Below, piece after piece: positions 1 to 64,000 of a stretch of 64,000 bases of DNA. Under the pieces are notes generated by a model. The model was not told the origin of the DNA. It was given only the letters and a program-made list of their open reading frames with translations, and did not search any database. The position numbers were made by a program, and so were the translations under genes. Numbering within the stretch: the first letter of the stretch is position 1; every line of letters starts with the position of its first letter. Origin of the DNA: Paenibacillus sp. 481 (GTDB taxonomy: Bacteria; Bacillota; Bacilli; Paenibacillales; Paenibacillaceae); contig NZ_CP075175.1 in assembly GCF_021223605.1 (NCBI RefSeq), positions 2,548,501 to 2,612,500 of the forward strand, read 5' to 3'.

Positions 1-65
1 TATAACAGCATTGCGGGAACAACAAACAAAAAATACGCCGTATAGTTTTTATGAACTTTGTTCAT
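1..65 (-). CDS. Sugar ABC transporter permease, N-terminal fragment
   Basis: The reverse strand opens with ATG at 65 and runs off the window edge. The visible residues begin MNKVHKNYTAYFLFVVPAML, a short charged start followed by a hydrophobic segment, as in MalF/UgpA-type permeases. AGGAGATGGGTT directly upstream is a strong ribosome-binding site. It lies downstream of a family 1 sugar-binding lipoprotein on the same strand, the usual order in carbohydrate ABC operons. The family call rests on context and about 21 residues only. Confidence 0.6.
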   Translation of the reverse strand, partial: MNKVHKNYTAYFLFVVPAMLL

Positions 66-100
66 AACCCATCTCCTATCTGCTATTTAGATGGATGGAG

Positions 101-229
101 TCGGACGCCTTACGCCTATGCTCGCCATGCACCGTAGCTCGCTGCGCCCTAGCTCGCCATGCCTTCTAGCCCGCTGCGCGAGTGCCGTGCCCTTTAGATC
201 GCTGCGCGAGTGCTACGTACGGCGTCCGA
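101..229. repeat. GC-rich inverted-repeat element between binding protein and permease
   Basis: TCGGACGCC at 101-109 is matched perfectly by GGCGTCCGA at 221-229. The match extends to 14 positions with one mismatch. The 100-base interior contains several near-copies of TAGCTCGCTGCGC, including two copies of CGCTGCGCGAGTGC. This is much more GC-rich than nearby spacers. It could be an mRNA hairpin that adjusts expression of the permeases relative to the binding protein, or a small inserted repeat. No ORF is convincing here. Confidence 0.5.
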
Positions 230-248
230 AACCGAACCATTCAACTAT

Positions 249-1616
249 TTACTTGCCGGAATTGGCAGCCTCTTGTACTTGTTGCATACGCTCAGCTGCT
301 TTCTCTGGCGTAATTTCGCCACCGATCAGCTCTTGCATCGTGGACTCTAACGTCACCTTAATCTTAGGTTGTACAAGGGAATCATAAGCTGGGAATGCTC
401 CTTTAGCTGCCCCTTGTGCTTCACCAACGGATTTAACAAGCGCATTTGCGCCTTCAATGTTCGTAATATTTTTCATCGAAGGAATACGGCTCGTTTCAAC
501 AAGACCACGCTTCTGGTTTTCGATCGTGTAGAAATTTTTAATGAATGCTTTAACCGTTTCAAGCTCTTTATCTTTGACCGCAGCCGAGAAGCCGTAACCG
601 TTCGACCAGCCGCCGTTTATGTAGCCATCTCCAGGGCCGCCTACGTCTGGGAAGCGGAAGAAGCCTGCATGATCTTTAACCGTAGATGTGTCGCCTACGA
701 GAGCATTAATGGCCCAGCTTCCGTCGAACAACAACGCTGCTTTGCCCGTATAGAAGTTTGCTTGGCCTTGCGAATATTTCAAACCGAGTGCGTTCGGATC
801 AATGTAGCCTTTTGTTTGCAGCTCTTGAAGTCGTTTGAACGCTTCAATTACAGCGGGATCAGTCCATTTTGTCTTGCCTGTTGCAAAGCCTTCTTGAATT
901 TCAGGGCCGCCAAAACCGACTATTAAGCTGTTGACGAGCATGTTGACCGACCAGCCATCGCCGCCACCAGCACCAAGGGCAATCGGGATGATACCTTTAG
1001 CTTTGAATGTTTCCAACGCTTTGAGTAGCTCATCCCATGTCTTAGGAACTTGTACGCCTGCTTCGTCGAACACCTTTTTGTTATAGAAAAAGCCTTCAAT
1101 AAAGCCCGACTCTGGCAAACCATACACTTTTCCATCGACTGTAAATTCTCTCAAGTCGAAGAAAGAGTCGGCAATGCCTACTTCTTTCAAAATATCATTC
1201 AGTGGCAGCAAACGACCTGCTGCCGCGTAGTTCTTCGTATCGGCACCGCCGAACAAGTTGAAAATAGGTGGCTGTGTGCCCGCGGACATCTCCGCTTTCA
1301 ACTTCACGTCACGGTTGACTGTATCTTCTACACCATCTAATTCAAATTTAAGACCAGCGACATCCTGCTCCGTCTTTTTCACGACATCTTCGAGGATTTT
1401 CAGCGTTAATTTAGCCGTATCACGAACGTTAATGTGACGGATTGTCATACTGAAAGCTTCTTCTCCAGGCTTCTGTGCAGTTTCGGATTGTGGTGTTTTT
1501 GCCTCGCCAGCAGCTTTGTTATCAGCTGGTGTCGCCGCATCTTTTTGCCCACAGCCTGCCAGCGCAAAAGTAGCCAGAATCATCGTAGCGAGCAATAGCG
1601 TCATCGTTTTTTTCAT
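249..1616 (-). CDS. Sugar ABC transporter substrate-binding lipoprotein (family 1)
   Basis: A 455-residue extracellular solute-binding protein that would deliver a sugar or oligosaccharide to a membrane permease pair. The start at 1616 gives MKKTMTLLLATMILATFALAGCG, a lipoprotein signal with lipobox LAGC, and AGGGGTG lies upstream. A longer reading from 1658 puts extra charged residues before the signal and is less likely. The mature part has MalE/UgpB-like features, such as the GFIEGFFYNKKVFDEAG segment and a GSWAI segment. The permease start lies immediately downstream. The substrate cannot be told from sequence. Confidence 0.9.
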   Translation of the reverse strand: MKKTMTLLLATMILATFALAGCGQKDAATPADNKAAGEAKTPQSETAQKPGEEAFSMTIRHINVRDTAKLTLKILEDVVKKTEQDVAGLKFELDGVEDTVNRDVKLKAEMSAGTQPPIFNLFGGADTKNYAAAGRLLPLNDILKEVGIADSFFDLREFTVDGKVYGLPESGFIEGFFYNKKVFDEAGVQVPKTWDELLKALETFKAKGIIPIALGAGGGDGWSVNMLVNSLIVGFGGPEIQEGFATGKTKWTDPAVIEAFKRLQELQTKGYIDPNALGLKYSQGQANFYTGKAALLFDGSWAINALVGDTSTVKDHAGFFRFPDVGGPGDGYINGGWSNGYGFSAAVKDKELETVKAFIKNFYTIENQKRGLVETSRIPSMKNITNIEGANALVKSVGEAQGAAKGAFPAYDSLVQPKIKVTLESTMQELIGGEITPEKAAERMQQVQEAANSGK

Positions 1617-1660
1617 TTTCAGCACCCCTATTCGTAATTTCATGTCATGAAGAAGCAAGG

Positions 1661-1674
1661 AAAAAGCGCTTACA
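1661..1674. promoter_or_regulatory. CcpA cre-like site upstream of the sugar-binding protein
   Basis: AAAAAGCGCTTACA matches the right two-thirds of the Bacillus cre consensus TGWAANCGNTNWCA and differs only in the first two bases. It lies 45-58 bases upstream of the binding-protein start. A block at this position would fit catabolite repression of a sugar uptake operon. Confidence 0.5.
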
Positions 1675-2070
1675 AATTGACTTAAAAACGTTATAGTTCC
1701 GTCTCACCCCCCCAATAGCATAAAAAGTGTCGAGAGCTTCGATTATGGGCTTACTATATGGACTTATCTTAAGTTATGAGATTGAGATGTTTTTTAGTAT
1801 AAGGAATACAGAAAGTGAAAGCGCTATCTTAAAGAGCTGGAATAAATGGATATCGAAAACATTTATTAGGTGCATAAGTCGTATTATGTATAAGAAAAGG
1901 GTTGTATAGCCAGCAATCCAAATAGGTTTATAGGTCGGACCTATTTCTAGCAACATGCAAGCAATTAAAGGCGTGATTTCATAAACAGAGGTGAGTAGAG
2001 CGAAAAAACAAAGCCAAATGTGAAAGTTTTTCGATTCTTTTTGCTTATCCTAATCCTTTTTTTAGGGAAC
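1675..2070. other. Intergenic region without a recognised gene
   Basis: AT-rich spacer between the divergent sugar operon and the sulfide operon. Two short antiparallel open frames overlap each other, have no ribosome-binding site and resemble nothing known. Apart from the cre-like site at 1816-1829, nothing functional is visible. Confidence 0.5.
1816..1829. promoter_or_regulatory. Second cre-like site
   Basis: TGAAAGCGCTATCT matches the cre consensus except at the last base. It lies about 200 bases upstream of the sugar-binding protein start, in a 570-base spacer with no credible gene. It could act as an upstream cre for the same operon. Confidence 0.4.
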
Positions 2071-2109
2071 TGTCAAGCAATTGACACGATAGAACTGCAT
2101 TCATATGAA
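2071..2109 (+). promoter_or_regulatory. sqr promoter with overlapping palindrome
   Basis: TTGACA at 2081-2086, a 17-base spacer and TATGAA at 2104-2109 form a sigma-A promoter pointing at the sulfide operon. The -35 is half of a perfect palindrome, TGTCAAGCAATTGACA at 2071-2086 (6-4-6). The position suggests a repressor operator. No regulator gene for this operon is present nearby. Confidence 0.6.
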
Positions 2110-2226
2110 TTCCTCTACATAATGTTGTAAAGAAACCCGTTATTCACCCAAACGAGCTTTTTTCCGTATGGATGTATGGTGATGGTTGGGCAGCAAATTT
2201 GAGGATGAACGGAAGGGGGAAGTGCT

Positions 2227-3426
2227 CTGAAACAACATGATCGTTATACCGTTGCGATAGTCGGTGCAGGGAGTGGAGGAATATCCGTTGCGGCTAGGCT
2301 TGTTCGGCAATGTAAGGAGCTGCGTGGAAAAGTCGTGCTTATTGATCCAGCAAGTCATCATTATTATCAACCCCTGTGGACATTGGTGGGGGCAGGTGTC
2401 GTTAACAAGCAACAGACGGAGCGGCCGCAGCAATCGCTTATCCCGCGAGGTGTAACTTGGCTGCAAGAAGCCGTGTACGAGTTCTATCCCGAGGAACGCT
2501 ATGTTTTAACGGAAAAGGGAACACAGGTTCATTATGATTGCTTGGTCGTTGCAGCAGGTATTCAAGTCAATTGGGATCAAATAAAAGGCCTCCGGCAGGC
2601 TATCGGTCGGGACGGGGTGTGCAGCAACTATGCTTATGAACATGTGGACAGCACATGGAAAGCGATTCAGTCGTTCAAGGGCGGCAATGCGATATTCACC
2701 TTGCCGAACACGCCCGTTAAATGCGGCGGTGCGCCGCAAAAAATTATGTACTTAGCCGATGATCATTTCCGTAAAGCAGGCGTTCGGGATCGGTCAGACG
2801 TTATTTTTGCTTCGGCTGGAACGGCTATTTTTGCAGTAAAAAAATATGCGGATGCCTTGCAGCAAGTCATTGCACGGAAAAGCATCACGGCGCGCTACAG
2901 GCGCGATTTAGTCGAAATTCGTAAGGATACGAAGGAGGCTGTATTCGAACATCTCGATACGAAGGAACAGGAAATTATCCCGTACGATATGATTCATGTC
3001 GTGCCTCCGATGTCGGCACCCGACTTTATTAAACGCAGCCTATTGGCAGATGAGGCTGGCTGGGTTGATGTAGACAAGTTCACGTTACAGCATAAACGGT
3101 ATCCAACCGTGTTCGCTTTAGGGGATTGCAGCAACTTGCCCACATCGAAGACTGGGGCAGCTATTCGCAAGCAGGCACCTGTTGTGGCCAACAACCTAGT
3201 AAGCTTCCTTGCAGGGAAACCGCTGCAAGGAAGCTACGATGGCTACACGTCCTGCCCGCTTGTAACAGGCTATAATCGGCTTGTACTCGCCGAATTCGAT
3301 TATGACTTGGAGCCACGGGAGACGTTTCCGTTTAACCAAGCCAAAGAAAGATACAGCATGTACGTATTGAAGAAGCAGATGCTGCCCTTTATGTATTGGC
3401 ATGGAATGCTGAAGGGGCGGCTGTAA
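2227..3426 (+). CDS. sqr: Sulfide:quinone oxidoreductase, type II
   Basis: A flavoprotein that oxidises sulfide to persulfide and passes electrons to quinone at the membrane. The Rossmann motif GAGSGG (about residues 13-18) is encoded only if translation starts upstream of the first conventional start, GTG at 2335. The frame is open back to 2209, and the only plausible start is CTG at 2227, six bases after GGGGGA. This gives about 400 residues. The two redox cysteines of type II enzymes are visible in KCGGAPQK (about C166) and YDGYTSCPLVT (about C343). The next gene encodes a persulfide dioxygenase, so the pair should act in sequence on sulfide. Confidence 0.88.
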   Translation: MKQHDRYTVAIVGAGSGGISVAARLVRQCKELRGKVVLIDPASHHYYQPLWTLVGAGVVNKQQTERPQQSLIPRGVTWLQEAVYEFYPEERYVLTEKGTQVHYDCLVVAAGIQVNWDQIKGLRQAIGRDGVCSNYAYEHVDSTWKAIQSFKGGNAIFTLPNTPVKCGGAPQKIMYLADDHFRKAGVRDRSDVIFASAGTAIFAVKKYADALQQVIARKSITARYRRDLVEIRKDTKEAVFEHLDTKEQEIIPYDMIHVVPPMSAPDFIKRSLLADEAGWVDVDKFTLQHKRYPTVFALGDCSNLPTSKTGAAIRKQAPVVANNLVSFLAGKPLQGSYDGYTSCPLVTGYNRLVLAEFDYDLEPRETFPFNQAKERYSMYVLKKQMLPFMYWHGMLKGRL

Positions 3427-3477
3427 GTAGTAATCGGACGCTGCCCCCACTTTTTATAAAAAGGAGTAAGGCCCATT

Positions 3478-4914
3478 ATGTTTATACGAAGCTTCTATAA
3501 CGACGGGTTGTCCCAGCTTTCTTATTTAGTCGGGTGTCAAAAGACGGGGGAAGCAATGGTTGTTGATCCGATCCGCGACGTCTACCCTTATCTTGAATTG
3601 GCGAAAGCGGAAGGGTTTACGATTACCGCTGTGGCGGAAACCCATATTCATGCCGACTACGTTTCTGGCGCTTTGGAGCTTGGGAAGGCGCACGGTGCAA
3701 CCCTTTACTTATCTGATGAGGGTGACGAGAACTGGAAATATGGCTACGTGAAAGAAGTAAACCATCGGTTATTAAAAGATGGCGACCACTTTCAAATCGG
3801 CAACATTCATGTTGAGGTGTGGCACACACCGGGACATACGCCGGAAAGCCTCTCTTTTTTGCTGACCGATAAAGGTGGGGGAGCCAACGAGCCTATGGGC
3901 ATCTTTACGGGCGACTTCGTGTTTGTGGGTGATGTCGGACGCCCTGATTTACTGGAAAAGGCGGTTGGATTAGTAGGCACAGCAGCCGTCGGAGCAAGTC
4001 AAATGTTCGCCTCGTTGCAGAAGTTTAAGCAACTGCCTGAATACTTACAAATATGGCCTGCGCATGGTGCGGGGAGCGCCTGTGGCAAGGCTTTGGGCGC
4101 CGTGCATTCTTCGACCATCGGCTATGAAAAGCGCTTTAACTGGGCCCTCTCTCATACGGAGGAGGAAGCTTTTATTGAAGCGCTACTTGAGGGGCAGTCT
4201 GAGCCACCTAGTTATTTTGCTCGTATGAAGCAAATAAACAAAGAGGGGCCAGGGCTTCTTTCAAGCTTGCCGGAGCTAAAAAACTGGGACACGGCCATTA
4301 TGATGCTGCCTTACTTAATTGAAAACGGTGCAATCGTGCTTGATGCGCGCTCTGCCAGCCAATTTGCACAGGGTCACATCGTGGGCTCCTTTAATATTCC
4401 GTATCATCGCTCCTTAACTAACTGGGCAGGCTCCCTCCTCTCCCATGAGAGGGCCACTTATTTGTTGGTTGATCAAGAACATGTACTTCCTATCGTACGT
4501 CAATTACGAGCGGTAGGCATCGATCAAATTATCGGGTTTATCCATGCGGACTTGTTGCAGTCCACGCAAGATTATGGATTTACGCAGCAAACATATCGGG
4601 AAGTGAATCCGCAAGGGGAGGACATGATCGCCGATCGAATCGCGGCCAAGGAAGTATACGTGATTGATGTGCGATCGGAGCAGGAGTGGAGGGAAGGTCA
4701 TCTTGCAGAAGCCCGCCATATTCCCCTTGGGCAGCTGACTAAGTATCTGGACATTCTACCTAAAGATAAGCAGCTGTTGTTCGTCTGCCGTTCAGGCGTA
4801 CGCTCCGCGATTGCGACAAGTGTATTGCAAGCGCATGGCTTCTCCGAGGTGTCCAACTTATGCGGAGGATTGATGAGTTGGAGACAAGCCGGATTACCTT
4901 TCATTACAGAGTAG
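3478..4914 (+). CDS. cstB: Persulfide dioxygenase-sulfurtransferase (CstB-like, MBL fold plus two rhodanese domains)
   Basis: A 478-residue fusion. The N-terminal metallo-beta-lactamase domain carries THIHADYVSG (H56, H58, D60), HTPGH (H116-H120), GDFVFVGDVGRPD (D146) and PAHG (H196), as in ETHE1-like persulfide dioxygenases. A first rhodanese-like domain (about 280-370) lacks the active cysteine. The C-terminal rhodanese has CRSGVRS with catalytic Cys near residue 437. This layout of dioxygenase, pseudo-rhodanese and rhodanese is that of staphylococcal CstB, which converts persulfides to thiosulfate. It lies 51 bases after sqr with a good ribosome-binding site, so one sulfide-detoxifying operon is likely. 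Confidence 0.88.
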   Translation: MFIRSFYNDGLSQLSYLVGCQKTGEAMVVDPIRDVYPYLELAKAEGFTITAVAETHIHADYVSGALELGKAHGATLYLSDEGDENWKYGYVKEVNHRLLKDGDHFQIGNIHVEVWHTPGHTPESLSFLLTDKGGGANEPMGIFTGDFVFVGDVGRPDLLEKAVGLVGTAAVGASQMFASLQKFKQLPEYLQIWPAHGAGSACGKALGAVHSSTIGYEKRFNWALSHTEEEAFIEALLEGQSEPPSYFARMKQINKEGPGLLSSLPELKNWDTAIMMLPYLIENGAIVLDARSASQFAQGHIVGSFNIPYHRSLTNWAGSLLSHERATYLLVDQEHVLPIVRQLRAVGIDQIIGFIHADLLQSTQDYGFTQQTYREVNPQGEDMIADRIAAKEVYVIDVRSEQEWREGHLAEARHIPLGQLTKYLDILPKDKQLLFVCRSGVRSAIATSVLQAHGFSEVSNLCGGLMSWRQAGLPFITE

Positions 4915-4935
4915 CTTCTTCACACCTCTTTACAC

Positions 4936-4995
4936 GTTTCTGTAACCATAGTTTCTGTAACCATAGTTTCTTCAACTTCAGTTTCTCCAACCATA
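4936..4995. repeat. Four tandem 15-base repeats
   Basis: GTTTCTGTAACCATA occurs twice in a row, followed by two variants (GTTTCTTCAACTTCA and GTTTCTCCAACCATA). The array lies just after the cstB-like stop. On the reverse strand it would read as an ETMVT peptide repeat, but no credible gene covers it. Confidence 0.7.
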
Positions 4996-5009
4996 GAGTC
5001 ACAAACAAG

Positions 5010-5062
5010 AGAGCCGTCCAAGCATCGCTTGCTACGATTTGTAGATACGGGGAACGGCTCTC
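5010..5062. terminator. Possible convergent terminator hairpin
   Basis: GAGAGCCGT near 5010 pairs with ACGGCTCTC near 5054, separated by about 35 bases. It lies between the convergent cstB-like and FkbM-like genes. There is no clear T tract, so termination is uncertain. Confidence 0.35.
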
Positions 5063-5067
5063 CAGAA

Positions 5068-5796
5068 CTATATTTCAAGATAGGGGCCGTCCCGTCTAGG
5101 ATGTCCTCCTTGATCAGGGCCATAATCAGGCAGATGATAAGCCTCTTCTGCCGTCAATGCCCTGAAACGGGATACTTCCACGAGGTCATTACGAACAAAA
5201 AAGGCATTCACTCCTCGTGACTCTGTCCCAATTAAGGAGTAGCCCATTGTCCTTCCTAACTCCGCCAGTGAGCTAAGACTTGCTCCGAAATGCGACGTTC
5301 CGTCCCAAATAAATTGTGGATCGTATTGCACGACCATCTTCTTCGGAGGCAGGAACGAAGCGTTGTATTCGATGACGACAACACGAGGCCTATATTCTAA
5401 CAAAGCGCCCCAGATCCAATAATCGTTGCCATCAATATCAATGGACAGCAAGTCAAACTTATAAGGAATATCCTTTGCTTCAAATAACTTATTAACACTT
5501 AGCACATCGACAAAATAATGTACCGGCCTTACCGAGCGGAACGCTGCAAAGTTGTGACACAATTGCTCATAATAGAACGGATTTGCTTCCACCATATAAC
5601 CTGTCCATTGTTTATGTCGGGATAAATATGCCGTGTTGCTCTCTAGACCGTGTTGTACACCTATCTCAACAAACATTTTGTTCGTCGTTCCGATGCGAGC
5701 AAACAGTTCCTCAATAATGCCGTCCTCGCCATTTTGGGAGAACCATTTCCGTTCATAATAATTAATGCTATCACTATAGCTGAAAATGTACATCAT
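5068..5796 (-). CDS. FkbM-like methyltransferase-fold protein
   Basis: A 242-residue protein with a SAM-methyltransferase-like core: SQNGEDGIIEELF near the start, MFVEIGVQHGLESN (motif I-like), YMVEANP (motif II-like), LLSIDIDGNDYW and VVVIEYN. This is the pattern of FkbM/glycan-linked methyltransferases and related proteins of unknown acceptor. There is no signal peptide or membrane span. It stands alone between convergent and divergent neighbours. The fold assignment is fairly sure; the substrate is unknown. Confidence 0.7.
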   Translation of the reverse strand: MMYIFSYSDSINYYERKWFSQNGEDGIIEELFARIGTTNKMFVEIGVQHGLESNTAYLSRHKQWTGYMVEANPFYYEQLCHNFAAFRSVRPVHYFVDVLSVNKLFEAKDIPYKFDLLSIDIDGNDYWIWGALLEYRPRVVVIEYNASFLPPKKMVVQYDPQFIWDGTSHFGASLSSLAELGRTMGYSLIGTESRGVNAFFVRNDLVEVSRFRALTAEEAYHLPDYGPDQGGHPRRDGPYLEI

Positions 5797-5925
5797 GCAG
5801 CACCCCTTTCATCCTAGTAGCAACAGCAGCTCTATATGTATATATATTGCATCTCCTGTTAAAAGGAATGGGCAGGCAGTAGCGTGCCACGCATAAAAAA
5901 TGCCCTTATTTTTCCTTGTGCGTGA

Positions 5926-5955
5926 TTGACAAGTATTGTTCGGATTGATGATAAT
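5926..5955 (+). promoter_or_regulatory. fumC promoter
   Basis: TTGACA at 5926-5931, an 18-base spacer and GATAAT at 5950-5955 form a good sigma-A promoter, about 80 bases before fumC. Confidence 0.6.
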
Positions 5956-5961
5956 ATAAAT

Positions 5962-5981
5962 AATAATGAAAATCATTATCA
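5962..5981 (+). promoter_or_regulatory. Fur box upstream of fumC
   Basis: AATAATGAAAATCATTATC matches 17 of 19 positions of the classical Fur box. In the 7-1-7 form, TGAAAATCATTATCA (5967-5981) differs from TGATAATNATTATCA at one base. It begins six bases after the -10, so iron-loaded Fur would block initiation. This predicts that the iron-independent fumarase is induced on iron limitation. Confidence 0.8.
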
Positions 5982-6034
5982 AGTAAAGTCTAGTACATAG
6001 CATTACGTGTTTGTCCAAATGAGGAGGGATTCGT

Positions 6035-7423
6035 ATGGAGTACAGATTGGAAAAAGATACGTTAGGCGAAGTGAAGGTGCCGGCACATAAACTGTGGGGA
6101 GCGCAAACACAGCGCAGCTTCGAGAACTTTAATATCGGCACGGAGCACATGCCAGAGCAGCTTATTCGCGTGTTCGCGATTCTTAAAAAGAGCGCGGCTT
6201 TAGTGAATGAGCAACTAGGCAAGCTCGACAGCAAGAAGGCGAAAGCGATTGTTGCGGCGGCTGATGAGGTCATTGAAGGTGATTGGGACGAGCATTTCCC
6301 GCTCGTCGTATGGCAGACAGGCAGCGGTACACAGACGAACATGAACGTAAACGAAGTCATTGCTAACCGAGCCAATCAATTGTTGCAACAGAGCGGCGAT
6401 TCGCTTAGTGTGCACCCGAATGATGACGTCAATAAGTCGCAAAGTTCGAACGACACGTTCCCGACGGCTATGCATGTAGCTGCACTGATCGCGGTTGAAG
6501 ATCAGGTGCTACCTGCTATTCGCAAACTAAAGGACACGTTGCGTCAAAAGAGCGAGCAATACGAGCACATTATTAAGATAGGCCGCACTCATTTGCAGGA
6601 CGCTACACCGCTAACGCTAGGCCAAGAGATTAGCGGCTGGCATCGTATGCTGGAGAAGAGTGAAGGCATGATTCAGGCCAGCATGGCAACGTTAAGCGAG
6701 CTGGCGATTGGCGGCACAGCTGTCGGCACGGGCATTAATGCTCATCCGCGCTTTGGCGAGCTGGTGGCGGAGCAGATTAGCCAAGAGACAGGCAAGCCAT
6801 TCGTATCGGCGAGCAATAAATTTCACGCCTTAACGAGCCATGATGAGCTTGTGTACGTGCACGGCGCCTTAAAAGCGTTGGCGGCTGATCTGATGAAGAT
6901 CGCCAACGATATTAGATGGCTTTCCAGTGGGCCGCGCAGCGGACTGGGCGAAATCTCGATTCCTGCCAATGAACCAGGCAGCTCTATTATGCCAGGTAAA
7001 GTGAATCCAACGCAGAGCGAAGCGTTGACGATGGTCGTGTGCCAAGTGATGGGCAACGACGCCGCAATTGGATTTGCGGCGAGCCAAGGTAACTTTGAAT
7101 TGAACGTGTTTAAGCCCGTTATTATATATAACTTCTTGCAATCATGCAGGTTGTTAGCCGACTCACTTGTGTCATTCAATGACAACTGTGCGGTCGGTAT
7201 TGAGCCGAATGTCGACGTCATTAAAGACCATCTTGAACGGTCGCTGATGCTCGTTACGGCATTAAATCCACATATCGGCTACGAAAATGCAGCAGCTGTA
7301 GCCAAAATGGCGCACAAAGAAGGATTGACTCTGCGGGAAGCAGCATTAAAATCCAATTTGCTGACAGAGGAGCAGTTTGACCAAGTCGTACGGCCTGAAC
7401 TGATGATCCATCCTAAAGCGTAA
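6035..7423 (+). CDS. fumC: Fumarate hydratase class II
   Basis: A 462-residue cytosolic enzyme that interconverts fumarate and malate in the TCA cycle, of the iron-independent class II. The superfamily signature [11 protein letters not shown] is at 315-325 with the catalytic serine. [14 protein letters not shown] (about 95-108) and [10 protein letters not shown] (about 183-192, catalytic His) are intact. Length is normal. GGAGGG precedes the ATG. The Fur box at its promoter suggests it substitutes for iron-sulfur fumarase when iron is scarce. Confidence 0.97.
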
Positions 7424-7478
7424 CGGCTCGTAATAGGCGGTACTGCCCTTGTCATGAAGGAAGGAGCGACTATACGTA

Positions 7479-7826
7479 ATGTGGCAAATTGTGAATATAG
7501 CTCAGCACACGTACGGGTTTCAGCCGGAGCATCGCCGCGATGAGGTATGGGCGGCTACAGCGTTCGTGCAGGAACAGGAAGCAGACATTCAAGTGAATGT
7601 CGATATCCATATGTACGCGATTTCCAGCGACGGGGAGTACGAGCAGTTGCTGGAGGCGGTACGTTATTTTGCGGATGTAATCGAGCAAAGAAACGGCAAG
7701 CATGTCGGGTCTATTCAGTACACATGTAAAGGTGTGCTAGCGAACGGTGTCAACGTTGATGTGCCTGTGACAACCGATAAGCATGGATATAAATTGGTCG
7801 ATACCGTATTTACGGAGAAGCGATAA
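7479..7826 (+). CDS. Hypothetical protein, 115 residues
   Basis: An unrecognised small, probably cytosolic protein starting MWQIVNIAQHTYGFQPE. It has alternating acidic and hydrophobic stretches and no signal peptide or membrane span. AAGGAG lies about a dozen bases upstream, a somewhat long spacing. It follows fumC by 55 bases and is followed by a terminator, so it may share the fumC transcript and its iron control. No function can be assigned. Confidence 0.65.
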   Translation: MWQIVNIAQHTYGFQPEHRRDEVWAATAFVQEQEADIQVNVDIHMYAISSDGEYEQLLEAVRYFADVIEQRNGKHVGSIQYTCKGVLANGVNVDVPVTTDKHGYKLVDTVFTEKR

Positions 7827-7831
7827 ATAGG

Positions 7832-7865
7832 AGAGGGCAGTCGAGTTCGTGGCTGTCCTCTTTTG
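7832..7865 (+). terminator. Rho-independent terminator
   Basis: AGAGGGCAG pairs with CTGTCCTCT (one G-U pair), followed by TTTTGTTG. It ends the fumC and hypothetical-protein transcript. Confidence 0.7.
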
Positions 7866-7922
7866 TTGCATTTTTTTAAAAATATCTCACGATTGAACAA
7901 CGTAATAAAAAATAATTAGTAC

Positions 7923-7954
7923 TTGACCCTTACGTATACGTGAGGGTGTAAGAT
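7923..7954 (+). promoter_or_regulatory. MerR-type promoter and operator
   Basis: TTGACC (7923-7928) and TAAGAT (7949-7954) are separated by 20 bases. The spacer holds a near-perfect palindrome, CCCTTACGTATACGTGAGGG (7927-7946). An over-long spacer centred on a dyad is the hallmark of promoters activated by MerR-family proteins, and a MerR gene follows at once. Confidence 0.75.
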
Positions 7955-8001
7955 GACGGTATCAGCATCAATACTACACGCATTGGCTTAGGAGGATGAC
8001 C

Positions 8002-8838
8002 GTGTATACCATCGGAAAAGTGTCTAAAGAAACGAACATTTCGATCCGAACTTTGCACTACTATGATGAAATTGGTTTGCTAAATCCGTCCGTAAATAAG
8101 GTCGGCCATCGCATTTACGTTACAGACGATATGATGAGGCTTCAGCATATTACAGCCCTTAAAAAGCTAGGGTTTAAGCTGGCGCAAATTAAAGAGCTGT
8201 TGGGCGAGCAAGGAGAGCTTTCGGCAGAGCAGCGGTGGAAAGATGCGCTGGATATGCAAACAGACGCTGTATATCAGGAGATAGAGAAGCTTCGCCAGTT
8301 GCAAAAGCTACTGCATGTCACGAGGCACGCGGTGGAGATGACAGGTGAAGTACGGGCAGAGGACATATTTAGGTTTATTAAAGCGCTCCATGTAGACCCA
8401 GAAGAGCGAGCAATCTTTCGCGAGCAGAACTTTACAACAGAAGAGCGAGAAATCATCGAGCAGCTTCCAGATCTGCTAGACAATGATGAGCGTTCCCGAA
8501 GATGGGCCAAATTGTTGCGTGAAGCTCGCGTGCTCATGGATGAATTTAATGAACCGCCAGACTCACCGCGTGCGCAGCAATTCGCAGAGACGATTGTAAA
8601 TTTTGCAATGGAAGTATTTCAAGATAACGAGGAACTTGCCGATAAGTATTGGGAAATAGTACGTCCTCAGCCTGGGGAGTCGGAGAAAGTGTATGGATTA
8701 AGCTCTGATGTGATGGTGTACATGGATCGACTTGTTAACGTGTGGCTGCAACACAATCCGCAAGAGGCTGGGCGTAAAGGCTCTGGGTTGCGAATAATTG
8801 ACCATGATTCAAATGGAAGGGATGATACAAATGGATAA
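8002..8838 (+). CDS. MerR-family transcriptional regulator
   Basis: A 278-residue regulator with an N-terminal winged helix (YTIGKVSKETNISIRTLHYYDEIGLL), a dimerisation helix and a roughly 170-residue helical C-terminal domain of TipA-like length, probably ligand-sensing. An ATG at 7996 touches the AGGAGG at 7990-7995, so the in-frame GTG at 8002, six bases after that site, is the better start. It overlaps the first SMR gene by 8 bases and lies behind a MerR-type promoter, so it probably autoregulates and induces the pump. The inducer is unknown. Confidence 0.88.
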   Translation: MYTIGKVSKETNISIRTLHYYDEIGLLNPSVNKVGHRIYVTDDMMRLQHITALKKLGFKLAQIKELLGEQGELSAEQRWKDALDMQTDAVYQEIEKLRQLQKLLHVTRHAVEMTGEVRAEDIFRFIKALHVDPEERAIFREQNFTTEEREIIEQLPDLLDNDERSRRWAKLLREARVLMDEFNEPPDSPRAQQFAETIVNFAMEVFQDNEELADKYWEIVRPQPGESEKVYGLSSDVMVYMDRLVNVWLQHNPQEAGRKGSGLRIIDHDSNGRDDTNG

Positions 8839-9205
8839 AAGTAAACGGAAAATGAGTCCAAGCACAGCGTGGCTGCTACTCGTCGTAGCAGGATTGCTGG
8901 AGATTGTATGGGCCTCAGGTTTCAAATATGAACAAGTGCCGCAAATTGTAGTTCTCATCGCCTTAATAGCCAGCTTTAATCTGCTTATTTCGACCGCACA
9001 AGTTCTTCCGATCGGTACGGTGTATGCTGTGTTTGCAGGCTTTGGCACGATTGGTACCGTTGTGGTGGATGTGGCGATGGGCGAGCAAGAAATAAGTTTA
9101 TTAAAAATTGCGATTATCGTCTTTTTGCTAGTATGTATCGTAGGGTTGAAGCTAACAGGGACTGATAGTAAGACTGGTAATGAGCGCAAAGGAAGTGGAG
9201 TCTAA
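8831..9205 (+). CDS. Small multidrug resistance (SMR) transporter subunit A
   Basis: A 124-residue protein with four membrane segments of the EmrE/YkkC type. The first helix contains the proton- and substrate-binding glutamate in AGLLEIVWASGFKY. The start at 8831 (MDKSKRKMSP) follows GGAAGGG. An earlier ATG at 8798 only lengthens a soluble tail. The stop overlaps the start of the second SMR gene (TAATG), as in paired SMR systems where both subunits are needed. The MerR gene is upstream. The substrate could be a quaternary amine or guanidinium-type compound. Confidence 0.88.
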   Translation: MDKSKRKMSPSTAWLLLVVAGLLEIVWASGFKYEQVPQIVVLIALIASFNLLISTAQVLPIGTVYAVFAGFGTIGTVVVDVAMGEQEISLLKIAIIVFLLVCIVGLKLTGTDSKTGNERKGSGV

Positions 9206-9519
9206 TGGCGTGGCTATATTTGATCGTTGCGGGCTTGTTTGAGATTGTAGGCGTTATCGGAATTAAGCGAACTGCACAACATAACAGTTGGCTGAACAAT
9301 GCCATTTTGTTCGGTGGATTTTTTATAAGTTTTAAATTTCTATTGGCGGCTATGGAAACGATCCCACTCTCTACGGCTTATGCGGTCTGGACAGGAATCG
9401 GTACGGTTGGCTCGGCTCTTGTAGGCATCATGTTCTACAAAGAACCTAAAGGCATCATGCGAATCATGTGTGTGTTTGGCATTATCGCGGCTGTCATTAG
9501 CTTGAAGCTCGTTAGTTAG
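9205..9519 (+). CDS. Small multidrug resistance (SMR) transporter subunit B
   Basis: A 104-residue four-helix SMR protein with the key glutamate in AGLFEIVGVIGIKR and the conserved TAYAVWTGIGTVGSALVG loop and helix. Its start overlaps the previous stop by one base, which implies translational coupling and a heterodimeric pump. Of the pair, this one has almost no extra-membrane tails. Confidence 0.9.
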   Translation: MAWLYLIVAGLFEIVGVIGIKRTAQHNSWLNNAILFGGFFISFKFLLAAMETIPLSTAYAVWTGIGTVGSALVGIMFYKEPKGIMRIMCVFGIIAAVISLKLVS

Positions 9520-9575
9520 TCGTGAATTGAGAGAGTCCCTTTTAAAGTCGTTAGGTTCTAATCTAGGTTGTGTTG

Positions 9576-9622
9576 AAAAAGCGATCGTTTCTCTGTGTTA
9601 GACAAGAGGGACGGTCGTTTTG
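9576..9622 (+). terminator. Terminator of the MerR-SMR operon
   Basis: GCGATCGTTTCTCT pairs imperfectly (G-U pairs) with AGAGGGACGGTCGT and is followed by TTTTG. Confidence 0.6.
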
Positions 9623-9643
9623 TGTATATGGAAAAGGTGAGTA

Positions 9644-9673
9644 TTGACAACACGAAGGTAAATCCTTTATATT
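9644..9673 (+). promoter_or_regulatory. Nitroreductase promoter
   Basis: TTGACA at 9644-9649 and TATATT at 9668-9673 have an 18-base spacer. The palindrome at 9674-9691 follows directly. Confidence 0.55.
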
Positions 9674-9691
9674 TATCTTGAAATCAAGATA
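9674..9691. promoter_or_regulatory. MhqR-like operator
   Basis: TATCTTGA-AA-TCAAGATA is a perfect 8-2-8 palindrome immediately after the -10. It resembles operators bound by the quinone-responsive MarR-family repressor MhqR, which controls nitroreductases such as MhqN in Bacillus. No mhqR gene is in this window. Confidence 0.6.
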
Positions 9692-9762
9692 TAATAAACG
9701 GAATATTTATTTTTATACATATCATTTACGGCCAGCATGGTCGGAGGGGGTACACCTTACAT

Positions 9763-10416
9763 ATGACGACTATATCGGAGTCCTCAATTTTTTCGGATAT
9801 TGTAAAGCAGCGCCGTTCAGCGATGAAGTTTGTTCCTGGTGTTGAAATATCAGATGGAGAGCTGGAGCAACTGTTCAGCATGGTCAAGTACGCGCCATCT
9901 GCTTTTAATTTGCAGCATACGGATTATGTTGTGGTAAGAGATGCTGACTTGAAACATAAAATGTACGAAGCGGCGTATAAGCAATATAAGGTTCAGACGG
10001 CTTCGGCGGTTATCCTTGTATTGGGTGACAAGCACGCCTATCGAAATGTGGCTAACCTTAACGAGGGCATGCTTCATTTAGGTATTTTGAGTAAGCAGGA
10101 GTATGATGCTACGGTATCTGAGGTGACTGGCCTCTATGAGAGCCAAGGCGATTCATTTATGCGTGATGAAGCGATCCGCAACGCAAGCTTGTCTGCGATG
10201 CTCTTGATGTTGGTGGCCAAGGAACAAGGCTGGGATACTTGCCCGATGATCGGTTTTGACCCAGAGGCAGTACGTGAAGCCCTGCAAATATCGGATTCCT
10301 ATGTTCCGGTTATGATGATTACGATAGGTAAGGAAGATGCATCTAAGCAGCGCCCTAGAGGATACCGCAAGCCGGTTGGGGAGTTTGTGCACTTTGATGG
10401 TTTTCGTGGAAAATAA
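9763..10416 (+). CDS. Nitroreductase-family NAD(P)H-FMN oxidoreductase (MhqN/YdgI-like)
   Basis: A 217-residue FMN enzyme of the nitroreductase fold, expected to reduce quinones or nitroaromatics. Seen are the RRSAMKF phosphate/FMN-binding start (about 17-23), APSAFNLQH (about 44-52), the mid-protein segment ASLSAMLLMLVAKEQGWDTCPM, and the C-terminal GYRKPVGEF. GGAGG lies upstream of the ATG at a somewhat long spacing. It is a single-gene unit with its own operator and a strong terminator. The family is certain; the substrate is inferred from the operator. Confidence 0.9.
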   Translation: MTTISESSIFSDIVKQRRSAMKFVPGVEISDGELEQLFSMVKYAPSAFNLQHTDYVVVRDADLKHKMYEAAYKQYKVQTASAVILVLGDKHAYRNVANLNEGMLHLGILSKQEYDATVSEVTGLYESQGDSFMRDEAIRNASLSAMLLMLVAKEQGWDTCPMIGFDPEAVREALQISDSYVPVMMITIGKEDASKQRPRGYRKPVGEFVHFDGFRGK

Positions 10417-10442
10417 GGCATGATGTGTACGGTATAGCAAAT

Positions 10443-10483
10443 AGACCGCGTAACCCTAGCATGGGCGTTACGCGGTCTGTTTT
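10443..10483. terminator. Strong terminator after the nitroreductase
   Basis: AGACCGCGTAAC (10443-10454) pairs perfectly with GTTACGCGGTCT (10467-10478), followed by GTTTTAC. It may also end the convergent oligopeptide operon. Confidence 0.8.
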
Positions 10484-10555
10484 ACATTTGCGGAGGTTTA
10501 TTTGCATCATGTACATGCAGATAAACACTCCCTTTAAAAATGGTGTAAGGCTTGG

Positions 10556-11521
10556 CTACACCAAGTGGCACGCCACAAAGTGCTCGCTTGCAATTTCGCG
10601 GAACGCGGGAACCTGTTCCTTGCAAATATTTTTAACAAACGGGCAGCGCGTATGAAACTTGCAGCCGGAAGGCGGATTGACCGGGCTCGGAATATCGCCC
10701 TTCAACACGATACGCTCCCGTTTCAGCTTCGGAATCGGGATCGGCACAGCCGAGAGCAGCGCCTTCGTATAAGGATGCTGCGGCGAGAGGAACAATCCGT
10801 CCCGCGGTGCCATCTCCACGAGAGAGCCTAAATATAGCACGCCGATGCGGGAACACAGATGTTCAACGACGCTTAAGTCGTGGGAAATAAACAAATACGT
10901 CAGTTCCCGCGTCTGCTGCAAATGCTTGAACAAATTAATAATTTGCGCCTGAATGGACACGTCCAACGCAGACACAGGCTCGTCGGCCACAATTAATTCA
11001 GGGTTCAAAATAATTGCGCGTGCGATGCCGATCCGCTGCCGCTGCCCGCCCGAAAATTCATGTGGAAAGCGGTCGATATGATAAGAAGACAGACCGCACA
11101 GCTCCAACACGTCCAAGACGCGGTCGCGTACCTCGTCCTGTGTGCATATGCCGTGGTCGACTAATGCCTCACCTATGGCATCGCCAACGCGGACACGAGG
11201 GTTGAGCGAACTGTACGGATCTTGGAAAATAAGCTGCATGCTCGGACGAAGCTTGCGCATCTCTTTGTTGGACAGGCTGTGCAAGTCCACCCCTTTAAAC
11301 TTAACTTCGCCCGACGTTTTATCGTGCAGGCGAAGAATGGTGCGCCCTGCGGTACTCTTTCCGCTGCCGGACTCACCTACAAGCCCGAACGTCTCGCCCT
11401 TGTAAATGGTGAAACTGATATCATCAACCGCCTTGACGTTAGCGACCGTACGATTCAGCAAGCCTGCGCGAATCGGGAAATATTTTTTTAAATGATTAAC
11501 TTCAACTAGTGCTTCACGCAT
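10556..11521 (-). CDS. Oligopeptide ABC transporter ATP-binding protein (OppF/DppF type)
   Basis: A 321-residue ATPase with Walker A GESGSGKST, signature FSGGQRQRIGIARAI, Walker B LIVADEPVSALD, and the C-terminal extension with the cysteine pattern typical of the oligopeptide ATPase subfamily (GCKFHTRCPFVKNIC). The ATG at 11521 has GAGGAGG nine bases upstream. An ATG at 11539 lies inside that site and is rejected. It overlaps the preceding ATPase gene by 8 bases. This is the last gene of a five-gene operon. Confidence 0.92.
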   Translation of the reverse strand: MREALVEVNHLKKYFPIRAGLLNRTVANVKAVDDISFTIYKGETFGLVGESGSGKSTAGRTILRLHDKTSGEVKFKGVDLHSLSNKEMRKLRPSMQLIFQDPYSSLNPRVRVGDAIGEALVDHGICTQDEVRDRVLDVLELCGLSSYHIDRFPHEFSGGQRQRIGIARAIILNPELIVADEPVSALDVSIQAQIINLFKHLQQTRELTYLFISHDLSVVEHLCSRIGVLYLGSLVEMAPRDGLFLSPQHPYTKALLSAVPIPIPKLKRERIVLKGDIPSPVNPPSGCKFHTRCPFVKNICKEQVPAFREIASEHFVACHLV

Positions 11522-12497
11522 GGACAACCGCCTCCTCATACAACCAGCACGCTACTTTAGCGTATTCGTCTATTTGCTTGAGCTGTGGTTGCTCGGTCTG
11601 GCACACCGACATGCAGCGTTCGCAGCGATCATGGAAATAGCAAGATTCCTTTAGCTCTAGCGGGTTCGGCACTTGACCAGGAATGGAGTACAAAATGTCC
11701 TGACGCTGGTTGATGACCGGCTTGGATCTGAGAAGTCCTTGCGTATAAGGATGCTTAGGCTGCTCGAATAGCTCGACAACCGGGCCTTCCTCTACGATCT
11801 TGCCTGCGTACATGACGATAACGTAGTCGGCCATTTCAGCGACGACGCCCAAGTCGTGCGTAATGAGCATAATCGACATTTGCGACTGCTCTTTAATTTC
11901 CTTTAACAGCTCTAGAATTTGCGCTTGAATCGTAACATCAAGCGCGGTTGTCGGCTCGTCTGCGATCAGCAGCTTCGGATTGCATGAAATCGCAATCGCG
12001 ATCATAATGCGCTGCAACATACCGCCGCTTAGCTCATGCGGATAAGCGTCCACAATCTGCTCGGCGCGTGGGATGCCGACTAGCGTAATCAATTCAATGG
12101 CGCGTGCGCGGGCCTCTTTCTTCTTTAGACGCTGATGCTCCATCAGTGGCTCCATCAGCTGTTTGCCGATTGTCATAACAGGATTCAGCGATGACATCGG
12201 CTCCTGAAAGATCATCGCCAGCTCATTGCCACGCAGCTGCCGCAGCTCTTCCTTGCTAATTTGCCGCAAGTTTTTGCCGTCAAACCAAATATCGCCGCTT
12301 ACAATTTTGCCTCCGGGCTCTTCAATAAGCCCCATTACAGACATGGCGGTAACACTTTTGCCGCAGCCGGACTCCCCGACCACACATACAATTTCTCCGG
12401 GTCTAACGCTAAGGCTGACGTTGTTTACAGCCTTGACGACACCGTCCTCCGTAAAGAAGTGGGTGCACAGCTGCTTAATATCAAGTAATTTCGTCAT
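11514..12497 (-). CDS. Oligopeptide ABC transporter ATP-binding protein (OppD/DppD type)
   Basis: A 327-residue ATPase with Walker A GESGCGKS, signature LSGGMLQRIMIAIAI, Walker B LIADEPTTALD, and a C-terminal cysteine motif (ESCYFHDRCERCMSVC) that in some family members holds an iron-sulfur cluster. It forms a heterodimer with the downstream ATPase and energises peptide import. It lies 13 bases after the permease gene, within one operon. Confidence 0.92.
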   Translation of the reverse strand: MTKLLDIKQLCTHFFTEDGVVKAVNNVSLSVRPGEIVCVVGESGCGKSVTAMSVMGLIEEPGGKIVSGDIWFDGKNLRQISKEELRQLRGNELAMIFQEPMSSLNPVMTIGKQLMEPLMEHQRLKKKEARARAIELITLVGIPRAEQIVDAYPHELSGGMLQRIMIAIAISCNPKLLIADEPTTALDVTIQAQILELLKEIKEQSQMSIMLITHDLGVVAEMADYVIVMYAGKIVEEGPVVELFEQPKHPYTQGLLRSKPVINQRQDILYSIPGQVPNPLELKESCYFHDRCERCMSVCQTEQPQLKQIDEYAKVACWLYEEAVVHA

Positions 12498-12510
12498 ATG
12501 TGTCCGTCAC

Positions 12511-13449
12511 CTACTTCTTCTGTTTTGGGTCCAAGGCATCCCTTAGGCCATCGCCAAAAATGTTAATCGCAATTACTGTTACGAAAATAGCTACCCCCGG
12601 TGGTATCCACAGCCAAGGGCGCTGTTCAAAATCGATCAGCGTGTTGGCCGCATCAATCATATTGCCCCATGTCGGAGTCGGCGGCATAACGCCAAGACCG
12701 AAGTAGCTTAGCACCGATTCGCTCAAGATCGCTCCACCAACGCTAAGCGTTGAAATGACGATGAGCAGCGGGATAAGGTTCGGCAGCAAGTGATTGAAAA
12801 TTTTACGGCGGTCGCGCAATCCGAGCACTTCGGCGGCGACCATGAACTCTCGCTCGCGCAAGCTGAGCAATTGCCCGCGTACGAGCCGTGCCAAGCCCGG
12901 CCAGCCAACAAAGCTCAGCATCAACATAACGATGTATAGTCGATAATCGGGAGGCACTTTCCATTCAGACAGGATGGCCGCGATAATGAACAACAATGGC
13001 AAAGAAGGGATTGTCATGAGCAAGTCAGCGACCCGCATGATGACTTGATCGACAACGCCGCGATAGTAGCCTGCGATGGCGCCAAGTGCTGCGCCAATAA
13101 AGATGGCTACAGCCATGGAGGCCAAGCCCACCGTAAGCGAAATTCGGCCCGCTTGTAGCAAGCGCGTTAGTACGTCACGGCCAAGGTGATCCGTGCCAAG
13201 CCAGTGTGCTGCGCTAGGTGCTTGATACATTTTAGCTAGATTTACTTTGCCCGAAGCATATGGAGATAGCAGCGGCCCGATAAAGCAGGCTACAAAAATA
13301 ACGACAACAACCCAAAATCCGATCATCGCCAGCCGATTTTTTTTCAGGCGTACATACGATTGCTTCCATAAGGATGACCGATTTGTCGAGCGCTCACGCT
13401 GCCCAGATGCTGTTGCTGTTGATAGTTCACTTGAGATCGCAGAAGACAT
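12511..13449 (-). CDS. Oligopeptide ABC transporter permease (OppC/DppC type)
   Basis: A 312-residue inner permease. A long basic N-terminus precedes the first membrane segment (MIGFWVVVVIFVACFIGPLL). The HWLGTDHLGRDVLTRLL motif after it is diagnostic of OppC. The EAA-type loop ATPase-contact region is present (AAEVLGLRDRRKIFNHLLPN). AAGGAGT precedes the ATG. It lies 18 bases after its partner permease. Confidence 0.93.
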   Translation of the reverse strand: MSSAISSELSTATASGQRERSTNRSSLWKQSYVRLKKNRLAMIGFWVVVVIFVACFIGPLLSPYASGKVNLAKMYQAPSAAHWLGTDHLGRDVLTRLLQAGRISLTVGLASMAVAIFIGAALGAIAGYYRGVVDQVIMRVADLLMTIPSLPLLFIIAAILSEWKVPPDYRLYIVMLMLSFVGWPGLARLVRGQLLSLREREFMVAAEVLGLRDRRKIFNHLLPNLIPLLIVISTLSVGGAILSESVLSYFGLGVMPPTPTWGNMIDAANTLIDFEQRPWLWIPPGVAIFVTVIAINIFGDGLRDALDPKQKK

Positions 13450-13467
13450 AGTTAGGACTCCTTCCTG

Positions 13468-14421
13468 TTACAGTCTGACGCGCGGATCGGCGAAGCGATA
13501 CATCAGATCCGAAGCGAGTGTTCCGACAATGGTTAAGATGGCAAGCAGCATCGTTAAGCCCATAAGCAGCGGGTAGTCCCGCAGTGTAAACGATTGCATA
13601 TATAATTGCCCAATGCCCGGCCAATTGAAAATACGCTCAATAATGAGCGATCCGCCAAATAGTGCCGGAAGCTCAAAGCCAACGAGTGTGATGGCTGGCA
13701 GCATTGCATTTTTAAGTGCGTGTCGATATAGCACGACTTTTTCTTTCATTCCTTTTGCCCTCGCTGTGCGAATAAAGTCTTGGCGAATGACTTCCAACAT
13801 GTTCGTGCGGAAGTAGCGGGACAGCGAGCCAATTCCGAGCAAGGTCATAACCATAACAGGCAAAGCCATATGCTCGATTACTTCTTTAGCATAGGCAAAG
13901 CCAGTGGCATTGCTGCCTGTTCTCGTCATGCCTCCGGGTGGCAGTAGCTTCAAGTCAACGGCGAACATTTTAATGAAATATAGCCCGATAAAAAAGACAG
14001 GCACGGACATCGCCGCAAAAATAAAAATCGTCATCACTTTATCGAGTAAAGAGTGCTGCTTGTAAGCAGATACGACACCAATAATGACGGCGATAAGCCA
14101 CGTAAAAAAGGTCGAAACAATAGCTAATAAAAAGGAGTTCCAGATATAGTGGCTAAACAGCTCGGTTATCGGTTTCTGATGCTGGAGTGAATAGCCGAAA
14201 TCCCCCTTAAAGGCGTTGCCTACCCAAATGAAGTAACGTTCAATCGTCGGTTTATCTAACCCATAAAGTACTTTCAGCTCTGCTTTGCGCTCTTCCGATA
14301 AAGATAAATCGTTATCGACAAATGTTCCCGGTGTTAGTGCAAACAGATAGAAGACGAGCATCGATGCCCCAATTAAAGTCAGCAACATATAAAACAGTCG
14401 TCGTGCGATGTAAGTTGTCAT
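13468..14421 (-). CDS. Oligopeptide ABC transporter permease (OppB/DppB type)
   Basis: A 317-residue permease starting MTTYIARRLFYMLLTLIGAS, the classical OppB opening, with six predicted membrane segments and the loop RTARAKGMKEKVVLYRHALKN that contacts the ATPases. AGGGGAAG precedes the ATG. It is separated from the binding protein by a stem-loop that probably sets relative expression. Confidence 0.93.
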   Translation of the reverse strand: MTTYIARRLFYMLLTLIGASMLVFYLFALTPGTFVDNDLSLSEERKAELKVLYGLDKPTIERYFIWVGNAFKGDFGYSLQHQKPITELFSHYIWNSFLLAIVSTFFTWLIAVIIGVVSAYKQHSLLDKVMTIFIFAAMSVPVFFIGLYFIKMFAVDLKLLPPGGMTRTGSNATGFAYAKEVIEHMALPVMVMTLLGIGSLSRYFRTNMLEVIRQDFIRTARAKGMKEKVVLYRHALKNAMLPAITLVGFELPALFGGSLIIERIFNWPGIGQLYMQSFTLRDYPLLMGLTMLLAILTIVGTLASDLMYRFADPRVRL

Positions 14422-14448
14422 CTGCCGCTTCCCCTCTCGTTAAGACAA

Positions 14449-14470
14449 GGCTCGGCCAAAGGGCCGAGCC
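14449..14470 (-). terminator. Intercistronic stem-loop between peptide-binding protein and permease
   Basis: GGCTCGGCC and GGCCGAGCC form a perfect 9-bp stem with a 4-base loop. No long T run follows on the transcribed strand. It is best read as a partial terminator or mRNA-stabilising hairpin that keeps the binding protein in excess over the permeases. Confidence 0.7.
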
Positions 14471-14485
14471 AAGATGATTGTACGA

Positions 14486-16219
14486 TTATTTCAGTTTTAG
14501 TGTAGGTAAGCTCGTTGCAATGCCGCGGAATGGGCTAATTTCCAAGCCTTCAATCCGACCATTATGTGCGGACATCAACTTTCTGTAGTTATAGAAAATG
14601 AACGGGAGGTCCTCATTCAACTCTTGATATAGTTTCTTGTATACCTCTTTCCGCTTCTCAATATCTAACGTGCTTACGCCTTCTTGAATGAGCTGATCGA
14701 CTTTAGGGTTGGAATAACCTTTCGCTTCCTTCGTTGAGAAGCGCTCTACCCCATCATGCGGATCGGTAAGCATTGGTGTCGAGAAGCTTGCCAAGTCGTA
14801 GTCTCCACTATCCACTTTGGAACTCATGGAGTTGTAATCAGCAAATTGCTCCGGTTCGAACTTCACGCCGATCGCTGTATAGTTTTCTTTTGCCATTGCG
14901 ATAAAGGCATCCGTATCTTTGCTCTTGGAAGTCAAGTAACGAATCGTGAGCGGTTTGCCATCTTTTTCGCGAATGCCGTCCGATCCCACTTTCCACCCTG
15001 CTTCTTCAAGCAATGCTTTTGCTTTTTCTGGATCGTAGTTGTAGGGATTGATCTTCTCTTCTGTATACGCCCATGAAATCGGTGAAGCTGGGATGTTAGC
15101 TACAGTTGCTGAGCCCTGTGATACCCCTTCAACGATAGACTTGCGATCTAAACCGTAAGTAAGCGCTTGGCGCACTTTTTTATCTTTGAGATGCGGCTGA
15201 TTATGATTGAATTGAATAAATCCATAAGAGCTAGCTGTATGAATTTGCACATTCAAAAATCCGAGCTGTTGCAATTTATCTAAGTTCTCTTTTTTAGCCG
15301 AGAAGCCAGAGTAGTCAACTCCACCAGTCTCGACGAACTGGAAGATGTCGCCTTCAGTTGTCTTGTAAATAAAGTTCTCGATGGCAGGTTTGCCTTCGTA
15401 GTAATGCTCGTTAGCCACGAAGCGAACCTCTTGCCCCGGAAGATGCTTTACAAACCTGTACGGCCCTGTACCTACAGGCTTGGAATGCAGGTCTTTAATG
15501 TAGTCGAGATTTCCGAATTTATAATCTTTGCCGTAATACGCCTTCGACAGCACATAGCCGCCGAGTTCGAGCAAAGCAGTGGCATTTACTTTTTCCGTCG
15601 TTATTTGAACCGTCTGAGGATTGAGGACTTTAATGCCTTCAATTGACTTGGCTTTGCCTTCTTTGTATGCCTGCCCACCTTTAACGCCAATCAGGCCGAT
15701 ATCTGTACTGCCGTCATAGGATTTATCGTGCAGGATCGTGAGCGTAAAGGCCACATCTTCAGCCGTTAGCGGTGAGCCATCGCTGAATTTAAGACCTTCG
15801 TGCAGATGGAATGTATACGTAAGTTGATCGGGAGAAATCTCCCACTTTTTCGCGAGTTTAGGGATAGGTATACCTTTATTATCAACCGTAACTAACGGTG
15901 AAAAGATGACAGAGGCTACGTTTCCGTCGTATCCGGTCTGGTGGAAATGCGGTGTGAACGCGCCACTAGGATCGGTTAATGAGAAAATGACCGTATCATT
16001 TCGAGTTTTTGCGGAAGCAGGCAGCTTCGATAGGTCAGCAGCTTTAATAAATTGAATACTGTTATCCAGCTTTGGTGCAGGTGTAGTTGCTTCCGTGCTG
16101 CTGTTCGCACCGCTAGGTGAAGCGGCATTGTTGGAAGCAGAGTCTCCGGAGCCGCAAGCTGTTAACAACAACGAACCGGCTAGTGTCAAAGCAAGTAAAG
16201 TCAATAAGGTTTTTCTCAT
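14486..16219 (-). CDS. Peptide-binding lipoprotein (OppA/DppA family)
   Basis: A 577-residue family 5 solute-binding protein. The signal peptide ends with lipobox LLLTACG; a Ser/Asn/Ala-rich linker follows. The mature protein has KWEISPDQLTYTFHLHEGLK and FSDGSPLTAEDV, hallmark sequences of the family, and an RQALTYGLDRKSIV helix. GGGAGG precedes the start. It is the first gene of a binding protein-B-C-D-F operon. The ligand is probably an oligopeptide; dipeptide or nickel cannot be excluded. Confidence 0.93.
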   Translation of the reverse strand: MRKTLLTLLALTLAGSLLLTACGSGDSASNNAASPSGANSSTEATTPAPKLDNSIQFIKAADLSKLPASAKTRNDTVIFSLTDPSGAFTPHFHQTGYDGNVASVIFSPLVTVDNKGIPIPKLAKKWEISPDQLTYTFHLHEGLKFSDGSPLTAEDVAFTLTILHDKSYDGSTDIGLIGVKGGQAYKEGKAKSIEGIKVLNPQTVQITTEKVNATALLELGGYVLSKAYYGKDYKFGNLDYIKDLHSKPVGTGPYRFVKHLPGQEVRFVANEHYYEGKPAIENFIYKTTEGDIFQFVETGGVDYSGFSAKKENLDKLQQLGFLNVQIHTASSYGFIQFNHNQPHLKDKKVRQALTYGLDRKSIVEGVSQGSATVANIPASPISWAYTEEKINPYNYDPEKAKALLEEAGWKVGSDGIREKDGKPLTIRYLTSKSKDTDAFIAMAKENYTAIGVKFEPEQFADYNSMSSKVDSGDYDLASFSTPMLTDPHDGVERFSTKEAKGYSNPKVDQLIQEGVSTLDIEKRKEVYKKLYQELNEDLPFIFYNYRKLMSAHNGRIEGLEISPFRGIATSLPTLKLK

Positions 16220-16274
16220 TCCAAACAGCCTCCCGTTAACTGGTATTTATTTCTTTATTTATGTATTAGGGTAA

Positions 16275-16303
16275 ATTTTAATTAATCCGATAGGTTAAGT
16301 CAA
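16275..16303 (-). promoter_or_regulatory. Promoter of the oligopeptide operon
   Basis: On the reverse strand, TTGACT (16303-16298), a 17-base spacer and TAAAAT (16280-16275) form a sigma-A promoter about 55 bases before the binding-protein start. Confidence 0.65.
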
Positions 16304-16326
16304 CATTTTTCTTTGTCGGTTTTTGG

Positions 16327-17235
16327 TTATAGTGGGCTGTACATTTCGTACTGCGCGAGTGTATCTTTGGCAAACCCCGCCCGCTTTAAAAAGCCTTCCA
16401 TTAGCGCGTTGTTAGGCAGCCCTATTCTTAGCTTCGTAATGTTATTTGTGATACATGCCTCTTTTAACAGCGATGTTGCGATACGTCTGCCCCGTAGTGC
16501 CGGATCGGTCCAAATAAAATGGATGGAGCCGCTTAGGTTCAAGCCGAGAACGGCTACTAGCTGTTCTTTAAAATATGCACCGTAGCACAGCATGTGCGGA
16601 GATTTTTGAATATAATCGATATCATTTTGCCAGTTGATATGGATGCCTTGAGCGCCGGTCAAGCGCTGCATAAATTGTACAAACGGTTCAAGTTCCATTT
16701 GTCGAATCTGAATGTGTAAGGATGTTTCTTGTTCTTGTTGCTCTTGTTGTTCGTGCTGATGTGTGTCCCTTGCGTCATAGTTGTGGAGTGCGTGTAGGTC
16801 ATTAAGGGAGTAGTAGGATAGATCGTACACTTTTTCATAGCCAAGCTTCTTATAGAACTTGATTGCCCGTTCATTATGAACGAGTACCTCCAAATGAAGC
16901 TGCTTACACCCGTGATCGAGTGCTTCTTGCCGATGGAGCGCAAATAGTTGTTGGCTGATGCCTGTGCCACGATAAGCGGGATGAACAGCAAGCGTGCCGC
17001 AGCGCATCGTCTTCATACCGTCGTACAACTTGATGCCGCCCAATAGGACACCGACGGCCTGTTCGCCATCTAGAGCAATAAAAGACTGCTCTTTTCGGTT
17101 ACCTTCAGGCCCGAAGAATCGATCGACGAACTGCTGCTCAGTCAAATGAAAAGGAATACTGTAGTCAGAGAATCCAACTTTAAAAGCTTCATAAATAAGA
17201 GTTTCATAGACTTCAGAACAACGTTCAACACGCAT
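16327..17235 (-). CDS. Tandem GNAT acetyltransferase
   Basis: About 302 residues with two GNAT domains. The first has the acetyl-CoA loop HPAYRGTGISQQL followed by LHLEVLVHNERAIKFYKKLGYEKV. The second has TDPALRGRRIATSLL and ends NNALMEGFLKRAGF. A hydrophilic Gln/Glu/His linker separates them. The start at 17235 leaves ten bases to AAGGAG; the ATG at 17244 is too close to it. The acceptor is unknown. It stands alone, upstream of the oligopeptide operon. Confidence 0.85.
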   Translation of the reverse strand: MRVERCSEVYETLIYEAFKVGFSDYSIPFHLTEQQFVDRFFGPEGNRKEQSFIALDGEQAVGVLLGGIKLYDGMKTMRCGTLAVHPAYRGTGISQQLFALHRQEALDHGCKQLHLEVLVHNERAIKFYKKLGYEKVYDLSYYSLNDLHALHNYDARDTHQHEQQEQQEQETSLHIQIRQMELEPFVQFMQRLTGAQGIHINWQNDIDYIQKSPHMLCYGAYFKEQLVAVLGLNLSGSIHFIWTDPALRGRRIATSLLKEACITNNITKLRIGLPNNALMEGFLKRAGFAKDTLAQYEMYSPL

Positions 17236-17244
17236 CTCTACCAT

Positions 17245-17723
17245 GCTCCTTTACATTTTGTAGGGACTCCTTCGCATGCTGCTGTTAAAAATTTTGTAGA
17301 GCATGTTGTAAATGTCGTAGAGAATACGGTTTAACCGCTTCGTTTGCTTTAGTGTGATAAAGTGAATGGGTGACCAAGGGCGTACTCGTGCTCTCTTACA
17401 TAAGCCTGTCATAGTAAGACTTGTGGCAGAGTGGGTAAGTGTACTGGCCCACGGTCAATAAGTAGCGACGAGATTATACTAAATATTAGAAAAACTAGCA
17501 GTGAAGTTGTTTTCGGTAACCGTATATTTTTAAGTAGTTTATACCAAAATACCGTGTGGAACAATATGGTTATGAAAAATAATTGTATTTTTATGCATGG
17601 GGAGAAGGGAGAGGGCTGATGTATCGAAGCGTTATTTTGGTGTTAAATATACCCAGAAAATCCTATGTGAATAGTCAGTATATTTATGCAAAATAGCTTG
17701 CGCGAATAGGCCCCCCTTGCTCC
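17245..17723. other. Intergenic region without a recognised gene
   Basis: AT-rich spacer with only a short unsupported open frame on the forward strand. No clear terminator, repeat or operator is visible. Confidence 0.5.
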
Positions 17724-18665
17724 TTATTTCCACTTCCCACCCTCTACAATGACGTTATTCGGGTCGACTTCTGGACCGAGCTCGTTGCGCAGATATTGAT
17801 CGTACAGTTTCAGCAAAAACTTTTCCTCACCCAACTTCTCAAGCTCTTTGTTCACCCACTCACGTAGCTCGTCGTTCCCCTTTTTAACAGCTGGAGCAAT
17901 GGGTGCTTCCTCTTCGAGTTTGTCAGGCAGTACCGTAAATCCTTGATGCTTGCGGGCCCAAGAATACACAATGATACTGTCCTGCGCATAAGCATCGCCA
18001 CGACCATCTTGGAGTGCTTGCAGTGATTCTGTATTTTTATCAAATTTGATGAGCTCAATATCAGGATGATGCTTGGTCAGAAAAATATCAGCGGTCGTTC
18101 CTTTGGTGACGATCACTTTTTTATCTGTGCTGCTTTTGACATCTTGTAATGATTTGATGCCGCTCTTGTCGTTGACGAGCAGTTGTGTGGCGACCTTTAA
18201 GTTCGGATTCGTAAAATCAACGGCTTGCTTCCGCTCCTCAGTTACCGTCATATTAGCGACGATCAGATCGACTTTACCACTTTGTAAAAAGGGAACTCGA
18301 CTTGCCGGCTCTACCGTAACGAACTCAATTTTGGACTCGTCGCCGAGCAAGTCTTTGGCGAAGCGCTTGGCTAAGTCGGTATCGAAGCCGACGTATTGAC
18401 CTTTCTCATCGACCATGCCAAATGGCGGCTTGTCTGTAAATACACCAACGATTAGCTTACCGCGTTCCTTAATTTGCTGAAGGGCTCCGCCTTGCTGCTC
18501 GCTGCCGCTTGGTTGGGAGGCGCCTTCAGATCCCTTGTTGGTCGCACCTCCGGCACTTCCGGTAGTGTTTCCATTCGAGCTTCCTTGGCCGCAGCCAGTC
18601 AACAATCCCGCAAATAAGCTCAGCATGACGAGCCACAATAAGGCCCCATTTTGACGTGTATTCAT
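17724..18665 (-). CDS. Polar amino-acid ABC transporter binding lipoprotein (GlnH-like)
   Basis: A 313-residue family 3 solute-binding protein. Signal peptide with lipobox LLTGCG, then a Gly/Ser-rich linker. Family motifs: [57 protein letters not shown] and [17 protein letters not shown]. The ATG at 18665 overlaps the ATPase stop as ATGA, which fixes the start. Likely ligand glutamate, glutamine or aspartate. It is the last gene of its operon. Confidence 0.9.
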
Positions 18666-19507
18666 ACGCTCTCTCTCCCTTTCCAATCTTCAAGTTCATG
18701 AAATTGCTGCAAAAATCGCTGCGCCCGTTCGGTGCGTGGTTCTGTAAAGAACGACTCCGGTGTGCCGACTTCGCAGATTTGTCCTTCATCCATAAAAATA
18801 ATGCGATCCGCTACCGCCCGCGCAAAGCCCATTTCATGGGTTACGATGAGCATCGTCATTCCTTGCTGAGCGAGGCTAAGCATCACTTCTAGTACTTCCT
18901 TGACCATTTCAGGGTCAAGGGCAGCGGTCACTTCATCGAATAGCATCACTTCTGGATTCATGCACAGCGCTCTGACGATCGCGATGCGCTGCTGTTGCCC
19001 GCCTGATAGTTGGCGGGGGTACTTGTCTTTTTGATCGAGCAGGCCGATGCGGCTAAGCAACTGTTCGGCTTGCCGGATCGCTTCATTGCGCTGGCGTTTC
19101 TGGGCTTTGATAGGGCCGAGCAAAATGTTGTCCAGCACCGTCATATGGGGGAATAGATGATAGCTCTGAAACACCATGCCAATGCGCTGACGAACTTGCT
19201 GCCAAGGAATGGATCCGTCTGTCAGCAGCTGTTTCTTGAAGCGAATGGAACCGCGTTGCGTAGATTCTAAGCCGTTTAAGCAGCGGAGCAGTGTGCTTTT
19301 GCCGCATCCGCTCGGGCCGAGGATGACGATGACTTCGCCTTGCGCAATTTGCAGACTAATATCGTTCAGCACGATGTGCTGGCCGAACGACTTGCTAACG
19401 TGGCTGACATCGAACATAATTTGCGCTGTTTGCGATCTACTCCGTGATCCGCCTCGTATACCTTGTATTCCTTGCACTTCTTCTATGGCCTGTATGCTTT
19501 GTAACAT
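18662..19507 (-). CDS. Polar amino-acid ABC transporter ATPase (GlnQ-like)
   Basis: An ATPase with Walker [10 protein letters not shown], signature [15 protein letters not shown] and Walker [16 protein letters not shown]. The ATG at 19507 has AAGGAGGA eleven bases upstream and gives 281 residues, with about 30 poorly conserved residues before the usual family start. The frame continues up to 19537 without a better site. It energises the two upstream permeases; the binding protein gene overlaps its stop. Confidence 0.9.
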
Positions 19508-19661
19508 GTTCCTGTGGTCCTCCTTCATTTTCAACATGCTAGGCGGTGGTACGGGGATTTATATGTGGCACAAGCGGCATCCACATGGACTTCGCATACT
19601 GCGTGGTTGTGCAGGCTGTACGTATGGCATGAATTGCGCGGACTGTGCGAATGTTACAGGT

Positions 19662-20315
19662 TCAGGCGAGGCGTTTCTCCAACGTCCGTGAAACAGCGGA
19701 TAACGGATAGCAGAGTAGGAAATAGAGTAAGAACATCGCACCGTAAATGAGGAGGGCTTCCCCTGTGCGCTCAATAATTTGCTGTCCGGTCTTAATCAGT
19801 TCGGTGACACCGATCAGCACGGTTAACGATGTCGTTTTGATGATGCGGGTGTACACGTTAATCGAAGGTGGAATCATGCGCCGCACCGCTTGCGGCAGCA
19901 GCACATACAGATGAAGCTGTGTTGCGTTTAGCCCGATCGCTGCCCCTGCTTCAGCTTGACCGCGCGGCAGCGATTGCAGTGCCCCACGGGCAACTTCGCT
20001 AATTTCCGTGATGCCCCATAGCGACAGCACGAGCACGGAGCAGGCAAAGCTAGATAAATGAATATCGAAAAAAATAGGTAGGCCAAAATAAAAAAAGAAC
20101 AGCCACACCAAAATAGGAACAGCGCGAAACAGTTCTAAATAGATGCGCGTAAGCACCTTGAGCCATCGTAATGGCGACGTACAGAGTACGCCGAGTAGGC
20201 ATCCGCCAACCGTACTGAATATGATGCTTAACAGTGCTATCGACAGCGTCTGTACGAGCCCTTTTCCTAATTGGGGCAAAGAGTTCATGAGCAGTTCAAA
20301 CCCCGAACTGTCCAT
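19662..20315 (-). CDS. Amino-acid ABC transporter permease, second subunit
   Basis: A 217-residue HisM/GlnP-type permease, with the opening MNSLPQLGKGLVQTLSIALL, the YLELFRAVPILVWLFFFYFGLP family segment and the EVARGALQSLPRGQAEAGAAIG ATPase-contact loop. AAAGGAGG is seven bases before the ATG. It overlaps the upstream permease by 20 bases. A 154-base gap without a gene separates it from the ATPase. Confidence 0.92.
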   Translation of the reverse strand: MDSSGFELLMNSLPQLGKGLVQTLSIALLSIIFSTVGGCLLGVLCTSPLRWLKVLTRIYLELFRAVPILVWLFFFYFGLPIFFDIHLSSFACSVLVLSLWGITEISEVARGALQSLPRGQAEAGAAIGLNATQLHLYVLLPQAVRRMIPPSINVYTRIIKTTSLTVLIGVTELIKTGQQIIERTGEALLIYGAMFLLYFLLCYPLSAVSRTLEKRLA

Positions 20316-20961
20316 GCTGGAACCTCCTTTCCACCCATGACAATGCCAGCGAAAGCGGCAGGAACAGCAGCAAATAAGTAGCAGTCATCATCAGGAGCAT
20401 TTCATACGTTTTGTAATAGAGCGCAATGTAGTTTGTCGTGGTATACAAAATTTCAGGGATGGCGATAGCTGAGACAACCGTCGTTTCCTTTAGCAAAAAA
20501 ATGACGGTCGCAAATAGGCTAGGTGTGCTTATTCGTAAAGCTTGTGGAAAAATAATGTGCCGCAATAGCTGTGAGCGGTTCAAGCCAATAGCAAGTCCCG
20601 CCTCTTGTTGACTGTCAGCGACTGCATCTATCCCTGCACGCAGTACCTCTGTAACATAACCGCCCCCCAGAAACGTCATCGCCACGATCGCGGTCTCATA
20701 GTTAGATAGCTTTACGCCAAGTTGTGGTAGACCAAAATAAACAACAAACAATTGAATGAGCAGCGGCGTATTACGCGCCACCTCGACGTAACTTCTTACG
20801 AGCTGCCTTAATATAGGCACGCGGAAGTATAAGATAACGTTGTTGAGGCCAGCTACAACAGAAGAAGTTAGTACAACGATGCCAGCGATTTGTAACGTTA
20901 AAATAGCAGCATCTATAAAGTCAGGGATATGCGTGACCATGAACGCAGTATCAAGCTCCAC
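20296..20961 (-). CDS. Amino-acid ABC transporter permease, first subunit
   Basis: A 221-residue GlnP-type permease with YVEVARNTPLLIQLFVVYFGLPQ and the loop EVLRAGIDAVADSQQEAGLAIG. The GTG at 20961 is preceded by AAAGGGGG at rather long spacing; an in-frame ATG at 20940 is possible but lacks a site. It is the first gene of the operon, 155 bases after a leader terminator. Confidence 0.9.
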   Translation of the reverse strand: MELDTAFMVTHIPDFIDAAILTLQIAGIVVLTSSVVAGLNNVILYFRVPILRQLVRSYVEVARNTPLLIQLFVVYFGLPQLGVKLSNYETAIVAMTFLGGGYVTEVLRAGIDAVADSQQEAGLAIGLNRSQLLRHIIFPQALRISTPSLFATVIFLLKETTVVSAIAIPEILYTTTNYIALYYKTYEMLLMMTATYLLLFLPLSLALSWVERRFQHGQFGV

Positions 20962-21115
20962 CGCTATCGGCGCCCCCTTTCATTGTGCGGTCGCTGCTTG
21001 ACGATTGTTCCTGCTCCCGCGCTAAGTCGCTGCCTGTGTGTTGCCAGCGAGCGATTCATACGGCTGCAGGGCAGGAACCTTCGCTTCGATTACGTCAATA
21101 AGCAGCTCGTAAACA
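20962..21115 (-). other. Leader region between attenuator and first permease
   Basis: About 150 bases after the terminator. On the reverse strand a short open frame of about 36 codons ends at TAG near 21025 and looks protein-like, but it has no start codon and begins inside the terminator. Possibly a gene remnant, or chance. Confidence 0.3.
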
Positions 21116-21176
21116 GAAAAAGCCCAATTCCTTCAGGCTGCGCTCGGGCGCATGCGCTAAGAAGGAGACTGGGCTT
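21116..21176 (-). terminator. Leader terminator (attenuator candidate) of the amino-acid ABC operon
   Basis: On the reverse strand AAGCCCAGTCTCCTTC pairs with GAAGGAATTGGGCTT and is followed by TTTTTC. The stem is interrupted by a small internal mismatch. It lies between a good promoter at 21278-21250 and the first permease, so transcription must pass it. This is the arrangement of an attenuated leader. The sequence does not fit the SAM, lysine, glycine, T-box or ykkC patterns that I know. Confidence 0.6.
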
Positions 21177-21249
21177 CCGTTCGTACGGTTAGCTTATACC
21201 ATATCGTTATTCTTCGATCCTCTGGTGGAGGGGGAATCAATTGTGTTTG

Positions 21250-21278
21250 AGTTTAATCCAAGTAAAGCGCTTTGTCAA
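21250..21278 (-). promoter_or_regulatory. Promoter of the amino-acid ABC operon
   Basis: Reverse strand TTGACA (21278-21273), a 17-base spacer and TAAACT (21255-21250). The spacer begins with AAGCGCTTTAC, a partial cre-like core. The leader RNA to the first start codon would be about 280 bases. Confidence 0.65.
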
Positions 21279-21381
21279 CTGGTGATTAAGTGTCGGTAGG
21301 TATAATGGTAATCATTTAGATCCTTAATTTGATATGATATATGAAGCAAGACGAAGGAAAAATAACCTAAGAGGTGTCAGT

Positions 21382-22161
21382 ATGAGGGTATGGGAAGTTT
21401 CAAGTAGTAGTAAATCAGTTAGATTATCATGTAATAATTGGTACGTTAATAGTCACATTAAAGACAGGTTAATGTTCGGCAAGAGAGTCGGTGAATTGTG
21501 GACTCCGGTAAATTTTGAATTATATAAAGAAGGTCTTTATGAGGATTTGCCTCATTTTATATCTGGAATGCTAATCGTTCCATCTCATATCTTAAATCTT
21601 TTATTACCCTTAATAAAAGATCATGTAGAAGTACTTCCTGTAACATTTAATGAGGAACAACATTTCATTATAAATGTTATAAACGTAATAGATTGTAATA
21701 AGAATAATGAGCTAAACTATCTGAAAGTAAAATTAGATATAGAAGATAGTACTAAACTTTCTCCTATTTTTAAAATTCCTGCAAGGCTCGCAGTGCTTGT
21801 AACTGATGAATTTCGTGATTTAGTAATCGAGCACTCTTTAGAAGGGTTTAAATTTGAGGAGGCTTGGAATTCAGAAGTAACGAATGAAATGAAACTTGAG
21901 AGAAAGAGACTGTACGAAGCTAAATTAGCCGAAATCAAGAATTATCCAGGTAAAAAATACAGTTTTGATGAAGCGATGAAAATGATTCGTGAAGGTAAAG
22001 CTGTAGCAAATGGAAAGAACAAATTGCAGCTGGACGAGAACGGAGAGTTAGAAATAGCTGTATTACAGGAAGAGGATTGCGAATATCTCTGGTATGAGCT
22101 ACTGGCTATGCCACCAATGTTCTTGGTTGAGGAGTGGCACGAAGTGGATAGGGAAGATTAA
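21382..22161 (+). CDS. Orphan Imm11-like (DUF1629) immunity-type protein
   Basis: A 259-residue cytosolic protein. The start at 21382 (MRVWEVSSSS) is preceded by AGAGGTG; an earlier in-frame start has no site. The middle, with FKIPARLAVLVTDEFRDLV followed by LEGFKFEEAW, resembles the Imm11/DUF1629 family of toxin-immunity proteins. The acidic C-terminus is consistent with that. It is noticeably more AT-rich than its neighbours, which suggests transfer. No toxin gene is adjacent. The family call is from memory of the pattern and is moderate. Confidence 0.6.
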   Translation: MRVWEVSSSSKSVRLSCNNWYVNSHIKDRLMFGKRVGELWTPVNFELYKEGLYEDLPHFISGMLIVPSHILNLLLPLIKDHVEVLPVTFNEEQHFIINVINVIDCNKNNELNYLKVKLDIEDSTKLSPIFKIPARLAVLVTDEFRDLVIEHSLEGFKFEEAWNSEVTNEMKLERKRLYEAKLAEIKNYPGKKYSFDEAMKMIREGKAVANGKNKLQLDENGELEIAVLQEEDCEYLWYELLAMPPMFLVEEWHEVDRED

Positions 22162-22204
22162 ACGGTAACAAACAAGTATTACAGTACACCAACATACATA
22201 AGAC

Positions 22205-22247
22205 GGGGCATTACCATACTTGAATATCATGTCATAATGCCCCTTTA
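22205..22247. terminator. Convergent terminator
   Basis: GGGGCATTA (22205-22213) pairs with TAATGCCCC (22235-22243), followed by TTTATG. It lies between the convergent Imm11-like gene and the secreted protein. Confidence 0.75.
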
Positions 22248-22257
22248 TGTTTGGGTA

Positions 22258-23286
22258 CTAGTAATAAGCTCGTATATAATTGGAAAGCCACACAAATCGG
22301 TCTTTATCAATCCAATGCTGGAAGTACCCGCAGCCAAGCGACTGCCACTGCTTCTGTTTCATAGAATACACCCAAACCTGACTACCGTCGTGAGCAACAA
22401 AGGCTTGTCGACTAGGCGAGAACCAATGATGATAAATGTTAGTTCCGCTCAACGGCGGCATTGCTTTATGTGTAGCGCTATACGCTGATCTCACTTTTTT
22501 AGATATAGTTAACTTATCATCGTACGACACGACTAAAGATAATGGCGTAAATGTCTCTTTTCCTGATCTCCATTTCAACGCGATATCGCCTCGTATACGT
22601 TCGTTGCCAACTTCAGCTTCCGTTTCAAAGTGGATCGTATCATCGCGCTGAAAATAAATCGGATATGGCCTTACAAACCCATCGCTGTGTGCGAAATAAG
22701 CGGCTTGCGGGTAAGATTTCAGCTTTTTTCCTGTACGATCATAAATAAGCAAGTCAGCACTTGTCCCTTCATGACCATCTGAATCAATAAGTAGCGCAAA
22801 ATAGCTGCCGTTTGGAGATATCGCGATGTTGTAGATCATACGCTTGCTGTCGATGAGCTTGGTGACCTTCTGTTTAAGTAGGTCGATACGATTTACTTGC
22901 TTCCAGTTCACAACAGACAATAGCTCATTGTTAACGATGCGGTCAGCGTACCAAGCAAAGGGTGTATCGGCTTTTTTGGATGGAGGCAGGGGCGGAAAAG
23001 GGCTGAGTTGTAACGTGTTGAGGTTCACTTTATATGTTTCTCCTTGCTGTCCATACAATAAGAGTGTATCTCGTGTGGAATGTTGATCGTAAATGAAGCG
23101 ATGATCATTGATAGGCGGCAGAGTGAGCGATCTGGGTTTGCCTTTTATAGAGAAAATATTCAGTTCGAAGTTACTGTTTTGAGAGTCGCATGTTGAGTCG
23201 GCACTTACTTGTGTAGGTAGGGTAGAAAGTAGTAATAATCCTGTCAGGACAATAGACAGTGTGATTCGCAGAGAGGGACGTAACAA
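22258..23286 (-). CDS. Secreted beta-propeller-like protein of unknown function
   Basis: About 342 residues. GGAGGTG near 23299 makes the TTG at 23286 the best start, giving MLRPSLRITLSIVLTGLLLL and a signal peptide cleaved near VSADS. The ATG at 23301 contains the ribosome-binding site itself. The mature part has WD/TolB-like repeats such as YNIAISPNGSYFALLIDSDG and LLIYDRTGKKL. There is no lipobox. It begins 32 bases after a small membrane peptide gene on the same strand. Function unknown. Confidence 0.7.
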   Translation of the reverse strand: MLRPSLRITLSIVLTGLLLLSTLPTQVSADSTCDSQNSNFELNIFSIKGKPRSLTLPPINDHRFIYDQHSTRDTLLLYGQQGETYKVNLNTLQLSPFPPLPPSKKADTPFAWYADRIVNNELLSVVNWKQVNRIDLLKQKVTKLIDSKRMIYNIAISPNGSYFALLIDSDGHEGTSADLLIYDRTGKKLKSYPQAAYFAHSDGFVRPYPIYFQRDDTIHFETEAEVGNERIRGDIALKWRSGKETFTPLSLVVSYDDKLTISKKVRSAYSATHKAMPPLSGTNIYHHWFSPSRQAFVAHDGSQVWVYSMKQKQWQSLGCGYFQHWIDKDRFVWLSNYIRAYY

Positions 23287-23318
23287 TGGTTGCACCTCCA
23301 TTTTAATGGCCGATCATG

Positions 23319-23438
23319 TCATTCCAAAAAGATTATTCCTAACAAACCAAAGAGAAACTGAATGCTGCATAAAAAGGCGAACAGAGAGAGAATGACTATG
23401 ACAACTGCCTTGCCGATAAGCTTGAAAAACGTCTTCAT
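23319..23438 (-). CDS. Small membrane protein, 39 residues
   Basis: An open frame from ATG 23438 to TGA 23319 encodes MKTFFKLIGKAVVIVILSLF and continues with one more hydrophobic stretch ending GIIFLE. It has a positive N-terminus and essentially one long or two short membrane segments. TAGGAGG is ten bases upstream. It ends just before the secreted protein gene, so the two are probably co-transcribed. The small size makes it easy to miss. Confidence 0.6.
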   Translation of the reverse strand: MKTFFKLIGKAVVIVILSLFAFLCSIQFLFGLLGIIFLE

Positions 23439-23713
23439 TCCGCTCGAACCTCCTAAACAATCCCATTATATCATGCGAAAAAACGGCTCTCCCTCACGCC
23501 TGTCTGAAATTTAACTAACAAGTGGATAACGAATGGTAAAAAAGAGTGAGAGCAATCCAGCTAGGACTGTCGGGCCAACGAAACGGAAATGATAAATTGT
23601 AAATAGTGTGTCGTATTCAGAAAAATGATAACATGTAGACGAAGACGTATTTCGAGGAAGACGTTACGTCACATTACATCACAATCGCGTAAACGAGAAA
23701 TGAGGAACCCTTT
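23439..23713. other. Spacer and 5-prime leader of the DEAD-box helicase gene
   Basis: A divergent spacer. The last 130 bases are AT-rich and probably hold the helicase promoter and leader. I see no clear -10/-35 pair, hairpin or cold-shock box that I would defend. Confidence 0.4.
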
Positions 23714-25672
23714 TTGCAAAATTTCATCAAGTTAGGCATTCGCCCTGAAATAAATCAGGCTTTGCAAGCTAACGGTATTGTTAAGCCTACACCGGTACAG
23801 GAAGAGTCGATTCCATTGCTGCTTGCAGGGAATGACGTAATCGGTCAAGCACACACGGGAACGGGGAAGACGCTTGCGTTTGCTTTGCCTATTTTGGAGC
23901 GTATTGATCCGAATAATAAAGCGGTACAAGCTCTTATTGTGGCACCGACACGTGAGTTGGCGTTACAAATTACGACTGAGGTCCGCAAGATAGCGGATGC
24001 AATGGGCGGTATTCATGTATTGGCTGTGTACGGTGGCCAAGATGTTGAGCGTCAGATGCACAAGTTGAAAGGACGCCACGTCCATATCGTCGTAGCTACG
24101 CCAGGACGTCTGTTGGATCATATGCGTCGCGGTGCGATCCAATTGTCGCGCTTGTCTATGCTCGTGCTGGATGAGGCTGATCAAATGTTGCACATTGGTT
24201 TCCGTCAAGAAGTGGAGACTATTATTGAAGCGACGCCGACAACGCGTCAAACGATGCTATTCTCGGCGACGATGAACGATGCTGTGCAATCATTGGCTAG
24301 AAGATATATGAACCAGCCGAAACGTGTTCACATTCAAGGACAGCATATTACAGTTAAAGATGTGAGGCAGCGTCTCGTGGAGACGACAGATCGGGGCAAA
24401 TTTGATAGCCTGTGCACGATTATTGACGAAGACAACCCTTATTTGGCGGTTGTGTTCTGTCGTACGAAGCGTCGTGCGAGCAGTCTCAACGAGGAATTGC
24501 AAGAGAAAGGCTACAAGTCAGATGAGCTACACGGTGATTTGACACAGCCGCAGCGGGAAAATGTCATGCGTCGCTTCCGCGAAGCGAAGCTGCAAATCCT
24601 AGTAGCAACAGATGTAGCTGCACGTGGACTTGATGTTGAAGGCGTAACGCACGTATTTAACTACGACATCCCGCATGATGCAGAGAGCTATGTACACCGC
24701 ATCGGCCGTACAGGTCGCGCAGGCAGCACAGGTGTTGCGATTACATTAGCAACACCAAGAGATGGTGGCAAGTTGCACGATATTGAGCGTGAACTGGGCT
24801 TCTCGCTATCTAAACATAAATCGGATCGCGGAGCTTCTCAAGGGCGCTCAACAATGCAGAGACGATTTGGTTCTAAGGATGGAGCGCGTTCAGCAGGCCA
24901 TGCAGGAAATAGAGATGCGCAAAAACGTGGAGCGAAGCGTGATACGCAACGTGGCTCTCAGCGTGATGGGCGTCGAGGCGCAGAGCGTGAAACAGCACGT
25001 GGAGGAGCACCACGTAGCGGTCAACGCGATAGCCAACGCGGAGGTCAGCGCGATGCGCAACGAGGTGGACAACGTGATACACAGCGCGTCGGTCAACGTG
25101 AGGACCAGTGGGGCGTGGAGCGTGAGTCAGCACCACGGGGCGGTCAGCGTGAAACAGCACGTGGAGGAGCACCACGCAGCGGTCAACGCGATAGCCAACG
25201 CGGAGGCCAGCGTGATGCACAACGCGGCGGACAACGTGAAGGCCAATGGGGCGCGGAGCGTGAAACAGCACGTGGAGGAGCACCACGCAGTGGTCAACGC
25301 GACAGCCAGCGCGGAGGTCAGCGCGATACGCAACGTGGCGGACAACGTGAAGGCCAATGGGGCGCGGAACGTGAGTCAGCACGTGGGGGAGCACCACGCA
25401 GCGGTCAACGTAACAGCCAACGTGGCGGCCAGCGTGATACGCAACGCGGCGGACAACGTGAAGGCCAATGGGGCACGGAACGTGAGTCAGCACGTGGAGG
25501 AGCGCCACGCAGCGGTCAACGCGACAGCCAGCGCGGAGGTCAGCGTGAAGCTGGACGAGGAGCACAACGTGAATCAGCGGGCGGTAACCGTGAGCGTTCA
25601 GGTAAACCCGCATCGTCGCGCGGTGGCTCTTCCTTTGTAGGCAACCGTGGTAAGTCTCGCAGCAGACGCTAA
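23714..25672 (+). CDS. DEAD-box RNA helicase with repetitive RGG-like tail
   Basis: A 652-residue cytosolic ATP-dependent RNA helicase of the CshA/DeaD type. Motifs: Q motif PTPVQEESIP (about 25-34), AHTGTGKT (46-53), PTRELA, VLDEADQM, FSATM, and HRIGRTGRAG. TTG start with GAGG upstream. The first 370 residues are a normal helicase core. The remaining 270 are a low-complexity Arg/Gln/Gly/Ser tail with a 37-residue unit containing REGQWGAERE, ARGGAPRSGQRDSQRGGQR and RDAQRGGQR, repeated about four times with partial copies. Such basic tails bind RNA or promote condensation. Its unusual length is due to a DNA minisatellite. Confidence 0.93.
   Translation: MQNFIKLGIRPEINQALQANGIVKPTPVQEESIPLLLAGNDVIGQAHTGTGKTLAFALPILERIDPNNKAVQALIVAPTRELALQITTEVRKIADAMGGIHVLAVYGGQDVERQMHKLKGRHVHIVVATPGRLLDHMRRGAIQLSRLSMLVLDEADQMLHIGFRQEVETIIEATPTTRQTMLFSATMNDAVQSLARRYMNQPKRVHIQGQHITVKDVRQRLVETTDRGKFDSLCTIIDEDNPYLAVVFCRTKRRASSLNEELQEKGYKSDELHGDLTQPQRENVMRRFREAKLQILVATDVAARGLDVEGVTHVFNYDIPHDAESYVHRIGRTGRAGSTGVAITLATPRDGGKLHDIERELGFSLSKHKSDRGASQGRSTMQRRFGSKDGARSAGHAGNRDAQKRGAKRDTQRGSQRDGRRGAERETARGGAPRSGQRDSQRGGQRDAQRGGQRDTQRVGQREDQWGVERESAPRGGQRETARGGAPRSGQRDSQRGGQRDAQRGGQREGQWGAERETARGGAPRSGQRDSQRGGQRDTQRGGQREGQWGAERESARGGAPRSGQRNSQRGGQRDTQRGGQREGQWGTERESARGGAPRSGQRDSQRGGQREAGRGAQRESAGGNRERSGKPASSRGGSSFVGNRGKSRSRR
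24985..25560 (+). repeat. 111-base coding minisatellite in the helicase tail
   Basis: Near-identical 111-bp units each encode the 37-residue block around CAACGCGATAGCCAACGCGG. Synonymous and conservative changes dominate between units. Because of the repeat, long open frames occur in other frames and on the other strand; these are by-products, not genes. Confidence 0.85.
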
Positions 25673-25718
25673 TTCATGACGCAAATGCAATTAACTTTTT
25701 AGGAGCATCCATAAGCCT

Positions 25719-25925
25719 ATGAATCTTGGTCAACAGCGCAAAAATGTTCGTGCTGGTCTTGAAGTTGACGTTGTCTTAAAGCAAGATCAGCGTACAGGCA
25801 AGAAAACGAGAGGTATCGTCAAAGATATTTTAACGAATTCTGCCAATCATCCACACGGTATTAAAGTCAGATTGCAGGACGGTCAAGTTGGCCGGGTTGC
25901 AGCCATTATTACTGCACAGCCGTAG
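25719..25925 (+). CDS. ywbE: YwbE family protein
   Basis: A 68-residue protein with the family pattern MNLGQQRKNVRAGLEVDVVL, then KQDQRTGKKTRGIVKDILT and HPHGIKVRLQDGQVGRV. A conserved small basic protein of Bacillales (DUF2196), probably nucleic-acid associated; function not established. AGGAG precedes it at rather long spacing. It lies 46 bases after the helicase and before terminators, so may share its transcript. Confidence 0.9.
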   Translation: MNLGQQRKNVRAGLEVDVVLKQDQRTGKKTRGIVKDILTNSANHPHGIKVRLQDGQVGRVAAIITAQP

Positions 25926-25946
25926 GAATTATTTTTGTAAGTAAAA

Positions 25947-26025
25947 AAGCTTTTCTACCCCGAAACAGGATAGAAAAGCTTAGTTTGTCGAGAAAGCCCT
26001 CATCCGCAAAGATGGGGGCTTTTTC
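25947..26025. terminator. Double terminator after ywbE
   Basis: First hairpin: AAGCTTTTCTA (25947-25957) with TAGAAAAGCTT (25971-25981), with a T run on the reverse strand. Second hairpin: AGCCCTCATC with GATGGGGGCT, followed by TTTTC on the forward strand. Together they insulate the convergent helicase and ABC-F units. Confidence 0.8.
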
Positions 26026-26169
26026 ACGTCAGAGTAAATGCCGTATAAAAGAATGTACTTTTACATTGTTTCGTTCTCATTTTCACTCTAAGTTTACTAT
26101 TAAATTTACATTAGAGTCGGGTCCAGTTGTTAATTGGTCAGCCTGTTAACTTTGTAGCTTATTAGCTAA

Positions 26170-28212
26170 TTAGTTTGTTAGCTCCATCCATTGCTCATAC
26201 ACCGCATCAAGCTCCGCTTGGAGCTGCTCACGCTCCGTATAAAGCTCACCAAGCTTGGCTGCGTCCGATTGGCAATCCGGCTCCAACATTTTCTCATCGA
26301 CTTGATGCAATCGCTGCTCAAGCTCAACAATTTGCCGCTCTAAGGTGGTCACTTTCATATTTGTTGCAGAGGATGAGGCAGAACGGTCTTTGGTGTTCGT
26401 TCTCGCATTCGTTGTAGCACTCGTACTCGTACTCGCCTTATCATTTACCTTAACATAAGGCTGACGTAAATCCGGCGCTTGCCGCTGTTCCGCGGGTTCT
26501 GAAGCCAGCAGAGTAGCTTGCTTATTCTGCTTCAGCACACCAGCACCACCAGCCGTACGATTCTCCGGCCTCAACTCTACCTGTTCTGGACGCTTCTCCT
26601 TGTAGTATTCAAAGTCGCCACCGTACGAATTTAGCTTGCCTTGCTCCAGTGCCCATATTTTATGCGCCAATCGATTTATAAAATAACGATCATGGGAAAC
26701 GGCCAACATCGTGCCCGTATATTCTTCCAACGCTTCCTCCAATGCTTCACGGGAATCGATGTCCAAATGGTTCGTAGGTTCGTCTAGCAGCAGCAAATTC
26801 GGTTGCCGGTGCATAAGCACCGCCAGCCGCAGGCGGCTCCACTCACCGCCAGACAAACTTCTAACCTGCTTAAAAGCATCAGCGCCGTAAAATAAAAATC
26901 GCGCCAGCTGCCCACGAGCCGCACCCTCTTCCAAGGCAAGCTCAGTGCGGAAATATTGCAGCACCGTCATATGATGATCCTGCGGTGCTGCCTCCTGCGC
27001 CAAGTAGCCCAGCTCGACACGCGAGCCTAAGCGCACGCTGCCCTCGTCAGGAAACTCCTGCCCGAGCAGCATTTTTAACAGCGTACTCTTGCCCGAGCCA
27101 TTGTCGCCGATCAAAATAGCTCGCTCCCCATAACGGAGCAAGTCGCTAACCTGCTCAAATAATAGGCGCTCACCGTAACTTTTTCGAACCCTATCCAGTG
27201 AGACGACTGTGGAGCCAGAGCGATCACGCTGTCTCAAGTCTAATTCTATAGCCTTGCGCTCCATAATAGGCCGTTTCAGCTTAGTCATGCGATCCAGTGC
27301 TTTCTGCATCGAGGCCGCGCGACGGTGAAAGCCGGCATTGGGTGGGTTAGCACGATTTCCCCAATCGATGAGCTGCTTGATCGTTTCTTGCATTTGCTTG
27401 ATCTTTTTTTGCTGCTCTTGAAAAGCGGCAAACTGCCGCAATAGTCGAGCTTCTTTTTCCACCTGGTAGTCGGAATAGTTCGTTACATAGGTAACGGCCT
27501 CACCGTCTTCGAACTCGACAATCTTAGTCACAACGCTATCTAGGAAATAGCGGTCGTGCGAAATGACGACTACTGTACCTGCATACGTGCGCAGGAACGA
27601 TTCCAGCCATTCAATGGCCCGCATATCCAGATGGTTTGTAGGCTCATCTAGCAGTAAAATATCAGGCTGTTCCAACAGCAAAGCGGCCAGCCCCACCTTC
27701 GTCTTCTCCCCACCAGATAAGGACGGGAAAGGGCGGGTGTACTGCTCCGTAGGGATGCCGAGCCCGTTGGCGACACGCTCGATCTGTGAATCGATCTCGT
27801 ATCCGCCTGCTCGCTCAAATCGTTCCTGCACTTGCCCGTACTCTTGTAGCAAGCGGGCGAATCTTGCTTCATCGCCGATTTGTTCGGGATCGGACATAAG
27901 TTGCTCCAGCTTTTTCATCTGTGCGGACCATTCCAACTGCTGCTTGAAGCTTGCGCTTAGCACGTCGTACACCGATTCATCATGCACGTGCATCACTTGT
28001 GCCAAGTAGCCAATTTTGGCCCCTTTACGAATGGAGATTTCTCCTCGATCTGGCTTATCCAATCCTTTGAGCAGACGGAACATCGTTGTCTTGCCTGTGC
28101 CATTACGCCCGATGAGGCCGACCTTATCGCCTTCTCTAATGTCAAAGCATATGTCTTGAAGCACTAATTCGGCTCCGTAATATTTTTCGATGTGCTGAAC
28201 TTGAATCATCAT
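26170..28212 (-). CDS. ABC-F family ATPase (ribosome-associated)
   Basis: A 680-residue protein with two ABC domains and no membrane segment. Domain 1: GRNGTGKTT, LSGGEKTKVGLAALL, LLLDEPTNHLDM. Domain 2: GDNGSGKST, LSGGEWSRLRLAVLM, LLLDEPTNHLDI. The inter-domain linker is about 80 residues of charged helix (VEKEARLLRQFAAFQEQQKK). A C-terminal Ser/Thr-rich stretch leads into a coiled coil. ABC-F proteins act on the ribosomal E site; some protect from antibiotics, others are housekeeping. GGAGG precedes ATGATG. The leader has a terminator that suggests regulated readthrough. Confidence 0.9.
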   Translation of the reverse strand: MMIQVQHIEKYYGAELVLQDICFDIREGDKVGLIGRNGTGKTTMFRLLKGLDKPDRGEISIRKGAKIGYLAQVMHVHDESVYDVLSASFKQQLEWSAQMKKLEQLMSDPEQIGDEARFARLLQEYGQVQERFERAGGYEIDSQIERVANGLGIPTEQYTRPFPSLSGGEKTKVGLAALLLEQPDILLLDEPTNHLDMRAIEWLESFLRTYAGTVVVISHDRYFLDSVVTKIVEFEDGEAVTYVTNYSDYQVEKEARLLRQFAAFQEQQKKIKQMQETIKQLIDWGNRANPPNAGFHRRAASMQKALDRMTKLKRPIMERKAIELDLRQRDRSGSTVVSLDRVRKSYGERLLFEQVSDLLRYGERAILIGDNGSGKSTLLKMLLGQEFPDEGSVRLGSRVELGYLAQEAAPQDHHMTVLQYFRTELALEEGAARGQLARFLFYGADAFKQVRSLSGGEWSRLRLAVLMHRQPNLLLLDEPTNHLDIDSREALEEALEEYTGTMLAVSHDRYFINRLAHKIWALEQGKLNSYGGDFEYYKEKRPEQVELRPENRTAGGAGVLKQNKQATLLASEPAEQRQAPDLRQPYVKVNDKASTSTSATTNARTNTKDRSASSSATNMKVTTLERQIVELEQRLHQVDEKMLEPDCQSDAAKLGELYTEREQLQAELDAVYEQWMELTN

Positions 28213-28243
28213 TTAGATTATCCTCCATAGATGACACACCACA

Positions 28244-28271
28244 GATGCCGCAAACGCCGCAAATGCCGCAA
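28244..28271. repeat. Tandem 9-base repeats in the ABC-F leader
   Basis: ATGCCGCAA, ACGCCGCAA and ATGCCGCAA follow each other directly, with a diverged fourth unit toward the gene. They lie between the leader terminator and the ABC-F start codon. Confidence 0.6.
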
Positions 28272-28305
28272 AAAAAGGCCGCAGGGAAATGTCCCTACGG
28301 CCTTT
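28270..28305 (-). terminator. Terminator/attenuator upstream of ABC-F
   Basis: On the reverse strand AAAGGCCGTAGGG and CCCTGCGGCCTTT form a strong stem followed by seven T. It sits between a small ORF and the ABC-F start, with no good promoter in the 58 bases that follow. ABC-F expression is therefore likely to need readthrough. Confidence 0.75.
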
Positions 28306-28368
28306 ACTTAATCATCAATCGGAGCAAAAAAGAGTTAGAGCAAAGAAGCTCAACAGTTCCGCTTGAGG

Positions 28369-28542
28369 TTAAGGCAGGATGGTCATCTCACAATTTGAAT
28401 AGTTTTGTATGGTAGTGCCATTCGTATTGCTGAAAATGGACAGACTTGTCCCGTTAACAGCTACATCATGGCAAATTACAAAAAGATCCAAATTGAGTTG
28501 GTGAATACGATTTGGGTTCAAATTGCGTTGTGTTTGTTCCAT
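28369..28542 (-). CDS. Small ORF, 57 residues, in the ABC-F leader
   Basis: ATG at 28542 with an excellent AAAGGAGGTGAGG site. The peptide starts MEQTQRNLNPNRIHQLNLDL, has a middle FVICHDVAVNGTSL, and ends NYSNCEMTILP. No signal peptide or membrane span; Asn/Thr-rich with two Cys. It lies behind its own promoter and is followed by the terminator. It could be a free small protein or a regulatory upstream ORF. Not recognised. Confidence 0.6.
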   Translation of the reverse strand: MEQTQRNLNPNRIHQLNLDLFVICHDVAVNGTSLSIFSNTNGTTIQNYSNCEMTILP

Positions 28543-28575
28543 CCTGCCTCACCTCCTTTACATAAATTTGTAAAG

Positions 28576-28605
28576 ATTGTATCACATTAAACCAAGCACA
28601 TTCAA
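28576..28605 (-). promoter_or_regulatory. Promoter of the small ORF/ABC-F leader
   Basis: Reverse strand TTGAAT (28605-28600), an 18-base spacer and TACAAT (28581-28576), about 35 bases before the small-ORF start. Confidence 0.55.
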
Positions 28606-28687
28606 GCATGTTGGCGAATTTTTGTATCGGAATATTTGCCGTGAAATATGTATCGTGAAATATGTACTGTGAAATTTTCCGTAATAT

Positions 28688-29554
28688 CTACCGTGATAAT
28701 ACTTTCAATAAAATTCGCTCATACCATTTCCAAGGTAAAATGCGACGCAGCAATTGCCCGATCTTGGCCTCCTTGCCTAATAAGTAGCGCAGTTTAGGCT
28801 TAGACATGCCAGCTATGCGTACAATGCACTGCGCCACTTCAGTCGCAGGCGGTGCTTGCTTCGCTGTCTGCTGTGAGAAGCGCAGCACAGCATCTATTTG
28901 CGCCCGATAGGGTGAGTGTTCGGGAGCGTGCACGACCTTCATGGCCTTATCCCAAATGTCCGTCTGGTAGGGGCCTGGCTCAACAAGGACCGCATAAACG
29001 CCATAGGGCAGCATTTCTAGGCGGAGCGATTCCGTAAACCCTTCGACGGCGAACTTCGAAGAGGCGTAGGGAGCGTAGCCAGGGTAGCCGGACAAGCCGC
29101 TGACACTGCTAATATTTATAATTTTGCCGTAGCGTTGCTGCCGCATAATAGGCAGTACCGCTTGTGTTACGGCCACTGTACCAAAGAAGTTCGTCTCCAT
29201 TTGGTCATACCAGCCCTGTCGATCGACTTCCTCTACAAAGCCGCCAATCACACAGCCTGCATTGTTGACGACAATATCTATCGATCCGAAGTGGTCCATG
29301 ATGGTCTTAATCGCGCGCTCAATACTATCCACCTGTGTAACGTCGAGCGAGAATACGTGAATATGCTCAGACACGCCAGCCAAATGAGCTTGTTCTTGTA
29401 GACGTCCTTGCTTCTCTACACTGCGCATCGATGCGATAACTTTGTATCCATGCTGGGCTAGAGCGATGCTTGTTTGAAGCCCGAAGCCACTGGATGAGCC
29501 TGTAATGAGTGCAACTGGACGTGAACGCAAGGTTTCAGATGAACTCGAATTCAT
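28688..29554 (-). CDS. SDR family oxidoreductase
   Basis: A 288-residue classical short-chain dehydrogenase: TGSSSGFG cofactor loop, NNAGCVIGG, SSVSGLSGYPGYAPYASSKFAVEG with catalytic Ser-Tyr-Lys, and VEPGPYQT after it. The start at 29554 has AAAGGAGA upstream; a longer frame from 29620 does not. It probably uses NAD(P) to reduce a ketone or oxidise an alcohol; substrate unknown. Single-gene unit. Confidence 0.9.
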   Translation of the reverse strand: MNSSSSETLRSRPVALITGSSSGFGLQTSIALAQHGYKVIASMRSVEKQGRLQEQAHLAGVSEHIHVFSLDVTQVDSIERAIKTIMDHFGSIDIVVNNAGCVIGGFVEEVDRQGWYDQMETNFFGTVAVTQAVLPIMRQQRYGKIINISSVSGLSGYPGYAPYASSKFAVEGFTESLRLEMLPYGVYAVLVEPGPYQTDIWDKAMKVVHAPEHSPYRAQIDAVLRFSQQTAKQAPPATEVAQCIVRIAGMSKPKLRYLLGKEAKIGQLLRRILPWKWYERILLKVLSR

Positions 29555-29597
29555 ATTTGTTAATCTCTCCTTTAATGAATGCTGAATGTATGTACGA

Positions 29598-29664
29598 CAA
29601 AAAAGCCCCTTCTGCGGCACGTAGCGGCTATTGTAGCTTCTGCGCGGTCAAAGGGGACTTTTAT
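29598..29664 (-). terminator. Terminator between XRE regulator and SDR
   Basis: AAAAGCCCCTT (29601-29611) pairs with AAGGGGACTTTT (29651-29662) around a long, partly structured loop. On the reverse strand the second arm ends in a T run, so it would end the XRE transcript. Confidence 0.55.
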
Positions 29665-29685
29665 GATATGAATGCAAAATTACAT

Positions 29686-30057
29686 TTATTCCTCTGGTTG
29701 TGTTCGCTGTGGTTGTTGTTTGTTGTCAGTGAAGTCCTCACGCATAAAGCGCCAGAAACGCATCAGCTCTTCACGCTGTCTTAATGGAGATACCATAAAC
29801 TCCTCAAAAAATAGACGCATCCTAGCATCGTGCACGATAAGAGAATTATCGGTCGGCAATACGGCATCGTTACAAGTTAAATAATCAATAGATACTTCGT
29901 ATAATCGAGCGATTTCTTTAACCATATCGATATCGGGTTTACGATTCCCATTCTCGTAATTGGAGTAAGCGGAACGAGATACGCTTATGCGGCTGGCTAC
30001 ATCGTCTTGTGTCCAGCCTCGTTTCAAGCGTTCTTGTTCCATGCGTTGACTTAGCAT
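29686..30057 (-). CDS. XRE-family transcriptional regulator, 123 residues
   Basis: An N-terminal Cro/cI helix-turn-helix (RMEQERLKRGWTQDDVASRI, SVSRSAYSNYENGNRKPDID) followed by a 60-residue tail of unknown role ending in a Gln-rich segment. GAGGTGG precedes the ATG. It is divergent from a second small XRE gene across a 155-base spacer, an arrangement like phage or plasmid switches, though no phage genes are nearby. Confidence 0.85.
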   Translation of the reverse strand: MLSQRMEQERLKRGWTQDDVASRISVSRSAYSNYENGNRKPDIDMVKEIARLYEVSIDYLTCNDAVLPTDNSLIVHDARMRLFFEEFMVSPLRQREELMRFWRFMREDFTDNKQQPQRTQPEE

Positions 30058-30084
30058 GAAACCACCTCTCTACCCAAGTATATC

Positions 30085-30184
30085 GCTCGAAATCAAACCG
30101 TTAAGAGAATGTTTCGATAAGAATATCAAAATATAGTATAGACACGTAAAGAATACAATGGTAATATATTCTTGATTCGAAACG
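30085..30184. promoter_or_regulatory. Repeated TTTCGA half-sites between divergent XRE genes
   Basis: CTCGAAATC near 30087, GTTTCGAT at 30111-30118 and ATTCGAAAC near 30175 are similar half-sites in both orientations. They could be operators for one or both XRE proteins. Pattern only. Confidence 0.35.
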
Positions 30185-30212
30185 AAGCTGTAGATAGGAG
30201 ATGTGAATCATT

Positions 30213-30419
30213 ATGAATCTTTCTCGTAAATGGCTTATTCGCTATAGAGGCGCTAAAACTCAGAAAGAAGTGGCCGCTATGTCTGGCATTAACCGAAGTT
30301 CGTACTCCAATATCGAAACGGGAAGGCGTGACCCTAGCATTCATGTAGCTAAACGTATCGGACTAACCTTAGGATTTGATTGGAAATATTTTTTTGAGCA
30401 AGTTGAATCAGGAGATTAA
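30213..30419 (+). CDS. Small XRE-family HTH protein, 68 residues
   Basis: Almost the whole protein is one helix-turn-helix: RGAKTQKEVAAMSGINRSSY, then SNIETGRRDPSIHVAKRIGLTLGF. TAGGAGATGTG precedes the ATG. It resembles compact Cro-like repressors and immunity-type DNA-binding proteins. It is followed three bases later by a 53-residue ORF. Confidence 0.85.
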   Translation: MNLSRKWLIRYRGAKTQKEVAAMSGINRSSYSNIETGRRDPSIHVAKRIGLTLGFDWKYFFEQVESGD

Positions 30420-30422
30420 CAG

Positions 30423-30584
30423 ATGTGGTGTTTGACGCATAAAGGCAAGCCGTTTGGACAGCCATTCGCGACAGAAATAGAAGTAGTAAAGATGTTTATT
30501 CGCTTACAATCTTGCTTTTTGGAACTAGGATATTGTGAACTGAAACGACTCCAGCGACAGCCGAAACCAGCAGCGTGTAACTAA
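30423..30584 (+). CDS. Small hypothetical protein, 53 residues
   Basis: ATG at 30423, three bases after the XRE stop, with AGGAGA eight bases upstream. It encodes MWCLTHKGKPFGQPFATEIE, continues with a hydrophobic helix (VVKMFIRLQSCFLELGY) and ends in a basic tail. No known family. Tight coupling to the XRE gene supports it being real. Confidence 0.6.
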   Translation: MWCLTHKGKPFGQPFATEIEVVKMFIRLQSCFLELGYCELKRLQRQPKPAACN

Positions 30585-30738
30585 CAACATAGATTCCGAT
30601 TGCCCATACAGATCGCCTTCGTTCCTATTAAATTAGGACGAAGGCGATTTTGTGTCATCGAACAAGCATGCTATTTATGTTAAAATGAAGAGGTGATTTC
30701 ATATTTTCTCTTCATTTCCCAAATGAAAGGTTTGGAAT

Positions 30739-32541
30739 GTGTCTATGTCACGCTTGCGGGATTCGATGACAAATTTAGTTGCTCTTCCTTCCGTCCGTAA
30801 GCAGAAGCGAGCTGCGTGGACGTTAGGCTTAATTGTGCTGCTCGCCTCTCTGTTTGTTCTTCCGATTGCTTCCGATCGAATTGTGGAAATACGTCCTTTT
30901 TTTCCGATGCTTATCGCATGGATTATGTTCGGTAACTTTATGACGGCGTATTTGATATATTCGCAGTTTCGTGCAACGGGTAGTAAACCGATGCTGCTGT
31001 TATCGGCAACTTATCTGTTTACGGGCATCATTACGATTCCTAATCTGGTTACGTACCCCGGTATATTTAGTGATGTCGGGCTGCTGCATGCGAATAGCCA
31101 AACTTCGATTTGGTTCTGGGTATGCTGGCATGCTGGATTTCCAATTGGCATTTTATTATACATTTACAGTATAAAGCGAAACACTTCGTCTGTACTGCAC
31201 ACAAAAAGCCGCCTGTACACCGCGATTACGTATGGTGCTGTCGCTTTATTCGTGCTGCTGCTGGCGTTTTTGCTGCCGCGTATGCAAGTGTTTTTTCCAA
31301 CGGTCATTGTACATGATGACTATCGATTGCTGATCTCGTCAGGTATAGGCCCAGTATTATGGCTGCTGAACGGAGCTGCAATGATTTATTTATTCGTCAC
31401 TACACGTATGAAGAGCTTGCTTCATTTGTGGCTGATGTTGTCTGTGTTTACGTTCTTTCTTGATGTCACACTGACCTTATTCGGAGGTGCCCGCTATAGT
31501 ATTGGCTGGTATGTGGGACGGTTGAACTCGCTTATTTCGGCGACGACGGTATTGTTCGTCTTTTTTAACGAATTGAACGTGCTTTACGTTCGTTTGACCC
31601 GTTCTAAGCACGAGCTAAGGCAGTCGAAAGAGCTGGTGAAATCGGTATTGGACAGCATTACGGACGCGTTCTTATCGGTCGATCGAGAGTGGCGCTATAT
31701 TTATTTGAATAAAGCTGCGGAAAAGTATATGCGAGTGTCGTTCTCGCAAGTGAAGGGTGAAGTGATCTGGGACATCAACCCTGGCCTGCTGAAAAGTGAA
31801 CGCTATCAACAGTGTCGTAAAGTGATGGAGGATAAGGTGCCTACGGAGATTGTTGAATTTGACGAGTTCCGAAAACGCTGGTTAGAGGTACGTATTTACC
31901 CATCCAGCCAAGGGATATCGGTCTATTTTTGCGATGTGACCGAACGTATGGAAGCGGAGAAGCAGATGAAAGAAGCGAACGAAAAGCTGCGTATTGCGAA
32001 TCGGTTGCTGACTGATTTTTCATATACAGACGGATTAACGGGTGTGTACAATCGGCGCTATTTTGATATGCTGCTTGAGCAGGAATGGCAAGGGTGTGCG
32101 CATGAAGGGATGATGTTGTCCCTGATTATGCTCGATATTGATTATTTTAAAAGGTATAACGACACGTATGGGCATCAAGCGGGGGATGAATGTTTGAGGC
32201 AGGTGGCGCAAGCCATTCGCGAGACCGGGGAGTGGCCGAGTGGGGTGGTGGCACGCTATGGTGGCGAGGAATTCGCTGTTATTTTGCCGCGTGCATCTGC
32301 TGAGGAAGCGGCGGCAGTAGCAGAGGCCGTTCGTCATGCGGTCGAGGCTTTGAAGCTGCCGCATTCGGCATCCTCGGTCAGCACGGTTGTAACGTGCAGT
32401 CTTGGTATTGCTACTGAGTTGCCGCAGCTATCGACGCACGAAGCGGACGAGTCAGGAACAGGCCTGCTTGTGCAGCGCGCGGATCGCGCGTTATATGCGG
32501 CTAAGCAGGCGGGGCGCAATCGTCTCGTAATAATAGAGTAA
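30739..32541 (+). CDS. Membrane-anchored diguanylate cyclase (MASE4-like, PAS, GGDEF)
   Basis: A 600-residue protein. The N-terminal 290 residues hold about eight hydrophobic segments of a MASE4-like sensor. A PAS domain follows (SVLDSITDAFLSVDREWRYI). The C-terminal GGDEF domain (about 430-598) has the intact active site RYGGEEFAV and metal-binding LDIDYFK. The four residues at the usual inhibitory site position read WPSG, not RxxD, so product inhibition is probably absent. It makes cyclic di-GMP in response to an unknown membrane signal. GTG start with GAAAGG upstream. Monocistronic. Confidence 0.9.
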   Translation: MSMSRLRDSMTNLVALPSVRKQKRAAWTLGLIVLLASLFVLPIASDRIVEIRPFFPMLIAWIMFGNFMTAYLIYSQFRATGSKPMLLLSATYLFTGIITIPNLVTYPGIFSDVGLLHANSQTSIWFWVCWHAGFPIGILLYIYSIKRNTSSVLHTKSRLYTAITYGAVALFVLLLAFLLPRMQVFFPTVIVHDDYRLLISSGIGPVLWLLNGAAMIYLFVTTRMKSLLHLWLMLSVFTFFLDVTLTLFGGARYSIGWYVGRLNSLISATTVLFVFFNELNVLYVRLTRSKHELRQSKELVKSVLDSITDAFLSVDREWRYIYLNKAAEKYMRVSFSQVKGEVIWDINPGLLKSERYQQCRKVMEDKVPTEIVEFDEFRKRWLEVRIYPSSQGISVYFCDVTERMEAEKQMKEANEKLRIANRLLTDFSYTDGLTGVYNRRYFDMLLEQEWQGCAHEGMMLSLIMLDIDYFKRYNDTYGHQAGDECLRQVAQAIRETGEWPSGVVARYGGEEFAVILPRASAEEAAAVAEAVRHAVEALKLPHSASSVSTVVTCSLGIATELPQLSTHEADESGTGLLVQRADRALYAAKQAGRNRLVIIE

Positions 32542-32559
32542 GGCGACAAGAAATGATGC

Positions 32560-32714
32560 AAGGTAAGCAGTAAGGTGAGTAGTGAAGTTAAGTAGTAAGG
32601 TAGTGGGTAAGTAGCAAAGCAAAGTAAGTAGTAATGTGAGTAATAGGGGAAGTAGCGAAGTAAGGTAAGTAGTAAGTAGTAAGTAGTAAGGCAATAGGCA
32701 AGTAGGCAGTAAGT
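32560..32714. repeat. Degenerate short direct repeats (AAGTAGTAAGG type)
   Basis: About 155 bases between the cyclase and the EamA transporter consist of imperfect 7-12-base repeats of GTAAGTAGTAAG, strongly purine-biased on the forward strand. No ORF or hairpin. Its slippage-prone structure probably varies between strains. Confidence 0.75.
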
Positions 32715-32749
32715 CTGCCATTTCTTACGTGTCAGTCAGAAGAAAGAAG

Positions 32750-33700
32750 ATGATGATGTTGAAAAAGGTTCACATATATGCGATGTTATGCTTCGTTATG
32801 TTGTGCTGGGGCTTGAATGTAACAGCAACGAAGCTACTTGTGACGAGCTTTGCGCCCGTTACGATTACAGCATTTCGCATATTGGCGGCAGCGTTGTGCG
32901 TATTCGCAATTTTGTCATTGTCCAAGCAAGTAAGGATGCTGACGAAGCGCGAATTCGTATACGTGCTGCTTGGTTCATTGTTAAATGTGGTTGCACACCA
33001 CTATTTTTTGTCAATAGGGCTATCCCGTACGTCAGCAGTTAATGGCGGACTCATTATCGGGACAGGCCCGTTGTTAACGACGATATTTGCGCTATTATTT
33101 TTGGGCAGTAAATTGACGCTCTTAAAATCTGCGGGTATTATCCTCGGTTTCTCTGGCGTGTCCTTAATTGTTCTCGTGAGCAACGGCGGAATGAGCGGGG
33201 TATCGATCGGAGATCTGTACGTATTTCTCGCGATGGCGGTACAGGCTGCCAGCTTTATTTTAATAAAAAGAATGTCCGCTACACTGGACCCGCGTCTTAT
33301 GACAGGCTATATGCTCTTGTTGGGTTCTGTCTTTTTGTTTATGATCAGCCTTATTGTGGAGCCGCAAGGCTTAGCGACATTGACGCAAGGCTCTGTTAGC
33401 ATGTGGGTCATTTTCTTTGCTTCAGCGTGTATTGCGACAGGCGTCGGTCATATGATGTACAACTATGCAATCGGGTTAGTGGGCACGGTGGAATCCGCTA
33501 TTTTTATTAATTTAAGCCCTTTCTTTGCACTGATTGGCTCTGCGGTATTCTTAGGCGAACAAATTCTGCTTGTGCAAATTGTAGGGTTTGTGCTTATTAT
33601 TGCGGGCGTGCTGTGCGGTTCAGGAGCGTTGGAGGAACGTATACGTTCACTGAGGCGCAGTGCAGGAAGAGTGGAGAAGGTTACGCAAAAGGCATCCTAG
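32750..33700 (+). CDS. DMT superfamily transporter (EamA domains)
   Basis: About 316 residues with ten membrane segments and two EamA repeats (MLCWGLNVTATKLLVTSFAP, FRILAAALCVFAI; later ILIKRMSATLDPRLMTGYML and FFALIGSAVFLGEQI). Exporter or permease for an unknown metabolite. The start is uncertain: ATG 32750 and GTG 32729 are both in frame, and neither has a strong ribosome-binding site. Confidence 0.85.
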   Translation: MMMLKKVHIYAMLCFVMLCWGLNVTATKLLVTSFAPVTITAFRILAAALCVFAILSLSKQVRMLTKREFVYVLLGSLLNVVAHHYFLSIGLSRTSAVNGGLIIGTGPLLTTIFALLFLGSKLTLLKSAGIILGFSGVSLIVLVSNGGMSGVSIGDLYVFLAMAVQAASFILIKRMSATLDPRLMTGYMLLLGSVFLFMISLIVEPQGLATLTQGSVSMWVIFFASACIATGVGHMMYNYAIGLVGTVESAIFINLSPFFALIGSAVFLGEQILLVQIVGFVLIIAGVLCGSGALEERIRSLRRSAGRVEKVTQKAS

Positions 33701-33736
33701 TTTAGTTGCTGCTATGCCGCGCATATAGGTTAATGA

Positions 33737-33775
33737 AAGACCCTGAACACTTAACGGAGTGTTTAGGGTCTTTTG
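33737..33775 (+). terminator. Terminator after EamA transporter
   Basis: AAGACCCTGAACACT pairs with AGTGTTTAGGGTCTT, followed by TTGTC. Confidence 0.8.
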
Positions 33776-33833
33776 TCTTTGTTAGCTATTGTAGCAGCGA
33801 TTACTTAAAATCGGCCTAGTAGACCTAGTAGCC

Positions 33834-34469
33834 TTAGTATGCTGCTGTAAACCGATTACGCGCAAACTGAGGCTTCTCCAATTCATCTATCATCGCAACA
33901 GCGTAATCTTCGTAAGAAATATGACTATTTCCCTCAGCGTCTACCACAAGCGTATCTGTGCTTACACGGTAACGGCCAGTGCGCTCTCCTGCTTGAATCA
34001 AGCCTGCTGGACTTAGGTACGTCCAGTCCAAATCCTGTTCTGCAAGGTACATATTTAACGCTTCGCCCTGTGCATATGCGTTAGGCTTCCAAGCTTCTGG
34101 GAAATTTGGCGATTCAACGACCTTCATATCGGAGTCGGCAGAAACTTTGAGGCTTCCTGCGCCGCCAACAGCAAGCAATCGTGTGCCAGCAAGCTTAGCA
34201 CCTGTAATGAGATGGCGAGTCACCTCGTTGAGTTGTGCTTCGTTTCCATGCGCGGGACCGTATGCGCTAATGATAGCGTCTTGGCCTTTACTCATTTGTG
34301 CAATTTGCTCTTGTTCTATGCTGCCGACTACAACTTTTAAGCTCGGGTGCTGTTGTGTGACACGCGCTGCGTCACGAACAACGGCAGTAACATGATGTCC
34401 TCTCTGCAAAGCTTCACCTACAATGCGTTGTCCGATATTTCCACTAGCGCCGTATACTAAAATATTCAT
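33834..34469 (-). CDS. ywnB: NAD(P)-binding atypical SDR (YwnB-like)
   Basis: A 211-residue protein starting MNILVYGASGNIGQRIVGEA, a Rossmann GxxGxxG start, then VTAVVRDAARV and VGSIEQEQIAQM. It ends with HISYEDYAVAMIDELEKPQF, as in the NmrA/YwnB group. It is adjacent to and downstream of an Rrf2 regulator like Bacillus YwnA, and a palindrome shared with the ywnA promoter lies in between. Probably a redox-stress-responsive NAD(P)H-binding protein. Confidence 0.85.
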   Translation of the reverse strand: MNILVYGASGNIGQRIVGEALQRGHHVTAVVRDAARVTQQHPSLKVVVGSIEQEQIAQMSKGQDAIISAYGPAHGNEAQLNEVTRHLITGAKLAGTRLLAVGGAGSLKVSADSDMKVVESPNFPEAWKPNAYAQGEALNMYLAEQDLDWTYLSPAGLIQAGERTGRYRVSTDTLVVDAEGNSHISYEDYAVAMIDELEKPQFARNRFTAAY

Positions 34470-34616
34470 AATGATGTTCCATCCTCTCTGAATACGTAAA
34501 TTTTGTTGTACAAATATCTAGATTGCTTAGGTCAACTGGGCCGTCTTATGTTATCGAGGTCGAGGTGCTTGTAACGCGAAAAATGATTTAGCCTTAGTGA
34601 TCGTACTTACAATCTT

Positions 34617-34639
34617 GTTGTAACTACAATGGTTACAAC
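34617..34639. promoter_or_regulatory. Candidate Rrf2 operator before ywnB
   Basis: GTTGTAAC-N7-GTTACAAC is a perfect 8-bp dyad in the ywnA-ywnB spacer. The same dyad, one base different, occurs upstream of ywnA at 35118-35140. Confidence 0.6.
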
Positions 34640-34653
34640 TAAGTCAAAAAAAA

Positions 34654-35100
34654 TTAGTTGCTTGAAGCACCATTTTTTATTTTTTGTTTAAAATCGTCTA
34701 CAAGCGTATCTAAGCTTACACTGGCTAATGATTGTTCCATCGCCACTTGAGCCTGGACCAACTTTGTTTCCAGCACGGATTGTATATTTGCGCCGACTGG
34801 ACAATTGGGATTCGGTTGTTCATGCATTTGAAAAAGTTCGCCTGACTCGACTACTTCCACTGCATGATATATATCGAGCAGCGTGATGTCGTTCAGTTCT
34901 TTTATAATGGAGGCTCCTCCTGTACCTGGACGTACTTGTACGAGCCCTGCTTTTTTCAATTGGCCAAGAACTCTCCGAATCACTACAGGGTTGGTGTTTA
35001 CGCTTAGGGCAATCCATTCGGACGTGCACAATCGCTGCCGCTCTAGCGACAACAAACATAATATGTGGACGGCCACGCTAAAGCGACTACTAATTTTCAT
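34654..35100 (-). CDS. ywnA: Rrf2-family transcriptional regulator (YwnA-like)
   Basis: A 148-residue winged-helix regulator beginning MKISSRFSVAVHILCLL, with SVNTNPVVIRRVLGQLKKAG and LVQVRPGTGGASI, then a dimerisation helix (LLDIYHAVEVVE) and NCPVGANI. The start at 35100 has GAGGTGG about ten bases upstream. Few cysteines, so an iron-sulfur cluster of the NsrR/IscR type is not evident. It probably represses itself and ywnB through the shared palindrome. Confidence 0.85.
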   Translation of the reverse strand: MKISSRFSVAVHILCLLSLERQRLCTSEWIALSVNTNPVVIRRVLGQLKKAGLVQVRPGTGGASIIKELNDITLLDIYHAVEVVESGELFQMHEQPNPNCPVGANIQSVLETKLVQAQVAMEQSLASVSLDTLVDDFKQKIKNGASSN

Positions 35101-35117
35101 CTTTCGTTTACCACCTC

Positions 35118-35140
35118 GATGTAACAAGTATAGTTACAAC
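35118..35140. promoter_or_regulatory. Candidate Rrf2 operator before ywnA
   Basis: GATGTAAC-N7-GTTACAAC matches the dyad at 34617-34639 with the same 7-base spacer. It lies 18-40 bases upstream of the ywnA start. Confidence 0.6.
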
Positions 35141-35236
35141 CAATTTGGAAGTCAAGAGGATTTCTAATGTGTTATAGTAGTGTGGTAAATCCAACCAATA
35201 AACCATTACACAAATGCTTAACGCGGAGGGCACAAT

Positions 35237-36346
35237 ATGACTACGTTATCGACACCGTTATGTAAGCTGCTTGGAATGAAGTACCCTATTATTCAGGCGG
35301 GAATGGCCGGAGGCCCGACAACGCCTGAGCTAGTCGCGTCTGTAAGTAACGCAGGAGGTTTGGGAACGCTCGGTGCGGCGTATATGACGCCAGAGGATAT
35401 GCGAACAGCGATCCGACGTATTAAGGAGCTGACCGCGAAGCCATTTGCCGTCAACTTATTTGTTGTTAATATGACGGATGATTGGACGCGGCTGCAAGAG
35501 GCGCAGGCGGTGCTTAACCCGATGCGCGAAGCGCTGCAAATTCCGCAAGCTGACCAGAACCAAGCTTATGCGACAGTAGATAGATTCGAGGAGCAGTTTG
35601 CTGTATTGCTTGAAGAGCAGGTGCCTGTCATAAGCACGGCGTTTGGTGTGTTGTCGGACGCGCATATGCAAGCCGCGCATCGCCAAGGCAGTGTCGTCAC
35701 GACGATGGTCACGACGGTACGCGAAGCTCTCTTGGCGGAGGAGCAAGGCACCGATGTCATTGTGGCGCAAGGTAGCGATGCAGGTGGACATCGCAGCACG
35801 TTTGATATGAAGAATCACCCGCAGGGGGCATTAGTCGGAACGTTCTCGCTTGTGCCGCAAGTGGTTGATGCGGTACGTATTCCTGTTATTGCGGCAGGCG
35901 GCATTATGGACGGACGTGGTTTGGCGGCGGCGCTGATGTTAGGTGCACAGGGCGTTCAATTGGGGACGCGCTTCCTTACAGCGGTTGAATCTGGCGCCCA
36001 CGCTGCTTATCAAGAAGCGCTGCTTGCAAGTGATGAGGAAAGCACCGTCGTGACGAAGGCGTTCTCTGGGCGTCCAGCTCGGGGTGTACGGAATGCCTTT
36101 ATTGAGCAAGTCGAACAATCGGGTGTCGCACCGCTACCATTCCCGAGTCAGAACACAATTACCGGCGACATTCGCCGTGCTGCTGCTGCCCAGAACAAAG
36201 CAGGTCAGATGTCGTTGTGGGCGGGTCAAGCAACGCGTCTGCTCAAGGAGAATCAGACAGCTGAACATATAGTGCATGAAACAGTAGACCATGCGGAATC
36301 ATTACTTGGAATCAACAAAACATCTCACAATATTGGCCTACTCTAA
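35237..36346 (+). CDS. Nitronate monooxygenase / FabK-like FMN enzyme
   Basis: A 369-residue TIM-barrel flavoprotein: YPIIQAGMAGG at the start, SNAGGLGTLGAAYMTPEDM, PFAVNLFV, VIVAQGSDAGGH, and FMN-phosphate loop VIAAGGIMDGRGLAAALMLG with GVQLGTRFL. This is the 2-nitropropane dioxygenase (nitronate monooxygenase) family, shared with enoyl-ACP reductase II; the two are hard to separate by sequence. It is divergent from ywnA. GGAGG precedes the start. Confidence 0.88.
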   Translation: MTTLSTPLCKLLGMKYPIIQAGMAGGPTTPELVASVSNAGGLGTLGAAYMTPEDMRTAIRRIKELTAKPFAVNLFVVNMTDDWTRLQEAQAVLNPMREALQIPQADQNQAYATVDRFEEQFAVLLEEQVPVISTAFGVLSDAHMQAAHRQGSVVTTMVTTVREALLAEEQGTDVIVAQGSDAGGHRSTFDMKNHPQGALVGTFSLVPQVVDAVRIPVIAAGGIMDGRGLAAALMLGAQGVQLGTRFLTAVESGAHAAYQEALLASDEESTVVTKAFSGRPARGVRNAFIEQVEQSGVAPLPFPSQNTITGDIRRAAAAQNKAGQMSLWAGQATRLLKENQTAEHIVHETVDHAESLLGINKTSHNIGLL

Positions 36347-36387
36347 ATCTGAATTTTAAACTATTCGAACATCATATATAGATCGCC

Positions 36388-36426
36388 AAGCTGCTCGTAT
36401 TCATTATACGGGTGGCTTTTTTATGT
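36388..36426 (+). terminator. Terminator after the nitronate monooxygenase
   Basis: AGCTGCTCGTAT pairs with ATACGGGTGGCT (G-U pairs), followed by TTTTTT. Confidence 0.7.
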
Positions 36427-36438
36427 GAACATTGTTTT

Positions 36439-36451
36439 ATTGTTCGTGTTT
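36439..36451 (-). promoter_or_regulatory. PurBox-like motif, inverted
   Basis: ATTGTTCGTGTTT is the reverse of AAACACGAACAAT, one mismatch from the Bacillus PurR box AWWWCCGAACWWT. Similar motifs recur at 36502-36514 (weaker) and 36598-36610. Confidence 0.4.
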
Positions 36452-36527
36452 TTGGCAAAAACATCTCTGTTTATATCTTTTTACCCGCCTAAATAACAAC
36501 AAAACACGAATAAATAAAATAAAAAAG

Positions 36528-36556
36528 TTGACAAACAGTCGTATTTTTTATAGGAT
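36528..36556 (+). promoter_or_regulatory. Promoter of the purine permease
   Basis: TTGACA (36528-36533), a 17-base spacer and TAGGAT (36551-36556), about 120 bases upstream of the permease. Confidence 0.6.
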
Positions 36557-36597
36557 ACATACGTGCTTTGTACTAATGAATGGCTAATTACGATGAA

Positions 36598-36610
36598 AAA
36601 TACGAACAAT
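36598..36610 (+). promoter_or_regulatory. PurBox-like motif
   Basis: AAATACGAACAAT differs from AWWWCCGAACWWT at one position. It lies downstream of the promoter in the leader, next to a GGCTAAT/ATTAGCC stem. No purine-riboswitch core is visible. Confidence 0.45.
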
Positions 36611-36677
36611 AGCAAATAAATGTTCATTAGCCAACTACAGTTCACCAAGAGCTCAATGAAAGGGGCAACATCATCTA

Positions 36678-37967
36678 ATGGAAAAGTGGTTTAAGCTCAA
36701 AGAGCACGGTACGAACGTGCGCACCGAGATGACGGCTGGCCTTACGACGTTTTTAACGATGGTCTATATCGTAGTTGTAAATCCTAGCATCTTATCTAGC
36801 GCAGGTGTTCCGTTCCAGCAAGTATTTATGGCGACCGTAATCTCCGCGATTATTGGTACTTTATATATGGCCTTGTTCGCCAACCATCCGATCGCAGTCG
36901 CTCCAGGCATGGGGATGAATGCGTACTTTGCATCGGTAGTCGCTTCACAGGGCGTAAGTTATCAAGTGGTGTTCGGCACGGTGTTCATCGCGGGTATCCT
37001 GTTTATGTTGCTGACATTTACAAAAATACGTGAGACTTTAATCGAGTCCATTCCTCCTTCATTAAAATACGGCATTACAGCAGGTATCGGACTGTTTATC
37101 GCATTTATCGGCTTGAAATCTTCAGGAATCGTGGTGCCAAGCCCGGCAACGATGGTCACATTCGGTGATTTGCACCAGCCTGTAACGATTGTAGCTTTGG
37201 CGGGATTGTTCATTACACTGATGTTAATGGCACGTAAAATAAAAGGTGCGTTATTTATCGGGATGGCAGTGACAGCGATCATTGGCTACAGCATGGGATT
37301 GCTGAAATTCGATGGAATCGTCGCGATGCCAGCGGCGCCTGTGTTGTTCGATTTGGACGTCATGGGAGTGTTTGAACATGGTCTGTACACGGTCGTGTTC
37401 GCGTTCTTGCTCGTGACGATTTTTGATACGACAGGCACGATGATCGGTGTAGCGGAGCAAGCGGGCCTAATGAAAGGCAACAAGTTCCCGCGTGCGAAGC
37501 AGGCACTTATGGCGGACGCTCTCGCAACGACGGCTGGCTCAGTGATGGGAACGACGCCGTCAAGTGCTTATATCGAGTCGTCGGCGGGTGTGGCTGCAGG
37601 TGGTCGTACAGGTTTAACATCGCTTGTGGTAGCGGGACTATTTCTGTTGACCTTGTTCTTCTCGCCTATACTAGGAGCGATTTCATCATTGCCAGCGATT
37701 ACAGCACCAGCCCTAATTATTGTAGGCTGCTTAATGATGGACGGGTTGGCGCGTATCGAGTGGAATGAATTCGATGAGGCGTTTCCTGCCTTCGCCATTC
37801 TAATCAGCATGCCATTGACGTCGAGCATTGCGACAGGGATCGCAATCGGATTTATTACGTACCCGCTGTTGAAGCTGGTGAGTGGTAAAGGTAAGAACGT
37901 GCATCCAATCTTGTACGTATTCGGCGTTATATTCGCCATTCAAATGGTATTTTTCCCAGCGCACTAA
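36678..37967 (+). CDS. Guanine/hypoxanthine permease (NCS2/AzgA type)
   Basis: A 429-residue membrane protein with about 12-14 segments. It starts MEKWFKLKEHGTNVRTEMTA; family motifs are GLTTFLTMVYIVVVNPSIL, PIAVAPGMGMNAYFA, and TIFDTTGTMIGVAEQAGL, with MGTTPSSAYIESSAGVAAGG near the substrate site. This is the PbuG/PbuO-like purine uptake family. PurBox-like motifs upstream fit control by purine supply. Confidence 0.93.
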   Translation: MEKWFKLKEHGTNVRTEMTAGLTTFLTMVYIVVVNPSILSSAGVPFQQVFMATVISAIIGTLYMALFANHPIAVAPGMGMNAYFASVVASQGVSYQVVFGTVFIAGILFMLLTFTKIRETLIESIPPSLKYGITAGIGLFIAFIGLKSSGIVVPSPATMVTFGDLHQPVTIVALAGLFITLMLMARKIKGALFIGMAVTAIIGYSMGLLKFDGIVAMPAAPVLFDLDVMGVFEHGLYTVVFAFLLVTIFDTTGTMIGVAEQAGLMKGNKFPRAKQALMADALATTAGSVMGTTPSSAYIESSAGVAAGGRTGLTSLVVAGLFLLTLFFSPILGAISSLPAITAPALIIVGCLMMDGLARIEWNEFDEAFPAFAILISMPLTSSIATGIAIGFITYPLLKLVSGKGKNVHPILYVFGVIFAIQMVFFPAH

Positions 37968-37978
37968 TGCTTTAAGTC

Positions 37979-38015
37979 AAAGCCACTCGATTATCATTCG
38001 AGTGGCTTCTTTTTA
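37979..38015 (+). terminator. Terminator after the purine permease
   Basis: AAGCCACTCGA pairs perfectly with TCGAGTGGCTT around TTATCAT, followed by CTTTTT. Confidence 0.85.
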
Positions 38016-38058
38016 TTTTGGCATGATTGTCCACTGCATACGGATCTTTAAGGAGATT

Positions 38059-38079
38059 TGTCTTTCAAATAGTGGACAC
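38059..38079 (+). mobile_element. Solo IS3-like terminal repeat
   Basis: The 21-mer beginning TGTCTTTCAAATAGTGGACA occurs here and, inverted, at 59883-59903. Flanking bases also partly match. The AATAGTGGACAC core resembles ends of IS3-family elements. No transposase is present. Probably a remnant end or part of a decayed non-autonomous element. Confidence 0.5.
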
Positions 38080-38444
38080 GAAAGTAATAGGGAGGTACCC
38101 TTTGCGTTGCGGCACTTTGCTTTCGCGCTGTAGTGTTTGGCTTTTTCGCATCTGCATGTAGTGGTCAGATTGTGCTTGCATCCTATATATAGAATGTGGA
38201 GATGGTGTGTCGTGTCATTTTGTCGCCGAGCTTATATGTCCTCTTGTCCACCTTTGTGTGGACACTTTCCCCATTTGTTCACGACTCACGAACAAACTTC
38301 GCACGAAACCTCTACTTTATCCCCACACTTCGCTTCCTATATCAATGAAAGCCTAGGCTCTTATGTACGAAGGGATATTTAATGTGTATAACGAACGTTA
38401 TTTTCTCGCTCCTTCGTAAATTCCCCTTTCAGGCCTTGCGTTCG
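38080..38444. other. Intergenic region with GTCCAC/GTGGAC hairpin
   Basis: No credible gene. A small hairpin, GTCCAC (38246-38251) and GTGGAC (38258-38263), is followed by ACTTTCCCC and may be another trace of the element at 38059. Weak short open frames have no ribosome-binding site. Confidence 0.4.
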
Positions 38445-38473
38445 TTGACAACCTTGATGAAAAACATTATCAT
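38445..38473 (+). promoter_or_regulatory. Promoter of the siderophore-reductase operon
   Basis: TTGACA (38445-38450), a 17-base spacer and TATCAT (38468-38473). Confidence 0.6.
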
Positions 38474-38501
38474 TCAAAACAGGTAATGAAAATGATTCTC
38501 A
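38458..38501 (+). promoter_or_regulatory. Two Fur boxes
   Basis: TGAAAAACATTATCA (38458-38472) matches 12 of 14 and TGAAAATGATTCTCA (38487-38501) 13 of 14 informative positions of TGATAATNATTATCA. The first overlaps the -10, the second follows it. This fits iron-dependent repression. Confidence 0.75.
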
Positions 38502-38552
38502 ACTTTATGATATACATACGTGCACACATTCATTTAGGGGGCGCATGACACG

Positions 38553-39395
38553 ATGTCCAGTACAACCATTGACCCGATTAATTTTGAGATGCTGGAAAAA
38601 GAATGCTACGTTTCTTTACGGGAGATCCCGAATCCACAATATCGAGTTGTGTTATCTGAGCTGTTGGATAAAGAGAAGATGCAGCAGTTTTCAGCATTTT
38701 ACGGACCTCATATAGAAGCACTTAGTCCAGAAGTTATCGCTTCGTTCTTTGGGTCGTGGTATGGGTGTGTAAGTGCGGTTCTGCAATATGGAATGTCGCA
38801 TCACGACCGTGTTCCCGTACTGAGCCTGTCTAATATTGAAGTGCAAGTGTATGAAGATCATGGTCATTCCATGTTCAATTTCATGTTAATCGAGCATAAA
38901 GAAGAAGCGTGTCCGAACCCGCTGGATGCGCAGGCGCGAAGTGAGTGGCGTGCGCAAGTGTTGGACACTTTTTATAAGAAGGAAGCCAAGCCGTTGGTGG
39001 ATATGTTTGCGGAATCGACAGGGCTTAACGCAGGGCAGATTTGGACGAGAATGGCGGATAGCCTGAATTACTATTATGAGTTGTGGCATGGGCGGGCGTC
39101 GTCCCTTGAGCTGAAGCAGAAGCTTGAAGCGGATATGGAGGCGTTGAAGGAAACGGAGCCTGAGACGTTCGGACGTAGCAAAAATCCGTTCATCCTGCGC
39201 TTTCGCTATGTCGAGGACTGGCATGATGCTGGCAAGCAACTGCGTATGAAGTCGGTCTGCTGCTTGGCATACAAAACGAAAGATCACGGTTACTGCTATA
39301 CGTGCCCGCGTATGTCGAAAGAGGAGCGCGTCGCCAAGAAGCAGGCCTTACTAGAACGTCACGTTCACGGTCATGATCATGACCATGAGCATTAA
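38553..39395 (+). CDS. Ferric siderophore reductase, FhuF-like (2Fe-2S)
   Basis: A 280-residue cytosolic protein. The C-terminal motif CCLAYKTKDHGYCYTCPRM (Cys-Cys-x10-Cys-x2-Cys) is the 2Fe-2S ligand pattern of FhuF-type siderophore reductases, which release iron from imported siderophores. The C-terminus is His-rich (HVHGHDHDHEH), perhaps metal-binding. GGGGG precedes the start. It is behind two Fur boxes and 30 bases before a siderophore ATPase. Confidence 0.88.
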   Translation: MSSTTIDPINFEMLEKECYVSLREIPNPQYRVVLSELLDKEKMQQFSAFYGPHIEALSPEVIASFFGSWYGCVSAVLQYGMSHHDRVPVLSLSNIEVQVYEDHGHSMFNFMLIEHKEEACPNPLDAQARSEWRAQVLDTFYKKEAKPLVDMFAESTGLNAGQIWTRMADSLNYYYELWHGRASSLELKQKLEADMEALKETEPETFGRSKNPFILRFRYVEDWHDAGKQLRMKSVCCLAYKTKDHGYCYTCPRMSKEERVAKKQALLERHVHGHDHDHEH

Positions 39396-39425
39396 TTTTG
39401 GTGCGACATATGGAGGGACAAGCAG

Positions 39426-40295
39426 ATGAGCAATACAACATCCAATGACAATCGTTACAGATTGTATACCGAACAGTTAAATATCGGATACGGCGAACGC
39501 CTTATCGTGAAGAACTTGAACGTGTCCATCCCAGAGGGCAAAATTACGGCGCTGGTCGGAGCAAATGGTTCTGGTAAGTCTACGATGCTGAAGGCGATGG
39601 CTCGTATTATGAAGCCACAAGGCGGTACGGTATACCTTGACGGTAAGTCGGTGTTCCAACAGTCGACGAAAGAAATTGCGAAGCACTTGGCTATTTTGCC
39701 GCAAAACCCAACGGCACCAGACGGTTTGACGGTGTCTGAGCTTGTGACGTATGGACGTTTTCCTCATCAAAAAGGATTCGGCTCCATGACACGTGAAGAT
39801 ATTAATATTGTGCAGTGGGCTATTGACGTAACGGGGATGAATGATTTTGCTGATCGTCCTGTGGATCAATTGTCTGGCGGGCAGCGGCAGCGGGCGTGGA
39901 TTGCGATGGCGCTTGCGCAGCAAACGGACATCTTGTTCTTGGATGAGCCAACTACGTTTCTAGATATGGCGCATCAATTGGAAGTATTGAAGCTACTTCA
40001 GAAGCTGAATGAGGAAGAGAATCGGACAATCGTAATGGTTGTGCACGATTTGAACCATGCAACACGGTACGCTCACCATGTCATTGCGATTAAGCAAGGG
40101 ACGGTTACCAGCGAAGGCACGCCTGAAGAGGTAGTCACGCATGACGTCTTGCGTGAAGTGTTCGGCATCGAAGCGGATATTATGCCTGATCCGCGTACAG
40201 GTGTACCGATTTGTGTGCCTTACGATTTGGTGCATGCTGTGGAAAATGGCGAGAGCGGTACAAGTGCGGCTAAGGCTAAATCCGCTGCATCCTAG
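39426..40295 (+). CDS. Iron-siderophore ABC transporter ATPase (FepC/YusV-like)
   Basis: A 289-residue ATPase: Walker A GANGSGKST, signature LSGGQRQRAWIAMAL, Walker B ILFLDEPTTFLDMAHQ (the FLDMAHQ ending is typical of FecE/FepC), H-loop VVHDLNHATRYA. GGAGG precedes the start. No permease or binding protein gene is adjacent. An orphan ATPase of this kind (as YusV in Bacillus) can serve several siderophore permeases. It shares the Fur-regulated transcript with the reductase. Confidence 0.92.
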   Translation: MSNTTSNDNRYRLYTEQLNIGYGERLIVKNLNVSIPEGKITALVGANGSGKSTMLKAMARIMKPQGGTVYLDGKSVFQQSTKEIAKHLAILPQNPTAPDGLTVSELVTYGRFPHQKGFGSMTREDINIVQWAIDVTGMNDFADRPVDQLSGGQRQRAWIAMALAQQTDILFLDEPTTFLDMAHQLEVLKLLQKLNEEENRTIVMVVHDLNHATRYAHHVIAIKQGTVTSEGTPEEVVTHDVLREVFGIEADIMPDPRTGVPICVPYDLVHAVENGESGTSAAKAKSAAS

Positions 40296-40356
40296 TCCTA
40301 ATCTTCGTCCTAATTTTAATGGCTTAATAGATTGCCTAACAGTCAATTTTTCATAT

Positions 40357-40420
40357 AAGACCTTTATTCGATGTATCTCCTATGACTAGGGACGATGCAG
40401 TGGAATAGAGGTCTTTTTTT
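40357..40420 (+). terminator. Terminator after the siderophore ATPase
   Basis: AAGACCTTTATTC pairs with GAATAGAGGTCTT around a 32-base loop, followed by TTTTTTG. Confidence 0.7.
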
Positions 40421-40647
40421 GTATACATATGCTTTAACCGATTAGCTGGATGACGTGGAAGAATATATGAAATGACCACGGAGGATACAAGTTGTATACT
40501 TAATAATGGAAGTTAAAATTTATTTAAATGAAATACAATATTTATTTTCTATTAAATTATTGGTAATTATCGCCCGTTTTATGTGTTGTAACATGGCGTA
40601 AGCACCATAATTCATATTTTTTGAGATTTAGAGGGGAGCTTGACATC

Positions 40648-42072
40648 ATGAATGACGCACAAAAGAAGCTTCGATGGTATAACATCGCCCTCATGGCTTT
40701 CGTTTCTGTGTGGGGTTTCGGTAACGTCGTCAACAACTATGCGAACCAAGGTTTGTCCGTTATTACGTCTTGGGTTCTCATCATCGCCCTGTACTTTGTT
40801 CCGTACGCGCTGATGGTCGGCCAGCTTGGCTCAACTTTCAAAGACGGCAAAGGCGGCGTCAGCTCGTGGATTAAGGAAACGATGGGGCCAACTATCGCTT
40901 ACCTTGCGGCTTGGACGTATTGGGTTGTACACATTCCTTATTTGGCGCAGAAGCCACAGGCGATTCTGATCGCACTTGGCTGGACGGCTACAGGCAGCGG
41001 TGACTTTATTAAGAAGTTCTCGCCGATGGCTTTGCAAGTAGCGTGTTTAATCATTTTCTTAATGTTCCTGTGGGTCGCGTCCCGCGGCATTACTTCCTTA
41101 AAGAAAATAGGTACGGTTGCAGGTATTTCTGTCTTCATTATGTCGTTGCTGTACATCGTACTTGCGATTACAGCGCCTATGCTGACAGGTGTTCAGGTAG
41201 CAACGGCTAATATTACGGTTAGCTCGTTTATTCCGGAATTTAACTTCGCTTACTTTACGACGCTATCCATGCTTGTATTTGCCGTTGGTGGCGCGGAGAA
41301 AATATCTCCTTACGTCAACAACACGAACAACCCGTCGAAGGAGTTCCCTCGCGGGATGCTTATTTTGGCGATTATGGTCGCGATCTGTGCCTTGCTTGGC
41401 TCGTTTGCGATGGGTATGATGTTCGACTCGAACAACATTCCAGCGGACTTGAAAATGAACGGCCAATACTACGCGTTCCAAACACTTGGCGAGTACTATG
41501 GTATCGGCAACACGTTCTTGATCTTGTACGCGGTTGCGAACACATTAGCGCAAATCTCAGCTTTGGCGTTCTCGATCGATGCGCCATTGAAAGTGTTGCT
41601 GCTTGATGCAGACGCACGCTACGTTCCGAAGAGCTTGCTTAAGACGAATGCGCATAACACGCCGATTAACGGCTACATTTTGACGGGCATACTCGTCAGC
41701 GCGCTCATTATTATTCCGGCGTTTGGAATCGGCAACATGAACTCGTTGTTCAACTGGTTGCTTGATTTGAACTCTATCGTCATGCCGATGCGTTATTTAT
41801 TCGTATTTTTGGCCTTTATGGCCTTGATGAAGTTGGCTGATAAGTTCCAATCGGATTATCAATTTGTGAAAAATCGCAAGGTCGGCTACGGAATCGCTTT
41901 GTGGTGCTTCCTGTTCACGGCATTTGCCTGCTTGATGGGTATGTTCCCGAAAGTGGAAGCCTTCACAAGTGAGTGGTACTTCCAATTTGCACTCAACGTT
42001 GTGACGCCGTTCGGCTTGCTCGGTCTTGGCTTAATCCTGCCATGGCTGGCGAAGCGTCAGAACAAAATATAA
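40648..42072 (+). CDS. APC-family amino-acid permease
   Basis: A 474-residue integral membrane protein with about 12 segments. The ATG at 40648 (MNDAQKKLRWYNIALMAF) follows GGGGAG at nine bases. APC features: WGFGNVVNNYANQGLSVI helix 1, YWVVHIPYLAQKPQAI, and VGGAEKISPYVNNTNNPSKE, a glutamate/GABA antiporter-like loop. It probably exchanges or imports amino acids; the exact substrate is unknown. Monocistronic, with a 350-base AT-rich spacer upstream that holds the previous terminator. Confidence 0.88.
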   Translation: MNDAQKKLRWYNIALMAFVSVWGFGNVVNNYANQGLSVITSWVLIIALYFVPYALMVGQLGSTFKDGKGGVSSWIKETMGPTIAYLAAWTYWVVHIPYLAQKPQAILIALGWTATGSGDFIKKFSPMALQVACLIIFLMFLWVASRGITSLKKIGTVAGISVFIMSLLYIVLAITAPMLTGVQVATANITVSSFIPEFNFAYFTTLSMLVFAVGGAEKISPYVNNTNNPSKEFPRGMLILAIMVAICALLGSFAMGMMFDSNNIPADLKMNGQYYAFQTLGEYYGIGNTFLILYAVANTLAQISALAFSIDAPLKVLLLDADARYVPKSLLKTNAHNTPINGYILTGILVSALIIIPAFGIGNMNSLFNWLLDLNSIVMPMRYLFVFLAFMALMKLADKFQSDYQFVKNRKVGYGIALWCFLFTAFACLMGMFPKVEAFTSEWYFQFALNVVTPFGLLGLGLILPWLAKRQNKI

Positions 42073-42087
42073 ACCATAGTTTTTCGA

Positions 42088-42124
42088 CTGCCTCCACGTC
42101 TTTCAAAGATGTGGGGGCAGTTTT
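42088..42124 (+). terminator. Terminator after the amino-acid permease
   Basis: CTGCCTCCACGTCTTT pairs with AAAGATGTGGGGGCAG, followed by TTTTATTT. Confidence 0.8.
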
Positions 42125-42142
42125 ATTTATGTCGTTTATTTT

Positions 42143-42224
42143 GTCATATTACACATCATCACAATAAATATGATTGTTAATCACTATGAAATATGACAAC
42201 ATCTCGCTTACTCTAACCATGTGT
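42143..42224 (+). promoter_or_regulatory. Conserved dyad module A (before hydrolase 1)
   Basis: GTCATATTAC (42143-42152, one base off the palindrome), then AATCACTATGAAATATGACA (42179-42198), then CTTACTCTAA eight bases later. The gap between the two dyads is 26 bases. Confidence 0.7.
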
Positions 42225-42276
42225 TGATGCAGCTAGGGGATAACAACAAACCAATCATGGAGGAGTTGTTTAAGAG

Positions 42277-43482
42277 ATGAATGTAAAGAAAACAATCATG
42301 ATGAGCTTAGCAGTTACGATGACGGGGACAATGCTGCTGTATGCGAACGGAGGAGTGTCTGTTGCAAATGCTCAGACGAACAAAGCAGCACATGTAGCGT
42401 CATTCAATGAGGCGGATGCTGCGCAGAAAAAAAAGGTAATTACACAAGCGCTGGATGAAGTCGTGGCTAAGGGTATCCCAGGTGTGATCGTGCAAACGTT
42501 GAAAAACGGAGCGAAGTGGGAGTACGCGACAGGTAAAGCTAGCATTTATGCGGATCGCAGCATGCAGCCCGATTTTCATTTTCGAATCGGCAGTATAACG
42601 AAGACGTTTGTCGCTACGGTAGTGCTGCAATTAGCAGGCGAAGGAAAGTTGAGCTTGGATGACACCGTGGAAAAGTGGCTGCCGGGTGTTGTACAGGGCA
42701 ACGGCCATGATGGCAGCCAAATTACGGTTCGGCAGTTGCTTAATATGACTAGTGGTATTGCTGACTGTGTAAATGAGTCATTAATGAAAACGTTGAATGA
42801 AAACCGTTTTAAAACCTACACGGCAGAAGAGCTTGTGAAAATAGGCCTACAACAAAAGCCATTATTTACGCCGGGTACTAAGTTTGATTATTCCAGTACG
42901 AATACGGTGCTGGCTGGCTTAATTGTTCAAAAAGTAACAGGTCAATCGTATGCCGAGCAAATTAAACAGCGCATTATTGAACCGTTGCAATTAAAAAATA
43001 CTTCTGTGCCGGGCTCGATTACGAAGTTGCCAGAGCCGCATGCAAGAGGCTATTCCATTAAAGCTCCAGCTGGAGCTTTAGAAGACTTCACAGAGATGAG
43101 TCCGACTTGGGGAAATGCAGCAGGTGAAATGATTTCGACCACGGGTGACTTAAATCGCTTTTTTTCCGAACTACTAGCTGGGAAATTGCTTAAACCAGAG
43201 CAAATGAAGGAGATGCTTAACGCTGTACCCTCACCTGAAATTAATGGTAGTTATGGTCTCGGCATCAATGTGCGGACACTCGCAAACGGAGTGTCGATTT
43301 GGGGACATGCCGGAGGCGTTCCAGGATTTATCTCTTATGTAGGAGGAACACTCGATGGCAAGCATGTGATTAGTTTTAACTATAACCTGCACCACCGCGG
43401 CGAACGCAATAAAGCTAAGGTTATGAAAGATGCGGAGAAAAAAATGCTGGAAGCGGAGTTCGGCAACCCACTCAGTGAGTGA
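42277..43482 (+). CDS. Secreted serine hydrolase 1 (R61/class C beta-lactamase fold)
   Basis: A 401-residue exported protein: signal peptide (first 32 residues, cleavage near ANAQ), then the penicillin-recognising fold. SxxK is GSITKTF (S106, K109). The second motif is YSS (205-207) where all other copies have YSN, a change at a normally conserved active-site residue. Third motif HAG (about 344-346) in WGHAGGVPG. Family members act as D,D-peptidases, D-peptidases, esterases or beta-lactamases. First of six tandem paralogues; own terminator and own dyad module. Confidence 0.92.
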   Translation: MNVKKTIMMSLAVTMTGTMLLYANGGVSVANAQTNKAAHVASFNEADAAQKKKVITQALDEVVAKGIPGVIVQTLKNGAKWEYATGKASIYADRSMQPDFHFRIGSITKTFVATVVLQLAGEGKLSLDDTVEKWLPGVVQGNGHDGSQITVRQLLNMTSGIADCVNESLMKTLNENRFKTYTAEELVKIGLQQKPLFTPGTKFDYSSTNTVLAGLIVQKVTGQSYAEQIKQRIIEPLQLKNTSVPGSITKLPEPHARGYSIKAPAGALEDFTEMSPTWGNAAGEMISTTGDLNRFFSELLAGKLLKPEQMKEMLNAVPSPEINGSYGLGINVRTLANGVSIWGHAGGVPGFISYVGGTLDGKHVISFNYNLHHRGERNKAKVMKDAEKKMLEAEFGNPLSE

Positions 43483-43545
43483 AGTTAACTTTGATTGTTT
43501 GACAACCGGATTCAATTCCATTGTAAAATAGCTATTTGCTGAGTG

Positions 43546-43586
43546 AGGCTGTCCTTAACATCCATCTGGATGTGGGGCAGCCTTTT
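43546..43586 (+). terminator. Terminator after hydrolase 1
   Basis: AGGCTG..AACATCCA pairs with TGGATGT..CAGCCT, followed by TTTGTG. Confidence 0.75.
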
Positions 43587-43608
43587 GTGTTTTGGTAGTC
43601 ATTTTGGT

Positions 43609-43661
43609 GTCATATGACTGATTTGTCACTATGGAACATGACAACGCCTCCCTTAATCTGA
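43609..43661 (+). promoter_or_regulatory. Conserved dyad module B (before hydrolase 2)
   Basis: GTCATATGAC (43609-43618), five bases, TGTCACTATGGAACATGACA (43624-43643), eight bases, CTTAATCTGA. Confidence 0.75.
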
Positions 43662-43698
43662 GGAGGATTCATATTTCATGTGATTAGGAGTGGTAGGA

Positions 43699-44901
43699 AT
43701 GAACGTGAAAAAAATGATCATGTTGAGCTTAGCTGTTATGTTGACAGGGGCAACATTGTTGCCTGTTAGCGGGGGTGTATCGACTGCTTACGCAGCGGAT
43801 AGTTCCAGTCAGATGTCTGAATCAAGTGCAAAAGGGACGGTTGCTGCTACGAAGACGAAGTACGCGGCCATTCAAAAGATCATAGACGACGCTGTTAAGC
43901 AAGGTATCCCGGGAATCATCGTCCAGACCGTTGATCATGGAACGAAAAAGCAATTCAGCGCGGGTAAAGCTAATATCCATTCTGGTCGTCCGATGCAGCC
44001 CGATTTTCATTTTCGCATAGGAAGCATTACGAAAACGTTTGTGGCGGTTGTTATGTTGCAGCTAGTTGGCGAGGGGAAGCTAAGTTTAGACGATTCAGTA
44101 GAAAAGTGGCTGCCGGGCGTTGTGCAAGGCAATGGTTATGACGGGAATAAAGTAACGATTCGAAACTTGCTTCAGCATACGAGCGGGATTGCGGATTACA
44201 CAACTGATCAGACGATGAAGGACTTTTTTGAAAATCCGTTTAGAACGTATACAGCGGAAGAGCTTACTCGTATGGGAGTGCAGCATAAACCGAAATTTGC
44301 CCCGGGGGCGAGATATGAATACTCGAACACAAACACGGTGATAGCTGGCCGCATCATTCAAAAAGTAACCGGACAAACGTATGCTGAACAGATTAAGCAG
44401 CGTATTTTGGAGCCACTGGGGTTGAAAAATACATTTCTCCCGGGCACATCCCAGAAGCTGCCTGATCCTCATGCAAGAGGATACTACAATAAGAAGGGTG
44501 GTACTTTACAAGACTTTACGGAGTATAATACAACTTGGGACGATGCATCGGGCGAAGTGATTTCGACTTTGGATGATCTTAGTCGATTCAATAGCGCGCT
44601 ATTGTCTGGTTCTTTACTACAACCAGAACAGTTGGCACAAATGTTAACAACCATGGATACCATCATGTTGCCAAAAAAACATGCGGGTCTTGGGATTTTC
44701 GAAACCAAATTATCTAAAGATCTGTCTATTTGGGGACACGACGGTGGAGTACCCGGCTCGGCTTCTCACCTCGTCGGAACACGAGATGGCAAACAGGTGC
44801 TAGCGGTTAATATAAATAAACTTGGTGACGATGGAAGAGAGCTTATATTTGGGGTTATCGACAAATTGGACGCGTTACATTTTAACGCAGCTTCGAAGTA
44901 G
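43699..44901 (+). CDS. Secreted serine hydrolase 2
   Basis: 400 residues from ATG 43699 (MNVKKMIMLSLAVMLTGATL), with AGGAG eight bases upstream; the GTG at 43690 is too close to the site. Signal peptide ends near AYAAD. Active-site motifs: SITK in FHFRIGSITKTF, YSN in YEYSNTN, HDG in WGHDGGVPG. The linker after the signal is Ser/Lys/Thr-rich. Faced by a convergent MFS gene through a shared terminator. Confidence 0.92.
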   Translation: MNVKKMIMLSLAVMLTGATLLPVSGGVSTAYAADSSSQMSESSAKGTVAATKTKYAAIQKIIDDAVKQGIPGIIVQTVDHGTKKQFSAGKANIHSGRPMQPDFHFRIGSITKTFVAVVMLQLVGEGKLSLDDSVEKWLPGVVQGNGYDGNKVTIRNLLQHTSGIADYTTDQTMKDFFENPFRTYTAEELTRMGVQHKPKFAPGARYEYSNTNTVIAGRIIQKVTGQTYAEQIKQRILEPLGLKNTFLPGTSQKLPDPHARGYYNKKGGTLQDFTEYNTTWDDASGEVISTLDDLSRFNSALLSGSLLQPEQLAQMLTTMDTIMLPKKHAGLGIFETKLSKDLSIWGHDGGVPGSASHLVGTRDGKQVLAVNINKLGDDGRELIFGVIDKLDALHFNAASK

Positions 44902-44935
44902 ACACTCGACCGACATGCAGGCTCACATTTAAAAA

Positions 44936-44995
44936 TAAAGAAACCGGATGTACCTATGGCTGTAACTCCATAAGGGATATCCGGTTTGCTTCTTT
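44936..44995. terminator. Bidirectional terminator between hydrolase 2 and MFS gene
   Basis: AAACCGGAT (44941-44949) and ATCCGGTTT (44979-44987), with further pairing of CCTATGG and CCATAAGG inside. T-rich on both outer sides. Confidence 0.8.
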
Positions 44996-45003
44996 AATAA
45001 ATA

Positions 45004-46200
45004 TTAGGCGTTTGCCATCTTCGCTTTCTTATTTTTTAACAAGTACCCTGTATAAATGGCCAGATACAACGCGATGAACAAGATAGAGAACAAGTACATG
45101 CCCGAATAGCTCATCTGGCTGGCAACAGGGCCAAGGATCATCGCTCCTCCACCGATACCAAGGTCAAACGAGGAGTAGAACATCCCGTTGGCAACCCCTC
45201 TGCGCTGCGGAGTCACGCGGTTAATAACCCAAGCCTGCAAAGAAGGCTGCACGGCACCGAAGCCTAAACCATAGAACAACGCTGCCACAATAAGCAGCAT
45301 GGTCGAATCCGCATTTGCTAATATAATCAGCCCGATTATCGCAAGTACAGCACCTGGTAGCAACACGGTAACATGTCCTTTTTTATCGAACAACTTACCC
45401 GCTATCGGCCTCACAAGAAAGGCGCATATAGCGTTAATGAAGAAGAACCAGCCTACATTGGCGATGCCAGCCTCAATACCGAACAAGGTAATAAAGCTTG
45501 CGATTCCACCGTACGTAATCCCGAACATAAGCATAAGTAATGATGGGAATAGCGCCTTTTTTTCAAAAAATCGGGCCCATAGCGACATCTTCTCCTGCAC
45601 TTGACTGCCTGCTGGGCGTGGAAGACTAAGCAATAACGTGACGATCATGGATAATACAGTCAAGATAAATGACGTTGTAAACATGGCCTTAAATCCGAAG
45701 CTGTTGGATAGTGCTATACCCGCCATCGGGCCAAGAGCCGCGCCCAAAATAGTTGATAGACCAAAATAGCCAAGTCCTTCGCCACGACGAGCTGCCGGAA
45801 CTAAATCAGAGGCAATCGTTCCGACGGTCGTCGTTACAATACCCCATCCTAATCCGTGAAGAAACCGAACATGTAAGACATAGCCTGCAAGAACAGACCA
45901 ATTATAAAGAGCGATTGCGATTAAACAAATGACATATCCGACGAGCAATATGCGTTTGCGGTTCAATTTATCCAGTGCTGCGCCGGAAATAGGTCGGATA
46001 ATAATGGAGGATAGCGTGAACATCCCCATAATCAGGCCGATGACGAACTCGCTGCCGCCTTGCTGTGCAACGAATGTCGGGATCGTGGGCAGCAACATTT
46101 GAAAGCCCATGAACAGCAGTAGATTGGCCAGTATTAAGGTGACAAATGTCTTGGACCAAATCGACGGTGTTGCAGTTGGTGTCTGTTTGTGTGTGGTCAT
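45004..46200 (-). CDS. MFS transporter
   Basis: A 398-residue, 12-segment major facilitator. It begins with a short Thr-rich cytosolic part, then FVTLILANLLLFMGFQMLLP; motif A-like GAALDKLNRKRILLVGY between helices 2 and 3; GLGWGIVTTTVGTIASDLVP in helix 4. Drug-efflux-like. It follows a TetR gene on the same strand (49-base gap), so the pair probably forms an inducible efflux unit inserted opposite to the hydrolase array. Confidence 0.9.
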   Translation of the reverse strand: MTTHKQTPTATPSIWSKTFVTLILANLLLFMGFQMLLPTIPTFVAQQGGSEFVIGLIMGMFTLSSIIIRPISGAALDKLNRKRILLVGYVICLIAIALYNWSVLAGYVLHVRFLHGLGWGIVTTTVGTIASDLVPAARRGEGLGYFGLSTILGAALGPMAGIALSNSFGFKAMFTTSFILTVLSMIVTLLLSLPRPAGSQVQEKMSLWARFFEKKALFPSLLMLMFGITYGGIASFITLFGIEAGIANVGWFFFINAICAFLVRPIAGKLFDKKGHVTVLLPGAVLAIIGLIILANADSTMLLIVAALFYGLGFGAVQPSLQAWVINRVTPQRRGVANGMFYSSFDLGIGGGAMILGPVASQMSYSGMYLFSILFIALYLAIYTGYLLKNKKAKMANA

Positions 46201-46249
46201 TAGGGCATCTCCTTGTTGTTGGTTTAAGATAATAACGGTAATAACGGTA

Positions 46250-46837
46250 CTAAGGCGTTAACCCTCTAGCTAACACGCGAATAGCATCAGGCAGCCAATC
46301 ATCGAGCTGAATGGATGACACTAAACCGCCTGTAAATGTCTCGCTCACATATTTGCCGTGATTCATATATAGAAACGTAATCGACTGATGCTCGGGATCA
46401 CCGGCAACGACTAGGCCCCTACGCTGCATTTCAGCAAAGTAGTCTGTTAACAGCTCCTTCAGCTTGCGCGGGTGCGCTGTCGACTGCGTAAAGAGCTCCG
46501 GCATCGTGTTTCGTTCCATCATCGAAATGACGAACACTTTCCGGTTTTTCCTCATCAAATCGTGATACAGTTTGCTCACCATGAACAAATCCGCTTCCAA
46601 GTTCCATTTGATGCATTCTTCAAAAGCGTGCGTCATCGGAACGCTATATGAATATTTATCAATCGCTGCCTCTAATATCCCCTTCTTCGTCCCGAAGATA
46701 CGAAATACGGTCATCTCGCTGACCCCAGCAGCTTGGGCAATGCTCTTGGTAGTCACTGCTTGGTAGCCGTGCTCGCAGATGAGTTCAATGGCAGCTTCTA
46801 ATATTTTGTCAGCTGTCTTTTCTGCACGTTGGCTCAT
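46250..46837 (-). CDS. TetR-family transcriptional regulator
   Basis: A 195-residue repressor: N-terminal HTH (KILEAAIELICEHGYQAVTT, KSIAQAAGVSEMTVFRIFGT) and a divergent helical ligand-binding domain. It probably controls itself and the MFS gene through the palindrome at 46860-46875. Confidence 0.9.
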   Translation of the reverse strand: MSQRAEKTADKILEAAIELICEHGYQAVTTKSIAQAAGVSEMTVFRIFGTKKGILEAAIDKYSYSVPMTHAFEECIKWNLEADLFMVSKLYHDLMRKNRKVFVISMMERNTMPELFTQSTAHPRKLKELLTDYFAEMQRRGLVVAGDPEHQSITFLYMNHGKYVSETFTGGLVSSIQLDDWLPDAIRVLARGLTP

Positions 46838-46859
46838 GGTGACGCCCCTTTCCTTAAAT

Positions 46860-46875
46860 GTTAGTGAGTACTAAC
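46860..46875. promoter_or_regulatory. TetR operator candidate
   Basis: GTTAGTGAGTACTAAC is a perfect 6-4-6 dyad, 23 bases upstream of the TetR start. The spacing and form are typical of TetR autoregulatory sites. Confidence 0.7.
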
Positions 46876-46960
46876 TATAATCAATGTTAACGATAGGCCA
46901 AATCGAAGTGGATGTCAACTTCCATTTAATAAGAGGTTACTTATGCAGGTATAGTTTTTT

Positions 46961-47035
46961 GTCATATGACAGTTGGTCAGTCAAGATGATGATGAATCGT
47001 CACTATCAAGCATGACACGCTCAAGCTTACTCTAA
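46961..47035 (+). promoter_or_regulatory. Conserved dyad module C (before hydrolase 3)
   Basis: GTCATATGAC (46961-46970), 27 bases, CGTCACTATCAAGCATGACA (46998-47017), eight bases, CTTACTCTAA. The inter-dyad gap is about two helical turns longer than in modules B, D and E. Confidence 0.75.
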
Positions 47036-47090
47036 TGGTGTGCTGAGGCACAGAAACAGAAACCATTAGAGCGATTGAGGAGATGTGAAT

Positions 47091-48302
47091 ATGAACGTAA
47101 AAAAAACAATGCTGCTGAGCTTTGCGATTATGATGGCAGGTACAACGCTTTTGTATGCAAATGAAGGGACGTCCGCCGCTTTTGTGGATCAATCAAGTCG
47201 TTCAATTATTGCGAAAAAGCCTACAACAGAGATATCCGGGACATCCGAGCAAACTAAGGATGCAATCAGGAAGCTGATGGAAGAAGCAATCAAGCAAGGC
47301 ATACCCGGCATGATCATCCAAACGCAGAATGACGGAGTGAAGTGGGAATATGGAACGGGGAAGAGCAGTATATTTGCGGAACACAAGATGCAGCCCGGCT
47401 TTCATTTTCGAATTGGGAGCATTACGAAGACGTTCACAGCTACTGTTGTGCTGCAATTAGTTGGGGAAGGCAAGCTGAGCTTGGATGATTCGATTGAAAA
47501 ATGGCTCCCGGGTGTCGTACAAGGTAATGGCTATGACGGCAACAAGATTACCGTTCGACAATTACTTAATCATACGAGCGGCATTGCTAGCTACACGGAT
47601 GATACGGCATTTATGGAGAAGTCTTTTGAAAGCCCTTTTAAAGCCTACACGGCTAATGAGCTTGTGAAAGTTGGTTTACAGAAAAAGCCTTTATTCGCAC
47701 CCGGGACGGACTTCTATTATTCTAATACCAATTATGTGTTAGCTGGCTTAGTCATTCATAAAGTATCGGGCAAGACGCACGCGGAGGAAATTACCGAACG
47801 ACTCATAAAGCCGCTCGGTATGAAAAATAGTTTGGTTCCAGGGGCTTCATCTAAGCTGCCAGAACCACATGCAAGAGCTTACTACAGTACGAGCGATAAG
47901 CAGCTTCATGATATTACGGAAATGAATCCAGCTGTGGCTGATGCATCCGGTGATATGATTTCGACAGCTAACGATTTGAACCGTTTCTTCACAGAGCTTC
48001 TAGCTGGAAAACTACTAAAGCCCGAACAGATGAAGCAAATGCTTGATTGTGTAGAGAGTCAGCATGTACGTTATGGTCTAGGTATTCGTGAGATAAAGTT
48101 GGCAAATGGGGCCTCCGTCTGGGGACATGGTGGAGGAATTCACGGCTCAGTATCGCTAACGGTAGGTTCCTTAGGCGGGAAGCAGGTTGTCACATTAAAT
48201 AATAATTATCTTACTCCTGGTAAATTGACACCTCGGCTTGAAGTAGTTATGAGTTTGCAAGATAAGATACCAGCGCTACTATTCCAATCAACTGAAAAAT
48301 AG
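47091..48302 (+). CDS. Secreted serine hydrolase 3
   Basis: 403 residues from ATG 47091, with GAGGAG eight bases upstream. Signal peptide MNVKKTMLLSFAIMMAGTTL, cleavage probably near SAAF. Motifs: SITK in FHFRIGSITKTF, YSN in YYYSNTNYVLAG, and HGG in WGHGGGIHG, a variant of the HxG motif with a His two residues on where others have Pro. Otherwise collinear with the other copies. Terminator at 48306. Confidence 0.92.
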   Translation: MNVKKTMLLSFAIMMAGTTLLYANEGTSAAFVDQSSRSIIAKKPTTEISGTSEQTKDAIRKLMEEAIKQGIPGMIIQTQNDGVKWEYGTGKSSIFAEHKMQPGFHFRIGSITKTFTATVVLQLVGEGKLSLDDSIEKWLPGVVQGNGYDGNKITVRQLLNHTSGIASYTDDTAFMEKSFESPFKAYTANELVKVGLQKKPLFAPGTDFYYSNTNYVLAGLVIHKVSGKTHAEEITERLIKPLGMKNSLVPGASSKLPEPHARAYYSTSDKQLHDITEMNPAVADASGDMISTANDLNRFFTELLAGKLLKPEQMKQMLDCVESQHVRYGLGIREIKLANGASVWGHGGGIHGSVSLTVGSLGGKQVVTLNNNYLTPGKLTPRLEVVMSLQDKIPALLFQSTEK

Positions 48303-48305
48303 ACG

Positions 48306-48356
48306 AAAGGGGATGTCTCGAAAGTCATTGATCATGACGGTGAGGCATCCCCTTTT
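48306..48356 (+). terminator. Terminator after hydrolase 3
   Basis: AAAGGGGATG pairs with CATCCCCTTT, followed by TTACAT. Confidence 0.75.
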
Positions 48357-48460
48357 ACATGTGGCGGACATAAAAAAAGCGTGCTTGCGAGAGGGCCTCA
48401 AGGATGGAACCTCTCAGCTGCTATTTACCTAATGCGCGCTTATTTCGCCATGTTCAATAT

Positions 48461-48512
48461 GTCATATGACATATTGTCACTTGGAAATATGACAGCTACA
48501 CGCTTATGCTGA
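48461..48512 (+). promoter_or_regulatory. Conserved dyad module D (before hydrolase 4)
   Basis: GTCATATGAC (48461-48470, extended to TGTCATATGACA), four bases, TGTCACTTGGAAATATGACA (48475-48494), eight bases, CTTATGCTGA. A further 140 bases of leader contain direct repeats of CACCAACATG type before the gene. Confidence 0.75.
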
Positions 48513-48576
48513 CTCATGTGCTCGTACATTGTGCATCGTGAATCGTGTTAAGGCACACGGGTCAACGAGGGCACGT

Positions 48577-48609
48577 GCACCAACGTGCACCAACATGCAC
48601 CAGCATGTA
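48577..48609 (+). repeat. Short direct repeats in the leader of hydrolase 4
   Basis: GTGCACCAAC, GTGCACCAAC and ATGCACCAGC follow one another in steps of about 11 bases. Slippage-type expansion; no coding role. Confidence 0.6.
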
Positions 48610-48655
48610 TCGAAATGAAGCAACGGCGATCTAGCAACCAAAGGAGATGTTACAC

Positions 48656-49897
48656 ATGAACGTAAAGAAAAAAATGATATTAGGCCTAGCTGTTATGACA
48701 GCAGGGACAACGCTATTGTATGCAAATGGAGGAGCGACACTCGCTCATGCTCAAGCAGAAACTCAAGCAGTGAATCAATTAGAAACTCAAGCGAAGAGTA
48801 CGAGCACTACACCTAACGTGCTGTTAAATAAGACGAATACCGATGCGCAAAAAAAGGCGGTTACACAAGCGCTGGATGACATTCTTGCTAAAGGCGTACC
48901 AGGTGTCCTCGCACAATCCTTGAAAGACGGCGTGAAGTGGGATTATGCAGCAGGCAAAGCCAACGTACATTCCGGACGGAGTATGCAGCCTGATTTTCAT
49001 TTTCGGATTGGGAGTACATCGAAGACCTTTACCGCAACGGTGGCCTTGCAATTAGTCGGTGAAGGGAAACTAAGCCTAGACGATACGCTAGAAAAATGGC
49101 TGCCAGGTGTGGTGCAGGGCAACGGTTATGATGCCAGCAAAATTACGCTCAAGCAATTGCTTAATATGACGAGCGGCATTGCGAGCTATACCAGCAGCGA
49201 ACAATTTACAAAAGGCATGATTGAGAATCGTTTCAAAACCTACCAACCAGATGATCTAGTCAAAATGGCTTTGCAGCAAAAGCCGTTATTTGCGCCTGGA
49301 ACACAGTGGTCCTATTCCAATACAAACACGGTACTCGTCAGTCTAATGATTGAAAAAGCAACGGGACAAACACATGCCGAGCAAATTAAACAGCGTATTA
49401 TCGAACCGTTAAAGTTAACGCATACGTATGTACCAGGCAAATCGCAGAAGCTCCCAGAGCCGCATGCAAGAGGATATTATGCATATAAGCCGGATAAATC
49501 TTTAGAAGATTTCACCGAGCAAAATGTCACGGTTGCCCATGCGGCAGGTGAAATGATTTCATCCAACGCGGACATCAATCGCTTCTTCAGTGAACTGCTG
49601 TCGGGCAAATTGCTCAAGCCTGAGCAAATGAAGCAGATGTTCGAATCACCAATTGACAGCCCATTGGGGCGTTACGGGCTCGGTATTTATGAAAGAAAGT
49701 TATCGAATGGCCATGCGGTCTGGGGACATGATGGAAGTATTCCAGGCTACGCTACGTTTGTAGGTGGGACACTCGGAGGTAAGCATGTCATCAATTTCAA
49801 CATTAATCTACTCTCCGGCGATATCAAGCAGATGACGTCTATATTGGAGGCAGGCAATAAAGTATTTGAAGCGGAGTTCGCTCAATCCGCGAAATAA
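48656..49897 (+). CDS. Secreted serine hydrolase 4
   Basis: 413 residues from ATG 48656, nine bases after AAGGAG; the ATG at 48647 lies in that site. Signal peptide ends near LAHAQ; a Gln/Thr-rich spacer follows. Motifs: STSK in FHFRIGSTSKTF, YSN in WSYSNTNTVLVS, HDG in WGHDGSIPGY. Closest in appearance to hydrolase 5 (shared AQSLKDGVKW and GKANVHSGRS-type segments). Terminator at 49905. Confidence 0.92.
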   Translation: MNVKKKMILGLAVMTAGTTLLYANGGATLAHAQAETQAVNQLETQAKSTSTTPNVLLNKTNTDAQKKAVTQALDDILAKGVPGVLAQSLKDGVKWDYAAGKANVHSGRSMQPDFHFRIGSTSKTFTATVALQLVGEGKLSLDDTLEKWLPGVVQGNGYDASKITLKQLLNMTSGIASYTSSEQFTKGMIENRFKTYQPDDLVKMALQQKPLFAPGTQWSYSNTNTVLVSLMIEKATGQTHAEQIKQRIIEPLKLTHTYVPGKSQKLPEPHARGYYAYKPDKSLEDFTEQNVTVAHAAGEMISSNADINRFFSELLSGKLLKPEQMKQMFESPIDSPLGRYGLGIYERKLSNGHAVWGHDGSIPGYATFVGGTLGGKHVINFNINLLSGDIKQMTSILEAGNKVFEAEFAQSAK

Positions 49898-49904
49898 ATA
49901 GGGA

Positions 49905-49950
49905 AAAAGGCTGCCCAGAGATGCTTTTCTCATAAGGGCAGCCTTTAATT
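49905..49950 (+). terminator. Terminator after hydrolase 4
   Basis: AAAGGCTGCCC pairs with GGGCAGCCTTT around a 19-base loop. Confidence 0.75.
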
Positions 49951-49952
49951 AT

Positions 49953-50004
49953 GTCATATGACATTGCGTCACTAGGAGAGTTGACAGCAGCTCGCTTATT
50001 CTAA
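49953..50004 (+). promoter_or_regulatory. Conserved dyad module E (before hydrolase 5)
   Basis: GTCATATGAC (49953-49962), four bases, CGTCACTAGGAGAGTTGACA (49967-49986), eight bases, CTTATTCTAA, then ATCATGTGTTCGATC as in module A. Confidence 0.75.
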
Positions 50005-50098
50005 ATCATGTGTTCGATCCGCGGTACAACGACCAAGGAAAGCCATTACATAAGCCCGAGCACAGCTTACTTATCTGATATTTGAGGAGAGATTAGAA

Positions 50099-51307
50099 AT
50101 GAACGCAAAGAAAACAGTACTGTTGAGCTTATCCATGATGATGGCAGGGACGATGTTGCTGTATGCGACTGGAGGCGCGGTAAAAGTTAACGCCGTGCAA
50201 GCGAATATAGGCCATTTAACGCCTGCAATTTCCTTAAAGAGTTTAGGCACAGAGGAACAAAAAAAGGCAGTCCAACAAGCTTTGGATGAAATGGTTGCTC
50301 TAGGTATTCCGGGTGTGTTGGCACAATCCTTGAAAGACGGCGTGAAGTGGGGATATGCAGCAGGTAAAGCTAACATTCATTCGGGTCGCAGTATACAGCC
50401 TGATTTTCATTTTCGGATTGGAAGTACAACGAAGACCTTTACCGCCACTGTGGTGCTGCAATTAGTCGGTGAGGGGAAGTTAAGCTTAGACGATACCGTT
50501 GAAAAATGGCTGCCCGGTGTGGTACAAGGCAACGGCTATGATGGTAGCAAAATTACGATTAGGCAGCTGTTGAATATGACGAGTGGAATTGCGAGCTTTA
50601 ACGAAGCAAATACACAGTTTGCAAAAGATGCGCTTGAAAATCCACTTAAAAGCTATAAGCCGGAACAACTAGTTAAACTTGGCTTGCAGCAAAAACCATT
50701 ATTTGCACCGGGAACCTCATGGTTCTATTCCAATACGAATTATGTGTTAGCGAGCTTAATCATTGAGAAAGTAACGGGGAGTACGTACCCCGAACAAGTG
50801 AGAAATCGAATCATTGAGCCTTTGCAATTAAAAAATACATATGTGCCAGAAGCGTCACAGCATCAACTGCCAGAACCATATACGAGAGGCTATTTTGCAC
50901 AAAAGCCGGGCGGGGACTTACGAGATTTTACGGAGATAAATGCTACGGCGGCGTATGCATCGGGGGGTATGGTTTCAACAGCGGGAGACATCAATCGCTT
51001 CTTCACGGAACTGTTGTCGGGCAAGCTGCTTAAACCGGAGCAAATGAAGCAGATGTTTGAAGATACAGTAGATAGCCCGAATGGTCGCTACGGACTTGGT
51101 ATTTTTGAGACGAAGCTTGCGAATGGTGTAGCCGTGTGGGGGCATAACGGAGCTATCCCAGGATACTTGACGTTTGTAGGTGGGACACTCCATGGCAAGC
51201 ACGTGATTAGTTATAGTCTGAATTTACTTGCTATCGATAAGATGAAATCGATAAAAGAGATTAGCCAAAAGGTACTCGAAGCGGAATTTACTCATTCAGC
51301 AAAGTAA
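50099..51307 (+). CDS. Secreted serine hydrolase 5
   Basis: 402 residues from ATG 50099, after GAGGAG. Signal peptide MNAKKTVLLSLSMMMAGTML. Motifs: STTK in FHFRIGSTTKTF, YSN in WFYSNTNYVLAS, HNG in WGHNGAIPGY. There is no hairpin in the 81 bases before hydrolase 6, so the two are probably one transcript. Confidence 0.92.
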   Translation: MNAKKTVLLSLSMMMAGTMLLYATGGAVKVNAVQANIGHLTPAISLKSLGTEEQKKAVQQALDEMVALGIPGVLAQSLKDGVKWGYAAGKANIHSGRSIQPDFHFRIGSTTKTFTATVVLQLVGEGKLSLDDTVEKWLPGVVQGNGYDGSKITIRQLLNMTSGIASFNEANTQFAKDALENPLKSYKPEQLVKLGLQQKPLFAPGTSWFYSNTNYVLASLIIEKVTGSTYPEQVRNRIIEPLQLKNTYVPEASQHQLPEPYTRGYFAQKPGGDLRDFTEINATAAYASGGMVSTAGDINRFFTELLSGKLLKPEQMKQMFEDTVDSPNGRYGLGIFETKLANGVAVWGHNGAIPGYLTFVGGTLHGKHVISYSLNLLAIDKMKSIKEISQKVLEAEFTHSAK

Positions 51308-51388
51308 GTGAAGGGCTATTTTAATGCACTCACGTCATAGGTGTGAATCTAAAAAATTCCAGCCATTTGGCGAGGAGGCATGAAGCAG

Positions 51389-52639
51389 ATGAATATCCGA
51401 AAAGTGATGATGCTTAGCTTAACCGTCTTATTGACTAGTGCAACCATACTGACGGCAGGCGGGGGAGCCGTGTTAGCAGCAGCGGGCACGACAGGTGCGA
51501 CAGGCGATACTACCGCTACGAACGCCAATACAAAAGCAGCGACGAACCAATCGATACATTCAACTAAGAGCGGACAACATAATGAGCTCAATCGTACTAT
51601 TGTGCAGGCGTTAAAAGAGGGAGTTGCTAAGGGGATTCCGGGCGTTCTCTTCGTTACGAATAAGGACGGAGTCGCGCAGCATTATACTTCAGGGTCAGCT
51701 AACCTCTTTTCAGAGCGAAGTATGAAGACAGACTTTCATTTCCGAATCGGCAGCATTACAAAAACATTTGTGTCGGTTACGCTACTGCAACTCGTAGGAG
51801 AAGGTAAGTTAAGTCTGGATGACTCCGTGGAAAAATGGCTGCCAGGACTTGTGCAAGGCAACGGCTATAAGGGAAGCGACATTACAGTCCGACAAGTGCT
51901 AAACCATTCAAGCGGTATAGCTAGCTATACGGATGAAGCGTTTATGAAGAAGTTATATGAAAATCGATTTAAGAGCTTTACTTCTGAGGAACTCGTAAAA
52001 GTAGGCATTCAACAAAAGCCGTTGTTCGCACCAGGCGCTAAGTCGTCTTACTCCAACACGAATTACATTATTGCTGGAATGATTATTGAAAAGGTGACCG
52101 GACAATCATCTGCCGAGCAAATTAAACAGCGTATTATAGAACCGTTGAAGCTGAAAAATACGAGTGTACCAGGCTCTGTCACGAAGCTGCCCGAGCCGCA
52201 CGCCAGAGGCTACTACCAGCATAAAGCAGGTGGGCCATTAGAAGATTTTACAGAGCTTAATGTCACCGCAGCTTCTACATCAGGCGGAATGATCTCGACA
52301 GCCGATGACCTTAATCGCTTCATAACGGCAGTGATAAATGGCAAGTTGCTTAAGCCCGAACAAATGAAGGAGTTGCAACATACGCTACCACTCCCCGAAG
52401 CTGGCGGAAGTTATGGTCTTGGCATTATAGAGACGCAGCTCCCAAATGGGGTGAAGTTGTGGGGCCATGCCGGAGGTATTCAAGGATTTAGGACGTATAC
52501 GTTTGTTACGAGTGATGGGAAACATGCAGCAACAATGAGCATTAACTACCATGGCAATGATCTAAACGCTGTCATGACAGAGTTGTTGATGAAAGTATAC
52601 GAAGCAGAGTTCTCTGCTGTCCCTGCATCTAAACCGTAA
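51389..52639 (+). CDS. Secreted serine hydrolase 6
   Basis: 416 residues from ATG 51389 (MNIRKVMMLSLTVLLTSATI), ten bases after GAGGAGG. Signal peptide, then an Ala/Thr/Gly/Asn-rich linker longer than in the other copies. Motifs: SITK in FHFRIGSITKTF, YSN in SSYSNTNYIIAG, HAG in WGHAGGIQGF. It lacks the upstream dyad module; only GTCATA remains in the gap. The most divergent copy in the catalytic N-lobe (SANLFSERSMKTDF). Confidence 0.92.
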   Translation: MNIRKVMMLSLTVLLTSATILTAGGGAVLAAAGTTGATGDTTATNANTKAATNQSIHSTKSGQHNELNRTIVQALKEGVAKGIPGVLFVTNKDGVAQHYTSGSANLFSERSMKTDFHFRIGSITKTFVSVTLLQLVGEGKLSLDDSVEKWLPGLVQGNGYKGSDITVRQVLNHSSGIASYTDEAFMKKLYENRFKSFTSEELVKVGIQQKPLFAPGAKSSYSNTNYIIAGMIIEKVTGQSSAEQIKQRIIEPLKLKNTSVPGSVTKLPEPHARGYYQHKAGGPLEDFTELNVTAASTSGGMISTADDLNRFITAVINGKLLKPEQMKELQHTLPLPEAGGSYGLGIIETQLPNGVKLWGHAGGIQGFRTYTFVTSDGKHAATMSINYHGNDLNAVMTELLMKVYEAEFSAVPASKP

Positions 52640-52886
52640 TGAGGCGGCATGGATAGGATAGATAAATAACGCAGAGGTCAAACGAAATGTGATGCGAAAG
52701 CGGTAAAGTGGACAGCGGGTTGACCTTACCCCACGAGGGAGCAGCAGCTATTCGTAGCCGATGGTGGCATACTTGAAGCGAGCGTGCTAGTGACGTAACG
52801 TTGGTCAACCCGCAAGAAGGTAACGCAATTAGGTTAAGGATCGATCGGAGCTTGGTGTCGGAGCCCACTTAAGCGACTTGCACAGC
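52640..52886. other. Structured non-coding region between hydrolase 6 and aceA
   Basis: GCGGGTTGACC (52715-52725) pairs perfectly with GGTCAACCCGC (52803-52813) around a 77-base interior containing smaller stems and GAAA-like tetraloops. The region resembles a folded RNA more than a spacer, possibly a fragment of a group II intron domain I, but no domain V or reverse transcriptase is present. The right end has CACTTAAGC/GCTTAAGTG (52866-52893) overlapping the aceA stop. Confidence 0.35.
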
Positions 52887-54161
52887 TTAAGTGAATTGCT
52901 CTGCCTCGGTGGAGTGTTGATACGCGGTCGTCGAGGAGTTGCCTCCGGCGATGACTTGTGCAACCTCATCGAAGTAGCCAGTGCCGACCTCGCGCTGATG
53001 CTTCACGGCTTCATAGCCGTACGGCTCCAGCGTGAATTCGGCCTGTTGCAGCTCGGAATATGCAGCCATGCCACGTTCCTTGTAGCCTCTAGCCAGCTCG
53101 AACATGCTGTAGTTGAGTGCATGAAATCCAGCAAGTGTGACGAACTGGAACTTATAGCCCATCTGCCCGAGCTCCCGTTGAAAGCTGGCGATAGCGGCAT
53201 CATCAAGCTTCTTCTTCCAATTGAAAGAAGGGGAACAGTTGTAAGCAAGCAGCTTACCTGGGTACTGGGCGTGAATCGCTCCAGCGAAGCGGCGTGCTTC
53301 CTCAATGTTCGGTTCGGACGTCTCACACCAGACGAGATCTGCGTATGGTGCATAGGCTAGGCCGCGCGCGATGGCTTGATCCAGACCGGAGCGGGTGTAG
53401 TAGAACCCTTCCGGAGACCGCTTGCCCGTCAGGAATGGACGATCATACGGATCGGCATCGCTCGTAATGAGCTGCGCAGCATTTGCGTCAGTGCGGGCGA
53501 TAATGAGCGTGTCGGTGCCCATCACATCAGCTGCTAAGCGTGCAGCTACTAAATTACGCACCGCCTGTTGGGTCGGGATCAACACTTTGCCGCCCAAGTG
53601 CCCGCATTTCTTCTCCGAAGACAGCTGGTCTTCGAAGTGTACGCCTGCTGCCCCCGCTTCAATCATTCCCTTCATGAGTTCGAATACGTTAAGCGGCCCA
53701 CCGAAGCCTGCCTCAGCGTCAGCCACAATCGGGGCAAAGAAATAAGTATCCTCTTTGCCTTCCCCGTGCTGAATTTGGTCGGCGCGTTGCAACGCTTGAT
53801 TAATGCGTTTAACGACTTGCGGTACACTATTTGCCGGATATAAGCTTTGATCCGGATACATATGGCCGGATAAATTCGCATCCGCAGCGACTTGCCAGCC
53901 GCTTAAGTAAATAGCTTTCAGCCCAGCCTTCACCTGCTGAATCGCTTGATTGCCCGTTAACGCACCAAGCGCAGCTACATAGGGCTCCGTATGCACCAGT
54001 TGCCATAGCCGTTCTGCCCCCAATTGCGCCAACGTATGTTCCACTTGCACAGAACCGCGCAAACGCAGCACATCTTCGGCCGTGTAAGGCCGCGTTACCC
54101 CTTCCCAACGCGCACCAGTCCATTTTTGCTCAAGCTCATTCAACTTCTTCTGCTGCATCAT
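52887..54161 (-). CDS. aceA: Isocitrate lyase
   Basis: A 424-residue cytosolic enzyme that splits isocitrate to glyoxylate and succinate, the first step of the glyoxylate shunt. The catalytic loop [10 protein letters not shown] with the active cysteine is present, as are the metal-site segments [10 protein letters not shown] and [14 protein letters not shown], and the ending [15 protein letters not shown]. The ATG at 54161 is nine bases after GAGGAG; the ATG at 54170 abuts that site. It follows aceB by 57-60 bases on the same strand. Confidence 0.96.
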
Positions 54162-54217
54162 CGCAACCATCTCCTCGTACTCGATTCATTCATCCCAACT
54201 CAATCACCCAAACTCAT

Positions 54218-55831
54218 TCATCCCAACAAATCATAGCCCGCGACCGTCAAGAACTCGCTACAGCTTTCATCGCTAATCAGCTTCGTAAACAATACCTTAG
54301 CCTCTGCGAACTTCCGTCCGTTAAACGTCAACTCGCCCATATGCTCCTTAATGGCGGTTAATTCCTCTTCAATGAATTGCAATACCAGTTCCAGCGTAAT
54401 ATCGGTGCCGTCACCTGACAGCTTTCCTTGTGGGTGGCGTATCCACTGCCACACTTGCGTGCGGCTAATTTCTGCTGTCGCTGCGTCTTCCATCAGATTA
54501 AAAATCGGCACAGCACCATACCCGCGCAGCCAAGCCTCTATATATTGCAGCCCGACACTAATATTCGTGCGCAGCCCTTGCTCCGTAATCGTGCCCTCCG
54601 GTACAGCCAACAAATCTCCCGCGATAATTCGCACGTCCTCGCGCTTGTTGCTCAGCTGGTTATCTCCGGCCATTTCTGCATTGAAAATGTCCATCGCAAT
54701 CGGCACGAGTGCAGGGTGGGCAACCCACGTGCCGTCATGCCCTGCGCGAACTTCGCGCAGCTTATCGGCCCGAACTCGTTCCATTGCCGCTTCATTTGCG
54801 GCGGCATCATGTTTAATCGGTATTTGCGCGGCCATTCCGCCCATGGCATGGGCACCGCGTTTATGGCACGTCTGTATCACATAAGAGGTGTACGCCTGCA
54901 TAAATGGCGCGGTCATCGTCACTTGAGCGCGGTCAGGGAGTAGAACATGTGGATGTTGTTTCAATCGTTTAATGAAGCTGAACATGTAATCCCAGCGCCC
55001 GCAGTTCAAGCCTGCGCTATGTTCACGTAGTTCAAATAAGATTTCGTCTGCTTCAAAGGTGGCGAGAATCGTCTCGATGAGGACTGTTGCTTTAATGGTG
55101 CCTTGTGGAATATGAAGCTGCTGCTGTGCGAACACGAAGACGTCGTTCCACAGTCGTGCTTCAAGATGGCTCTCTAGTTTCGGCAAATAAAAATAAGGGC
55201 CCGAACTGTTCTGTAACAGAGTGTGTGCGTTATGGAACAGAAACAATCCAAAATCGACTAGGCTTGCCGATGCTGGCTCACCATCAAACGTAATATGCTT
55301 CTCTTCCATATGCCAGCCCCGTGGTCGGACGAGCAGTGTTGCCACCTGCTCATTCAGCTTATAGTGTTTCCCTTCAGGGCTGGTGTAGGAAATCGTGCGC
55401 CGAATGGCGTCGCGCAAATACAATTGCCCGCCAATCGTATTCGCCCACGTAGGCGAATTGGCATCCTCGAAGTCAGCCATGAACGCTTTCGCTCCAGAGT
55501 TGAAGGCGTTGATGACCATTTTGGCATCACCTGCAGGGCCTGTAATTTCAACGCGGCGGTCGCGTAAATCAGGAGGAACGGGGGCGACCGACCATTTACT
55601 GTCGCGTATCGCCTGCGTTTCCAGTAGAAAATGCGGCATCTCACCCGCATCAAGGCGTTGCTGCCGCTCAGCTCTGGCCTCCAGCAGCATGCGCCTACGT
55701 TCGTTGAATTGCTTGTGTAGCTTGCCGACAAAGGCCAGCGCTTCGGGAGTTACAATTTCATAGCACGAGTCTGACATTGGAGCAAGAACGCCTATTTGGT
55801 TAGACGTTGGTTCGAGGAATGCTCCCGACAT
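54218..55831 (-). CDS. aceB: Malate synthase A
   Basis: A 537-residue enzyme that condenses glyoxylate with acetyl-CoA to malate, the second step of the shunt. Recognised by [44 protein letters not shown], the signature [19 protein letters not shown], and the C-terminal [28 protein letters not shown] precedes the ATG. The gene lies five bases after a small zinc-finger-like ORF and before aceA. Confidence 0.96.
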
Positions 55832-55836
55832 CTGGC

Positions 55837-56067
55837 CTACCTCCCCCTGCTAAAGTTAGGACTGAAATACATCGATTGCAAAATGCTGGCAATGGAGTCC
55901 TGTTCATTGTAGTCGTAGTCCAAGCGACCGCTTCCGTTACAGCGCAAGCATGGATTCGTTCCATGTCCCGAGCAGGAGGAGCAATGTCCGCCTTCCATTA
56001 TCGAGCCCGTACCCTCACATTCCGTGCAATTCAAATCTCCATTTCCGTGGCAATAGCAGCAATCCAT
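55837..56067 (-). CDS. DnaJ-type cysteine-rich miniprotein
   Basis: About 76 residues with four CxxCxGxG-type motifs: [35 protein letters not shown]. This is the zinc-binding module of DnaJ without J domain or substrate-binding domain. AGGAGG is two bases from ATG 56073 and eight from the in-frame ATG at 56067, which is preferred. It is the first gene before aceB-aceA, five bases from aceB, so it is probably in the glyoxylate operon. It could be a zinc-dependent redox or folding helper; function unknown. Confidence 0.75.
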
Positions 56068-56104
56068 ATTCATATCCTCCTCAGTGATATTGGTGGTTTG
56101 TTAT

Positions 56105-56159
56105 CACAACTGTTATGAAACAGTATATGACTTATTTGATCTGTATTATAACAGTTGTG
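56105..56159. promoter_or_regulatory. Inverted-repeat operator with extended -10 promoter
   Basis: CACAACTGTTAT (56105-56116) and ATAACAGTTGTG (56148-56159) are perfect 12-base inverted arms, 31 bases apart. On the reverse strand the right arm contains TGTTATAAT, an extended -10, about 80 bases from the miniprotein start. A regulator binding both arms could control the aceBA operon and perhaps the divergent flavoprotein. Confidence 0.6.
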
Positions 56160-56349
56160 TTGAAAAAGGGAAGCCTTTTTTTATAAAAATTTTCCACAAC
56201 TTTTTTCGGCGAGTGAGAAGTACAGGAATAACGTGCATTTTTTATTCGAGTGAGGGGCATTGTATATCCATGAAAAAGGAATGAAATCATTCCCAACATC
56301 CCAAGTGAAGTCATTCCAATTTAGTCATTTCAAACGTGGAGGCGCTTGT

Positions 56350-57552
56350 ATGTATGATTGCATCATAGTCGGGGGTGGCATTGCAGGTTTGCAGGCAGCG
56401 ATTCAGTTGGGGCGGTATGCGCATCGTGTGCTAGTCATTGATGCAGGCACAGGGCGCTCCACCCTGTGCCGCCAATATCGGAACTTGCTCGGCTGGCCGG
56501 ACGGTATATCAGGAGATGAATTGCGGCGGCTCGGCCGGGTACACGCAGAGCGATTTGGAGTTGAATTTAGACATGGGGTAGTCGTTAAAGTAAACCATGC
56601 TGAGCGAAATAATAGTACAGAGGAAAATGTAATCACTAATACAGGTAATACAGGCAATACAGATTGTACAGATGAGGGTGTGGGTTTTATCATCACTGCG
56701 GCTCGCGCTACCGGAGAAACTGAACATACACAGCGTGCAGAGCATACCGAGCATACCGAGCATACCGAGGAAACTGAAAATACAGAGCACTCAGGGTATA
56801 TAGAACATACCGAGGGAATCGAATATACAGAGCACACTGAGCATATAAAGCACACTGAGCATATAGAGCAAACAGAGTGTATAGACCATATGGAGCATAC
56901 GGGGCATACAGCAGACACTGAGCGACATGAGCAGTTTCATGCACTGACTGTCTTATTTGCAACCGGCGTGACGGATCGATTCCCAACTGTACCAGGGTTG
57001 CGGGAATGCTTAGGGCTGACGGTATATGTATGCCCGGACTGTGACGGTTATGAAGTGCGCAACCGCCGCACGATCGTGCTTGGAGCTGGGGACACGGGAG
57101 CGCAAATGGCTTTAACCCTGTATGAGCGCACCCAGCATCTTATTTATATCAATCATGATTACCGTTCTAGCCCCGTATCGAAAAAAGTGGCGGCTCAGCT
57201 GCAAGCAAAGGCAATTGAGGTGCAACATGAGCAGGTCGTAAAGGTGCTGACAGTAGGAGATGGACAGTTTCAAGGCGTGGAGTTGGCTGATGGACGTGTC
57301 ATTTTAGCGGAAAGGGCGTTTATTGCATTTGGTGGCAATAAGGTTCACTCCACTTTGTTGAAGCAACTCGGAGTAGAGCGCTTTGAGAATGAACACATTC
57401 CGACCGAGCTGCGCAGTAAAATGACCAATGTAGACGGGGTATGGGCTATAGGCGATATTGGTTTGCACGCGGAGCAGGTCGCGATTGCAATCGGGGAAGG
57501 ATCACAGGCCGCTATTTGGATACACAAAACAATCATGACCCTGCAAAAATAG
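56350..57552 (+). CDS. Thioredoxin-reductase-like flavoprotein with His-Thr-Glu repeat insertion
   Basis: About 400 residues from ATG 56350 (GGAGG seven bases upstream). FAD-binding VGGGIAGLQAA (7-17), redox pair CPDC (C228, C231) before DGYE, NAD(P)-binding GAGDTG (245-250), and C-terminal AIGDIGLHAEQVAIAIGEG. All parts of the family are present. Between residues about 123 and 193 there is an extra segment built of EHT/HTE triplet repeats, encoded by 9-base units, rich in His and Glu. Without it the length (about 330) would be normal. Disulfide reductase activity is likely; the partner is unknown. Confidence 0.85.
   Translation: MYDCIIVGGGIAGLQAAIQLGRYAHRVLVIDAGTGRSTLCRQYRNLLGWPDGISGDELRRLGRVHAERFGVEFRHGVVVKVNHAERNNSTEENVITNTGNTGNTDCTDEGVGFIITAARATGETEHTQRAEHTEHTEHTEETENTEHSGYIEHTEGIEYTEHTEHIKHTEHIEQTECIDHMEHTGHTADTERHEQFHALTVLFATGVTDRFPTVPGLRECLGLTVYVCPDCDGYEVRNRRTIVLGAGDTGAQMALTLYERTQHLIYINHDYRSSPVSKKVAAQLQAKAIEVQHEQVVKVLTVGDGQFQGVELADGRVILAERAFIAFGGNKVHSTLLKQLGVERFENEHIPTELRSKMTNVDGVWAIGDIGLHAEQVAIAIGEGSQAAIWIHKTIMTLQK
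56715..56930 (+). repeat. 9-base coding repeats (GAGCATACC type)
   Basis: Perfect and degenerate copies of GAGCATACC/GAGCACACT encode the His-Thr-Glu insertion. The perfect copies are at the start, the degenerate ones toward the end, as in a growing minisatellite. Confidence 0.8.
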
Positions 57553-57687
57553 TCAGCATCAGGCGAGAAGGGAAGATTTGCAAACGGGATAGGGCGGCAT
57601 TATCATGAACTTAGAATAAGACTACGCTTATCGACAGCGCTAATTCATAGTATATGTACAATGTGCATATGACTGAGGAGGATTCTG

Positions 57688-59487
57688 ATGATTCAATTCC
57701 CGAAGCCTGATGTGAAGCAATTTTTTCAATCGTATGTTATTGATCTATTTGCACTTAGTGCAAATGAAGAGCGTCTCATTTTTAGTGCAAATATAAACGG
57801 TCATTATAACTTATGGGCCATCCCTCTTAACGGGAGCAATCGGTATCCGTATAGACTTACTTACAGCAATCAAGCGTGCAGCTTTATTAAAGTGGACCCA
57901 CAAGGTAGGCACATTTTAGCTGGCTTTGATCAGGACGGTGATGAGAATTATCAAATTTACGCGCTAAAGCCTGAAGGCGGCGAATTGCATAAGCTGATAG
58001 AAGCAGAGGACGCGGAAAAATTGTTCTTCGCGCAGCTGTCCGAGGATGGGAAGCGAGTGTATTACATTACGAGCGAAGCCAATCCGCAATTTTTAAATAC
58101 GCGTTGCTATGATATAGAATCGGGTCAAAATGAGCTGCTTATCCAAGGTGAGGATGCGGTAACCTTTGCGAGTGCGATCAGTCCGAATGAGCAGTTGATT
58201 GCATACGTAAAGCATTTGGCTAACACGTTCACGCCAGGCTATGTGCGTGTGAATGGGGAGGATCTATGTGTCACGCCATCACCAGATGTCGTACATGTTG
58301 TCAGGGGCTTGACCTTTATTGATGATGAAACCGTTCTGTTTGCAACGGATTACGAGTCTGACTTTGGTTACTTGGCAGCGTACCATATTCCAACGCGTAA
58401 GTTCGAGGAACTGTATCGAATTCCGCAGTCCAACATTTCAGATATCAAATGGCACAAAGAAAGCCGCACCGTTATTTTGTTTACTGAGCGCGGTGTAGAA
58501 GACCAGCTGTATCGTTGGTCGCTAGATACGAAAGAGCTGGAATCTATCTCGCTTCCAGTCAGTGTTATTGAAGATTATAAAGTGGCGGACTCCGGTCGCA
58601 TTTATGTGCTTGGCCGCAGTGCGACCAAGCCAACGAATATTTATCGGGAAGCGGAAGGCGCATGGGAGGCACTGACGGATAATCGGGTAGTAGGATTAAC
58701 CGAAGAAGATTTGGTGGAGCCGGAAGTTGTAAAATACCGTTCCTTCGATGATATAGACATCGAAGCGCTGTTGTTCCGGGCCAAGGATGAGGTGGCTAAC
58801 GGGTATACGGTATTTTGGCCGCATGGCGGGCCGCAGGCCGCAGAGCGTAAATCATTCCGCAGCTTGTTCCAAACGCTGCTAGCTAATGGCTATCATATAT
58901 TCGCGCCGAATTTCCGCGGTAGTACAGGTTACGGCAGCAACTTTACTAAGTTGGTCGAGTGCGATTGGGGCGAAGGCCCGCGCAAGGACTGCCTAAAAGG
59001 AATGGAGTGGCTGTTCGAGCAAGGCATCTCCAGCCGCGACAAGCTGTTCGTAATCGGCGGCAGTTATGGCGGTTATATGACGCTGTTGTTGGCAGGACGT
59101 CATGCCGACTACTTTAAAGCAGCCGTCGATATATTCGGTGTCAGCAATTTGTTTACGTTCGTAACATCGGTGCCTGATTTTTGGAAGCCGATGATGGAAC
59201 GTTGGGTCGGCGATCCGGAAAAGGATCGCGAGCGGTTTATTACCGATTCACCGATTACGTATTTGGATACGATGGTGAATCCGATGCTCGTTATTCAAGG
59301 GGCTAACGACCCGCGCGTCGTGAAAGAGGAGTCTGACCAAATTGTTGAAGCGCTGCGCAGCAAGGGCCGCGATGTGGAGTATGTCGTGCTGGATAATGAG
59401 GGGCATGGTTTCTCCAAAAAAGAGAACGAAATACTCGTTTACGAGCGTATGTTGGACTTTTTAAAACGTCATCAATATGTAGAATAG
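57688..59487 (+). CDS. S9 family prolyl oligopeptidase-like peptidase
   Basis: 599 residues: an N-terminal seven-bladed-propeller region (repeats such as [16 protein letters not shown] and [19 protein letters not shown]) and a C-terminal alpha/beta-hydrolase. Nucleophile GGSYGGYM, acid QGANDPRV, histidine [16 protein letters not shown] oxyanion segment. No signal peptide, so cytosolic. It probably cleaves short peptides after Pro or a blocked N-terminus. GAGGAGG precedes the ATG. Monocistronic. Confidence 0.92.
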
Positions 59488-59514
59488 CTTAGCGGAATCA
59501 TTCGAACTTATAAT

Positions 59515-59604
59515 AAGAGATCCTTGCATGGCAGGCAGCATTAAGGTGTTGAGCACTCAGGTGTTAAGCACTCATTTGCGGTTTGGTGTGCGGGGATCTT
59601 TTTT
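59515..59604 (+). terminator. Terminator region after the S9 peptidase
   Basis: AAGAGATCC (59515-59523) and GGGGATCTT (59592-59600) enclose a loop with two direct 15-base repeats (AGGTGTTGAGCACTC and AGGTGTTAAGCACTC, 59544-59573). Six T follow. The long loop makes efficiency uncertain. Confidence 0.5.
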
Positions 59605-59738
59605 GCTTGGCTTGGCTTTATATTTGTTCGTGGAGTAGACTGTATACTGTGTATGACTGTCCGGCTGATTAACTCCTCGCTTCGTTGCACAGATATTAAC
59701 TTGTAGCTGTTCTTTATTGGCGGACAAATGACCGAATT

Positions 59739-59903
59739 GTCTATACCAAAGTGGACGGTACATGTACATATGGCGGGAATGATTTTGCAGGATAAAAGGT
59801 CTATATCTAGATGTGGATTCTATAGAAATCGCTATATGTGTAATCGTAATCGTGGGGAACAATGTATCTCCCTTCAGAAAAGGTGTCCACTATTTGAAAG
59901 ACA
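59739..59903. mobile_element. MITE-like remnant with IS3-type ends
   Basis: The right end, GTGTCCACTATTTGAAAGAC (59883-59902), is the inverse of the repeat at 38059. The left end, TGTCTATACCAAAGTGGAC (59739-59757), matches it in inverted orientation at 14 of 19 positions. About 165 bases lie between, without a gene. This is the form of a decayed non-autonomous element. Confidence 0.45.
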
Positions 59904-60002
59904 GTTAAGTTTAAAAATCCACAGTAGACGGACGTGGGCGCTTTTAGAAGAACTTTTCAAAAGAACTTTTTTAAAAAAACATTTGATTTACGTTGCGGTG
60001 GG

Positions 60003-60125
60003 TCTGAAGCTAGTCTGAAGTTCATTTGCGGTTAGTCTAAGATTAGTCTGAATTTCATTTGTAGTTAGTTTAAGGTTAGTCAGAAGTTAGTATGTATTGA
60101 GTTTGTATTTAGTTTGTAGTTAGCT
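60003..60125. repeat. Degenerate short direct repeats (GTTAGTCTAAG type)
   Basis: Imperfect 10-12-base repeats built on AGTCTGAAG and AGTTAGTTTAAGG fill the 120 bases before hrpB. They resemble in style, not sequence, the tract at 32560-32714. Confidence 0.7.
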
Positions 60126-60138
60126 TGGAGTGAGAAAA

Positions 60139-62964
60139 TTGAAGAATAAACATATACATAACGGGCGTGAGTGTACGGAATCTCTAGTGGGAAGCGACTT
60201 GTCCTTGACCTTGCCAGTAGACGAAGTACTGCCAGAGCTACGGGCAGCTTTAAGTATGAAATCGGGAGCTGTGTTGGTCGCAGAGCCAGGAGCGGGGAAA
60301 ACGACGCGTGTTCCGCTTGCGCTGTTGGATGAGCCGTGGCTTGAGGGTAGGCGTATTTTGATGTTGGAGCCGCGGCGCATTGCTGCACGTTCATCTGCAC
60401 GCTATATGGCGAAAGCGCTTGGTGAGCGTGTGGGCGAGACGATTGGTTATCGGGTGCGGCTGGATACGCAAATTAGTGAGCGGACGCGTGTGGAAGTGAT
60501 TACGGAAGGTATTTTAACTCGAATGCTGCAAGAAGATGCTTCGCTTGAAGGGGTTGGTCTCGTTATCTTTGACGAGTTTCATGAGCGGCATTTGCACGCT
60601 GACCTTGGCTTGGCGCTGGCGTTAGAGTCACAGTCTGTGCTGCGCGATGACTTACGCTTACTGGTGATGTCGGCAACGTTGGAGGCGGAGTCGGTAGCTG
60701 CGGTCATGGGGGACGTACCGATTATTCGCAGCAAAGGGCGCAGTTTCCCTGTTGAGACGCATTATGTCGGGCGTCTGGGCGATATTGTTGGGGGAGCGGC
60801 ATATAAGAGTGGTGCAAAAGGTGAATTCGAACGCGCAGTTGCTACCCAAGTTGAGGTTGCCTTGCGTGATCATGAAGGCGACATTATGGTATTTTTGCCG
60901 GGCGTGGGCGAGATACGGCGCGTGGAAGCGGAGCTGCGTAAGCTGGGTTGGGGTTTGAATTCAGGCTTGAATTCTGACTCTGTCTCAGGTTCTGATGCAC
61001 GATTGGATTCAGATTCGGATTTAGATTCGGTTCATCGTAAGAACAAGCAGGTGCGAATTGCTCCCCTCTATGGTCAATTGCCGCAAGCCGAGCAGGATGA
61101 GGCGATTGCGCCCAATCCAGCAGGTTTACGGAAGGTAGTACTTGCGACGTCGATTGCGGAGACGAGTCTGACGGTGGAAGGTGTGCGTGTCGTGATCGAT
61201 AGCGGATTGATGCGTGTGCCGAAGTTTTCACCGCGCACAGGGATGACGCGCTTGGAAACGGTAGCGGTGTCGCAGGCATCAGCAGATCAGCGGCGCGGCC
61301 GTGCAGGCCGACTTGGGCCTGGTGTTTGTTACCGACTGTGGACGGAGCAGGAGCACGGGTATTTGAAGAAGCAGAGTGTACCTGAAATGCTCGAGGCTGA
61401 CTTGGCGCCGCTCGCGTTGGAGCTAGCTGCTTGGGGAGCGGATGAATCTACTTTGCAATGGATGACACCACCACCTGCTCCGGCACTGGCGCAGGCACGA
61501 GAATTGCTGACACAGCTCGGCGTCTTTGCAGCGGGCGGAAATAACGTGTTGACGCCGCACGGGCGCAAGCTGGCTGAGGTGGGTGTACATCCACGCTTGG
61601 CGCATATGATCGTGCGGGCTATTCCTCTTGGCTTGGGTGTGCTTGCTTGTGATTTAGCGGCTTTACTGTCTGAACGTGACATTGTCCGGCGAGGTGCTGC
61701 CTCTGGAAGAGCGAGTGATAGCAGGGGAAATACGGCTCTATTTGATCCTGATATGCGTTCACGGGTAGATTTGCTTAAACATGCGAGTAAGAGTGAGTCG
61801 GTTGACATCGGCGCTGTTAAACGTGTGCAGGAGGAAGCAGCTCAGTGGAGACGGGTATTTGCGATGAGGTTGGATCAGCGCAGCGGTTCGCACACGGAGC
61901 ATAAAGTGGATAGTCATGCTGTAGGTTTATTGCTCGGCTTTGCATATCCTGACCGGATTGCGGAGCGGCGAACGGATGGCCGCTATTTGCTTAGTAATGG
62001 TCGGGGGGCTGCCTTTTTGTCGGCAGCGAATCGTGCTATCGGGGCAGCGGGAGCAGGAGCGGGCGCAGGTGCAGGTGTGGGTGCAGCAGGATTGGCGGGG
62101 GTAACAGGGTCGTTAATGCAAGCCCCGTATTTAGTTTGCGCTGAGCTGGACGATGTCGGCGCAGACAGCCGCATCATGTTGGCGGCTCCGGTGACGCGGG
62201 AACTGCTTGAGCAGCACTTTGCCGACAGCATCCTGCGCGAAGAGCATATCGCTTGGGAACGGACGACACAGTCCGTCCGCGTCCGCCAACGTGAGCAATT
62301 AGGTGCGCTCACGCTCAAAGACACGCAGCACCCCGCGCCAGACGCGGAAGCGGTGCTGCAAGCACTGTTGCAAGGCATCGCCCAAGAGGGGCTCACCTTG
62401 CTGCCATGGACCAAGCACGCGCGCCAATTACAGGCGAGGCTGCAATTCATGCATCGGCATCTGCCAGAGGACTGGCCCGATGCCACCGAAGAAGCACTCA
62501 TCGCTTCGCTTGATGAGTGGCTCGGCCCGCACGTCTACGGCATGCGTAGCCGTGCCGACGTGCAGAAACTGAACGTCGCAGCGGCGCTTGAATCGCTACT
62601 GACGTGGGAAGCCCGCCAACAGCTTGATGCAGAGGCACCGACGCACATCGTCGTGCCAAGTGGCTCGCGTATCGCTGTTGATTACAGCAACCCTGACCAG
62701 CCTGTACTGGCTGTCAGGCTGCAAGAACTGTTTGGGCTGCAAGATACGCCGCGCATCGCTAAGGGCAAGGTGGCGCTCACGTTGCATCTGTTGTCGCCAG
62801 CGCAGCGTCCTGTACAGGTGACGCAAGATTTAAAAAGCTTCTGGGACAACACGTATTTCGAAGTAAAGAAAGACTTAAAGGGCCGATATCCGAAGCATTA
62901 TTGGCCTGACAATCCGTATGAAGCTTTAGCTACACGGCGGGCTCGTCCACATCAGAGCAATTAG
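60139..62964 (+). CDS. hrpB: ATP-dependent helicase HrpB
   Basis: About 941 residues. Motif I EPGAGKTTRVP, motif II FDEFHERHLHADLG, motif III VMSATLE, motif VI QRRGRAGRLGPG. A helicase-associated domain and the HrpB-specific C-terminus (KDLKGRYPKHYWPDNPYEA) follow. The TTG at 60139 is eight bases after GGAG; the GTG at 60130 overlaps that site. Two low-complexity inserts occur: a Ser/Asp/Asn stretch (about residues 278-305) and a Gly/Ala run (about 635-660). DEAH helicase probably acting on RNA. Confidence 0.93.
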   Translation: MKNKHIHNGRECTESLVGSDLSLTLPVDEVLPELRAALSMKSGAVLVAEPGAGKTTRVPLALLDEPWLEGRRILMLEPRRIAARSSARYMAKALGERVGETIGYRVRLDTQISERTRVEVITEGILTRMLQEDASLEGVGLVIFDEFHERHLHADLGLALALESQSVLRDDLRLLVMSATLEAESVAAVMGDVPIIRSKGRSFPVETHYVGRLGDIVGGAAYKSGAKGEFERAVATQVEVALRDHEGDIMVFLPGVGEIRRVEAELRKLGWGLNSGLNSDSVSGSDARLDSDSDLDSVHRKNKQVRIAPLYGQLPQAEQDEAIAPNPAGLRKVVLATSIAETSLTVEGVRVVIDSGLMRVPKFSPRTGMTRLETVAVSQASADQRRGRAGRLGPGVCYRLWTEQEHGYLKKQSVPEMLEADLAPLALELAAWGADESTLQWMTPPPAPALAQARELLTQLGVFAAGGNNVLTPHGRKLAEVGVHPRLAHMIVRAIPLGLGVLACDLAALLSERDIVRRGAASGRASDSRGNTALFDPDMRSRVDLLKHASKSESVDIGAVKRVQEEAAQWRRVFAMRLDQRSGSHTEHKVDSHAVGLLLGFAYPDRIAERRTDGRYLLSNGRGAAFLSAANRAIGAAGAGAGAGAGVGAAGLAGVTGSLMQAPYLVCAELDDVGADSRIMLAAPVTRELLEQHFADSILREEHIAWERTTQSVRVRQREQLGALTLKDTQHPAPDAEAVLQALLQGIAQEGLTLLPWTKHARQLQARLQFMHRHLPEDWPDATEEALIASLDEWLGPHVYGMRSRADVQKLNVAAALESLLTWEARQQLDAEAPTHIVVPSGSRIAVDYSNPDQPVLAVRLQELFGLQDTPRIAKGKVALTLHLLSPAQRPVQVTQDLKSFWDNTYFEVKKDLKGRYPKHYWPDNPYEALATRRARPHQSN

Positions 62965-63057
62965 CTTGGTGGAAGTTACGATGCAGGTTACCTTACCTTA
63001 AATAGCTAAAGAGCAGAGCAGGATCGCTGGCTGATGTTAAGTCCGGCGCCACAAGCA

Positions 63058-63102
63058 AACAGCCCTTTCCAACACCATATAGGTGATGGGAGGGCTGTTA
63101 AT
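63058..63102. terminator. Terminator between hrpB and ktrB
   Basis: AACAGCCCT pairs with AGGGCTGTT, with CACC/GGTG pairing inside the loop. It can serve both convergent genes, though T runs are short. Confidence 0.65.
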
Positions 63103-63173
63103 ATTCCATATCATTTCGGTGCATTTGTGTTAATTAATATCATTAAATGTTCCACATGGAACTTTTTTCGTCA

Positions 63174-64000
63174 TTATCCAATCATAATTTTTCCTTCTGG
63201 ATAACGATACAACATCGGTTCTTTTCGGTTAGCTAGCGCGTATGCGAGCGTCATGGGGCCGAGGCGTCCGATAAACATCGTGGCACAAATAATAATTTTG
63301 CCCCAAACGGTTAGCTCAGGTGTTATACCCGTAGACAAGCCGACCGTTGCTACCGCTGATACCGTTTCAAACAGAACGTCCAAGAACGGCTGCTGCTCCA
63401 CAACAGCTAGCAATATCGACACGGATAGCACGAGCATGAGTGCCAAAATAATAATCGTCAAAGCTTTAATAATTTGCTCCTTCGGCAAACGGGAACGGAA
63501 CAACACCGCATCTTCACGCCCACGCAACATTGCGTAGACCGCGCTAAGCAGGATCGCAAATGTAGTCGTTTTAATACCGCCACCTGCTGATCCAGGAGAT
63601 GCACCTATAAACATTAAGATGATGACGAAGAACTGTGACACTTCTCTAAATTGGGCCACATCGACAGTCGTCGTACCTGAAGACCGCGCCGATATGGATT
63701 GGAAAAAGGAAGCGTACACTTTCCCTTCCATTGATAGAGGTCCCAATGTGTGCGGATTCGTGAACTCAAGCGCAAATATAAATATAGCACCAACTAGCAC
63801 CAAAGCGGACGACATTGTCAGGACCACTTTAGAGTGCAAGGACAGTCGGCGTCTTTTTGGATATTCATACAGCTCTGCAAGAACGATAAAGCCAATTCCT
63901 CCGGCCATGACGAGCAAAAAGGCAACGAGGTTGAACAGGAAATCATTCGCATAGTGCTGAAAGCTATTGCCGAACAAATCGAAGCCACCGTTATTAAATA
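63174..64000 (-). CDS. ktrB: Potassium uptake protein KtrB (C-terminal part)
   Basis: The frame is open to the window edge, so the gene begins outside. About 275 residues are visible, starting within a pore loop (FNNGGFDLFGNSF). Further KtrB/TrkH features: SARSSGTTTVD pore loop, MFIGASPGSAGGGIKTTTF (the family gating-loop region), ATVGLSTGITPE pore loop and the ending MFIGRLGPMTLAYAL. It forms the membrane subunit for sodium-dependent potassium uptake with a KtrA partner not in this window. Confidence 0.93.
   Translation of the reverse strand, partial: FNNGGFDLFGNSFQHYANDFLFNLVAFLLVMAGGIGFIVLAELYEYPKRRRLSLHSKVVLTMSSALVLVGAIFIFALEFTNPHTLGPLSMEGKVYASFFQSISARSSGTTTVDVAQFREVSQFFVIILMFIGASPGSAGGGIKTTTFAILLSAVYAMLRGREDAVLFRSRLPKEQIIKALTIIILALMLVLSVSILLAVVEQQPFLDVLFETVSAVATVGLSTGITPELTVWGKIIICATMFIGRLGPMTLAYALANRKEPMLYRYPEGKIMIG

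Follow-up and report, generated by a model that had tools for sequence, protein, structure and literature searches.

A tandem array of six predicted secreted D-peptidases with a common promoter module in Paenibacillus sp. 481

Six neighbouring serine hydrolase genes in Paenibacillus sp. 481, detected in a stretch of 64,000 nucleotides (the window), probably encode a co-regulated, secreted arsenal of D-peptidases directed against nonribosomal peptides that contain D-amino acids, controlled by a fused kinase; we put the probability of this reading at roughly 60%. D-Amino acids are a main cause of the protease resistance of nonribosomal antibiotics (polymyxins, gramicidins, tridecaptins), and D-peptidases that defeat such resistance are known as single enzymes. 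We found no description in the literature searched of the regulation of D-peptidases, including those of Paenibacillus, or of sets of such enzymes with diverged pockets. If the reading is true, the array would represent a secreted D-peptidase system that is both regulated and diversified, and for which a candidate regulator, an operator prediction and specificity predictions for individual residues are at hand. It would also offer a source of D-specific proteases and constitute a reservoir of peptide-antibiotic degradation that should be watched.

Organization of the array and family of the enzymes

The six S12 hydrolase genes (PF00144; E 6e-62 to 5e-68 in profile searches) occupy positions 42277-52639, all on the forward strand, and encode proteins of 400-416 amino acids: h1 (42277-43482, 401 aa, PF00144 E 4e-66), h2 (43699-44901, 400 aa), h3 (47091-48302, 403 aa), h4 (48656-49897, 413 aa), h5 (50099-51307, 402 aa) and h6 (51389-52639, 416 aa). 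Their N-termini are hydrophobic and signal-like with an Ala-rich end, from which export is predicted on the basis of hydropathy, and inspection of the polar or amphipathic C-termini gave no sign of an anchor. This agrees with the original prediction of six exported paralogues on one strand. The same prediction assigned SxxK, YxN-type and HxG motifs to all of them, which is correct for SxxK (SITK in h1) and for HxG (HAG in h1 and h6, HDG in h2 and h4, HGG in h3, HNG in h5), but YxN is present in five of the six (h2-h6), since h1 has YSS instead of YSN, a variation also found in the h1 orthologues of two other species. Pairwise protein identities range from 48 to 69% and are mostly 48-61%, with h4 and h5 as the closest pair (69%).

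Strong hairpins (z -5.1 to -5.9) follow four of the genes and are absent after h5 and h6. On the forward strand they are located after h1 (43545-43592; -26.9 kcal/mol, z -5.4), h3 (48306-48360; -28.9 kcal/mol, z -5.9) and h4 (49906-49950; -24.2 kcal/mol, z -5.1), where terminators had been proposed earlier; that list was incomplete, as h2 is also followed by one, possibly bidirectional, in front of the MFS gene (44938-44996; -23.3 kcal/mol, z -5.3). Because there is no strong hairpin after h5 and the gap to h6 is only 81 bp, these two genes are probably co-transcribed as an operon.

Between h2 and h3 the array is split by two genes on the reverse strand that the original prediction had left out, encoding an MFS transporter (45004-46200; PF07690 E 4e-62) and a TetR-family regulator that is divergent to h3 (46250-46837; PF00440 E 6e-14). 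For the MFS gene no evidence was found that it belongs to the regulon described below. The TetR protein was considered as regulator of the array and rejected, since its own promoter carries a different palindrome, GTTAGTGAGTACTAAC, and the TetR and MFS genes were not found at orthologous loci.

The nearest solved structures are the alkaline D-peptidase 4y7p (E 5e-108 to 5e-113, with 5e-108 for h1, 5e-111 for h4 and 5e-113 for h5) and dHy1 (9s7k), followed by 3wwx and R61. An AF2 model of h1 (pLDDT 88) also gave 9s7k and 4y7p as best matches in Foldseek. That the six enzymes belong to the alkaline-D-peptidase branch within family S12 is well supported by computation. The alkaline D-peptidase (ADP) is a D-stereospecific endopeptidase that accepts D-Phe at P1 (PMC4570186), and the supernatant of B. 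anthracis contains a D-stereospecific activity that hydrolyses gramicidin A (PMC9541196).

A promoter module and its candidate regulator

The promoter module is composed of the palindrome TGTCATATGACA and a TCACT-N7-ATGACA dyad (consensus TCACTAn5ATGACA), followed at a spacing of exactly 10 bp by a TAnnnT -10 box. As the original prediction had it, the same module precedes the first five hydrolase genes; it is absent before h6. All copies are on the forward strand, at 42142-42214 for h1 (TGTCATATTACA, a gap, AATCACTATGAAATATGACA, N10, TACTCT), 43608-43659 for h2 (TGTCATATGACT .. TGTCACTATGGAACATGACA-N10-TAATCT), 46960-47033 for h3 (TGTCATATGACA .. CGTCACTATCAAGCATGACA-N10-TACTCT), 48460-48510 for h4 (TGTCATATGACA .. 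TGTCACTTGGAAATATGACA-N10-TATGCT) and 49952-50002 for h5 (TGTCATATGACA .. CGTCACTAGGAGAGTTGACA-N10-TATTCT). Throughout the 5.69-Mb genome, the core pattern returned the h1-h5 sites and a single weak site with three mismatches. The exact palindrome occurs five times, at h3, h4 and h5, at a gene for an SLH-anchored S12 protein and at the gene that lies immediately 3' of the one for the fused kinase discussed below. Matches to consensus sigma-70 promoters at h1-h5 were no commoner than in shuffled sequences, and a constant TAnnnT box without a good -35 element would fit an activator-dependent promoter better. The separate promoters proposed earlier thus exist for five genes, but these promoters share one conserved operator-like module, due to which h1-h5 look like one regulon rather than a collection of independent units. 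Shared regulation of the array is well supported by computation.

Copies of the module also stand in front of D-peptidase genes in six related species. None was found at the D-peptidase genes of G003, G008, G013, G023, G037 and G016 C17. An exact palindrome in contig 9 of G004 seems to lie inside a coding sequence and is probably there by chance, and a module in contig 3 of G015 is not followed by any clear intact gene. In G012, a frameshifted B1 metallo-beta-lactamase gene has a module in front of it, along with a signal peptide that resembles those of D-peptidases. This arrangement and the beta-lactamase activity reported for ADP (PMC4570186) make beta-lactams possible targets, and one could imagine that protection against these compounds by a class C-like PBP/beta-lactamase is the main role of the array. 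We consider that improbable, as the six proteins score only 65-92 bits with the class C profile (NCBIfam bla_class_C), for which the cut-off is 415, and find their best matches among D-peptidases.

A single-chain protein with four domains (HisKA_3 kinase, ATPase, receiver, LuxR) is the likely regulator of the module, judged from gene neighbourhoods. All six relatives with the module at D-peptidase genes (G004, G006, G012, G015, G016 and G017) carry its gene in divergent orientation to such genes, and in four of them the module faces both ways. Two-domain fused D-peptidases were also seen beside the regulator in relatives. The orthologue in Paenibacillus sp. 481 is not adjacent to the array: it is encoded 68 kb downstream, outside the window, with a module just 3' of its gene and no good module before the gene itself. 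We infer that the regulator binds the module, that it activates and does not repress and, as proposed in the next section, what the inducer is.

Divergence of the paralogues and proposed function

All six paralogues fell into one clade (support 98/90) in the tree that the original prediction had suggested for detecting a scattered origin, and they represent five orthogroups that also occur in other Paenibacillus species. Orthologues in these relatives are found at separate loci that have kept the module; those of h3 are at L161, L162, L163 and L166, and h4/5-h6 gene pairs are present at L159 and L160. Because the orthogroups are common to other species, and there located separately, the duplications are old, and the orthogroups predate speciation. 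Plasmid mobility of the array was rejected after PLSDB gave no DNA match to it and only proteins of <60% identity. An attempt to locate the empty site via aceA/aceB was abandoned as well, aceA being missing in the four closest D-peptidase-rich relatives and having different neighbours in other genomes.

Among the six paralogues, identity in the substrate pocket is 0.308, against 0.609 for the domain (P=0.004). Position 245 is W, W, V, V, A and A in h1-h6 and hardly varies within the orthogroups of h1, h2 and h3; pocket positions such as 245 and 299 (Arg in h3) follow the orthogroup. The S1/S1' pocket is thus the diverged part of these enzymes, which, within the limits of sequence evidence, speaks for different specificities and against dosage. 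An amplification of six near-equivalent enzymes that raises secreted activity might be expected from the tandem arrangement, the common module and the 69% identity of h4 and h5. Nevertheless, most identities are only 48-61%, the orthogroups are older than speciation, and pocket residues differ among paralogues while several are constant within orthogroups, so that an effect of dosage is quite unlikely. Of the specificities mentioned in the original prediction, the one toward D-amino-acid-containing antibiotics gains support from the D-peptidase relatives, the ancient orthogroups and the pocket divergence; an action on peptidoglycan stems or on esters is less probable.

The peptidoglycan option deserves consideration, since the fold is shared with R61 (TM 0.93 by target length), h1 and h2 have Trp at the position of R61 Trp233, h3 has Arg at that of Arg285, and the regulator is of a type akin to the kinases of envelope stress. 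The array would then encode R61-like DD-carboxypeptidases or endopeptidases for wall remodelling under envelope stress. However, the sequences are far nearer to D-peptidases (E 5e-108) than to R61 (1e-57), and the R61 substrate set of Trp233, Arg285 and Thr299/Thr301 is complete in 0/6: Trp occurs only in h1/h2 and Arg only in h3, no protein has both, and equivalents of Thr299/Thr301 occur in none. Such a role therefore seems unlikely.

In the reading that we prefer, each of h1-h6 would probably cut peptides after a D-amino acid by a Ser/Lys/Tyr acyl-enzyme mechanism. Their preferences would differ, depending on the residues of the S1 pocket (245 and the 132-144 loop) and of the S1' side (299, 313 and 315). 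The module would drive h1-h5, h6 would be transcribed with h5, and the membrane-bound fused HisKA_3 kinase-receiver-LuxR protein would be the likely controller. D-Peptides would be the substrates and the role would be protective, and the result would be inducible extracellular destruction of D-amino-acid nonribosomal peptides, produced by competitors or by the NRPS-rich strain itself. A more detailed version, to which we give somewhat less than an even chance, is that the one-chain sensor detects D-peptide antibiotics or the membrane damage that they cause and co-induces D-peptidases with complementary P1/P1' preferences, which degrade varied nonribosomal peptides outside the cell, from one array in this strain and from several loci in its relatives. 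Points against the preferred explanation are the location of the array, which is not beside an NRPS cluster, unlike cluster-linked self-resistance peptidases, the distant regulator gene without a good module of its own, and the missing YxN Asn in h1.

The genome contains 115 matches to NRPS condensation domains, the nearest of which is ~0.8 Mb away from the array. Together with the secretion and co-regulation of the enzymes and the presence of an amino-acid permease gene (40621-42072) directly upstream, this would agree with nutrient scavenging or turnover, in which the enzymes digest D-peptides as food, derived either from NRPS products or from debris of the wall, or recycle the strain's own lipopeptides. 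There is little chance that this is the main function, as the permease gene ends in a terminator-like hairpin and has no module, and a membrane-sensing kinase would suit stress better than feeding.

Comparison with known systems

ADP (Bacillus cereus DF4-B, 4y7p) and dHy1 (9s7k) share the S12 branch, the fold and the catalytic Ser/Lys/Tyr/His positions with the array, at ~48-49% identity to the h1 model. The array differs from them by its six tandem paralogues, its longer and diverged 132-144 loops, its conserved promoter module, the presence of W, V or A instead of Met at position 245, and the YSS of h1. The Streptomyces R61 DD-peptidase (1cef/1ikg) and the D-stereospecific amidohydrolase 3wwx have the same fold and catalytic motifs, and an R61-like Trp at S1 (h1/h2) or Arg (h3) is found, but both show lower identity and fall outside the array clade.

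Peptidases of the BogQ/TriF type reportedly possess a membrane-anchored periplasmic peptidase domain and are encoded together with the NRPS whose product they cut; in the array enzymes no anchor was seen, and their genes are not NRPS-linked. A separate membrane-anchored S12 protein of this genome (L028) is encoded inside an NRPS region. BogQ and TriF resemble the array in that they are SxxK serine peptidases; by cleavage behind D-residues they render peptide antibiotics inactive, as described for tridecaptin (PMC8127968). These enzymes were described as self-protection of producers, whereas the array enzymes look freely secreted, without an anchor and far from NRPS genes.

For the fused kinase-LuxR regulator, no named counterpart was found in the literature searched. 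Its four domains are those of the NarL/LuxR-type two-component systems with HisKA_3 kinases, from which it differs in that the kinase and the response regulator are fused and that, in relatives, it is linked to D-peptidase genes.

The array of D-peptidase-family genes

The array consists of six PF00144 (family S12) genes, all on the + strand (h1, 42277–43482; h2, 43699–44901; h3, 47091–48302; h4, 48656–49897; h5, 50099–51307; h6, 51389–52639). Read from a conserved MNxKK start, they encode proteins of 401, 400, 403, 413, 402 and 416 residues that are 48–69% identical in pairs, each with a signal-like N-terminus. As originally noted, SxxK and HxG occur in all six, but the YxN-type motif is limited to h2–h6 (YSN), h1 having YSS. 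Since this Ser is also found in h1 orthologues from two other species, it is a fixed trait of that orthogroup, and a sequencing slip is ruled out as its source.

The best solved relatives are the alkaline D-peptidase of Bacillus cereus DF4-B (ADP; 4y7p) and dHy1 (9s7k), a D-stereospecific hydrolase, with E about 1e-97 or better, followed by a D-stereospecific amidohydrolase (3wwx) and the R61 DD-peptidase; a fold search with an AlphaFold2 model of h1 (pLDDT 88) led to the same enzymes. Against the NCBIfam class C beta-lactamase model h1–h6 score 65–92 bits, the cut-off being 415. That they belong to the alkaline-D-peptidase branch of S12 is hardly in doubt. Of 27 PF00144 matches genome-wide, only the array six are close to h4. 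Three S12 proteins of 693–715 aa are encoded within about 20 kb at L199:12432–16831 (−) and L200:10876–13023 (+); at least two of them have S-layer homology (SLH) domains, and one promoter carries the D-peptidase module described below.

Between h2 and h3 the array is interrupted by an MFS and a TetR gene, both on the − strand. The palindrome GTTAGTGAGTACTAAC in the TetR promoter (46838–46900) is likely the TetR operator, distinct from the D-peptidase module. Predicted hairpin terminators at h1, h3 and h4 were all found, and h2 proved to have one too; none was detected after h5 or h6, so these two probably form one transcript. At 56260–57552 (+) lies an oxidoreductase-like ORF into which a long low-complexity run of HTEHTE-type repeats is inserted.

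Pocket divergence and age of the paralogues

Either dosage or different specificities had been proposed to explain the array. When the subsite residues that PMC4570186 gives for ADP were transferred to the alignment, position 245, which lines the P1 side chain and is Met in ADP and Trp in R61, read W, W, V, V, A, A across h1–h6, position 299 N, F, R, Y, F, I and position 313 A, D, G, D, N, A. Mean pairwise identity between the six paralogues is 0.308 at eight pocket positions versus 0.609 for the domain (P = 0.004, by comparison with random column sets), the pocket definition resting on docking to ADP and loop columns varying in any case. Per orthogroup, position 245 is WWW (h1), WW (h2), VVVVI (h3) and ASSSS (h6), while Met in relatives of h4/h5 limits the specificity reading; pocket identity inside orthogroups is 0.50–0.85, with some positions variable. 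Simple dosage would not leave such a pattern, and the sequences suggest that specificity has quite likely diversified.

The tree originally proposed as a check, built by maximum likelihood, unites h1–h6 and relatives of other species in a single clade (98/90), which divides into five orthogroups (h1, h2, h3, h4/h5, h6). In four related Paenibacillus genomes (G004, G006, G012, G015) the orthologues occupy separate loci: h1–h3 pairs in G012 and G004, h3 alone in G006 and G015, h4/5–h6 pairs in G006 and G012, h6 alone in G004 and G015, and h2 alone in G012. These shared orthogroups indicate that the paralogues predate the species compared; only h4/h5 may have split recently.

The promoter module and its candidate regulator

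The module upstream of h1–h5 comprises the palindrome TGTCATATGACA, a gap, a TGTCACTAn6ATGACA-like dyad, exactly 10 nt and a TAnnnT box. Its downstream part occurs in this genome at h1–h5 only, plus one weak match. The exact palindrome has five sites genome-wide: h3, h4, h5, C1:282603 (5' of an SLH-anchored S12 gene) and C1:2670965 (just 3' of the gene for a fused HisKA_3-HATPase-receiver-LuxR protein); the second dyad is also present at the last two, weaker than at the array. In relatives the module precedes orthologues of h1, h2 (weaker in G012), h3 and h4/5, and h6 in G015; none was found at D-peptidase genes of G003, G008, G013, G023 and G037 or at G016 C17. Since a module-like site precedes a secreted amidohydrolase gene in G016 and G017, and the full module with a D-peptidase-like signal peptide precedes a frameshifted B1 metallo-beta-lactamase frame on G012 contig 38 (L250:1501–2384), the module accompanies secreted hydrolases. 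Regulation is very probably shared across the array genes.

The fused kinase, encoded 68 kb beyond the array, is the likely regulator of the module. Its orthologues are 60–61% identical in G004, G006, G012 and G015 and 49–50% in G016 and G017, and in all six the gene adjoins a D-peptidase locus in divergent orientation. Module-bearing species share a well-conserved DNA-binding helix of the LuxR type (RNYC in 7/7; RNYI/A/V in more distant homologues). In the first four genomes the D-peptidase locus includes genes for two-domain D-peptidases (739–758 aa), and the intergenic palindrome is flanked on both sides by the second dyad and −10 box, so the kinase gene is probably a target as well. Pocket residues are mostly unlike between the two fused peptidase domains (L168–L171). 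In G017 (contig 5, L173) three shortened, partly degraded-looking D-peptidase ORFs adjoin the kinase gene. In the Paenibacillus sp. 481 genome the divergent neighbour of the fused kinase gene is instead a member of the erythromycin-esterase family (PF05139; L201:7598–8920, −), at the place where relatives have D-peptidases. This genome also encodes another fused kinase, 38% identical to the first, next to an SLH-S12 gene with the module, which makes cross-control possible. In the candidate regulator, several membrane segments and the lack of a large outer domain suggest sensing in or at the membrane.

Proposed function

ADP cleaves after D-Phe (PMC4570186), B. anthracis supernatant contains a D-stereospecific activity that hydrolyses gramicidin A (PMC9541196), and tridecaptin is inactivated by BogQ and TriF after D-Dab or D-Trp (PMC8127968). 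We consider antibiotic defence the main role of the array, with a probability of about 0.6. With 115 condensation-domain matches the strain is itself rich in NRP production; classical cluster-linked self-resistance is nevertheless less favoured, because the array is distant from condensation-domain genes and encodes enzymes that lack an anchor. Rather, they would protect in the surroundings of the cell, possibly to the benefit of neighbours too. Elsewhere in the genome (C1:562–573 kb; L028:4614–6149, −), flanked by NRPS condensation-domain matches, an S12 gene encodes a 511-aa protein that begins with a signal peptide and has three membrane segments at its C-terminus, as one would expect of a self-resistance peptidase resembling TriF or BogQ.
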